In this document: positions 1 through 64,000 of the stretch, in pieces | Position numbering within the stretch: the first letter of the stretch is position 1 | How the letters are laid out: each line of letters opens with the position of its first letter | Assembly (NCBI RefSeq): GCF_026151205.1 | Contig: NC_087077.1 | Location: forward strand, 4,836,001 to 4,900,000 | Reading direction: 5' to 3' | Source of the DNA: Bolinopsis microptera | Lineage: Eukaryota > Ctenophora > Tentaculata > Lobata > Bolinopsidae | Length of the DNA stretch: 64,000 nucleotides | Notes under the pieces: model-generated | What the model saw: only the letters and a program-made list of their open reading frames with translations | The model's database searches: none | Told to the model about the DNA's origin: nothing | Position numbers and translations under genes: made by a program

Positions 1-611
1 AAATTTTCAGCATGATTCATGTTCAGGAACTGAAGATATGACAGAATAATACGACAAAAATCAACGAATTTCGTCAAATTACGCGACTTTTACACTTAAT
101 TTTGCTCCAAAAGCCGCGCACCATCAAATATGGCACCTAGGAGGAACTCGCTGATCATTCCAAAAAGGTATAATAAATTTGGTACTGTGAAAATTCTCAC
201 AGTCTCTAGAAAACGATGGTACAAAAATTTTGAAAATCCGAGCAAGTTTATTTTTATCGTGCACCGCCTAGTATCACCCGTTTACGAGTATCACCCGTTT
301 AGTTAAGCTTCTCTAACGGAGAAAAAGCTCGAAAAGAGCGCCGCGCATAAAAATATACGTGCCTGGGAATTTTTGGCCATCTGCAACAAAGCTCAAATAT
401 TTTGGTCCTACAGGAGCGATACACCCCTTATTATCTCAAAACTCTAGTTTTTTATTTACTGAAGCGTTGGGTATTCCAGGCCATTAACTCGTTGGATTAT
501 AATTTACAGCAATCTGTACGATATTAAAACATCTTTTTCGTTTTGAATGTTTATAATGTAGGCTAACACTATCGATTATCTCATGACTAATAAATTATAT
601 CATACATGCAG
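1..611. other. AT-rich non-coding stretch at the window edge
   Basis: I recognise no gene here. The only local structure is a 14-bp direct repeat, GTATCACCCGTTTA, at 271-284 and 288-301. The sequence may belong to a repeat that runs off the left edge, but nothing proves it. Confidence 0.5.
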
Positions 612-717
612 CTTGTAGCGCGATGTACTACTGGGTTGCGCGCGCGCATCCAATAATGCTTCTCGCAACCACGTATGCAGATCGGCGAGATGCGAAGGAT
701 TGACATCGTGAATCAAA
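612..717 (+). repeat. Inverted copy of part of the neighbouring LINE
   Basis: This 106-bp stretch closely matches the reverse complement of 1950-2078. It shares the CTTGTAGCGCGATG start, the CGCGCGC core, AATAATGCTTCTCGCAACCA, and the GGATTGACATCGTGAATCAAA end. It lacks about 22 bp in the middle and has scattered substitutions. The matched part of the LINE codes for its C-terminal tail. The two copies face each other across about 1.2 kb. It may be a second degraded LINE fragment or a small element present in both places. Confidence 0.75.
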
Positions 718-1740
718 CATGCAGCCAATCGGATATGATTCCATTTTACCCAAATACGTGATCACCTTTGTCCTTAAGAACTGCCAATATGATGTAGTAA
801 AACAAATTTTTGTTTTACTACATTTTTTTAGTAAAACAAATTTTATTTTATACCCACAATCAATTCATATTTAGTTCAAATATTTAAAGTCAAAACAACC
901 ATTTCACATAAGTGGTTATATCATAATAAAATAATTTGTGATAAATTAATAAATTAATTTACACTCAAAAATGAACAAAAATATACACAATTTTTACCTA
1001 GTGCAACACTGGTTCAGCGCGCGGCTGATCGAAAAAGTTTGATTTGATTTACTAACTACAGTGTACAGCGTACATGAAAAAATTACTTACTGAATCTTTT
1101 AATACTAGACACATTTTAATTCAGATGTTGTTCAATGAGTTAGCCACAAAAATGTTCAAATTATGTAGGAGGGTAAAGGACACAATTGCTAGTAGTGCTT
1201 CTTTGTGCCCGTTGACTACAATGAACATTTTGCGGAGTTTCTCCAGACGGCTTTTATCGGAGTGCGTGTTATTTACTTGGTTATGCACAAGCCAGGCCAA
1301 CATTTTGTTTTTGTGTCAGCCGTGCTACCAGGTTGCAGAGTATTATAAACACTAAACAATTATACACTATACAAATTTGCTAATACAATATCATGCAGAG
1401 TCCGATCTAGCTGCAAAAGTCAGACACCACAGTTCAGCCGCCAAGTACCGTTTAAGTGAACACCGAAACACGAGGTTTAGGTGTCATTTTGTAAATCACT
1501 TTATGGATGGATAATTCAGTAATTGTTGAAGAAAATTACAGTCACTGCCACCTATAGCGTTATGTCATGGGTCTGATTAACGGCCAAGAATAAACGTACG
1601 TGCGCGCTTAAGAAACCCGCGCAAATATTGAGGTAGGGAGTAGCTGCGGCGCGCTTTTAACGTATATTACGTATAGCGCCGTACGGAAACGGCAATATTT
1701 AAGTAATTAAGTATTTGTTTACATAAATTCCACGTTTTTA
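718..1740. other. Non-coding stretch, possibly LINE 3' untranslated region
   Basis: It contains a perfect palindrome at 792-823 (listed separately) and a TTTGATTTGATTT run near 1038-1051 that resembles the pentamer tail of the LINE ending at 5249. If that run is a tail, the upstream part of this stretch is the 3' UTR of the minus-strand LINE at 1741-4470. A 93-codon open frame at 1074-1355 has no recognisable family and is probably chance. Confidence 0.4.
792..823. repeat. Perfect 15-bp-arm palindrome
   Basis: The arms ATGTAGTAAAACAAA (792-806) and TTTGTTTTACTACAT (809-823) are exact reverse complements separated by only TT. Part of the arm, AGTAAAACAAATTT, recurs directly at 830-843. The function is unknown. 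Such structures are common at foldback element edges. Confidence 0.8.
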
Positions 1741-4470
1741 TCAATAATCTAGCATGGTCCAAAACTGAAAACTGTTAAAGTTGTCATTATGCCACTCATT
1801 ATCGAACCTGCTTTGGGCATCTAGAAGAGATCGGTTTAGCCTTGATTTGATTGAGTTACAGGATGTGTTCACAAAGTCAGGTTTATTCTGTGGATTGGAG
1901 TCCTTGAATTGATTCCAAAGCCAAGAAGATTTATAAATAAAGTTATGGCTTTGATTCACGATGTCAATCCTTCGCAGCTCGGTGAGGCACAGTGGTGCAT
2001 CTCGCCGATCTACCGAAGATTGGTTGCGAGAAGCATTATTTGATGCGCGCGCGACCCAGTAGTGCATCGCGCTACAAGTTATGGCTTGGCTTTGGTGGTA
2101 TTAGACGGTCATCCCTCAGTTCAGACATGTTAAGTAAAGAATAGAGAGATATGGGTACCCTATATTTCACTATTTTAAAAAGTTCAGTTATAGTACGAAG
2201 TTTGTAAAGATTATGAACAGTAAGGAGTTTATGACTGTTAAATAATGGTTTGGTTGATTCCTTGGAATAGAATTCAGCTCCTAGTTTTTGACAACATAAG
2301 CAATAAGGGTCTAACAAGTTTATTATGAACTACCGATTTAGAGCGGACACACTTAATTGCACATGGTTTAATACGTGGATTAACAGAGTTATTAACATTA
2401 AACTCATATTTACCCAGTATTTTACATTGAATAGGTCTAGAACGAGCACATGTTTTGAATTTGTTTTGGTATGAGTTTGCATCTCCAAAAATTATTCTAA
2501 TACATCTCTTCTGTGTTAAGAATACAGGGTTGATAACTTGGTTAGAGACACCACCCCATACTGAGATGGCGAACGTAAGGTGTGATTCAAATAGTGTGTG
2601 GTATATCTGCTTGTGCAGTTTTATAGGTAGACAGTTTTTTATGCAGTAAATACGTCCACAAGCACTTCTTAGTTTCTTATTTAGTGATTCGATGTGAGGT
2701 TTCCAGTTCAGTTTATCATCAATCAGCACACCTAGAAACTTAGTTGTTTTAACACGTATTATTATGGAGCCGTCTATGGAGAGATTTAAATCATCGGGTG
2801 TACTGCATGTAGACGATTCATTTACACGTTTGTTTGGGGAGAAATACATAAAACAGCTCTTCTTAGCGTTAATATGTAGTAGATTACATTTCATGTATCT
2901 AGAAATAGACGAAAGAATATCGTTAGCTACATTATAAACGTCTTTTTTCGAGTCTGCAGAAACGAATAGGTTAGTGTCGTCAGCAAATAAGATAAACTTG
3001 CCTTTATTAGATACGTTGCATAGGTCATTTATATACAGGAGGAATAGTAAGGGACCAAGAACAGAGCCTTGGGGAACTCCCCACACAACAGGAAGTTTAT
3101 CGGAGTTTTCATTTAAGACGTGAACATATTGGCTCCGGTTTGACAGGTAACTTTTTATCAAATTCAGTGCGTTGCCCCTGATTCCGTAATTATTTAATTT
3201 GAATAAAAGCTTATCGTGAGATATCGTGTCGAAAGCCTTACTTAAATCAATGAAAATGCCAAGAACGTGTTTCCTGTCTTTTAAGTGTGATTCGATATGG
3301 CTAACAGATAAGTTCAGTGCGTGGCTTGTTGAGTGACCCTTTCTAAATCCAAATTGGTTCTCATAAATGATTCTTTTAGCAATTAGGAAGCTGTACATAC
3401 GTTTATAAATAAGTTTCTCTAAAAGTTTTCCAAATACTGGTAAGGTTGATATTGGCCTATAGTTTTCAAATAGTTCCTGATTATCTTTTTTATAGATGGG
3501 ACTTATCTTTCCTAATTTAAGTTCATTTGGGAATATCCCCTGTTGCATGCAATGGTTAAAGTGCTTGGCTAAAAAGGGAGATATTATTCTAGCAGACTTT
3601 CTAGCAGACTTTTTTATAACGTGAATTGGAATGTCACTAGATTTACCATTTGTGAACTCATTAATAATATCTATAATTTCATACTGTGTACAATCACTTA
3701 GATATATACTTGACTCACAGGTTTTAGGTAAGAAGTTTGAGAATGAGGGAATTGCATCCAGGGTTATATAATCTTCAGAATAATTTTCATTTAGTTTGGA
3801 TGCAATCGACTGAAAATATTTATTGAATTCATTAGCAATCATCCTACGATTTATTATTTTTTGATCGTTAAGGATAAAACATGGCTTTATTTCACGCCTG
3901 GATTTTCCACGAATAGTGTTTATGATTTCCCACGTTTTCTTACTATCACCAGAGCATGAGCAGTCAGTTAATTTACCTGCATAATGATTCTTCTTGACAC
4001 GGTCAATAAGTACCTTGAGATGCTTCCTGTAATCCTTATATTCAAGGTATCTTTTTGCTATTATATTCATACAAGTGAGGCAATTACACTCCTCGCGTTT
4101 AATATTATTATTATTAGTTAGCAATAAACATTTTTTCTTCTGAGACTTTTTCCACAAATCATAGAGCGAGTCTTTCGTTCAAATTGAGGTAACAATACCA
4201 CTAGTAATCCATGGGTTGTTCAAAGCGTTACGTTTAGATAATTTCGGTTTGTCAAGTTTGAATGCCTCGTCTAGGTGCTTCTGAAAAGTAGTGCAGAAAC
4301 TACTGAAGTTTTCAGGAGGATTGGTATGTAGTTCATTAACAATTGATGTGAGAAAGGCGTCTACATTTGAGGTGCTATAGTCGTAATATTGTGCGTGTTT
4401 AAGTTTAGGTTCATCAGTTACAAAATTAAGACAACTATTGATTTGAAAGATGGCATGGCGTATTTGTCAG
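1741..4470 (-). mobile_element. 5'-truncated non-LTR retrotransposon (jockey/CR1-like LINE)
   Basis: On the minus strand the sequence encodes a reverse transcriptase followed by a LINE-type C-terminal region. The upstream endonuclease is missing. The recognisable frame begins near 4470, at a residue run (SDKYA) that resembles the end of an apurinic endonuclease domain, and sequence beyond it is unrelated. This is the normal outcome of incomplete target-primed reverse transcription. The copy is inactive because it also carries a nonsense codon and two frameshifts. The clade is inferred from RT motifs only. Confidence 0.85.
1744..4454 (-). pseudogene. LINE reverse transcriptase ORF2 remnant
   Basis: RT motifs appear in order: YRPIST, AFDTISHDKLL, GVPQGSVLGPLLFLLYINDL and the catalytic LFADDTNLF. 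A linker-like segment upstream reads in the same frame but is cut by an in-frame TGA at 4179-4181 (minus strand). The frame is lost once around 2290-2317, where the reading continues in another frame with NSHKLLTVHNLYKLRT, and again near 2070, where a third frame continues to 1741 (IYKSSWLWNQF). The longest intact segment is 2274-4157. The endonuclease is absent. The protein would have copied its own RNA at the target site; as it stands it is dead. Confidence 0.85.
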
Positions 4471-5248
4471 TATGAACTGGACTGCTTTTCATCCAGCTAT
4501 CACTTTTAATTCTCACATTATCGTGTTATTCTCCTTATATAACTTCTTTCTGAACTGCTGTCATATCTTTTCATTAAAAGGAGCTTGCTGAAGCAGATGA
4601 TTTACTTTATTCTCTTCCCCATATCTTTGCATATATGTCATATGTGTCGACCTTCGAAAACCTTATTTACCAAGGCACACGGACCCAGATTTACCGCCTT
4701 TTCATTCCCTACAACTCTGCAGTAAATTGGTGTTTTACTGTACTACTAACTGGTTAATGATCAGGAATTTCAATCAAGTTAGCTAAATTGTACGAATTCC
4801 CTAGTTCGGTTTCATCCAGATTAACATGCTTGTTGACAGTTTACTTTGTGTCAGTGGTTTAATGGAATCTTGCACGATTTGTTATCGAAATGCTCCAGGC
4901 TTGAGTCTCGTGCGCTAGATACTCAGCTGTCATCTCATCTGAATGTTTGGGAAATCGTGATAGAGAGTTCATGGAGATAGGCCCTTCGGTAACCTTACGA
5001 TGGATATCTCTTGTGTGTGTTGCATGCAATCATGTACTCGTTCACCATCAATCAAAAATATATGCAGTGCAGCTGTCGTCTTGATTGTTTATGTGATAAC
5101 AACTTAACCTTCAGAAATGCTACTTTTGTGATGTTTGATATTGTGGTATTTTATACCTTTTAATTTAATTCACAATTTTTTAGTGTGCTTTCATTTTTTT
5201 GTGGTCAACCTTTTAAATTCATGGAGATATCTGTGGTCTAGTTGCAGA
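4471..5248. other. Non-coding stretch between two LINE copies
   Basis: I see no gene, repeat array or structured element in this AT-rich stretch. It sits between the truncated 5' end of one LINE and the tail of the next. Confidence 0.4.
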
Positions 5249-6600
5249 TAGCACTATTTGATTTGATTTGATTTGAAACTTTTACAAATAGTACATTATA
5301 CAATACAGCAAAGAGAATTAAAAATATACGACATTATTATCATGAGGCATTTGTAGGGTAAAAGTTGTAGTCCATATTGTATAAATACTAAAAGCATGGT
5401 TAAGTGGTACAAGTTCTGGGGGTATACGTATTACAAGTAATAGTTCTACTCCCAGACTCACTAACACCACCTCCATCTAAACACACAAAATGTATCTAAA
5501 ACACGCAAATTTAGAATTATCAAAATAAATACATAATGTATCCATGACCCGACTCATAATGCGCCAAAAATTGCGCGCGTATCATCACACAGCGATTAAA
5601 AGCAAGATTACAGTCGGATATAAAGTTCGCGTAATCCAGTTAAGTATATTAACTGAGGACTGCACCAGGGTCAAATCATGGTGACAGAACGTAAATGTTA
5701 TTTAATATTATTTAATAGATTTCTTTTTATATTATAGTTGTTATATTCAGTATCGTGACCGATCTATCAGTGGCGGGGGCCCACATATAAATATCATTTG
5801 TACTCATTAACTTAGTCAGGGTCTGTCAATTTGTCCCAAAAGTGTTTTGCCAGGTTTGACTTAAAAGTTCTGGCATCACTTATCTCTTTAAGGTCAGTTG
5901 GTAGGTCATTCCAGACACTGTGTGTTCTGAAGAAGAAGCTTCTCTTAAAGGAGTGAGCTTTTGCTTCCACAGTACACTTCAGGGAAAGGTGGTCGTGTCT
6001 GTTCTGTCGCCTCTGGTTGATATCAGGCATTTGAGATGTATCAACTTCATTATATCTCGAGGGTTGCCTTATGTTTGAACGCAACCTACCCTGTTCACTG
6101 GTTGTTATCGGGGTTAAATAAGGTGGGAGCTTCAGAACAGATTGACCATTGTATATCTGATGGAATAATAGTAAGTCTGTGTATTCAAACTTCAGCTCCA
6201 TTGGCAACATGTCTAGCTCTCTTAATCGAGCCAAGTATTCTAAGTCATTATAGTGATGATCCTGTTCGCCAAGGATCCACTTAACTGCTCTGCGCTGAAT
6301 GTTTTCAACTTTGTTATTCAAGACAACACTTGTTGGTCTCCAGACAACACTGCAATTTTCGAAAAGGCTCCTAACCAGCGCTAGATAGAATGCCCGTTTT
6401 TGTTTACGGTCGTTAATAAACCGTAGAGTTCTTTTCATTAGACCTAGACGAGAACTAGCTTTCGTACAAAGGTTGACTATGTTCTCCTCCCACTTAAGGT
6501 CAGTTCTAACAAAGACCCCAAGGTCTTTTTCACTCTGGACGAAGTCTAGTGCCGTTCCATCTAGGGTATAGACAAAGAGCTGGAAGGGGAAAAAACTCAA
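5249..6600 (-). mobile_element. 5'-truncated LINE with pentanucleotide tail
   Basis: The minus strand holds an RT C-terminal region, about 530 bp of 3' UTR, and a simple-repeat tail that reads (CAAAT)n on the minus strand (5249-5278 on plus). Tail plus 5' truncation is the classic LINE insertion signature. The 5' break lies near 6590, just upstream of the residues LFVYTLDGTALDF. It is a different family from the LINE at 1741-4470, because the C-terminal protein sequences do not match. Confidence 0.8.
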
Positions 6601-6645
6601 AATTCCCATTTGTAATCTGTAAGTTACTTTTTCGAGATCAGCCAA
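5812..6645 (-). pseudogene. C-terminal fragment of a LINE RT/ORF2 protein
   Basis: The 277-codon frame is uninterrupted but starts downstream of the RT catalytic FADD box. It shows the typical post-catalytic segment (VQSEKDLGVFVRTDLKWEENI), the NIQRRAVKWI region, and the C-terminal FFFRTHSVWNDLPTDL motif seen in CR1-like elements. The first 25 or so residues probably come from unrelated flanking DNA. With no catalytic site the product cannot act as a polymerase. The open frame suggests a fairly young insertion. Confidence 0.8.
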
Positions 6646-7333
6646 GTTCCATCAATCTGTGTTTTAAACTGAGGACTTAATTGGGTTTATTCAGCCCCCA
6701 GTCCTTGACCATGTACATGGTCATCTAAATTGCCTGATTGGATTGGAATTTTTCTGGAAGATTTGACTCCGGGCATCTCAATGTTTGCTTAGGACCAAAC
6801 AGCTAGATTGATCCTATTCAAATGATTTTGGCATTTTGAGACGTGTAGAGTTTAGAGTAGTTTATCCAAGCAGCTACAGCCATTACATGAAGGCTGAACT
6901 GCTAATAAGGCCCAATTTAATTTTATGATGATGCAAGTTCAAAGCATCAGAAGTATTTCATTGCTTAGGACCTTCGGTTTTGGTCGTTAGGGGGCTGCAT
7001 TTGGTTCCATTCGATTTTTTCCCTTGCATTTATGTGTTAAAGTATTAAGAGTAATTTCCTTAAATTATTTTAATGCAGTTACTCAGATAAGTATATACCA
7101 GGACACTTCAACAAAGACACATATTCTGCCTACAGTAAGGGGCCATAATTGTCTCAATTATGTAACTATAGATTTATTATTATTATCGGTCTGACTAGCT
7201 TTCTGGCCACAAATTTGGTTCAGGTTCTCTAAAGCTTTTAACCTCTGACCCAGTATTTTTATTACCACACTCCTTAATTCTCATAGTATTAACATTATGT
7301 CTTGGATATTAATTTAACCCTGCTTATATCCAG
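6646..7333. promoter_or_regulatory. Upstream region of the midnolin-like gene
   Basis: No coding sequence is seen. A good 3' splice site (pyrimidine-rich run ending in CAG at 7331-7333) stands 10 bases before the predicted start codon. The 5' UTR may therefore be split by an intron whose first exon and promoter lie further upstream. I found no clear TATA box. Confidence 0.4.
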
Positions 7334-7343
7334 TGACAGCATC

Positions 7344-8645
7344 ATGGGTGAAACAATCAAGGTTAAAATCTGCCCCCTGTCTGGTGATGTGTTTGAACTC
7401 AATGTATCGCTTGACTCAAGAGTAGAGTCATTTAAACAGAAAGTGGCTGATAGGCTTCGGACAGACACCGACAACATCAAAATACTGCTTAAAGAGAAGT
7501 AAGTACTTTTAAAATTGCTGTTTATTAAATTATTCATTGCCATCTGCCTTCAGTTATGTCTACTTCAAGTTCATATTTGTTTTCTGTATATTATATATAA
7601 CAAGATCAATTTCTAAACGAGGGTCCACTAAAAAAGGATCCAAACTTTCAGGGAATTAAGGTTTGGTAGTTTGAAGGAAAACAACCTGATACCCGGCTGC
7701 AGTATATCTGTTTTACCTGTTATGCGCGCTGGGTTGGTGGGATACGTAACTACTAAGTCCAGTGTTCTCCTCAAAAGTATTCCTGATGAAGTCCTGGAAA
7801 ATGCAGAGGTAATATTTCAACTTCAATCTTCGTTGAACAAAAAAATGTATCTGTCAGAAAATGTATTGCTGATTTCGTGTTGAAGCCTAGCTCAGCTGAT
7901 TAGGGTTTTTCATGTCACCATTATCAACTATTTATTACAGATTAAAGCTCAGATAAGGGATGGAGATCAAGCATCAATAACTCTCCACATTGAAGATATG
8001 GTCATCGTGTTCAAACTGCAGCTCATCGCCAGCGAACCAGAAGCAGATGGTGCTGGTCCCAGCACAAGTGCTGCCTCCTCCTCTGAAAGCTCTGATTTTC
8101 ACAAAAAGTTCGTCCAGTACATCAGAAAAGGCACGAACAATCAATCATCGCTTGTATCCAAGGGTAAATCAGACATTCCCCTCAGTAGCGAGCTAAAGAA
8201 GTTTCTTAAAGATATGGTCATTAAGAAGCTGAAGTCTGAAATGGGGATGGTTAAATCGGACTCTGATCAATCATCCTTGCCAAGTTATGCTAAAAGGCGG
8301 AGCACTAGTTTGGATAGCTATCGAAATGCTAAGAGGGCAAAAATCCTCACCCAATGTCAGTTTGAGCAAGACCCCATCGCTGTAAAGTTATCGAATGACT
8401 GCGAAAGGGAAAATAAAATTATGAAAAGCAAAATCGCCGGACTGAAGGAGAGGATGCGCAAAACCAGACTTCAGAAGAAACGAAGGCGGTCAGCTCTGCC
8501 ATGTGGTTGGACCAACTCCTCCAAATTATTACACGCAGAGAATACGACCTGTCAAACGACGTGCGACTCAGTACAGTTAGCCGTTCATTCCGTGCCCGGA
8601 CCTTCTAGTAGCTATGCTGGCATGAAGAAAGGTTTTCTCTTGTGA
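7344..8645 (+). CDS. MIDN: Midnolin-like protein (ubiquitin-like domain), 3 exons
   Basis: The coding exons are 7344-7498, 7652-7808 and 7941-8645. Both introns (153 and 132 bp) are GT-AG, and the splices keep frame to give 338 residues. Residues about 4-76 form a ubiquitin-like domain. Its end (GCSISVLPVMRAGLV) and a later segment (about 112-134, ITLHIEDMVIVFKLQLIA) match midnolin, where the latter is part of the substrate-binding Catch region. An acidic/serine-rich linker follows, then a helix-forming lysine-rich part and a basic segment (about 258-294, CERENKIMKSKI...KKRRRSALPCGW) like the C-terminal proteasome-binding helix and nuclear signal of the family. Mammalian midnolin carries nuclear proteins to the proteasome without ubiquitination. 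This protein is shorter than the human one (about 468), and I cannot place the second half of Catch. The ATG at 7344 has a good context (A at -3, G at +4); an upstream TTG in the same frame was rejected. Confidence 0.85.
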
Positions 8646-8808
8646 TAGTTGTATAACCTGATGCAGACTCGCATAAGACAAGATGGCAATCTTGATATCT
8701 GGTTAAAGAATTACCGTGAACTCAGTGTGAGAGAGGTGGTGTTATAGGTACGATGAAACCAAAAGACAATTTAAGAGCGCAAGTTGATGCTAGTTTGTTG
8801 TTGTCTGC

Positions 8809-8814
8809 AATAAA
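8809..8814 (+). terminator. Polyadenylation signal of the midnolin-like gene
   Basis: A canonical AATAAA lies 164 bases after the stop codon and is the first one downstream on this strand. A TGTT/GT-rich stretch follows. The assignment to this gene is inferred from position. Confidence 0.6.
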
Positions 8815-10150
8815 CAACTCCAACATGTACATAGTATGTTGCATCCTAGGTCTGTGAAGTGGAACAGGACCAGTATTGGTGGTTTGTTGTTTGTAAAAGC
8901 TACATTACCCGATTCATCATAGCGCTACAATATCATGATCCTACAACAACGTGCGGTATTACATGTCCGTTTGTACAATTCTGATTGCCTTGGAATCCTG
9001 TTTGATCTCGTTTCCAATGTTGTATAAATGTGGTCTAATCCGTTGAATGAATAATAGTGCCGATTGATCAGTGGCTTGTTGATGTGGACCTGAGCTGGAT
9101 TGGAGGCTAAATAAGTAAGAATGTGATATGATCGAATATTACGGATATTTTATATTGAATATGTTGGTATGAATATATATGATACAATACACTGCTGTAT
9201 GTGGATTTGGGTAAAATAATTTATAGTTAATGATAAATACTTTAAACATCTAAGGATTGATATTAGAATTGAAATTTCTAAGGATTGATGTCGGAATTAA
9301 GATGTCAGGAACCTAAGCTAAAGAAGTTATAATCCTCAGATATTTTAGTATTCAGCTCATCAACAGCTTCCTCGAATGCTTAACGGGTAGTCTTTAATAC
9401 GTTGATCTCTCTGCTTTAAAACTTCCTAAAATTATTCCAATGATTTTTCCGACAGAGATCAAGGTATTGAAGAATCTTTTAAGGAATTTAGTGTTGATTC
9501 GGTCGAATTTGATTTTTATTATATAATTTAAGTAATATTGACTGAGCTTTAGCATTTTCGAGGAGAGGAATTTCGAATGAATGATAACCTTGTAGTTGCT
9601 GCTATCTCTGAGATAAGAATTGTATAATTAAATCCGCTAGCAAATTCTGTTACACACCTCCAGAAATGCCACAAAACTTGGTCACTCATTTCCATTCTTG
9701 TTTGTTAAGCTATGTAAATGTTATGAAGCGATTGACAAAAATTTATCCATTCTTATGTAACAGTGGCTCTCTCAGAGTGAGTTGAAACTTTAAATCCTGT
9801 CGTTCCAATGAACGTTCCTTAAACATTGAAAATCACAGTTATAGAATATTAGTTTCCAATGCACATTGTGCATGTATAGATTTATTAGATTTAGTTATTG
9901 AAACTGTCATTTCAATTGTTGAATCCCGATATTTTAGCCTGCTGTAACTTCAACAAAATGAGAGCCCTAGCCTTTAAACAAATTAAGTTGAACAATGAAT
10001 TTATTGCTTATAAATTTGATCAAGTTTTATATAAACTAAACATGGTATTGTCGAGCAAGTGCCCATTCTGGCATCTATTTGTTATTCCTGACTTCATTCA
10101 GCAGAAATATATTCATAAGTTTCCTTATATATTCATTATATAGCAGTTCT
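8815..10150. other. Gene-free AT-rich intergenic stretch
   Basis: No exon, repeat array or element was recognised. A short frame at 9898-10143 has no family resemblance and no splice context. Confidence 0.4.
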
Positions 10151-10164
10151 AGTGCTGAACCGTG

Positions 10165-10340
10165 AGCACGTGTACGTGCATACAATACATGCAACACGTG
10201 CGGAAAGTAATACACTTGTACATGCGTGTGTACATACATGTACGTGCATGAGTAAATGTGTACACGTGTGCCGCGTGCAAGAGTGTTTGCACGTGCTTGT
10301 AAGAATACACACAAGTGCTGCAGGCAAACACTGCACGTGT
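10165..10340. promoter_or_regulatory. Cluster of ACGTG sites
   Basis: Seven ACGTG cores and at least two GCGTG cores fall within about 180 bp, embedded in CATG/CACA-rich sequence. ACGTG is the core of hypoxia-response elements and of many bHLH sites. The tract is also purine-pyrimidine alternating, so part of the density could come from decay of a (CA)n/(TG)n microsatellite. No gene starts nearby. Confidence 0.4.
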
Positions 10341-11274
10341 GCGCGCGTTGTGGAACTATCATTTGAGAATTAGGGTGTGTGTGTTCTGATTACTGAGATA
10401 TTAATGCAGTAGAGAGTTAAAGATGAGTTCCTTTAGCAACATGATCACGGGAAATTCTGTCTTCCTTAGAGCTGTTTACTGGTGTCTGTGCAGGACATTG
10501 CTACCGAACCTTGGTGAGGTTTAGGGAATTATTAGGAGCCGGGGTTAAACCGCCGAAATAGGGTTAAACCCCTACTCAATTACTATTAAACTGTTAAAAC
10601 AGGAGTGAAATGACACGAGTAGGCAGCTCTTTGTCATTGTACTGGGATTTTGATCTAAGAAGATTCTTATGTTTTATATTGAATTAACACGAGGAAGCCA
10701 GGCAGTCGTGCGTATTAGTACGTATTGTAAGATTAGATGTTTCTGTTTAGGAATTTAAATTTTCTCTACTGCATTTAGTTACCATTGTCAGTGAAATTTG
10801 TTGTTATAAAGTAACTCTATATTTATAAATTGACAAAATAAACGTGTTTTATTTGTTTTCATTTCAAAATTATCAAAGGTTAACAACCAGTCAAACATTG
10901 AAATAATAACCATTTTCTAATTACATATCAATTACCAGTAATTACCAGTAATTATGTCATTACCAGTAATTACCCTGCTGTCCCTGACAGTTTGTTTATA
11001 TTGACTCAACATTCCCTCAACCCACCATCTCTAACCAGATCTCTTTGTTCAGGATGTAACACGAGACATGATCTCATACACTGTAGTTGCAACGTGTGTC
11101 ACAAGCTACAGCAGATCAAGCAAGTATTTTAGATAATAACTATGTAAGAAGCTGGCCGTCTCTATATTCTCTCTACAGTCTACAATCTCTCTCTCACTCC
11201 TCCAGCTCTTATGCAAGACGCGTTTAAAATAATTAGCAGCTTATTCTTGAGTGCTGAAGATGCAACGTGCAGTG

Positions 11275-11305
<31 letters not shown>

Positions 11306-12084
11306 GCGCCGTGTAACCAGCACGACAGATATAATACGGAGACTCGCGAGCTTTACATTTGTTGAGATTGTTGGGTAGTGTGGAGCTTTAACACATCCCC
11401 CAGGCCAGTGCAGCTGTGCCCTGCTCTGTGCTGTACCACTCTCTATTTTTAACAAACCAGATATTTTTGTGCTCGCTCGGACTGGAGTTATGGGAGTATT
11501 ACATTTACATTGTCGGCCCATTAGAAGTTCCAACAAAGGGTCACCCTTGTAAGGTTTGGTCCTTGTTCCTTTCATCACAGAGTGGTTCCTCATTCACCTA
11601 GGAAGGGAGTTTCTCAGACCAGGGAGTATTAGCGAGTATTGGTGAGTGGTGGACCCTGTCGCCAACACGTGGCAGAGCCCTGTTTAGCTATGTGTTCTAG
11701 TACTTGGTGGGCACATAGTGCAAGTGTGGGGTCTCTACCGCATCTTGTCGCATCACCGAGCTGGGGATTACCAAATGCGGCATAATGTGGAAAATTGCAA
11801 TTAGGCACAAAATAGGGTAAAGTGGTTTGTCTGGCTCGCAGAACTTGACATTCCACGTTTCTTAGAATCTCTCCCATACTGCTTTACAAAAAGTCAGTTG
11901 AGAAGCAATTCTTTACATTCTTCAGGAATGAACCAGGAGACATTCCCGGCACACCATTGCCAAAAGCAGAGGGAGGTAGTATCAGAGTAGACTGACCTAA
12001 GTGACCGGTGGTATTGGCTTTATCTGTGTGTATCTGGTAGTACAGCTGCGTGTTCTGTATCGTGTTACACACACACACACACCG
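10341..12084. other. Intergenic stretch with a short (AC)n tract
   Basis: It contains a 28-bp (AC)n run at 11278-11305, three copies of an ATTACCAGTA-type repeat near 10930-10972, and nothing else recognisable. Open frames overlapping the (AC)n run are artefacts of the repeat. Confidence 0.5.
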
Positions 12085-12265
12085 GTCAAGGGTCGACTGA
12101 GGGCAGGATTTGCGGCCGAGGCCGAGGAAATTTTGCTTTGATAAAACCGAGGCCGAGGCAAACCGAGGAATTGTCCTCCTGACCGACGCGAGGCCAAGGC
12201 CGAGGAAAAATCGCTATTCCTCGGTAAAACCGAGGCCGAGGCCGAGGACTCGGTCGACCCTTGAC
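12085..12265. mobile_element. 181-bp MITE-like element with 16-bp terminal inverted repeats
   Basis: The left end GTCAAGGGTCGACTGA (12085-12100) is the inverse of 12250-12265 with one mismatch. The 4-bp sequence ACCG stands directly outside each end (12081-12084 and 12266-12269), consistent with a target site duplication. The interior is GC-rich and built from repeats of CCGAGG/GCCGAGG that read strongly on one strand. It codes for nothing credible. The transposase family is undetermined. Confidence 0.7.
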
Positions 12266-12662
12266 ACCGCGCCGGTACAGGTCCTTTGGTAAGAAGAGGC
12301 AGTCTTCCGTGCACACAGCACTGTACTTATGATATGTAGTTCCCTGGTCAGAGGTACTAATGATAGTACCGTATCACTGTGTTGAACAGTGCTGGTAGGG
12401 TGCTCAATGAGGAAACACACGGTATGTACCGTGTAACCTGCGTGTAACAGAGCCTCTGTAGTTTAACACGGCAACTTTCCGACAGCATCTAATTCTGGAC
12501 TGTCGTCTCAACGTGCCCAATAAAACTAGCATGCTGGAAGACGGAGAAGTGTGCTTAGTTGTAGACGAAGAAGTGCGCCGTGTCGGGTGCACTGAGCAGC
12601 GCTGACTAGACTAGGCACCAGCTGAGCAGTACAGCCCAGTTTGGTCTCTCTCTCTAACTCGG

Positions 12663-13164
<502 letters not shown>

Positions 13165-13166
<2 letters not shown>

Positions 13167-14130
13167 GATTGTGTACAATACATCATTACACTCAGTAAGT
13201 GTATTTACTACTACGGCTTAGTTTTACATGTATATCGTTAGTATTTAGTAACCTCCACGACCAGCTAAATTACCCCGGTCTAGAACGAGCACACAAGGAG
13301 AAAGAGAGAAATAGAGGAGGGGAGTAGTTGTTAGAGAGAGAGACTGAGATCTGTGCTAGTAAAAGAGAGGTTTAGTCTGAGGAGAGGGTTAGTCTGATGA
13401 AAGAAAGAAAGAGAGCGAGAGAGAGAGCGAGGCTGAGTCTGGTGTTGGAATGTAAGCTCAACAAATGCTGTACAGTTGGGAGGTAATATCGGGGAACTAA
13501 TGTCAAACTAATTGTTCGAGCTGAGTGAGCGCCGTGACCAGCTGAGAGCTGAGTGAAGAGAGAGAGAGATAGTGATCTCATCAGACACCTTCAAACAGAC
13601 ATGTTTCTTACCCTGCACCGTTCCTCCCTGTCTCCCTTTGTATTCTCCTGTCTCTCAGGTCTATCTCTGTACGGTCTCTAATCTCTCCAAGATTATAGAT
13701 CCCCATCTTTATCTACTTACCCCTCTTTACGACGATTATATTCTCTCTTGGGTAGATCCTCCCCGAATCAATATAAAAGAGCAAGCTTGGAGAGCTGATC
13801 AGGATATTATCCTATCTTGCCACTTTATAAATCTCACATTCTCACAACTTACATATATGGGCTTAGATACCAGTCACTAGTCAGGCTGGTATTTATCAAA
13901 GATTATTAGTAACGCGGAACAGGTGACTAGATAGTAGATACCTTCCTCATCAAATTAGGTCCCGGATGTAAACTAAATTCCGGAAATTGCACCTTGAGTA
14001 GTCCCAGTGGTACATACAAGTGCCTTTATAAATTAACTCTCATGATCATTTAATTTAAATAGGGAATGTTCAATTTGTGTGTTAGGAGTTGTACCCTGTG
14101 GCTGTGTAGGCCGTAGGGAGTTGGAGCCTG
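13165..14130. other. Intergenic stretch, purine-rich at first
   Basis: The region 13290-13570 has several short GA-rich runs that look like decayed microsatellite. I see no supported exon. A 102-codon frame at 13572-13880 lacks family resemblance. Confidence 0.4.
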
Positions 14131-14288
14131 AGTTTGAGTGCTGTATTGGGAGTTTGAGTGCTGTATTGGGAGTTTGAGTGCTGTATTGGGAGTTTGAGTG
14201 CTGTATTGGGAGTTTGAGTGCTGTATTGGGAGTTTGAGTGCTGTATTGGGAGTTTGAGTGCTGTATTGGGAGTTTGAGTGCTGTATTG
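14131..14288. repeat. 20-bp minisatellite, about 8 perfect copies
   Basis: The unit AGTTTGAGTGCTGTATTGGG repeats head to tail, with seven full copies and a final 18-bp partial. No differences are visible between units, which suggests recent expansion. Confidence 0.95.
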
Positions 14289-16690
14289 TAGAATATTAAG
14301 GGCGATTAGATTGTCATAATGTCATGTAGAGTAGCAGTGATGTGCCGTGGTAGAAGTTACTCAGCTTGATCTGTAATACCAGATCAATATAACTGTCAGC
14401 TATCTGTCAATTAACACCAATCTGTTTAATAATTCACATATTCCTACCATACACGCACACTGACACACGCACTGTGTACAATGTACATTCTGAGTGCGAG
14501 TTCTACATAATGTAGGTGTTGTCTTGTGAACACAGAACATGACATTCTGTCTTGTTACATTCCATCAACATTCTAGTGTTATAAGCTTAGTTAGTACATT
14601 GTCCAGTGTAATATGAATAGTTTCATGTTACACTCTACAAACATGTCACATTATCATTGTTGCTCTGGACATGTCATTACTTACTTCTTGTGTATCTTCC
14701 CTCTCATTACTTCTACTCAACGAACGTCTAGACTTATAGATCTCCACCTGTCAGATCACATTACACCAGTGTAATTCAGTGTAATGTAATATTACACTTC
14801 ACTGGTAATTGAGTGAAAAGCATTAGTTGAGTAACTTATTATTTGGTACACCTATCTTTACTGGAAGTAATTATTGAACCACAGCTCCCAAGTCAGCTCC
14901 CCATAATATATCAACAGTAAACTCATGATAAGTAAGCGAGTGTAAAATTTCCAGATAAGAGTGACCTCCTGATTTCTAACCACCAGAGATAGCACTAAAA
15001 TTGCCAGATAATTACATGAAACACGCACACTTCATACCGCCCAGCACACACTTCATACCTGACAATGCACAATAATATTATCTCTCTCACTCTCTCTGTC
15101 CGGAGTGTCTCTCCGCCCACAGACTCTGAACACCATATCAACTTTCAAATTTGTAAACACAGTCTGGGAAAATGGGCTGGCGGATGCTAACCTACTGGCA
15201 GTCGGACAATTTTCTTAATTTGCCACTTTGAAAATTGGAGAATTATGGTGAAATACTGGCTGGTTAAATACCTCGGCAGCTGGTTAAATCCAGAGTTATA
15301 TTTCTCAAGGTTGAGAGGAGATTAGAAGTAGCCAGATTGCTGCCTCTCCTCCTGCATATCAAACATTCTGCGGTCGGCAGAGTGTTTTAACACGTGAGAT
15401 AATGGAATTCTGTGCGTGATTTAGAGGGGCATCCGGCTAGGAATTCATCATTGTTTTTTAGTACATCAGGAGTAAAGGTGAGGGAAGCATTGTCAGTGTA
15501 TCCTTTATATGTTGTTTTAATAACAAGTTATAACTTCCGCGTCCGTTCCTTGTCATGAATATTATATTAGTTACTCTTAAACTTAAACTTACACTCGCAC
15601 TTACACACCTTCACACTTACACTCACACTTACTCTTACACTTACACTTACACTTACAAACACTCACGTCTCACAATTACACAAACTCCTCACACACACGC
15701 TAAGTAAATCACACCGCCTCATGCTTGTTTAATCTTGTTTCCTCACACAAAATTAACACAACTCTCGTGACTCCTGACTCGATTATAATGTATGTAACAG
15801 AACTGCAGTTCGCATAATATGTCTTATATAATATTGTATGTGACGGTTAGCATCATTATACTCCAAACATCAGCTAGTAGCCTGTCCTTTTTCTTGTGTA
15901 ACACGAGCCTTACAATAATACCACAGAGATCATGTGAGGGTGAGCCTGGTTACTTCTTACACTCAAATGGCATGGTGTTGGGTGAGTAATCTGTACCTAA
16001 GTAAATTGCACTCCTGACCAGACGGGTGCTGTACCAGACATATTTATGTGGTGTAGCACCATGTCTCAAATCCTATATCACACAGCACTTGTTCATCCTG
16101 TGTTTTCACCTCTGTCTCGAGACAGCTCCACGTCATTTGTCCCTTCAGTAAGGTCTAATGTGAGCCCTTGCCCGGTGAATTAACTCTCAAATAGAGGGCC
16201 CGGCTAGGGCGTTAAAAGGACGACCAGCTAATGAAAGTCACCGCAGCCCTGTTAATGGGGTCGCCCCTCTGATTAGGAACCCTGTATATGCGGTGAGATG
16301 ATTGGAGGTATAATAGACACGTGTCCCACCACACACCACGTGACACGTGTCTTCAATAGAGATATGTGTCCCCGTGTTGTCCCGGGCTAATTGTTTATAT
16401 CTCAATATTCGGAGAAGGAGGAGAGTTGTGTATATCTGGAGTATTTATTATATATCTGTGTTAATCACAACACAATACAAGCCCTCATTACAGTATCCAT
16501 TATAATTACATTTTACACAATACTAATGCTCTCTCCTTTCTTATCTTGTGTTGTGTTGTGTAGATCCATTGTACGCTGGGTATACATGTGATGTTCACTC
16601 TTTCTTCTATCCCTTTCCTCACCACCCCTCCGTCGCCAACCGCGCCCTTCTGTCTCTTCTTCGCACTATCTCTTTATCACTAGTTCTCTC
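14289..16690. other. Intergenic stretch with short simple repeats
   Basis: It contains a degenerate ACACTT/ACTTAC repeat at about 15575-15665 and three CACGTG sites at 16318, 16337 and 16344, one of them the palindrome ACACGTGT. No gene was recognised. Confidence 0.5.
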
Positions 16691-16700
16691 ACTCATTCAC

Positions 16701-16875
16701 CTGCACTCACTCCCTCACCAGCCCTCACCAGCTTTCACCAGTCTCCCTCACCATCCCTCACTCACCAGCCCTCACTCACCAGCCCTCACTCACCAGCCCT
16801 CCTTCACCAGCCCTCACTCACCAGCCCTCACTCACCAGCCCTCACTCACCAGCCCTCCCCTCGCCAGCCCTCACC
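16701..16875. repeat. 14-bp CAGCCCTCACTCAC minisatellite
   Basis: About ten imperfect copies of a CAGCCCTCACTCAC-type unit lie here. The proline/serine-rich open frame across it is a repeat artefact. Confidence 0.8.
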
Positions 16876-17803
16876 ATATGTCCTAATTACACCCTGCGTG
16901 GTGTCTGCTCGCTCTCTGGAGCATGTGACTATATATGTGCACGTTGTGGGGTATTCAGAGCTGGCCCCTCTCTCTAATTGCGTGATATTACAGCGAGGCT
17001 CTACAGTCTACACACCGATGATTGGCTCACTGTGAGGGCTCCTAACGAACTATCCTACATTCTCAAACTACATTAAGGAGTAATGTTGGTGGTGGGGTTA
17101 TTGGATACTGGCCCTGGCTATGGGTCGATCACATACCCCAGCGTTGGGGAATGGTCGCTATTGTCACCTTGTACCGGCCCCTGCCAGTGCACCGTGTCCC
17201 ACGGTGAGTCCTACAGTCTGGCTGTCATGCAGTACTGTACTTTGTTCTATTCTTAACAGCTGGTATAATTTAACTGTCCCACACACACACACTGAAGACA
17301 TCTCACTCAGTCCGAGTATAATACAGTCACAGTATTTAATACAGCACAACGCTAACAGCCTTTGCTATATGTTACAGAGAGCTATAGTGTGTTGAGACTC
17401 AGCACAGAGCACACAGAATGTGCCCTCCACCAACCCCTCACCTCTCCTCGCACTACACTCCACCAGTACACTGTAACTGTAACACTTTACAGTTAACCTA
17501 TTAGTGTTTTTGTTACATTTTAACATAGCAGCAGCTGGGTCGTGTAGCGTGTAGGACAAGTGTTGCCATATGTTACCATTTGTTACTAAGTGTTACCATG
17601 ACAACAGGGTCGGTGTCGCACATCTTCACAAGTTGTGCTGCGTGTTGACGCTCAGTGCCCGACTCTAGGCTCAGACTCGCCCTGCTGCACTGTTTTTTGT
17701 GAGCGAGGAAACCATGTAGCTGAGACCTGACTCCTCCTTCTCTCCTCCTTCTCTGACCTTTACAACTAGAGCTTAGCTCATTTTGCCTGTCAGGAGGGGA
17801 TTG

Positions 17804-17841
17804 TCATGTGGTGTGACGTCATCTCACGTGGTGTGACGTCA
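17804..17841 (+). promoter_or_regulatory. Paired E-box plus CRE composite sites
   Basis: Two copies of CAYGTGGTGTGACGTCA lie head to tail (from about 17804 and 17825), each joining an E-box-like hexamer to a full cAMP-response palindrome TGACGTCA. The same paired arrangement appears on the opposite strand at 26012-26048. The role is unknown. Confidence 0.55.
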
Positions 17842-18530
17842 TGTCTTAGCATGAAAATGTATTTTGCACTAATATGCGTGATGGTCAGATATTGGAGCTT
17901 AGTTTTGACTCCTTTTAGCATCATGTGTCTGTCGTTAAGTGATATTAAGTGGCGGCTATATTTTCATATTATTGACCTCTTCACAAACGTTTCAGAATGC
18001 CGCGCCGGCCAATTAACATTTTAATAAAATCTGGAAATGTCCGGTGGTCACGTTAAGAAACACAACAACCTGCCTCATCAACACGATGTTATATCACTCC
18101 AGTTGTTGGAACTGAACCCCCTCAACATGTTAAATACCGACCCATTAGAGGCCTCCCGACAGGTAGCAGCAGTACTGTGCCTCGCTCTCTGAACGTGTTG
18201 AAATCATTAAAACTCATTTGGTGGCCTGTACACTGACTGGTCGACAAAGCCTCCTAATAGTGAGGTGGTGTTGACTGGAGAGGATGTAGTATTTTATATG
18301 TAAGAAGGGGGTGGACCCACCATTAAAACATGTGTTGTTGAGCTGGGTTCCGGGTGTGTTCCGGCTGCTGGTGTGTTCCGGCTGCTGGTGTGTTGTCAAC
18401 AGATCAGTGCCACTATGATCTGGGAGTTGTGTTGCTAGTTCTGCTAAGTGTGTGTGTGTGTGTGATCTGGTGTGCTGGTTGGTGTGGTGTTTAAAGTGAG
18501 GTTACACCCAGGTGGCATGTCCTACCAGAT

Positions 18531-19639
18531 CACAGTGGGCTGGGATGCTAGCATAGGCCAAAAATTGACTTTTTCCCCCTCTTTTCTAATTGATTTATCT
18601 TTTAAGATAAAAATAATCCTGATGCAATGCAAAAAACCAAAATGAAAAAGGATGAATGGTGTGAAAATGGCACCGCGCCTAAAATCTGTATTTTTTGGCA
18701 GTGAAAATTTTGTATTTTACTGCCAAAATTTACTCTTCTTTTATCTTTTCACCATAAAATGTCTTTGTATTAGTTTCCTGAGTTATTTATGAGTTAGTGA
18801 TGATCCAAGCATCCTAGTTACTAGAAAAAAAACCCTAAGGGTCTAGCTAATTTGCTGATTTTTTGATGGAGCGCCGATTTTAAACTAAATTTCAGCATTT
18901 TTTTCTCTTAAAAAGGGCACAAATAGTTGCTAACTTCATAATACTTCAAATGGAAACCTACTTCATCTTAAAGCTGAGACAATTTTGGTTTAGAAGCTTT
19001 TGGAATCTGTCTGGGCCACTTTGGGTTATATCTGTTTAAAAAATTAAGAAACTCAAAAATGGGGTCAAATTTGCTGCATTTTTAGATAATTTATGAGCTC
19101 AATTTTGCTATTAAATTGACATATCTTAGTTATTCTCCATGTTTGTGGCGTTTTTTGCATCCTAGACTAGAAGCATATGGATGAAAAATCAAAATAGTAC
19201 AATTATTATAGTTAAAATTGATAAAAATCCAAAAAAATCGCGATTTTAAACGAAATTTTTGAAAATAACAGGAAAAATTTTGGTGTTTCAGAAAATTTTG
19301 GTCATATAAATGGGCACAACTTTTGTTCTGATCAATATTTTTTCATAATTCAAAAAGATTCGAGTTCCTAAGATAGCTGTCCTTCGTTTACAGTTCATAG
19401 AAGAGCTTTAAAATTGATTAAACCTCTAAAAAACATCTTTTCCTGGGGTCAGCCTCTTATTTTTGGACTACAGGAGTGCTCAAAATCGGCCCAAAAATTT
19501 TTTTCTAAGACATTTTGGGCCCTGTAAATGATTGGAATCGTATTTTTGTACCCAAATTACCTTAGAAACAAAGTTAGGGGCATGTGTGATGGTCTAAAAT
19601 ACCCTATGCTAGCATGACCCCCACTCACAGCCCACTGTG
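18531..19639. mobile_element. 1109-bp non-autonomous DNA transposon with CACAGTG ends (Transib/RAG-like)
   Basis: The element starts CACAGTGGGCTG (18531-18542) and ends with its exact inverse (19628-19639). A second inverted block, ATGCTAGCATAGG, lies inside each end (18545-18557 and near 19603-19615), at different distances from the tip. The 5-bp sequence CAGAT flanks both ends (18526-18530 and 19640-19644), a clean target site duplication. Transib and RAG-type transposases make 5-bp duplications and use ends beginning CAC, and CACAGTG is identical to the heptamer of the V(D)J recombination signal. The interior is AT-rich and has no open frame of 60 codons or more, so the element would depend on a transposase from elsewhere. 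The superfamily assignment is inferred. Confidence 0.75.
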
Positions 19640-19644
19640 CAGAT

Positions 19645-20428
19645 ATACACATGACCTGAGTATCTCCTCTGTTATAAGATCGTGATATGCTCACTGTGAT
19701 GTGACCTCCCCCTGCTACAATGCTACGCTGGATAGATGACAGGTCCTACCAGATATTAAGAACTCTTAAGGGTGACCTCCCACTAACTCAGGGGTGATTT
19801 CCCTGCTACATTTGTCTGTTACAAGGCCAAGGCATGGTTTGGAAGTGGCGGTTGATTCCCCTGGACACTTAGGCTATATAAGTCTCTGTTTCATAGAAGT
19901 GGATTTCTCTAATAGGGGTCGTCTAGAAGATTACCATAGCAACTAAACTCTAGAAGGTCATGTTGTGATGGTCATATGACATGATGGTAAGTGATGAATA
20001 CTGATAGTGGAAAGTGGTAGTTGTTAGTTGGTTTGTGTCCTACGTGGGCATGACGTGACAAGAGAATATATTACAACCACCACCCGCCGGCTCCCGTCCG
20101 AGATATACGCCGCTCTTAAATAATAAATACGATAAATAATGAAATTAGAAGTGGGCGGCGGTAGATCCGCGGCATTTTGAGAGTCTGTGGTGAATGGGGA
20201 GAGGATGTTGGGAGGTTTGTTGTTGTATGTTATTTGGTTTCTAAGATCTAATGATATTCAGTGGACAAAGACGATAAATGAGACTGACCTAAACTTCGAA
20301 CAAACCAAACATCCCAGCCTTCCAATCAAGAGTTGAAAGAGACAAGTTACTTTCAGCATTTACATACAAATATCACAGTAGGAGTCTCGTTAAATTATCC
20401 CATTATTCTACCTGCCCTATGGAAAAGC
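19645..20428. other. Intergenic stretch before a promoter-like block
   Basis: No gene was recognised. There is a GC-richer patch near 20088-20175 (GCCGCTC, GGGCGGCGG, CCGCGG) upstream of the E-box/TATA block. Confidence 0.4.
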
Positions 20429-20545
20429 GGTCACGTGACCACTCCGTCGGTGAGTTGGGTCACGTGGTCACATTTACCTGATACATGGTGGGTCACGTGA
20501 CCTGTATATATAAGCTGACTGGAGCCGAGTATTTGTACTTTAGTG
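20429..20545 (+). promoter_or_regulatory. Candidate core promoter: three E-boxes and a TATA box
   Basis: The 12-bp palindrome GGTCACGTGACC occurs at 20429-20440 and 20491-20502, with a variant GGTCACGTGGTCAC at about 20459-20470. TATATATAAG follows at 20505-20514, which would put a start site near 20535-20545. USF/TFE-type bHLH-zip factors bind GTCACGTGAC. No conserved coding exon was recognised downstream, so the transcript, if any, is unknown or non-coding. Confidence 0.5.
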
Positions 20546-21500
20546 CTGGGTACATTGTGCTCCTCACAACTCTCTAACAGTTCTCTAAGTTATAATTCAC
20601 CTGTAGCTGTATAAGGTATACCACCCGGATATATATAATGTGATCCAACATATCACCCGCTCCATACGCTCATCCTCTCCCTCCTCCTCCTCTCCAGATA
20701 AAGACAGCTCTGTTATACCACCACTACACAGCTCACTCTCCCAGACCACTGTCACGTGACACACACTGTACACCACCACCTATACACTAGGCTGGTACAG
20801 GATATGTGCTGTGTAAGTATATAAACATGTAATACACAACACATGACGACACTGCTTCCTGCTCGTAGCGGCAACCCAGCGAACGGTCTCACTGATCCGT
20901 CCTATCCCAGCGCACTGAAGGATGTACCGTCACTTCACATCCAGGCTGCCCGACGTAGTGGTCACAAAAGGGCAGATTTGCCCTTTTGCAGCTGTGAGGG
21001 CTTCCTGGAGTTGGCAACCACGTAATACGTCCCTTCTAGCAATACATGTTCGGTTTTCCTGCGTCCTGCAGCTGCATGCAGGGTGCTCTATTGTACTGAT
21101 ATTATTCAAGAGTAGGAATTGTGCTGCCTTCTTGGCAGGTATGATTGTGAGCTTCTCCCAGCTTGCAGTTAGTGTCTTCTGAAGAAAAGATATAATGTGC
21201 ACAATGCAATGATTTCACTGTTCTACTCAGAAATGTTTCCCTTGGCTTGGTGACTGAAGGACTGTGTTCTGAGGAGATGTTGAGGGGAGGGTTGTAGAGT
21301 GTAGGGGACACAAAGCGTCATAGTCTGATACTGAAGTTTAGCAGCTGCATCATAGTGTAGTCACCTATTATTACTGGGAAATGTATAAAGTGCTGTCGTA
21401 GTTTTCTGAGAAATTTGTCGAGTTGAGAGTATGTACTAGTACAAGTAGAAGAAATGACAATACTAGTAGAAGAAATGACAATACTTATACTCAATACTCA
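20546..21500. other. Possible transcribed region, no recognised product
   Basis: Overlapping short frames on both strands at 20843-21202 have no family resemblance. A perfect hairpin (10-bp arms CAAAAGGGCA/TGCCCTTTTG, 4-base loop) lies at 20965-20988. Confidence 0.35.
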
Positions 21501-21504
21501 ATAG

Positions 21505-21713
21505 TGTTATAGTGAAAGAGTTGTTGTAATAGTGGAAGAGTTGTTGTAATAGTGGAAGAGATGTTGTAATAGTGGAACAGTTGTTGTAATAGTGGAAGAG
21601 TTGTTGTAATAGTGGGAGAAATGTTGTAATAGTGGAAGAGTTGTTGTAATAGTGGAAGAGTTGTTGTAATAGACAATAGTGGAAGAGTTGTTGTAATAGT
21701 GGAAGAGTTGTTG
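21505..21713. repeat. 20-bp minisatellite AGTGGAAGAGTTGTTGTAAT
   Basis: About ten copies with a few substitutions (GAGATG, GGGAG, GAACAG variants) and one short interruption near 21673 are present. The repetitive open frame is an artefact. Confidence 0.9.
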
Positions 21714-22582
21714 GCAGTTAGAGTACTTACAGTAGTTGAAGGAGTGGTGGTTGGCTTACACTAACATCCTCCTCACATTCACACATGTCCGTCTTGAATA
21801 CTCAACTTGTGAAGTCATGTAGAAAATGTGATGATGTCATTTACAGCTCACACTGCTGAGTTTTGTAAAACACCAGACATACTTAAAATACTGCATACTT
21901 CAACGCTTCCTGATCGTACGAACATTCCCGTGGTGATTAGAGATATTTACTAGAGATTGTGTGGAATATTACCTCACGGATAAATACGATAAACAACACA
22001 TCTTCTCTCATTTCTCTCTTGATTAACTGATCCCAACGACGGGGAGAGAGAAAGATCAAAGATCTCCCCTCACCTCTCTCCGCAATCCGTCTGGAGGTCA
22101 CCTGGTCACCATGTCAACATGACCACACCAAGCTTCGCTCCTCTCTCTCTCTCTCTCTCTCTCCCACACCAGACGTGCCTTACATTATGAGTCAGGCAAA
22201 AGCTTTTCACACGACACTGCGGGCAGATCATGCCGTGTACCAGTCTGTGATCACACATTACTTTCATTCTCTCTCTCTCTGATCGACTGGGAGAGCAAAC
22301 CAGGAGTAATTCCTCCTGCTCTCTTTGTCGGCCAGGGATGACAGAGACTGCCTGCAAGTGTAATAATCTCGCCTTTAGTCCTTTAATCGATTTCTATCCG
22401 TCTATTCAGGGTAGTGACTACATTTCCTATTCGAGCAGGTTATCCAATTTCTGTGGACAAAGAAATCATTTAGGAGGGGGTATGTAAGACGTGTAATGAT
22501 GCCGTGTGTAATAGGAGGTGGGTAGGTGGGTAACCAAATCACTGTGCTGTTAGGTCACCGTCTGGCTAGCTCTCTCTTCTCG

Positions 22583-22585
<3 letters not shown>
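21714..22585. other. Intergenic stretch with short CT runs
   Basis: Short (CT)n runs occur at 22139-22163 and 22269-22281. No exon was recognised. Confidence 0.4.

Positions 22586-22671
<86 letters not shown>
22586..22671. repeat. (CT)n microsatellite
   Basis: A nearly pure CT run of about 85 bp. Confidence 0.95.
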
Positions 22672-22674
<3 letters not shown>

Positions 22675-23521
22675 ATGTAACACTTCTATCAGGATACCCG
22701 GTCCCACCCCAGATAATGTGATATATCTCAAACAGCAGCAGCTCCCCAGACTTACACTGTACACATAAGTGGATCATGCTAGTGGGGTGAGGCGCAGCAT
22801 CAAAGGTGCCTCGCTCACTCCCCCTCATTCTTCTTGATTGGTGGACAACAAGAAAGGTGGACTCACAGTAAATTTAATCGAATAGTGCTCCCTTCTGGAG
22901 AGCTGCCAATTTTCCCTTATAAGGAGATTCCAGGTGCAGATCTTTTAAAGACTGGGTGTAATAAACTGTTTAGCAAGTGTGTAGCGGAGGGTGGGATGTA
23001 GTGAGGAGGAGAAAGAGAAGGAGGAGGTGTCGGAGCTTGTTGTAGAACTGTGCCCTATTGTCAGGAAACACTACATAAAATATTCAGAGGTGTTTATATT
23101 GGTTCTTTGTTAGGGTGATATCTGGCAGAGGAACGCGAAAAGAGCCGTTACTCCAAGTGATGTCCCTAACTCACTTTGTTCTCATCACAGTGCCTGATGA
23201 AAGGTGAGAGATTTACACCCTAGTCGTAGGGAGGCAGTCACGTTCACGGGGGGCAAATCCCATGAGCATGATCACGATCACCCTCACAGACTTCCCAGAC
23301 TTTGTCCATGATGCTCGCTACTTCACTTTGTATTAACTCCACTGTCGCTGTCTGTTCCACACCTCACAGACGGTACGACAGCACCCCTCTTTACACAGGT
23401 CTTTTACACATGTCTTTACACAAGTGTTTCTTCAGACTGCCTTGTAACCGACTGTTAACATCCAGACAGCCTTGTAACCTATCTAACATTCAGACAACCT
23501 TTAAATAACCTACCTCCTGAT

Positions 23522-23525
<4 letters not shown>
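22672..23525. other. Intergenic stretch
   Basis: Nothing was recognised apart from a loosely repeated CAGACAGCCTTGTAACC-type sequence near 23433-23500. Confidence 0.4.

Positions 23526-23602
<77 letters not shown>
23526..23602. repeat. (CT)n microsatellite
   Basis: A pure CT run of about 77 bp, followed by shorter broken CT runs up to about 23740. Confidence 0.95.
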
Positions 23603-23606
<4 letters not shown>

Positions 23607-24854
23607 TCTCTCGCTCTCTCTCTGTTCTCATAACTGTAGCTCATGATCCTAACAAACAGCTGCTTATCCAGTAACCGGTTATTTCCCAGTAAACCTGATC
23701 ACTCCTCTCTCTCTCTCCCTGACTCTCTCAACTGATAGGACACTGGCTAACTAACATGTTTTAAACAACAAACCCGGCTATTCGTCACAGAATATTCCAG
23801 ACCACGCTCCGAGAGAGCACAAGTCACGCACACACACGGCTGCTGCGAGCTAGAAGTGGGGCGGATTGAGCCAATGATGTTGAATAAAGGATATTATGAA
23901 GGAGTCATCACAACATGTGATGACACACAACTCATGGCACCTTTCTTCTTGTCAAATTACACTCCCAATAATAGATGATATTATGAGAGCCTCCTGCCCA
24001 GCTGTACTCCCATTTAAATACCCCCTCCTCCGCCTCTCTCCACTTAAGCTCTTGTCTTATTGTGTGGCGGAGACTGAGAAAAAGCCGTAGATAATGGTCG
24101 CGGTGCTAATTGAGCTAATGATAGCAGACACACACACGCTACTGTGGGTCGCCTCCCTGTGCCGGGAGGTATTGTCAACTGTGCGGAGTGGACAACACAG
24201 AGGAGTTGGCCGGGATAATTGCGCTGTAATTACAACGCACCTAACTTGTCTAAGTATCTCTCTCTCTCTCTCTTTCTCTCTTTCTCTTTGAGAGAGGCAC
24301 TCGTGATATCTTTAGTGAGAATGGGGAGACGATGCACTGTTCAACACTCCTTCGTGTGTTCAGCAGCTCACTCCGGTATAAACTAACTCCGGAGTTATAC
24401 ACAGTGAACATGTGGCATTGTGTGTGCTGGGATGGGATGGGAGAGACTACATGTTTAAAACTTAAATGCCTGAGAATTAGATATATAATATACATCCAGT
24501 GTATGGTATATGATACGTTGTGCGTCGTGGGGAGGACAGGGTGTGCTCGGGAGAGTCGCCAACGAGGTGTTAGCTTTTGTCTGTCCTAGAAGTGGACCGG
24601 ATTTAAAGGAATTCTGTTGATAGATATACGAGTTATATGTAATTAGAACAACGTGTGTGATTTGAATAAATTGCATAATTACCGAACATTATTTATAATA
24701 TTCTCGGGAGGAGAGTGTAGGCCAGGCTACGTTTCTGCAGCAGTACACGCGGTGTCCGAGTGTGTCTAAACAGTTGTCCTAGAAAGGGGGAAGTGACAAT
24801 GTGATATCAATGACTGGGGGCTTGCTCTTTGATCTCCGGTCGGTGCTCTGCGCC

Positions 24855-24930
24855 CACGTGGGGTAATGCCATGTGACACGTGGGGAACTGTCACGTGACG
24901 TGAGGTATCAGTCACGTGCACGCTCACGTG
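24855..24930. promoter_or_regulatory. Cluster of five CACGTG E-boxes
   Basis: CACGTG occurs at 24855, 24877, 24892, 24913 and 24925 within 76 bp, several as TCACGTGA. No TATA box or recognised exon is adjacent. It may be an enhancer for bHLH factors or a decayed repeat. Confidence 0.45.
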
Positions 24931-26011
24931 CACGAGTCTTCTGCTCAACATCAAATTGATCCTGTAAGAATTTTTTAAATATTTTGGCGTTGAAAATGTA
25001 TTTAGCTTTGAAGTCTTTGAGACCCTCCAAAAAGAGGTTGGGTTCATCTTGAAACTAAGTTGACATAGTAAGAAATACCTCACTGTGCTGGGTACAATTT
25101 ACTGTACTACAGTACTCAGCTCAGGGTACAGTTTTAATTTTGTCCTAAGTAGAAACACTCTGCTTCCTGACTGAACATGTATTATGATATATTTAATAAA
25201 TCATTATTCCAAATTTATTTTTTATTTACAGCAATGTTTAAAGTAGTACTTTTTCTATCACACTGTCACGTGACACACGCTCTTTGATGATTTGAGATAG
25301 TTTCTCTTATCTCATCTTCTCTGTTAATCAACTGAACAATAGATAGGTCTATCTAGATAACCACCTGTGTTTTCTAATTGTTTGACTTAAATTTGATCAT
25401 GCTATGATCTCACTAATTCGAATCGCTTGAACGGCTCCGTGATCAATAATACCTTGCTAATAGCTATGGATATTACTTTTACTTAAATGTTATATTAACA
25501 AGATAACTAACCCACAATATCTTCAGCTAGCCCATGTTTTTTAGCTGCACAAACTGTCGGCGCTTTGTGCTGTGAACTGTAAGTAACCCTACTTCGGAGA
25601 TACGTCATTATTTCAAACCTTGCAGTTTTTTTAACATAGATCTGTTATATGTTGCACCAGGCACCTAACTGATACATATTTGGTGGTTTCTCAATGTTTG
25701 ATTGTTAGAAACTAAGAAAGGTGAGGATAGAACATTCTGAAGATATAATGTGAGAAATCAAGGAGTCCAGGAGCAATGCTCACTTAGCCTTGAAAGTTGA
25801 AGCATGCCCTATATATCATGCCTACTGCCTAGTACTAGTGTTACATCTCTTGTACAATAAGCACTGCTTTTCTATTCGCCGAGACCCGGTACTTCTAATA
25901 TCCTTCCAATTAGGAACTACTGTTGTACTGTTACAAAGTTACAAGAATAGCTTTATCTAACTTGCCCGAGTAATGGTGTTCTATATATATACTACCAGCT
26001 TGTGCGTGACG
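24931..26011. other. Intergenic AT-rich stretch
   Basis: No gene, transposon or tandem repeat was recognised. Confidence 0.4.
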
Positions 26012-26048
26012 TGACGTCACACCACGTGGCTTGACGTCACGCCACATG
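26012..26048 (-). promoter_or_regulatory. Inverted copy of the E-box plus CRE pair
   Basis: On the minus strand this reads CATGTGGCGTGACGTCA then CACGTGGTGTGACGTCA, matching 17804-17841 in order, spacing and orientation of the two modules. The flanks are not similar, so the match is limited to the paired sites. Confidence 0.55.
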
Positions 26049-31111
<5,063 letters not shown>

Positions 31112-31317
31112 GTAATAAATAAATAAATAAATAAATTCTAACATTTATTACACGCTTCGACATTAAAATATACCCAACAAAGATGTACATTAAAGTCATT
31201 CAAGCGAGACTTAGTGTTGAAATAGCAAGATTATGGACTTTTTAAACAGTTCAGATTTTATGAACAAATATTTGTATGAAGTTACCAAAATTATGCACTT
31301 TCATATCAGTTCAGACA

Positions 31318-34283
31318 TTATGGACAAATATTAGAAATATTATCAAAAGCTAGTTGGAAATAAAACGTCTTTAGGGCATTTTTAAAACATTCTACAGATG
31401 ATAATGATCTCACTGAGTAGGGTAGTTCATTCCAAATTTTTGGTCCACAAAACATAAATGCAGCATCTGTTCGTCTGAAATGAGGAGCAGGAGGAACTTT
31501 CAACAAATAAAAGTCATCATCTAGTCTGGAACTTTGTCTTCGTACTTCCCTTAGATTGACGTGTCCTTGTAAGTACTGAGGGGCTATGTTATTAAGACAC
31601 TTGAAGACCAGAAGTGATATTTTGAACTTAATTCTGAACCGAACAGGCAGAAAGTGGAGCTTTTTGAGGTAAGGCATGATAGGTTCACGTTTCTTTTTTC
31701 CGTAAAGACCAAAGATAAATCTAGCAGCATTGTTCTGTATCTTTTGTAGCTTATGAAGATTCTTTTCTGTTAGTCCATAATAGACTGAGTTGCAGTAGTC
31801 TATGAAACAGAGGATATTGGAGTGAACTAGCTGAACTTTTAGGTCATGGGAAAGCTTCGAACCGATTCTTGCTAAGTCCCTTTGATTCAAATAACATACT
31901 TTGGAGACAGCATTTATTTGAGAGTCCAGATTCATTTGGTGATCGAAAAGGAATCCCAGGTTCTTGGCCTTGCTAACAGGGCAGATTGAGAGGTCTCCTA
32001 AATCCATTGTCTGGATTGGGCTGACATATGGTCCTATATCAATGAACTCTGTTTTTTCATCATTCAGTTTTAGGAAGTTAACTGTCATCCATTGCTTTAT
32101 CTCCAGAAAGCAATTTTTCACAGCTGTTAAATCAGGATTAGAACTGTGAACATCAAAAGTAAAGTACACCTGTGTGTCATCTGCATACAAATGTATCGAG
32201 AAACCATATTTTGTGACAATTTCTTCAAGATCTCTGGTATACAATATGAACAGTAGTGGTCCTAAAATGGATCCTTGAGGTACACCAATATCCAGATAGC
32301 CTTCAGAAGATGTGGCTTTTTTTACTTTAACCTTGAATGTGCGATTATTAAGGTAACATTGTAACCAGCTGAGTGCTAGTTCTGTAATACCATACGCATT
32401 CTTGAGTTTCGTAAGAAGGAGGTTATGGTTTATGGTGTCGAAAGCAGCTGATAGATCTAAGAGTAGAAGCACAACATTCGATTTGCTGTCAATCATCATT
32501 AGAATATCATTATGTATTTTGGTAACTGCAGTTTCACAACTATGGAATTTTCTATAGCCTGATTGATATATGGGGAAAACAGGTTGTTGACATCAGCATA
32601 TTCATTTAATTGGCAATGAACTACTTTTTCTAGTATTTTGGACAGATAAGTTAGATTGCTAATCGGTCGATAGTTTTTCAGCTCATCAACATCTAAGGTA
32701 GGTTTCTTGAGTCCAGGCCTAATAGATGCTTCTTTTAGGGCAGATGGAAACTTTCCGACTCTTAGTGATTCATTCACGATGTAATGGATGATTGGGAGAA
32801 GCTCGGGTAAGCAGTTCTTGAAGAGCCACATTGGTATGACATCGAGTACGCTTGATTTATTGGGAAGACTCTTAATTAAGGTTTCAAGGTCTGATAATGA
32901 GACTTCCTTAAACTGATTAAGTCTACACTTTGCATTATCTATCGAAGTAGAGTCCTTGGTACCTTGACCGTTTAGGGAAGTGTTTTGAATTTCCTTCTCA
33001 ATATTAGAGTAAATGGTCTTTACTTTTTGATCGAAGAAAGTCTTGAGTTTGGCAGCCACTTCGATATCTTCACCATTTGGCAATTTGTTGGAGCCATATT
33101 CCTTATCTAAAAGTTTATTTATGACTTTATAGGTCCCTTTCGAGTCTCCTTTGCAAGAACTGAGCTGTTTATCATAGTAGCCATCCCTAGCTCGATTGAT
33201 AGTGATTTCTGCGTCAACACATTTTTCAAAATGAGTAGTTTTAAACTCATCATTCTCTGGATACTTTTTGGCTTTTCGTTTTGCCCTTCTCCTCTCTCTG
33301 ACAGCAATTTGACATTTATTATCCCAAAAATCAGACTTTTCAGCAGTAAATCGTTTCGTAATAAGTGGGGCATGTTTGTCTAGCACCTGTTCAAGGACAT
33401 TTTGATAAAGGTTCACAGTCTCGTCTAAGGATTGATATTCAGAAAGGTTAAGCTCTGAACAAAACAGATCTTCCCTGAACTTATCGATGTCAATTTTGCT
33501 TAGCTCTCTGACATCTTTTTCTTCATATGTACGAGCTTTATGAAGATCGAATGTGACTGGGACCTGAAAACTTACTAGATAGTGATCAGAGCTGGTTCCA
33601 GTGCTTGTCTCTACCATCATATCTGTTACAGACAATGAGTCACTTACACAGCCTAGAGTAAATAACAAGTCCAGTGTCCCGCCGGAGATGTGAGTAGGAG
33701 AGTCGACATGCTGAAGGAAGCCTTTGCTCTCACAAAGAGCAATAAAGTTCTGGGCAACATTATTGTTCAGGTCTTCAACATGGAAATTAAAGTCACCACA
33801 AATAATTGGAGATCCAGTTTTAAGCAGAAGATTGTCCAGGTATCCATCAAAGTCATCCATAAACTTAGATATTTTTGTTTCATCATATTTCGCTTTGGCC
33901 TGAGTGCTGCGATAAACTACACATAGCCTGATAATCTCACCAGCAGTTTTAATGACACATTCAAGTACTTCAAAAGATGAATATTTAGTAACATCATTGC
34001 GTACAGGCGATATCATTTTGGGGTTGAAGAGAAAACCAACACCACCTCCCCTACCTCTTCGAGGGGCACTGATAATATCGAACCCAAAATCACGGATTTC
34101 GGCAAACTTTGCCCGATCATTAGTTTTTAGCCAAGTTTCCGTGATACAACAGATAGAAATCGAGTTATCTTTAAGCATTTCTAGTACGCCACAAGTTTTG
34201 TTGCATAGAGACCTTGCGTTGAAACAACCAATAGAAAGCTGTGATTTCTGTCGATTAGCACCTAATTTCACATTACGTTTTTT
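31318..34283 (-). pseudogene. LINE ORF2: endonuclease-reverse transcriptase, one frameshift
   Basis: The first part (to about 32566) holds an apurinic-type endonuclease: FNARSL near the start, ETWLK, CGDFNFH and SSDHYLVSF. The RT start YRPISNLTYLSKILEKVV follows. The frame breaks at an ATATAT run (about 32566-32571), where one extra AT separates it from the rest. Restarting in the other frame gives AFDTINH, GVPQGSILGPLLFILY, the catalytic YADDTQVYF and a C-terminal PKIWNELPYSV motif. The protein would nick the target and copy its RNA. There is no ATG ahead of the endonuclease; the frame is entered from ORF1 (see the slippery site). Confidence 0.88.
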
Positions 34284-35584
34284 GAAATAAAATCAGTGTT
34301 AGCAGCAATACGTTTAGTTTCTCTTACCAACACAGGACAATCGTAAGCTGCCGCATTATGTGTTCTTGAATTCTCGGCATCATTAGTGTGTGTTGAAGCC
34401 AAACATCGAGCACAGGCATGTTTGTCCTTCTTCTGCTTAAATTGGCATGCTGAAGACCGGTGACTTCCCATACAGTACATGCAGGTAGGATTTTTATTTG
34501 TTTTGACTTCATAACAGTCAACAGAAGTGTGTCCAATCATTTGACAATGATAACACTGTTTGATGTAGAAGCGATCAGTTACTTTGTATCTGCGACTACC
34601 TAAATAGAGAGATCCTTGTTGTTGGTTAAAGAGGACTCTATAGACAGATGGTGATAGTTTGATTCCAATAGTGAGCTCTATGCGTTCCTGCTTATCGTTG
34701 GTGAAACGTTTTATCTTATTGAGATAGACAATACTGATAGTGTGCCCTGCTTCATACAAATCTTTGATGGACGAGTTTTTCTCCACAATTTGGGCGACTA
34801 AGTGGTTCTTTTCAAGATCCCTAAGTTTATCGGCATCATTCCCTACAGCTGTAGTGTCTATATCGTCAAGAACTTCAGAAGAAACACCATAAATAGTAAC
34901 TTTTGGCAGCATTTTGTTGCCATTCTTAGACTGATATCCATACGAATCTAAGGTATTTCCATCATTGAGAAGTGAAGTAGCCTTATCACGAATTTCAGCA
35001 TTAGGGAAGCCAATTGAAACTTTCTTGTTGTTTTCATTACATCTGAGAAATACTACTTGACTGCTCTTTAATTTATCAGTAGCAAATTTTTTCACATTCG
35101 TCATTGTTGCAGCATTTACTGATTGTTCTTCTTTCGGGGACAGAATTAGAATCTCGGGTGATGAAGGTTGTGTACGTGTTGGAGCAATTGGAACATGTGG
35201 TGGTTGAGCAGATGGTGTGGAACTGTTTGAGTCGGTAAACAAGCTGGAATAGAGAACGTCCTTTGTATGAGAAACAGTACCAGATTTTGTTACAACAGTG
35301 TTTACTTTATTGTCAATAACATCATTGATATTTTTCGTGAGGTCTTCTTTTAAAGATGAAAACTGTTCAGCAAATTGTTTCATAAAATCAACCTGATCTG
35401 AGGATCGCTCTTGAGCTCTCTCAGGTTTCTGGGACAGTTGTTCCTTCAGCAAGGTTTTAAGTTCAGACATCTCTTCCCTGAACTCCAAATTTATGGCATC
35501 TATTTTATTATCTAACAATCCTACCCGATCTACGGTATAGTAGTAGCAGTAATAGTCACTCTCGTATACTCGCCATATTATCAT
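34268..35584 (-). CDS. LINE ORF1: RNA-binding zinc-knuckle protein
   Basis: This is an uninterrupted 438-codon frame, of which the first 18 or so codons are probably flanking DNA. Residues about 20-95 are charged and look like a coiled coil, and a Pro/Ser-rich linker follows to about 150. The middle (about 170-330) is of mixed character and may be an RRM-like fold. Three zinc-knuckle-type motifs follow: C-x2-C-x4-H-x4-C at 344-357, C-x2-C-x3-H-x4-C at 368-380, and C-x2-C-x4-H at 391-399 with a later Cys at about 416. Such ORF1 proteins coat LINE RNA. The stop TGA is at 34268-34270 and overlaps the ORF2 frame. Confidence 0.85.
   Translation of the reverse strand: MIIWRVYESDYYCYYYTVDRVGLLDNKIDAINLEFREEMSELKTLLKEQLSQKPERAQERSSDQVDFMKQFAEQFSSLKEDLTKNINDVIDNKVNTVVTKSGTVSHTKDVLYSSLFTDSNSSTPSAQPPHVPIAPTRTQPSSPEILILSPKEEQSVNAATMTNVKKFATDKLKSSQVVFLRCNENNKKVSIGFPNAEIRDKATSLLNDGNTLDSYGYQSKNGNKMLPKVTIYGVSSEVLDDIDTTAVGNDADKLRDLEKNHLVAQIVEKNSSIKDLYEAGHTISIVYLNKIKRFTNDKQERIELTIGIKLSPSVYRVLFNQQQGSLYLGSRRYKVTDRFYIKQCYHCQMIGHTSVDCYEVKTNKNPTCMYCMGSHRSSACQFKQKKDKHACARCLASTHTNDAENSRTHNAAAYDCPVLVRETKRIAANTDFISKNVM
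34277..34283 (-). promoter_or_regulatory. Candidate -1 ribosomal frameshift site, A AAA AAC
   Basis: On the minus strand ORF1 ends TCA AAA AAC GTA ATG TGA. The heptamer A AAA AAC sits in the zero frame, six bases before the stop. A -1 slip there enters exactly the ORF2 frame (AAA AAA CGT AAT GTG AAA). The first ATG in ORF2 is inside the endonuclease domain, after the conserved NARSL residues, so ordinary AUG initiation would lose part of the active site. No downstream stem-loop or pseudoknot was obvious by eye. Confidence 0.65.
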
Positions 35585-35725
35585 TATATACTTACCCTGC
35601 TAACTGTGTACACTCTTTTGCCGTATCAGCGGGGAGAACGTGCGATCTAATTATCCCTGCTGCTACACAGATACAGCCTACAGGGTGTGGACATATCACT
35701 AATAACAACCACCACACTGCTTTCA

Positions 35726-35850
35726 TATCAGTGCTGTGGCATGGTATCAGTGCTGTGGCATGGTATCAGTACTGTGGCATGGTATCAGTGCTGTGGCATG
35801 GTATCAGTGCTGTGGCATGGTATCAGTGCTGTGGCATGGTATCAGTGCTG
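35726..35850. repeat. 19-bp minisatellite TATCAGTGCTGTGGCATGG
   Basis: Six full copies and a partial seventh are present, with a single G-to-A difference in one unit. Confidence 0.95.
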
Positions 35851-38800
35851 CACACTTCACACTGCACAATCTCAGTTCTTATAGTTCTTATATATCAGCT
35901 GATATAATGCTACACACAGCAACACAGTCGTCAGTCAATCTAGCCTTGTTTTGAAACCCATGTTTATCAAGGCTGAAATGTTATTCACGGAATATTATTC
36001 ATTTAAATTCAGAGATATTAAAGTTTTAGGATCACTAAAGAGCTGGCTAAAGAAGGTCTGTGCGCTTGGTACCCATCTACTCAAATCATGCTTTTTCCCT
36101 TGGCATAGATTTCCCTGGCATCCTCTTTTGTGTAGTTGCCAAAACCTACATGCTATCCTCTCGTAGGCTGCTCAGTCTTTTAAAAAGAATTTGAGTATTT
36201 CACTTTTTAGACAGCAAGTATTCTCCACACAGCACAAGGATTACTAGTCCTTCTGCCGGCCCGGCGTGTACTGTGGTCACAGAGATAAGCCCATCTCTTG
36301 CTTCACTTAAACAGTCCCTGTATTTCACTGCTTCATTAGCAATTCAATTTATCAGTTTTCCTGATCCTACACTCCTTTAATTTGTCTGTTCTCCAATTTT
36401 TCGCTGGCCAACATGACATTTCTGTACAAGTCGGTTTTCACCCCCTCAAGTAAAAGAAATTAAAACACCGTGATGTACAGTAGCAGTAAGGTGATTACAC
36501 ATTAATGTAATAACAAACACACTAAGAGAGGGGTACAAGGTAGAGATAAGAGAGAGGGACTGCACTGTCTTGATAAGAGAGATACTGAGAACACGACTAG
36601 ACTTCCCCAACATTCCGTCATCATATAGGAGGCGTTATGTGACCTGATAGCGTCCTGTGTGAACTCCTGGACCGTTATCTGTGTGAACCACCTCCCCCGG
36701 GTGAGCTGTGTTGTGTGAACTAGTGTGAAGTGTGGTGGTAGTAAGAGGGTGACCTGTGTTGTTGCACCCTCAACAGGAACAAAGAAATGTTATCAGAAAC
36801 ACACCTCCCCCCATCACTGTGAGCAGTACGCTAGAAAGGTCCCAGTAGCATGGCAAATACAGGGAAGTATTTAGTGAGGAATGAAGGATGTGAAATGTCT
36901 GGTAGATCATATCCGTGTGTTGGTGTCCCCGCCCCACTCCCTCTCACACACACAGTCACACTCTCAGGGCCCAGTTTGGAGGTGTGAAGTGTTTACAGTT
37001 CAGAGTGTGGGGGAGTGTGAGTGAGTGTGTGAGTTAGTGTGAGTAAGTGTGTGAGTGTGTGAGTTAGTGTGAGTAAGTGTGTGAGTGTGTGAGTTAGTGT
37101 GAGTGTTGTTTGAACTTCACTGAACCGTGAAGAGGGGTACGTTAATTGTAAAATCTAATCAATATGCTGCACTGTGTGCTATATTAGTATATTAACTTAC
37201 TTTGGTCGGTGTATTAAGTTCGTGTGCGTGACCGGCACCGGATAGTATGTACGAGGAGAGTTTTTAAAATGTTTAATCATGACTAGTAAAATGTCTCTAG
37301 TTATATATGTGTGTGTGTGTGTGTGTCCTTACACCGCTTTGTCGCCAGCTTCTCCTAGTCTTGACCCAACACATCTCCAGTCTCGCAATACACTTGCTGC
37401 TCACTTAGAACTGCGCGCACTGTTACATCCTAGTAGGGCTAATCCTAAAAACCGGTAATATTATAAGGATCATGTTGTCTTTAATCAAAATAATATACAC
37501 ACACAATCGTAACATTCCACATTAGCACACGGGGGACTCAGATAAAGTGAGGGAGAATTTGTAACACTGATATTGCTGATCACAATCCCTCTTAGTGTTG
37601 TAGTGTGTCCCTCTACAGTCTCACAACAACAGATAATGCAGAGGATTAACTGGCACTAATTGTTGGAACCTACAGACAGCACACTGTGCAGTGAGGTGTT
37701 GTGAGGTGCAGTGAGGTGTTGTGAGGTGCAGTGAGGTGCCATCAAACTAGGAGAGAGTGTGCTGAGAGTGCTGACTTGCTTTGTTCCCACACCATTACAA
37801 GCTCTCTCTCTCCCTCTCTCTCTCTCCAGCTGTGTGGTGTCTTCAGACGTGAAGGTCCTATATAATAGTCGTTTAGTAAAGAGGGAGTCTGTAATATGGA
37901 CCTCATTCAGCCTCCTGCACATGAGGCTTCTAGTGGGTATTATTATATCTGTCTGGCTTCGGTCTATTGAACTCTAATTCCAGACTATATGTATTGTATC
38001 TTGAAAGATGAAGCTATTATTGAGACTCATTTTCCATAACTTCAGTGTGAACAGCTTCCAATGAGATCGGTTACAAGATGCGATATGTCCACTTTGACAG
38101 CAATAATGTCTACTGTTTGAGGAATTCTGCAATTCAAAGGTATTCTCCGCTTAGAATAAACGCTTCGTTTTATAGCATTATTATAGTAGCAAACTATGTG
38201 AATATAGGTATTTAAGAGTGTTGAGATGTTGGCAAGAATCCCGCAGAAGTACAAGAGATAAAACATGAAGTAGTATACAGTTCGCTCCTTCGCTTACATC
38301 ATTACATATTCTGAATAATGTTTAGCCTGGAACCAACCTGAAATCCGTCCTGGCCCAACCTGTTCTTGTATCCGGCCATATTCCTTCCGGCCAGGTTTCA
38401 CTAATTGCTTTAGGCCGCTTAATCCAGTCTGGTCCAGCCAACCGGATTCTTTTGCTGGATCAGAGAAAAGTTCATGTTGAGAATAAAGGCTTGTCTCTTG
38501 GATCATACTGAATGTCTTGTCGCATTGGGGCTTTCTCATTGGACGTGACCGTTTCCGTTAAGTACTTTAATTTTTGAGACTTCCTAAACTTTGATCGTGT
38601 CAGCAGTATTTCCAGCATTGATGAGGTTATAAATGGACTAAAATAACGTTTTATCACCGTTACTGTGGTAAGATATCACGATCTGCCGTGACTCTTTCCT
38701 GCCTTCCTTTTTAACTGACCTCGGAAATTGCAGAGCATGATATTACAGGTAATGAGCATAGTTTAATAGTTAAATACTTTGGAGTGAATTATTTAAAAGT

Positions 38801-38950
38801 TGCTTTCCTCCAAGTATTTTACGTCTTGCACTGGCCACTTTAAAACTTGCAAAATAAATAATTGTTTTCTACAACTCACTCGCACTTGTAGCGGCTGGGA
38901 CTAAATACTAATTCGACACAGGTGCAGCGCGAGCGTAAATGTAATGCTAT
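35851..38950. other. Intergenic stretch with short minisatellites
   Basis: It contains a GTGAGTTAGTGTGAGTAAGT-type repeat at 37015-37105, a short (GT)n at 37309-37326, and a GTGCAGTGAGGTGTTGTGAG repeat at 37685-37739. No conserved exon was seen. Several short frames (for example 35951-36166) have no family resemblance. Confidence 0.45.
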
Positions 38951-39689
<739 letters not shown>

Positions 39690-40300
39690 GGGAGGGGGGA
39701 AGGCGCAGCCCCCAGAAAATTTTTCAGAAATTATGTGTTTTAGACGACATTTGGCATTAAAGAAATTTGTAGGACAGTAATAATCAGACATCACAATAAT
39801 ACAAAGTTGGGGGGCTAGGGGGGCGCAGCCCTGGCCTTCGGAAAATTTTTGAGAAATAGGGTGTTCCAGACGACATTTGTAGGACAGCAATAATCAGACA
39901 TTACAATAATACAAGGTTGGTGGGCTGGGGGGCGCAACCCCCGGAAAATTTTTGAGAAATAGGGTGATTCAGACGACATTTGGCATTAAAGAAATTTGTA
40001 GGACAGCAATAATCATACATCAGAATAATATAAAGTTGGTGGGCTAGGGGAGCGAACCCCCAGGAAAATTTTTGAGAAATAGGGTGATTAAAACGGCATT
40101 TGGCATTAAAGAAATTTGGGGACAGTAATAATCAGACATCACAATAATATAAAGTTTGGGGGGGGGGGGGCGCGGCCCCCCAGAAATTTTTTGAGAAATA
40201 ATGTGTTTTAGACGACATTTGGCATTAAAGAAATTTGTAGGACAGTAATAATCAGACATCACAATAATACAAAGTTGGGGGCTAGGGGGGAACTCAGTAC
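39690..40300. repeat. About 120-bp tandem repeat, five degenerate copies
   Basis: Each copy contains a G-run/GCGCAGCCCCC block that can fold on itself, then GAAAATTTTTGAGAAAT, GACGACATTTGGCATTAAAG, and AATAATCAGACATCACAATAAT. The GAAAATTTTT marker recurs at about 39714, 39841, 39944, 40064 and 40182. Copies differ by deletions and point changes. The proline-rich minus-strand frames are artefacts. Confidence 0.85.
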
Positions 40301-40504
40301 TTGTCACATTGAATGGAATAAGTACATATTGTATAGTGGGATTTGGGAATAATTTACGAAATGCTAAAGTCGATTGCCTGTCGTGTCGTTTAATCAAACA
40401 GTCATAAACACAGCCCACTTACCAGGCGACCATGGGGACTAGGGGGTTTATTTTTTTTGGGGTTTAATTTTTTCCGGGGGTCTTCCCCTTGGCTACGTGT
40501 CTGC

Positions 40505-42790
40505 ATTCTAGTTGCCAGACCCACTCTATTAGAGTGCAGACTCAACATTTTGGTTACCAGACCCACTATTCTAGAGTCCAGACCCACAATTCTGGTTGTC
40601 ATATCTCCTATATTCTAGTTCATAGACCCCGAATTCTGGTTGACAGAGTGAAGAATTACCATTCTGGTTGCCAGATTCACTCTTCTAGAGAGGAGACCCA
40701 CTCTTCTAGTAGGTATAGAGTCAAGACCCACTATTCTAAAATGCAGACCCACCATTCTGGTTGCCAGACCCACTCTTCTAAGGCGAAGACCTACCATTCT
40801 GGTTGCCAGCCCCACTCTTCTAGAGTGTAGACGCACCATTCCGATTGCCAGACCCATTATTCTTGAGTGAAGACCCACCTTTCGGGTTGCCGGACCCACT
40901 ATTCTAGACTCTAGACTCCAGACGCACAATTCTGGTTGCCATATATCCTATATTCTAGTTTAGACCCCCAATTCTGGTTGACACTTGACAGAGTGTAGAC
41001 TTACCATTCTGGTTGCCAGACCCACTCTTCTAGAGTGAAGACCCATTATTCTAGAATTCTTACCCACCATTCTTGTTGCCAGACCCACTCTTAGCTAGAG
41101 TGAAGACCCACTTTTCAAGAATTCTGACCCACCATTCTTGTTTCCAGACCCACTACCCTAAGGTGCAGACCCACCATTCTGATTGCCAGACTCACTCATC
41201 TTGATTCCCTTGATTGCAGACCCACTATTCTGGTTTCCAGACCCACTCTTATAGATTGCAGACACGCCAATCTAGTTGCCAGACCCACTCTTCTAAAGTG
41301 TAGACCCACCAGACCTATTATTCTAGAGTGAAGACCCACCATTCGGGTTGTCCAAACACACAATTCTGGTAGCCATTTCTCCTATATTCTAGTTTATAGA
41401 CCCCCAAATCTGGTTGACAGAGTGTAGACTTACCATTCTGGTTGCCAGGCCCACTCTTCTACAGTGAAGATCCACTATTCTAGAATGCAGACCCGCAATT
41501 CTGGTTGCCAGACCCACTATTCCAGATTGTAGACCCACCTTTCTGGTTTCCAGACTCACCCTTCTAGGGCGAAAATCCACCATTCTGGTTGCCAGACCCA
41601 CTCTTCTAGAGTGTAGACGTACCATTCCGATTGCCAGACCCACTCTTCAAGGGTGCAGACCCACATTCATGTTGCAAGACCCACTTCTAGATTTCAGACC
41701 CACTATTCTAGCTGCCAGACTCACTTATAGATCGCAGACCCACCATTCCAGCTGACAGACCCACTCTTCTCAAGTGCAGATCCACCATTCTGGCTGCAAG
41801 ACCCACTTTTAGATCGCAGACCTACCATTCTAGCCGCCAGACCAACTCTTCTCAAGTGTAGACCCACCACTCGGGTTGTCAGACTCACTCTTCAAGGGTG
41901 TACGTACACCCACCATTCTGGTTGCCAGACCAACTTCTAGATTGCAGACCCACCATTCCAGCTGCCAGACCCACTCTTCTCAAGTCCAGACCCACCACTC
42001 TGGTTGTCAGACCCACTCTTCAAGGGTGTACGTACACCCACCATTCTGGTTGCCAGACCAACTTCTAGATTGCAGACCCACCATTCCAGCTGCCAGACCC
42101 ACTCTTCTCGAGTCCAGACCCACCATTCTGGTTGTCAGACCCACTCTTAAAGGGTGTAGACTCACCATTTAGCGGCCAGACCCACGCTTCTCAAGTGCAG
42201 ACTCACCATTCTGGTTGCCGGACCCACTCTTCTAGAGTGAAGACTCATTATTCTCGAATGCAGATCCACAATTCTGTTGCTAGACCAACTTCTAGATTGC
42301 AGACCCACCATTCCAGCCGCCAGACCCACTCTTCTCAAGTGCAGACCCACCATTCTGGTTATCAGACCCACTCTTCTAGAGTGAAGACTCATTATTCTCG
42401 AATGCAGATCCACAATTCTGGTTGCTAGACCAACTTCTAGATTGCAGACCCACCATTCCAGCCGCAAGAACCACTCTTCTCAAGTGCAGACCCACCATTC
42501 TGGTTGTCAGACCCACTCTTCAAGGGTGTAGACCCACAATTCTGGTTAACAGACCCACTTCTAGATTGCATACCCACCATTCTAGCTGCCAGACCCACTA
42601 TTCTCAAGTGCACACCCACCACTCTGGTTGTCAGACCACTCTTTAAGGGTACATACCCATCATTCTGGTTGCCAGACCCACTTCTAGATTGCAGACCCAC
42701 CATTCTGGTTGCCAGACCCACTTCTAGATTGCAGACCCACCATTCTAGCGGCCAGACCCACTCTTCTCAAGTGCAGACCCACCACTCTAG
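40505..42790. repeat. 42-bp minisatellite array, about 2.3 kb
   Basis: The unit is two related 21-bp halves, CAGACCCACCATTCTGGTTGC and CAGACCCACTCTTCTAGAGTG, repeated with many substitutions and small indels. Between 41870 and 42780 a higher-order unit of about 128 bp is superimposed (near-identical copies begin around 41874 and 42002). Open frames encoding QTHHSGCQTHSSRV-like repeats appear in several frames and are not genes. Confidence 0.9.
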
Positions 42791-43202
42791 ACAACAGGGG
42801 TGAATAATATCAACAAATAAAGATTGTTTAATTTTTGCAAAAAATTTCTCGTCATGTGACAACCCTTCCCAACCCCCCTCAACCCCCTACCCCTCCCCCC
42901 TAAAAAACTCATCGGATTTTTGCTTCCCGCGAACATGATTTTTTCTGAAAATTTTTGTCAAGCCAGATCTGTAAATCTATCAAATATGTAAAAAAAAAAC
43001 CTTAGCTTTAAAGATAATTATGAGCTGACATTCTCTATCGTTGGCATCGTGATGATATTGTTATATTAAGAGTTCCAGAGTTAGCAACTCTCGCACTTGT
43101 TGAGACAAAATGAGATGAAATGAGATGAAATGAGGTAAAATGAGATGAAATGCGGCGGCTGATTGAAGTCAGTGAAACCCTATGTGAATACTACACTGTA
43201 CC
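42791..43202. other. Intergenic stretch with C-rich runs
   Basis: C-rich sequence at 42860-42902 and a GAGATGAAAT repeat at about 43110-43152. No gene was recognised. Confidence 0.5.
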
Positions 43203-43438
43203 GGGCCGTGTAGGACTGTACCAGGCGCGGCCGTGTAGGACTGTACGGGCTGTGTATGACTGTACGGGCTGTGTAGGACTGTACGTGTAGGACTGTACGT
43301 GTAGGACTGTACGTGTAGGACTGTACGTGTAGGACTGTACGTGTAGGACTGTACGTGTAGGACTGTACGGGCTGTGTAGGATTGTACAGGCTGTGTAGGA
43401 TTGTACGTGTAGGACTGTACGTGTAGGACTGTACGTGC
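43203..43438. repeat. 14-bp minisatellite ACTGTACGTGTAGG and variants
   Basis: Six to seven near-perfect 14-bp copies at 43277-43368 are flanked by longer variants containing GGGCTGT. Confidence 0.9.
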
Positions 43439-43655
43439 CCCTCAATGTAGGCCTCCCACTTGTTACTACGTACACTGTATTACGTACAGTGCACTGTATA
43501 ATATCATGTACATAGTTACATATTATCATGTACAACACAGCTTCAAGCAGAGCTACAGTCCACTGAACAACTGTGTGTGTACAGTTGCAGTTACAGGAAT
43601 ACAGTAACTATGTTGTACTAGTCGTGTGTGCATTATAAGAAGTGTGATGTTAGCA

Positions 43656-44040
<385 letters not shown>

Positions 44041-44250
44041 CATCTGCTGCGTTGTCAACTTAATAGAATGATCTTATTTAAACAAAAGCAACTGTGCTCA
44101 CTGTGCTACTCACACTATTAATAGGGCATTACACGTGTCAGTTAGCTGTGTGTGTGTGTGTGTATTTATATAACATTAAAAACATGTTTATTTCACACAA
44201 ACATAAGTCATAAGTATAACGTCCCGTGATTTATACACATATCACGTGAT

Positions 44251-44290
44251 ATATGGACACGTTCATTGAAGTTTGAGGATATTGGTAAAT
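44251..44290 (+). repeat. Left perfect 40-bp terminal inverted repeat
   Basis: It starts ATATGGACACG and ends GATATTGGTAAAT, and is the exact inverse of 47195-47234. Confidence 0.9.
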
Positions 44291-44483
44291 ATTAGTGACC
44301 CTACTAAATGGCACGATGATGTAAAATGTGTCACACTATAAAACTATATAAACCCTCAATGGTTAGGATAATCGTTTCATCCTCTAGATAAACTTTGTCG
44401 CATAACGATATCTTTATCAGACGATAAGATATCGCTTAAATGCGGCCGGCAGTGAGTTGTAAACTTTGTCACACTATAAAAAC

Positions 44484-44626
44484 GTGACAGAGTTTATATG
44501 GACCCCTTGTTGCCGTGTTTGACCAAATTTTCGAATTTCAAATTTATAGGATAGTTGCATATGACTATTATCTACATATTTAGCGACTTTTTTCGTTAAA
44601 TGGTAGCACCATATAAACTCTGTCAC
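44484..44626. repeat. Internal 18-bp inverted repeat
   Basis: GTGACAGAGTTTATATGG (44484-44501) is the exact inverse of 44609-44626, separated by 107 bases. Both copies carry the GTGACA/TGTCAC core of the motif that recurs across the element. Confidence 0.85.
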
Positions 44627-45083
44627 ACATTTAAGAAATTTATATGAGGGATGTTTATGACATCCTGACAAGAAATGCCGAATAGTCTAGCATTATTTTG
44701 TGAGCTGAATGTGTTTGGAATTGTTCACATATTTCATTGTTATAGGCAAATACAAATACAGAAGGCAGAAATAGGTAAATTTAGTCACATAAATTTGTAT
44801 GATATCTCAACATGTGTGAAATTGAGTAAATATTAGTATACCAACTTAAACACCCTATATTACGTACTATGGATCAATTAACAATATTTCAACCATACGC
44901 CGGTCATATAAATTATTATATGGCAGTGATATGTTAACATGGGCAAAATTTCAACACCTGAACAGGGTAAAAATTTGTAAATTTCGTCACAAAAAAAATA
45001 TTATAACTTTATTTGCTCCGTGTTGGCAAAATAACTAATTTATCGACATAGTGATGGTGATAAAGTAACATTATGTACTAATT

Positions 45084-46165
45084 GAGGTATGATTCTTCAA
45101 AATAGGGGCAAGAAATGTAAATTTCGTCACATCAGCCATAGCATTAGTTAGATAGATTTTCTTTCATATCAACTGCCCTTATTATAGCTAGAATGGATTT
45201 ATACAGGAAATATAGAAACCCATGCCCATTTTTCATCACATTGAAATTATACTGTTGGGGCAGGAAAAGTAAATTTCGTCACATTTCGGTAAATTAGTGA
45301 TATCAAACTCAGCATTGTTAAACTTGGGTTCTGATTTGCTGAAAAATAACCAACCAATAATTCCTGGAAGAAAATTGAATTTTAACTGAGGTATGGTTCT
45401 TTAAAATAGGGGCAAGAAATGTAAATTTCGTCACATACGTAATTTTAAAATTTAGATAGATTTTATTTCCTACCAATAGTCCTTATTATAGTCGGAATGG
45501 ATTTATACAAGAAATGTAGAAACCCATGCCAATTTTTCATCACATTGAAACTATACTGTTGGGGCAGGAAAAGTGAATTTCGTCACATTTCAATAACTTA
45601 GTAAAATTAAACTCAGCATTGTTAAACTTGAGTTCTAATTTGCTGAACAATAACCAACCAATAATTCCTGGAAGAAAATTGAATTTTAACCGAGGTATGA
45701 TTCTTCAAAATAGGGGCAAGAAATGTAAATTTTGTCACATACGTCATTTTAAAATTTAGATAGATTTTCTTTCATATCAATAGTCCTTATTATAGTTAGA
45801 ATGGATTTATACAGGAAATATAGAAACCCATGCCAATTTTTCATCACATTGAAATTATACTGTTGGGGCAGGAAAAGTAAATTTCGTCACATTTCAGTAA
45901 CTTAGTAAAATTAAACTCAGCATTGTTAAACTTGAGTTCTATTTTGCTAAACAATAACCAACCAATAATTCCTGGAAGAACATTGAATTCTAACCGAGGT
46001 ATGGTTCTTCAAAATAGGGTCAAGAAATGTAAATTTCGTCACATACGAGTACGTCATTGTAAAATTTAGATACAATTTCTTTCACGTGAACAGTCCTAAT
46101 TACAGTCCGAAATGATTAATACAGAGATACAGGAAATATAAAAACCCCTGCCCATTTTATAATGT
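45084..46165. repeat. 304-bp tandem repeat, about 3.5 copies
   Basis: Copies begin with GAGGTATG at 45084, 45388, 45692 and 45996, exactly 304 bp apart. Each full unit holds two GTAAATTTCGTCACA-type motifs, one after GGGGCAAGAAAT and one after GGGGCAGGAAAA. The fourth copy stops near 46165. Confidence 0.93.
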
Positions 46166-46218
46166 ATGTAATATGTTAATCACAGACTATTTCATTCTAT
46201 AATCATTGTTTCCAAATT

Positions 46219-46662
46219 TAACCTATTTATGATGTCTTATCATTTTGTGACGATGTTTACATCAACTGCCCTATACTTGAATCAACTGTATCCGTGTATC
46301 GTCCTTATATAGAGTTTTCCCGCAAAATTTAACTTATTTACGATGTCGTATCATTTTGTGACGATGTTTACATCAACTGCCCTATACTTGAATCAACTGT
46401 ATCCGTGTATCGTCCTAATATAGAGTTTTCCCGAAAAATGTAACCTATTTACGATGTCGTATCATTTTGTGACGATGTTTACAACAACTGCCCTATACTT
46501 GAATAAACTGTATCTGTGTATCGTCCTTATATAGATTTTCCCCGCAAAATGTAACCTATTTACGATGTCGTATCATTTTGTGACGATGTTTACATCAACT
46601 GCCCTATGCTTGAATCAACTGTATCCGTGTATCGTCCTTATATAGAGTTTTCCCGCCTTCCA
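46219..46662. repeat. 111-bp tandem repeat, four copies
   Basis: Copies begin TAACCTATTTACGATGTC or close variants at 46219, 46330, 46441 and 46552, exactly 111 bp apart. Each carries TTTTGTGACGATGTTTAC, the inverse form of the motif found in the 304-bp units. Confidence 0.93.
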
Positions 46663-47194
46663 AACCAAAATCAGATATAAATGATTTCGGAAATTCACCC
46701 AGAATTTCAAATTCCATATAATGTGACAGAATTTACATCATTTCCCAATAACCAAGTGCATGTATTAGCTAACGTTTCAAAACAACATATTTTAGGGCTA
46801 TGATTGGCAGAAGAACCATCAAATAATGAGTTGAAAGGGTTTTGAGGACACCTCACAGTAGAAAAGAGGTCTCGTATTCTGAGTGTGACAAAGTTTACGA
46901 AATATTGCCTTAAAGCCGTTCGATCCGTGCCCTTTAACCAATGTTGTATCATAATTGTTAGATTGACCTAATCTACTATATTTCAGACCAAGGAATGATA
47001 ATTGGGCAGCTATGGTAAACAATGTCACAAAAATGTGACATTTTTTACATTATAGTGCCTAAAAGCAATACATTTTATTTCTGAGCAGTGCATATGGGAG
47101 TATGGGTCACGTGGCTAATGTTCAGAACTTATGAACACGCTAGATTAATAGATGCTAAAATTAAGCCACTATCGTCGAAAACGCTATTTTAGAA

Positions 47195-47234
47195 ATTTAC
47201 CAATATCCTCAAACTTCAATGAACGTGTCCATAT
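47195..47234 (-). repeat. Right perfect 40-bp terminal inverted repeat
   Basis: The exact inverse of 44251-44290. Immediately outside it is a 12-bp palindromic insertion (ACACATATGTGC) that is absent from the left side. Confidence 0.9.
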
Positions 47235-47383
47235 ACACATATGTGCATATCACGTGACTATAATATGCGCATATATCACGTGATTACAGGCACATATTTA
47301 GTGTTATTCTCTGCAGACTAGTCAGGTGAGTAGTAGGTTAATTGAACTGCTGCCTCTAAAATTAAAACTTGTACTCCGCCGAC

Positions 47384-48282
47384 CTCCTCCTCTTAGGTCC
47401 ACCTCCTCTTCATCCTCCTCCTCTTCCTCCTCAGTCCTCATTCCTCCTCCTCAGCTCAGTCCTCCTTCTCAGTCCTCCTCCTCATCCTTTTCCTCAGTCC
47501 TCCTCCTCCTCAGTCCTGCCCAGTCCCCCTCCTCCTCCTATTCACTCCTCCTCCTCCTCCTCCTCAGTCCTCCTCCTCCTCAGTCCTCCTCCTTCTCAGT
47601 CCTCCTCCTCCTCCTCAGTCCTCCTCCTCCTCAGTCATCCTCCTCAGTCCTCCTCCTCCTCCTCCTGGGTCCTCCTCCTGGGTCCTCCTCCTCCTGGGTC
47701 TTCCTGATCCTCCTCATTCCTCTTCCTCCTCCCCTCCTCAGTCCTTCTTTCACTCCTCCTCGTCCTCAACAGTCCTCCTTCTCCCCAGTCCTCCTCCTTC
47801 TCCTCCTGGGGCCTTTTCCTGGGTCCTCCTCCTGGGTCCTCATCCTCCTGGGTCCTCCTCCTCCTGCTTCTCCTCCTCAGTCCTTCTCCTCCTCAGTCCT
47901 TCTCCTCCTCAGTCCTTCTCCTCTTCCTCCTCCTCCTCAGTCTTCCTCATATTCCTCAGTCCTCCCCCAGTCACCCTCCTCCTCAGTCCTCCCCCAGTCA
48001 CCCTCCTCCTCATTCTCATCCTCCTCATCAGTCCTCCTTCGCCTTCTCAGTCCTCCTCTTTAGTCCTCCTCCTCCTCCTTTTCCTGGTTCCTCCTCCTCA
48101 GTCCGCATTCTCCTCCTCAGTCCTTCTCAGTCCTTCTCCCAGTCACCCTCTTCCTCATCCTCCTCATCAGTCTTCCTTCTCCTTAGTCCTCCTCCTCAGT
48201 CCTCCTCCTCCTCCTGGGTTCTCCTCCTGGATCCCTCTTCTCCTCCTCAGTCCTTCTCCTCCTCCTCAGTTATCCTCCTCAT
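47384..48282. repeat. CCTCCTCAGTC polypyrimidine minisatellite, about 900 bp
   Basis: A highly degenerate array of CTCCTCCTCAGTCCT units, including CCTCCTGGGT variants. Serine/proline-rich frames span it in more than one reading frame, which argues against coding. Confidence 0.9.
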
Positions 48283-48456
48283 ATGAACCTTATATGTTGT
48301 AACTGTTCTGTCGATGTGGAACAGGCCTGTTTGACTTTCAGATGTTCATGTAGGAAATATGGCTTCAATTGTTTGCCAGCTTGTGGACGATGCCATGGTA
48401 TGAACTGCACAAACATTAGACATGATGAACCTGAAGAACAAGCGAATTTTGATTAA
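48283..48456 (+). CDS. Short CXC-like cysteine-rich ORF, probably a protein tail
   Basis: The 57-codon frame contains CCNCS, then CLTFRCSCRKYGFNC, PACGRCHGMNCTN and an acidic end. Nine to ten cysteines are spaced C-x-C...C-x4-C-x-C-x6-C-x3-C-x2-C-x4-C, followed by TN. Such zinc-binding CXC-like tails are common at the C-terminus of uncharacterised, often transposon-linked proteins in invertebrates. The sequence upstream is the polypyrimidine minisatellite, and no other domain is visible, so this is probably the last exon or the surviving end of a broken gene. The ATG at 48283 is the first in frame after the repeat but may not be a true start. Confidence 0.55.
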   Translation: MNLICCNCSVDVEQACLTFRCSCRKYGFNCLPACGRCHGMNCTNIRHDEPEEQANFD

Positions 48457-52562
<4,106 letters not shown>

Positions 52563-52725
52563 CACGTGCACATTGCACAGACAGCGTGGCCGCCCACGTG
52601 ACCAGGCGCAGACAGCGCACTGCCGCTCACTACAGGAAACTCTGGTAACCATAACGATCACGTGTTATAGCCCAGCAACTCAAGTACAAGTTACCCACAC
52701 CACGTGACCCACCACGTGACACGTG
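52563..52725. promoter_or_regulatory. Cluster of six CACGTG E-boxes
   Basis: CACGTG occurs at 52563, 52595, 52659, 52701, 52713 and 52720, and TGTCACGTGACA stands further on at about 52870-52881. No TATA box or recognised exon is next to them. Confidence 0.45.
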
Positions 52726-55700
52726 GACTAGGAAAAGAGAATAGATAGCTTTATGTAATACCCGCAGTATGCCACAGCTATTCTGGTACCCTAGGATCCA
52801 ATAAGACGGTGAGAGTGGTGGGTATATTGAGCTGGAACACACCAGGAACCCACTACTATGAGCCGGAATGTCACGTGACAGTTCCCACCGCACCATCTCC
52901 CACTGCACGGTGGTAAAAATAATCGTTTATATAATACACACACACACACTCACACATACATGAGGTATATTTTTATACACAAATGCACAGGCTGTGTGAC
53001 TAAAATATATTTCCTTGATATGAGCCTGTGTTTGCTGAGTGGGTTTATAAATAGCGACCACGCACCCCTCGTAATGGCTTGTAATATTAATAGAGATGGT
53101 ATATTACGTTTACTAGGTTTAGAGTTCATTAGATACACGGCGGAAATGTGTTGCTTGTTGATCATGGTCACAAGCTGTTTAACGGAAGTTCCTGCATAAC
53201 GGATTTTTATGGTCATATTTTCCTCTTAATTTTATTTGAGGGTGATATTAGGGTTGGCCCTAAGGGCTGGGTCAACTTTTTCGTCCGTGATGTCAGAGTG
53301 ATAAATTGATATTCCCTCACGATTATCAGTTGTTCCATGGTAGAAAAATATCCTTTCATGAACTGATCCATTGCAAAGAAAACACCAGTATAAGATGTAG
53401 TTATAAGATCAAATTGGCCGTTAGACGACGAGAAAGGTTAACAAGCAATTAGGTGCTTGGTGAACGAATCGAAATGTTTTTTTTTTCTCTTCTAAAGCGC
53501 TGTTCCTAACATTAAAACAGCCGCGCGCCGTTATAAAATATATGGATCAGTTCGCATAACTTTGGTATGGTGTATACAGTTTACACCGCCCTAAACTCAC
53601 GATAAAGTAAACGTGACGTCATACAATGATCGTTACGTCATGCTTATCTATTGTCACGTGACAAAACAAAACCTCTTCATCAAATGCACGACTTCCAGGC
53701 CAGAATTAGAAGTAGAAAGTTCGACATGAAGCACTTTGATTGTCGATTAGAGATCAAAGGGGATGTCGTGTTCTACTACCACTTGGTGTGTATTACCTGT
53801 ACTGGGCGCCACGGCGACAGTACTTAACTCACATGCTGGTTCCCTCCCCACTAAAGCATGATAACCGAGTAACCTGCTCCATTTGCGACAACTTTAATCT
53901 CCACCAGTTTACAGTTCCCAATTGTAACGAAGAAGAAAATATCGTTTAAATGGATCCTTACCTCTTTAAACTTGGTTCTTGAAAAATCCACAAACTTAAA
54001 TTTGTCAGTAGTAGTGTAGTAGTGTGGTCACCCAGTATTAGTGTGGTGTCGCGTGGTTGTGTAGTCAAAGATTTTAAGTTGGATAAACGAATAGTGGGCA
54101 CGTCAGGGGGTATGATGATGGACACGAGGTATTTAAATATATACCGAAATATACTGAATCTGGTCCCGCGGAAGTGTTTAAAGTTGTTCAAAAGATTGCC
54201 CAGTGTTAAGATTGCCTGTGTTTATTGTTGAATACGAGTAGAATGATATAGAACAAAATCATCTAGATAGTCAAGAAGACTTGAACTAGATTATATATCG
54301 GAACCCATTTACAGAGGTTACCTAGAAACAATATTTTTAAGAGAGTTGAGCAGGTTTGGGCAGGTTTGGAGCCAGTGGTACTGGTACAATAAATATTGGG
54401 GCTGTGATATGTTAACTTCAAGTTGTAAAGCTGTTAGCATTGTTATGCAAGTGATGCGTCGAGTACTCTTAAGCAACAAGTCTGATTTATTGGAATATAA
54501 GGCCAATGTGGCCCAAGGCCATATTATTGTGAACTACCCCAGACAGTATATCTAGAATTTAAATTAGCCAGTACAATGTTAGAGTCTTTACTGTTCAAGG
54601 AGTTGAACTTCAAAAGAATGATCAACCATTCTACAGAAGCACTAATCTGTTAGGTAGTGTCTTGTTCTTATGTTATTATTATGAGGGGTTCTTTAGTAAA
54701 TGATATTAGTATTACGAAATGAACACCATAACTAGAGTTATATTGCACAATCTCTAAATCTCAATATTTAAACATCACAAGTCAGGCTCTTAGTACATTG
54801 GACCGAAGTGTCACCTGATCGGATCATGTGACCTCTTGATACGATAGCACCTTTTGAAAATATGCTCTAAAAGCTTGTAATACAGCGTGAGATTCCAAGA
54901 AAAATTTACTCCAAAAAATAGGGGAATCATCGTATCATCAGCAGTGTCTGACTAAAATGAATATTTTTTACGTTTAATCATTTAATGGCAGTCAAAATCT
55001 CGTACAGCTGATAATATTTATATTATATATTTAAACAATGCATCAAAGAAAAATATTATCAATTGAGCATCGATGAGAATGCTATAAATAGTTCGATCGT
55101 AATTTGCCCTTACAAGTTTGGGGCATATCTTAGTTTTATAATACTGAGCTCTTCTGATTTACCATGATGCTCTGTTGATACACATTTCAACTTGCCCTAA
55201 ATAAACCCTGGCTCATATTTCTAATAGTAGTCCCAATAAAGATGTAATAAGAACGAGCACTAATCCTTGTGGTGAGATCTAACTCAGGTCTTATTAGAAA
55301 CTGTTTATTTGTGTAATATATGTAATAGTGTACTTTTAACTAGAACAAGTGCTATCAAAATACCATCCCTGTTCCTATCTCAACCGATATGTTAACACCA
55401 CATTTAGAACTTAATACAATAAACAATCGATGAAAGATATTGTTAAAATCGCCTCCGGAATCCAGTGTGTTGAACTCATTAACGACACTAAGTCTAATGT
55501 ACGCTGATTAGCTCCAATATTGATAATATCTCAACACTACGGTTACTTATCAAGTTATCAAGGTGCTAGACTTTATGTGATGAAATCCCTCCTCATTAGT
55601 GGGATCTAGTGTGTCTTCTAGACTGACTCTTCCTGTCTCCTACTCGTTGCAAAGTGTATTGTTGGTCCTGGAAATGGGGTCTCTGGTTCCTGATAACTTA

Positions 55701-56560
55701 ATCTATTCAAGTTTATAAACTACTACTTTGGTCGTACAAAGTATTGGATAGGACTATGATAGAATGAAGTTTGTAACATCAAGTTAAACGTTATCCTCGC
55801 AAAAATATTAATTGGTATCAGAATAGAGTGCCACCTGTCCCAACTTATATAATTATAAATGTAGCAAATTAGTAGTCCTCCTCTCGGTTCCTTGGTTACA
55901 TAGAAACTTGGAACCATTCCAACTTTATATATACTACGAAGAAGAAGAAGAAGTTGCTCGCTTTATCTGTTAAAAGAACTTACAAAGTTTGCTCATTGTT
56001 TCCCCAGGTCTCATTCATTCTCTGGCATATTGCGACAATAAAGAATGCAATTCTGTAAGATTCCAATAATATCAGATAAGCAATGAACTAATTTCCCTGA
56101 ACCAAATCTCGCTGTAACACTTCATGATGTCATGTCGTGAACAGCCCCCTTCCGTGCCCCGCGTAACGTTACATCACAATGACACGCAGAGTCACGTCAC
56201 TCAGTGACGTCATGCGGAACAAAGGGAGCAGGAGCCGCGAGCGTGGCACACTCCTGCAAGCGTGGCACACTGTTCACAGTGTGGCACACTGCTGACAACA
56301 CACCCAGTTACTACCGTGTGGTATCACCGAGTGTACATCCAGTGTATGTGCAGCGGTCAGCTGCTTGCACGGCTCATTACTGGTCAAGACATCGCACCGC
56401 GTCGGCGAGTCTTTGTCAATCGACCATTGGCTTTACAGCGAGGCCGGGACATCCCCGCAACTAACGCAATAGTACTAGCAAATATTCTGGTCACAATCTT
56501 ACAGAGTCTATTTTGTGATGCGGACGCGCAGTACGTGCGCGCGCGCTTAGCTCTTCTTTG
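52726..56560. other. Intergenic stretch upstream of SPCS1
   Basis: No conserved exon was recognised. CRE-like sites (TGACGTCA or near) occur at 53614 and 56205. A GCGTGGCACACTG-type short repeat lies at 56242-56292. Short open frames here show no family resemblance. Confidence 0.45.
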
Positions 56561-56693
56561 ATTCGTTGTAAACCTGAGACAAATTACTCTGCCGTTGAGT
56601 TATAAATGGAGATGACCGTTATTGGCCTTATCGTGTATATCGTAATTACACTGAACAAGTCTGCTAACGTACACTCCTCTTAGGATATAGAAA
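56561..56693 (+). promoter_or_regulatory. Probable promoter/5' UTR region of SPCS1
   Basis: A GC-rich patch ending in GTGCGCGCGCGC stands at about 56517-56550, and 130 bases of more neutral sequence lead to the ATG. No TATA box sits at a convincing distance. The assignment rests on position only. Confidence 0.35.
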
Positions 56694-57825
56694 ATGTTGG
56701 GTATCGAGTTCCGCATCCCTGAGATGGTGAGTACATACACTTGTTTTTACATTATTCTCGATCTAGCCTGAGAAATTGAGATCAAGGACAAACTCCGCCC
56801 AAAATTATCATTTTGAATCGTCAAGGACGGTTGAATGACTCTTTACTATAGTTATATGTATGCATTAGGATTGTACAACTTCGTGATATCCTTCTGTACC
56901 GACCTCGTCTCAAATGTGATTGTTACATTACTCAATTCTACAGAATCATAATGACGCATGTGCACGGATACGATGACCACGTGTAATGATACATTTGTGT
57001 CCCCATATTTTTTGTGCTTAACTTAAGTCATTCCAGGATTTTGAGGGTCAGAAGTTAGCAGAGATATTGCAGTACGTGATATTGGGCGTCTTCGGGGTAA
57101 GTGAACGACAATTTCCTCTTGACTTTCTATTTGACTCACCCTGTATGTCTTTTGAAAACAAGACATTCCCAGCAGTCAGCACTATGAATACATTTAAAAT
57201 AAACGAAATTGTCGGTCTTAAATCCAACATCGCAATTCATAACCCAATCCCATCAGATCGCTGGATTTATCTGGGGATACATCTGTGAATCATTCCAGCA
57301 AACCTTCTACGTCGTAGCAGCTGGGTCTCTAGTTGCCTCGTTGGTAAGTCTTGAACCGATACTTCCGTCTTTCATTTTAAATTCAATCTTCATGCAGAAT
57401 TAAATTGCCCAACTCAGAAAAAGGACTTTAACCTCAGCTATTTCCGTTAAATGTTGTCCAGTTTTGGTCAAATGATCGCCCCTGTCATAACCTGGCTAAC
57501 CTCCAACACTGTGTTAAATACCCCTTGACATATTACCTCCCAACTCAAGGGGGTTGTTATTAACATTCTGAGTCTGGGGTTAAAAGTTACCAAATGTCCG
57601 GAGAGTGTAAGTTGAGGGGGTTATGCCGTTATGAGACGTTAGCATATTTAACGTTAATGCCGCGGAATGGCGGATAATTTTGTGACTGATCAATACTTCT
57701 CTCCTCAGGTTGTGATGCCACCCTGGCCTATCTTTAGGAAAAACTCCCTACCCTTCCACCCTGCTGAAAAACTCGAGAAGAAAGTAACTCTCGGCAAGGG
57801 CAAAGCATCTAAAAAGAAGAACTAA
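56694..57825 (+). CDS. SPCS1: Signal peptidase complex subunit 1, 4 exons
   Basis: The exons are 56694-56726, 57037-57096, 57257-57343 and 57709-57825, all joined by GT-AG introns in phase 0 (310, 160 and 365 bp). They give 98 residues, close to the family's 102. The N-terminus carries the conserved DFEGQKLAE (12-20). The first membrane segment covers about 21-41 with GFIWGY. A second follows at about 48-62, and the hallmark PPWPIFR is at 64-70. The tail is lysine-rich (KASKKKN). The protein is a small two-pass ER membrane subunit of the signal peptidase complex. In known complexes it is not catalytic and helps limit cleavage of membrane proteins. No exon exceeds 39 codons. I see no lesion. 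Confidence 0.92.
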
Positions 57826-58186
57826 GGGATGTTCTTTTATAATGTTTTAAATTTTTATATTCAGCAAGATTTCATGGGATATGATCATGAGATCTTAGAT
57901 TTCATAACTCTTAAAGGGTTCATACGTTTTTAACGTTTTAATGTTAAACTTAGCATGGAACATTCTAACATAAACCGTTATTGCTAGCACTGCTTATTAC
58001 CTTATAACTTGCCCCTCCCTGAAACAGTTTCTAACATTACAAGCAGAGCTGAATTTATCATGGTCATTGAATTAAGTTGCTCATTGGCGGTTCAAGTGCT
58101 GGCACTAGACGCAGATTGTTCTATTGGGCTTTTTCTTTAAAGTTTTACCCATTTTTCTTCGAGAATTTGACATTTTTGGTTAAGAT

Positions 58187-58200
58187 AATAAATTAATAAA
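58187..58200 (+). terminator. Polyadenylation signals after SPCS1
   Basis: Two overlapping-range AATAAA hexamers (58187-58192 and 58195-58200) lie about 365 bases after the stop codon, which would give a 3' UTR of about 380-400 bases. The link to SPCS1 is positional. Confidence 0.55.
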
Positions 58201-58411
58201 CACTACTGTTGGATTATTTGAATTTCAGAGAATTGTATAAATTATTACTGTGATATTACTTTGATTAAGCTGGTTTCAGTGATGAAAATGACGGTATCTT
58301 CATTTGTTCTACATCTTGTTCAAATTTTTGGCACTGAAAAATATCAAAATAGCAAATAAATGTTGACCATTTAAAAAATACAATCGATAATTGAAGTTGA
58401 TATAACCACAC

Positions 58412-59410
58412 GTGCACTCCAGAACCATCTGCCAGATCAGATCTGCGACAACGGGACCCAGATATAATATTAATAAGCATATCTACAGTTTGGCCGACAA
58501 AGATGTCCTGCAGGATGATCTCAACTCTGTTGTTAATTGGGCTAAGTGCAACAACATGGCCCTTCATGAGGATAAGTTCGAGCTTCTTGTTCACAAGCAT
58601 TGTCCAAAGAACTCCTTGTTTGATCATCCATTCGCCATCCAAGCTCAAACATATGAAGTGTCTAACGGAAACATGCTGTACCACACTCAAACTGTGAAAG
58701 ATCTAGGAGTGACAGTTTCCGCTGATTTGTCCTGGACCCCATACGTCAACAGGATAGCTGAACGCGCAGGAAAAGTTGCTTCTTGGGTGCTAAGTGCGTT
58801 CAAAACGAGAGACAAAGCCACCATGATGACTCTGTACAAGTCTCTCGTTAGAAGTCATCTGGAGTATTGCTGTCCTCTGTGGAATTGCTCTAAGAACAAG
58901 GACATCCAACAGCTAGAAGGGATTCAGCGTACGTTTACATCGAAAATAGATGGCACCCAGCACCTCAACTACTGACAGAGATTAAAGGCCCTAGATCTGA
59001 TGTCATTGCAAAGAAGAAAAGAACGGTATTTAATCATCAACATGTGGAAAGTTCTGCATTGCAAGTGCCCTAATGATATTGGTATCCAGTTCTCGGTGAC
59101 TCTCAGACATGGTCAAAAAGCAGTTGTGCCCAGTATAGCTAAGTCCAGTAGTCAACGTAATCAAGCACTACATGACAACTCATTTGCAGTTACTGGACCT
59201 CGATTATGGAATGTAATCCCAACACATATGCACACCATCGAGGATCCTATGCAATTCAAAGCAGCTTTAACGAACTTTGTGAAGTCATTTCCGGACGAGC
59301 TTGACGGATGTTACTCGTCTAAATTTCTTCGAAGTAGCGCGCGCCGCTTTCTTCTCGAAATGCCCGATGGCAAGAGCTACGAAGTAGCGCGCGCCGGGTC
59401 AGATCATTAA
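58412..59410 (+). pseudogene. LINE 3' fragment: RT C-terminal region with one nonsense codon
   Basis: The frame starts just after where the RT catalytic box should be (SLADKDVLQDDLNSVVNWAKCNNMALHEDKFELL). It continues through VKDLGVTVSADLSWTPYV, SLVRSHLEYCCPLWN and the C-terminal GPRLWNVIPTHM. A TGA at 58973-58975 interrupts an otherwise continuous frame, which resumes with QRLKALDLMSLQRRKERY. The copy is 5'-truncated at about 58430 and inactive. It is a CR1-like family different from the three upstream LINEs. Its last codons run into a 16-bp direct repeat, GAAGTAGCGCGCGCCG, at 59331 and 59381. Confidence 0.82.
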
Positions 59411-59449
59411 CAATGGTCAACGGACGAGCCTCCAGCTCCAGGATACAGC

Positions 59450-59763
59450 CGTCGGAATGGAAACTCCTTGCTTGATTGGAGTGGTGATAAAACAGTTTCT
59501 ACACTGTCCGGGGGGTCGACTTTTTCGATGGCCCGATAGAGGATTCTATGTGTCTTCAAGTAGAACGTCCGGGAAGGTCTTATGTGGTCGTCCTCGGTAG
59601 CGCTGGCCATAGGATGGTTGCCAAAAAGGAGTTGTTGAACAGGTTGGTCCTGTAGACGGTAGACATGTCCTGCAAAACGAAGTCTTCGTGTCTTTATAAT
59701 ATCTGTCCCCGATGGAATCTTTCCGTAAAGAACGGAGTTAGGTGTATGTGATTTCTTCTTTTC
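59450..59763 (-). pseudogene. LINE C-terminal fragment inside the repeat unit, copy 1
   Basis: Reading on minus from 59763, the frame contains NSVLYGKIPSGT, RRLRFAGHVYR and QPVQQLLFGNHP, the C-terminal part seen in many invertebrate non-LTR polyproteins. A shift in frame is then needed to continue with RGRPHKTFPDVLLEDT, followed by a stop. The upstream side is closed by a TAA at 59764-59766. The fragment is therefore broken at both levels and was captured when the unit amplified. It continues a short way past the unit edge into unrelated sequence. Confidence 0.65.
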
Positions 59764-60284
59764 TTACAGCAGAAGTAGGCTAGAAACTGTGACATCAACA
59801 TGTTTCTAGTTAAAATGGAGAGCGTTCTGGGCAGGATCCTCTGAAGCTCTGAAGCTACACGGCGTTAACTGTATCCGTGCATTACCATTCCCGGATGTCA
59901 GTAGCGCGAGTCTAATGCTCGGACCCACTCCAAAGTGAGGAACAAATAGTTTACTGCCATATAAGTTTATTTTCATGTCGATAAATTGGACAATAGTTTA
60001 AATTTTATATAAATTTTATATAAATATCCATACCACATGTATGATGTAGGCTGTGTCCTGTGATGTGATCGACATCTTGTTACAGCTTGTTAGTGTACGG
60101 CTAGCACGATCCTGTCCTCAAATAGTCAATCACGTATCGATGGATCAGATCTCAATGGGTCACATCAGCATTAGAACAATGGGAGCAACGTCACGAGATT
60201 ACCCGCGAGCTTGTGAAATACGAATGTGAACCGAAATTACAATATGATCAGAAATTCGGACAGATGTCGCCAAAAACGACTCAT

Positions 60285-60347
60285 GTCCGACAGCGACATC
60301 TGTCCGAAATCCCTAATTCGGCTGTCGGACAGATGTCGCTGTCGGAC
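60285..60347. repeat. Perfect 23-bp-stem hairpin in repeat unit, copy 1
   Basis: 60285-60307 is the exact inverse of 60325-60347, with a 17-base loop. The stem is built on the 14-mer CGGACAGATGTCGC, which also stands alone at 60257 and 60342, giving three direct copies and one inverted copy within 100 bp. Confidence 0.92.
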
Positions 60348-61056
60348 AGATGTCGCCCAATCTTGTTGGACTTGTCGACTACGTCTACACTGCACCCAGT
60401 GTATAGACATAGTGCATGGTGCATTTTGATTGACGATGTCAACCCGAAATCTTTGCTTTGCAATCGCGATCAAGCAGAGCAACGTACTTTTACTAATTCG
60501 CTCGCCCAAAAATTTCAATTTTAACGTGACTTTGGTTTTTATGGTTTTGCGAAGCCGTACAAAACGGTTTTACATAAACCCTTCACATAGCCATGTGTAT
60601 TCACGTACTAATATAAAACAAATATTAATAAAACAAATATTTATTTTTACGGCACAATCCACAATCAAACAATATCAATAACAAATAAATCAGGGGAGGT
60701 TTGAAGAAGTTTCAAGTGCCGAAAGCCACTGCTTATCTTTAGGATTTGAGAGTGACCTGTGCTTGATACCCCCTCAGCACTCAGGCTCAACCATCCACTA
60801 CGTCAATATACTTATTATACAAATATAGAAAAATATAATAATCTAAAATTGGAGGACTTCGCCGCTTCGACGCGCAAACTAGCATTCTTGCTTCGTCGAT
60901 CGTTGCTCTGCTTCGCAAAACAACGATCTCGATCTCGATGGGTTGACCATTGACACTGTCAATAACATCTAAAATTGCTTATTTGGTATTGGTCTAGTTT
61001 GGTGACACATGAGATGAGAGCCCAGTTTAGTTTTAGTTTGGGTTTATATTAATTGA

Positions 61057-61370
61057 CGTCGGAATGGAAACTCCTTGCTTGATTGGAGTGGTGATAAAAC
61101 AGTTTCTACACTGTCCGGGGGGTCGACTTTTTCGATGGCCCGATAGAGGATTCTATGTGTCTTCAAGTAGAACGTCCGGGAAGGTCTTATGTGGTCGTCC
61201 TCGGTAGCGCTGGCCATAGGATGGTTGCCAAAAAGGAGTTGTTGAACAGGTTGGTCCTGTAGACGGTAGACATGTCCTGCAAAACGAAGTCTTCGTGTCT
61301 TTATAATATCTGTCCCCGATGGAATCTTTCCGTAAAGAACGGAGTTAGGTGTATGTGATTTCTTCTTTTC
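61057..61370 (-). pseudogene. LINE C-terminal fragment inside the repeat unit, copy 2
   Basis: An exact duplicate of the fragment in copy 1, offset by 1607 bp, with the same frameshift and stop. Confidence 0.65.
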
Positions 61371-61891
61371 TTACAGCAGAAGTAGGCTAGAAACTGTGAC
61401 ATCAACATGTTTCTAGTTAAAATGGAGAGCGTTCTGGGCAGGATCCTCTGAAGCTCTGAAGCTACACGGCGTTAACTGTATCCGTGCATTACCATTCCCG
61501 GATGTCAGTAGCGCGAGTCTAATGCTCGGACCCACTCCAAAGTGAGGAACAAATAGTTTACTGCCATATAAGTTTATTTTCATGTCGATAAATTGGACAA
61601 TAGTTTAAATTTTATATAAATTTTATATAAATATCCATACCACATGTATGATGTAGGCTGTGTCCTGTGATGTGATCGACATCTTGTTACAGCTTGTTAG
61701 TGTACGGCTAGCACGATCCTGTCCTCAAATAGTCAATCACGTATCGATGGATCAGATCTCAATGGGTCACATCAGCATTAGAACAATGGGAGCAACGTCA
61801 CGAGATTACCCGCGAGCTTGTGAAATACGAATGTGAACCGAAATTACAATATGATCAGAAATTCGGACAGATGTCGCCAAAAACGACTCAT

Positions 61892-61954
61892 GTCCGACAG
61901 CGACATCTGTCCGAAATCCCTAATTCGGCTGTCGGACAGATGTCGCTGTCGGAC
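61892..61954. repeat. Perfect 23-bp-stem hairpin in repeat unit, copy 2
   Basis: Same stem and loop as copy 1 (arms 61892-61914 and 61932-61954). In copy 3 the corresponding place (about 63366-63465) has lost the perfect pairing. Confidence 0.9.
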
Positions 61955-64000
61955 AGATGTCGCCCAATCTTGTTGGACTTGTCGACTACGTCTACACTGC
62001 ACCCAGTGTATAGACATAGTGCATGGTGCATTTTGATTGACGATGTCAACCCGAAATCTTTGCTTTGCAATCGCGATCAAGCAGAGCAACGTACTTTTAC
62101 TAATTCGCTCGCCCAAAAATTTCAATTTTAACGTGACTTTGGTTTTTATGGTTTTGCGAAGCCGTACAAAACGGTTTTACATAAACCCTTCACATAGCCA
62201 TGTGTATTCACGTACTAATATAAAACAAATATTAATAAAACAAATATTTATTTTTACGGCACAATCCACAATCAAACAATATCAATAACAAATAAATCAG
62301 GGGAGGTTTGAAGAAGTTTCAAGTGCCGAAAGCCACTGCTTATCTTTAGGATTTGAGAGTGACCTGTGCTTGATACCCCCTCAGCACTCAGGCTCAACCA
62401 TCCACTACGTCAATATACTTATTATACAAATATAGAAAAATATAATAATCTAAAATTGGAGGACTTCGCCGCTTCGACGCGCAAACTAGCATCTTGCTTC
62501 GTCGATCGTTGCTCTGCTTCGCAAAACAACGATCTCGATTCGAAGGTTGACATTACATGTCATAATTAACATTATTTTTATTGGCTAGTTTGGTGAACAT
62601 GGATGACCAGTTTAGTTTAGTGGGTTTATTTATTGACGTTGGAATGGAAATCCTTGCTTAAATTTAGGGTGAATAAAACATTCTAATGTCGGGGGTGGAC
62701 TTTCGATGGCCTAGAGGATTCAGGTCTTCAAGTAGAACGTCCCGGGGAAAGCTTATGTGGTCCCTCGTAGCGCTGGCCATTGGATGGTTGCAAAAAGGAG
62801 TTGTTGAACAGGTTGCTGTAGACGGTAGAACATGTAATGCAAAACGAAGTCTTTGCTTTATATATCTGTCCATGAAGGTTTCCTTAAAGAAGGTTAGTTA
62901 GGTGTAGTGATTTCTTCTTTCTTACAGCAAGAAGTTAGGCAAAATGTACATAACATGTTTCTAGTTAATTAGGGTTCTGCGATATCTGAAGCTCTGAAGC
63001 TAACGGTTTAATAGTATGTGCATTACATTCCCGGATGTCAGTAGGCGGAGTTAAATTTCTCGGACCCACTCAAAAGTGAGGAACAATAGTTTTACTTCCA
63101 ATAAGTTTTCAGTTAATTGGACAATATTTAATTTTAATGAAGTTTTCAATCCGAAAATCCTACGCTTCTTTAAATGTTGATGAGACGTGTCCTGTGTATG
63201 ACTCAGACATTCAGCTTGTTAGTGTACGGCAGCACGATCTGTCCCAATACGTCAATACTTTTATCATGATAGACAAATTACATACATTAAACAATTGGAG
63301 ACGTCACAGTCCGCCGTCGAGCTTGTAAACTACGATGTAACCAATTGCAATTCGTCGATTCGTGCCGGTCGCCCAAAAACGATCTCGATGTCCGAGGTCA
63401 TGCGACACTGTCAATAATTGGCATCGACAATGTGCTGTCGACGGATGTGCCATCTGTTTGGACTGCACTACGTCTACACTGGACCCAGTTATAGTTAGTC
63501 TTGGTATTTTATATTGACGATGTCACCAATCTTTCTTTGCAATGCATCAGCGAGCACGTACGCATTCTACCAATTTACCCGCCAGAAGTTAATTTAAGGA
63601 CTGTTTTATTCCAGCGAAAAACGTCCCAAATACCGTCACTGCCTGTGATCCGTTACTAATGTCAACGATTATTATACAACTAAATATATTATTATTTGGC
63701 CGTACCGTATAGTATGGACAAAAAAACAGGGGAAGTTTAGAGAATTCTAAGTGCGAAAGCAATGTTATACTTGATTGAGTGTAACCTGTAGGCTTGTACG
63801 TTAACCAGATCAGGCTTTATATCACTAGTATATATTTATAATATGATAATAAGCATATAATTAATTTTAAAGGAAATTCTCAGTATCGATCTTCGCAGAA
63901 TTACATTCTTTTTGTCCACGTTCTGTTGCAAAACGAAAGAATCTCGTATTCTCATGGATGACATTTTACACTGTATAAACTAATTGCTTATTTGATGGTT

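Follow-up and report, generated by a model that had tools for sequence, protein, structure and literature searches.

The window analyzed here, a stretch of 64,000 nucleotides from the ctenophore Bolinopsis microptera, contains at positions 18526–19644 a short element with inverted ends, and raises the question of what moves this element and whether the unequal layout of its two ends reflects a pairing rule. Ctenophores may be the sister group of all other animals. A reading made from the sequence alone had described CACAGTG tips, a 12-bp terminal inverted repeat (TIR) and CAGAT flanks at this place, and had assigned the element to the Transib/RAG group. Transib transposases are relatives of the enzyme that rearranges antibody genes.

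Inspection of the sequence showed the tips, the inverted repeat and the flanks exactly as described. The element itself occupies positions 18531–19639 and is flanked by the target site duplication CAGAT on the left (18526–18530) and on the right (19640–19644), with borders that are also supported by comparison with the copy family. Its tips read CACAGTGGGCTG at 18531–18542 and the reverse complement at 19628–19639, each starting with the heptamer CACAGTG (18531–18537 on the plus strand and 19633–19639 on the minus strand). The second inverted block, ATGCTAGCATAGG, likewise lies at unequal distances, starting 2 bp past the 12-mer on the left (18545–18557, plus strand) and 12 bp past it on the right (19603–19615, minus strand). 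Measured from the heptamer, the pattern search places the block behind a 7-bp spacer, GGCTGGG (18538–18544, plus strand), at the left end and behind a 17-bp spacer, GGCTGTGAGTGGGGGTC (19616–19632, minus strand), at the right end; the main family and its coding element read GGCTACC in the short spacer. The block is identical at both ends and is a putative transposase-binding site. With a GC content of 0.33 and a longest run without a stop of 70 codons, the element has no coding capacity. The interior had been described as non-coding and 1109 bp long, of which the first part is correct, whereas 1109 bp is the length of the whole element including both ends.

The element belongs to a large set of copies. 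A whole-element search of the 264.65-Mb assembly, in which the window lies on contig C6, returned at least 54 matches (40 of 56 candidate places scored). A search for heptamer and block with a free gap of 1–30 bp found 101 ends in the 264.65 Mb and none for a control pattern, so the end pattern of the window element occurs far beyond chance. From a set of 91 loci, 28 that overlapped others or were transposase hits were left out, and ends were looked for in the remaining 63; 48 of these have both ends, 6 a single end, and 7 are transposase regions without these ends, with L076 (ends 203 bp apart) and L011 (rearranged) set aside from the paired copies. The further copies share the boundaries of the window element, and an exact 5-bp target duplication is present at the borders of 46 of the 48. 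No copy shows an exact border repeat of 3, 4, 6 or 7 bp, five show one of 2 bp, and the sole 8-bp repeat belongs to L078, which lies in a CTC-rich site and is counted at 5 bp as well. When flanks were cross-paired between different copies as a control, 4 of 2256 pairs matched. At L063, the tip is damaged and an exact duplication is absent. The flank of L061 is shared with L060 at 98%, so that L061 is a segmental duplicate and no independent insertion; damage to its second end makes the spacer read 8 rather than 7. Base preference in the duplicated target sites is only weak; the first position, for instance, is C in 34 of 92 when both strands are counted.

The copies fall into several groups. 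Main family A comprises 32 copies of 1.0–1.2 kb with a median distance to their consensus of 0.72% (mean 1.3%; one outlier at 11.7%). The window element represents a subfamily, W, for which six copies were found, five with 4–8 differences in about 1107 positions and one, L006, with 44. The right 677 bp of W are common to family A at about 93% identity, including the non-coding right half of the window element (18963–19602, compared with the family A copy L044), while the left half specific to W (18558–18962) is only about 67% similar to A over about 200 bp. This combination of a diverged left half and an A-like right half indicates a mosaic origin for W or an old sister relationship to A. Family B, with the block ATGATAGTTTAGG, is represented in the set by five complete copies of 1.44 kb, and family C by one divergent, coding copy (L087:2108–6455; C6:5380107–5384454) with the target duplication TGGTG. 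By eye, the family C element is inserted beside Penelope-like frames. To judge from its sequences, the family of the window element is young and recently mobile.

Several individual copies carry features of their own. Three main-family copies (L052, L059 and L078) contain three different nested retroelements within about 12 bp of one another, near element position 591–601; by eye, two of them have LINE-like reverse transcriptase frames, and one is Penelope-like with a GIY-YIG-like part. L076:1235–1437 measures 203 bp and has both ends, spacers of 7 and 17 bp and TAATG on each side; it appears close to a minimal mobile unit. The W copy L003 has the duplication CTATG followed by two extra bases, CA, before CACAGTG (L003:1494–1500). 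These bases are palindromic to the flank end, as P nucleotides would be, yet slippage of CA fits too.

A full-length coding relative, which the sequence-only reading had proposed to look for, was found at L012 (C3:4779000–4788900). This 3927-bp element (3664–7590 of the locus) has the same ends with spacers of 7 and 17 bp, its own 5-bp target duplication, TATCT, and a RAG1/Transib-type transposase gene on the minus strand, consisting of two exons with GT-AG intron borders. The RAG1 profile PF12940 scored above its cut-off at two places in the genome, L012 and the family B element L011, which holds an open frame of 552 residues. The link between the short copies and L012 is close: identity to L012 is 98.4% for the left 498 bp of L044 and 98.2–98.6% for three more among the nine sequences compared. 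Among 37 genomic matches to the second L012 exon, three are nearly full-length and free of stops (L020, L028 and L019, the last being L012 itself), and the remaining ones are partial or contain stops. For the transposase stretches L085, L086 and L088–L091, no paired ends were found within the flanking DNA examined. A genome search with the left half of W gave six full matches, all of them short copies. Since this search revealed no W-type coding element, we can only infer what mobilizes the exact W subfamily.

Taken together, the 5-bp target duplication, the CAC-initiated heptamer-like tips and a RAG1-like DDE transposase on an element with the same ends place the family in the Transib superfamily, in agreement with the initial assignment. 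The window element is very probably a non-autonomous, MITE-like cut-and-paste transposon of this superfamily whose mobilization in trans would depend on a RAG1-like DDE transposase from another locus in the genome; L012 provides an intact-looking example of an element that encodes it. Short CAC-initiated ends are found in several superfamilies, so that Chapaev, CACTA or another CMC element might have similar tips. The 5-bp duplication in 46 of 48 copies and the RAG1/Transib protein encoded by the same-ended L012 leave such an origin a negligible probability, and a Chapaev- or CACTA-type assignment was ruled out on these grounds.

Comparison of the transposases with proteins of known structure further defines their relationships. 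The two L012 exons matched PDB entry 6pqn (E 9.7e-12 and 1.9e-7), which is HzTransib (entry title: DNA-mediated transposase), and RAG1L 6b40 (2.1e-7), the amphioxus protein; the second exon matched no vertebrate RAG1 chain at E 1 or better. The family B protein (L009/L011) gave 1.1e-18 with 6pqn, 1.8e-16 with 6b40 and 5.9e-10 with the best vertebrate RAG1. Over 335 codons, the proteins of L012 and L011 share 60% identity; pS is 0.84 (saturated) against a pN of 0.27, which points to constraint at the protein level; the family C transposase is about 30% identical to the L012 protein. The catalytic residues D, D and E are kept at aligned places in both L012 and L011. Both transposases have Q at the D of the RAG1 motif IDALH, which is position 792 when counted back from E962 in mouse RAG1. 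A reading of the two as dead enzymes was dropped: HzTransib likewise lacks this D, having S there, and D708, in mouse RAG1 numbering, aligns with the D of ALDRKA in the family B alignment. The basic stretch KKCRLHILKLSKSQQHRRLDS, which resembles a nonamer-binding domain, was also rejected as such a domain, PDB matches covering the protein only from residue 196 on, bar two at chance level (E 2.4 and 2.8).

The features of the transposase also bear on whether the family is a RAGL/ProtoRAG-type transposon, encoding both RAG1L and RAG2L, instead of a RAG2-free Transib. A C-terminal Cx2Cx3GHx4C motif fits CKHCDMRGHSRRWC in L012 and CEECKIKGHSYRYC in L011, and the last C of this motif is absent from the family C tail. 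Its presence in L012 is a point in favor of RAGL, the motif having been described for invertebrate RAG1L in a section of PMC7204232. The family B protein, furthermore, aligns continuously with RAG1L (query 93–535), whereas phmmer aligned it with HzTransib in two stretches only; the unaligned middle of the query is longer, by about 49 residues, than that of HzTransib and about as long as that of RAG1L (lengths only). However, L012 is bounded by TIRs and a target duplication and carries no second gene: among frames of at least 80 codons, only two, of 119 codons (antisense) and 84 codons, accompany its transposase exons. Among solved structures, HzTransib rather than RAG1L is the closest relative. 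A genome-wide search with the RAG2 profile PF03089 gave 0 matches, but its control likewise matched nowhere, so this absence carries little weight. We consider a RAGL origin highly improbable and retain the RAG2-free Transib assignment.

By analogy with established Transib/RAG chemistry, the transposase would pair one short (7-bp) and one long (17-bp) end and nick 5′ of each CACAGTG, leaving hairpins on the flanking DNA. The cut ends would then be inserted at staggered positions 5 bp apart, as in HzTransib/RAG chemistry. In such a complex, the second block may act as a distal binding site whose two spacings differ by about one helical turn.

The genome offers many natural instances of this spacing. 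Of the 101 ends, 100 were listed, and with any gap of 1–30 bp allowed, 50 of those listed have a spacer of 7 bp, 50 have one of 17 bp and none has another value. All 43 exact pairs among the listed ends combine one 7 with one 17, with 14 listed ends lacking an exact partner; when mismatches are allowed, 47 of 48 paired copies are 7/17 and one (L061) is 8/17. L078 contains an additional 7-bp end inside the element. The unequal spacing of the two ends is real and general. The earlier suggestion of an asymmetric spacer architecture reminiscent of recombination signals thus stands as to the asymmetry, but the spacers are 7/17 and not 12/23, and the block is no V(D)J nonamer.

The 43 mixed pairs do not amount to 43 independent trials, because the copies descend from few ancestors. 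A single ancestor could account for the asymmetry in all A, W and B copies, and the 7/17 layout might then be a functionless product of common descent, with the heptamer and a few adjoining bases being all that the transposase needs. A proposal in part of PMC7204232 points the same way, holding that for protostome RAGL the first 15–17 bp matter most and asymmetry has relatively little influence. Comparison across families is a stronger argument on spacing than the pair count, and it speaks against descent alone. From A to B, the block changed identically at both ends, and the spacings of 7 and 17 remained. Family C, although represented by one copy, has the same bipartite asymmetric design with an unrelated block, CTGGAAA(A/G)AATCAAGTT, at 18 bp at one end and 9 bp at the other. 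The spacer differences in A, B and C are 10, 10 and 9 bp, about one helical turn, and the long-spacer end, which in the window element is the right one, lies on the transposase-start side in the coding relatives of all three. The confinement of all 100 listed ends to two spacer lengths, 50 each, and the preference of ProtoRAG for its own asymmetric pair, reported in part of PMC8289069, likewise weigh against the descent-only explanation, which we regard as unlikely. We tentatively propose, as a possibility rather than a probability, that a RAG2-free transposase in a ctenophore enforces a true short/long pairing rule with spacings about one helical turn apart. If so, the 12/23 rule would follow a logic inherent to the RAG1/Transib enzyme and older than RAG2 and adaptive immunity.

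To place these families among known systems, we compared them with published descriptions. Tao et al. 2022 (PMC9435367) describe asymmetric TIRs and a CTT1 tail in every Subgroup I Transib. By description, the Bolinopsis families resemble that subgroup: one gene encodes the transposase, the TIRs begin with CAC and are asymmetric (43 of 43 exact pairs), and the tail is of the CTT1 type (L012 and L011). They differ in the block sequences and the spacers from the heptamer (7/17 and 9/18), which are those found in this genome. The same work includes six Transib-like proteins from ctenophores, naming Mnemiopsis and Pleurobrachia Transibs in a figure legend, and its main text assigns them to no stated subgroup (PMC9435367). 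HzTransib (PDB 6pqn and five further entries) has a homologous transposase and is the best sequence match, but its TIRs are symmetric according to a section of PMC8289069, unlike those of the window family. RAGL/ProtoRAG elements of amphioxus and Aureococcus (AanRAGL) share asymmetric bipartite TIRs and the 5-bp duplication, and the TIR elements of AanRAGL lie 4 and 13 bp apart (PMC9435367), a difference of 9 bp as in family C. They carry RAG2L, however, whereas L012 has no second gene among the frames considered. The spacers of amphioxus ProtoRAG are given as 27 and 31 in a passage of PMC8355894, a difference that is not about one helical turn, and 12/23-like spacing is mentioned there for some insect Transibs. 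With V(D)J recombination signals, the window element has in common the heptamer CACAGTG and a second element whose two distances differ by about one helical turn, yet these signals place an A-rich nonamer at 12/23 where the window element has ATGCTAGCATAGG at 7/17, and no RAG2 was seen. The heptamer had been likened to that of vertebrate signals and is indeed present, but it implies no tie to vertebrate RAG in particular, because it is widely shared within the Transib/RAG group. A partial survey of the literature on Transib and asymmetric TIRs, with repeat databases outside its scope, yielded no account that we recognized as describing these families.

Asymmetric Transib ends are thus already published (PMC9435367), and the Bolinopsis families add unusually good natural statistics. 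A single genome holds about fifty natural substrates, mostly near-identical, and alongside them a coding partner that looks intact and two more families whose blocks differ. This would make it possible to test directly, without RAG2, how a 12/23-like rule arose, and work on ctenophores gains a young, possibly still mobile element.

Alignment of filled with empty sites succeeded for three relatives. When the two flanks of L006, which is located in a zinc-finger gene repeat, are joined, they align gap-free with a paralogous stretch (94.9% identity over 233 bp) that contains a single copy of the 5-bp target. The empty sites of L012 and L004 are more diverged (82% and 86%) and include small gaps. 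For the window copy itself no empty site was found, both flanks matching only themselves across the genome. By eye and by flank similarity, the flanks of L006, L011 and L012 lie in or adjoin C2H2 zinc-finger gene repeats, the coding element L011 being within a C2H2 zinc-finger gene region.

The rearranged element L011:4420–8262 (C2:19700419–19704261) shows a precise junction between its long-spacer tip and the site TGTGG inside its own transposase gene. The segment between the joined sites is inverted, and four of the target bases recur at the other junction, beside the duplication ATATG. This arrangement fits an intramolecular strand transfer by a single end, which may have produced it. At the left junction of L011, two extra bases, CA, follow ATATG and could be P nucleotides from hairpin opening or simple CA slippage.

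Elsewhere in the window, frames at 31318–35584, 2274–4157, 5812–6645 and 58412–59410 resemble, by eye, the reverse transcriptase, endonuclease and zinc-knuckle first frame of non-LTR retrotransposons. Long near-perfect dinucleotide arrays (GT, TG, TC and AG) are located at 43659–44038, 27086–27347, 12645–13164 and 51033–51398. The same three short tandem repeats occur at 59999–60641 and 61606–62248, 1607 bp apart, which suggests that a segment of about 1.6 kb is duplicated or repeated here.
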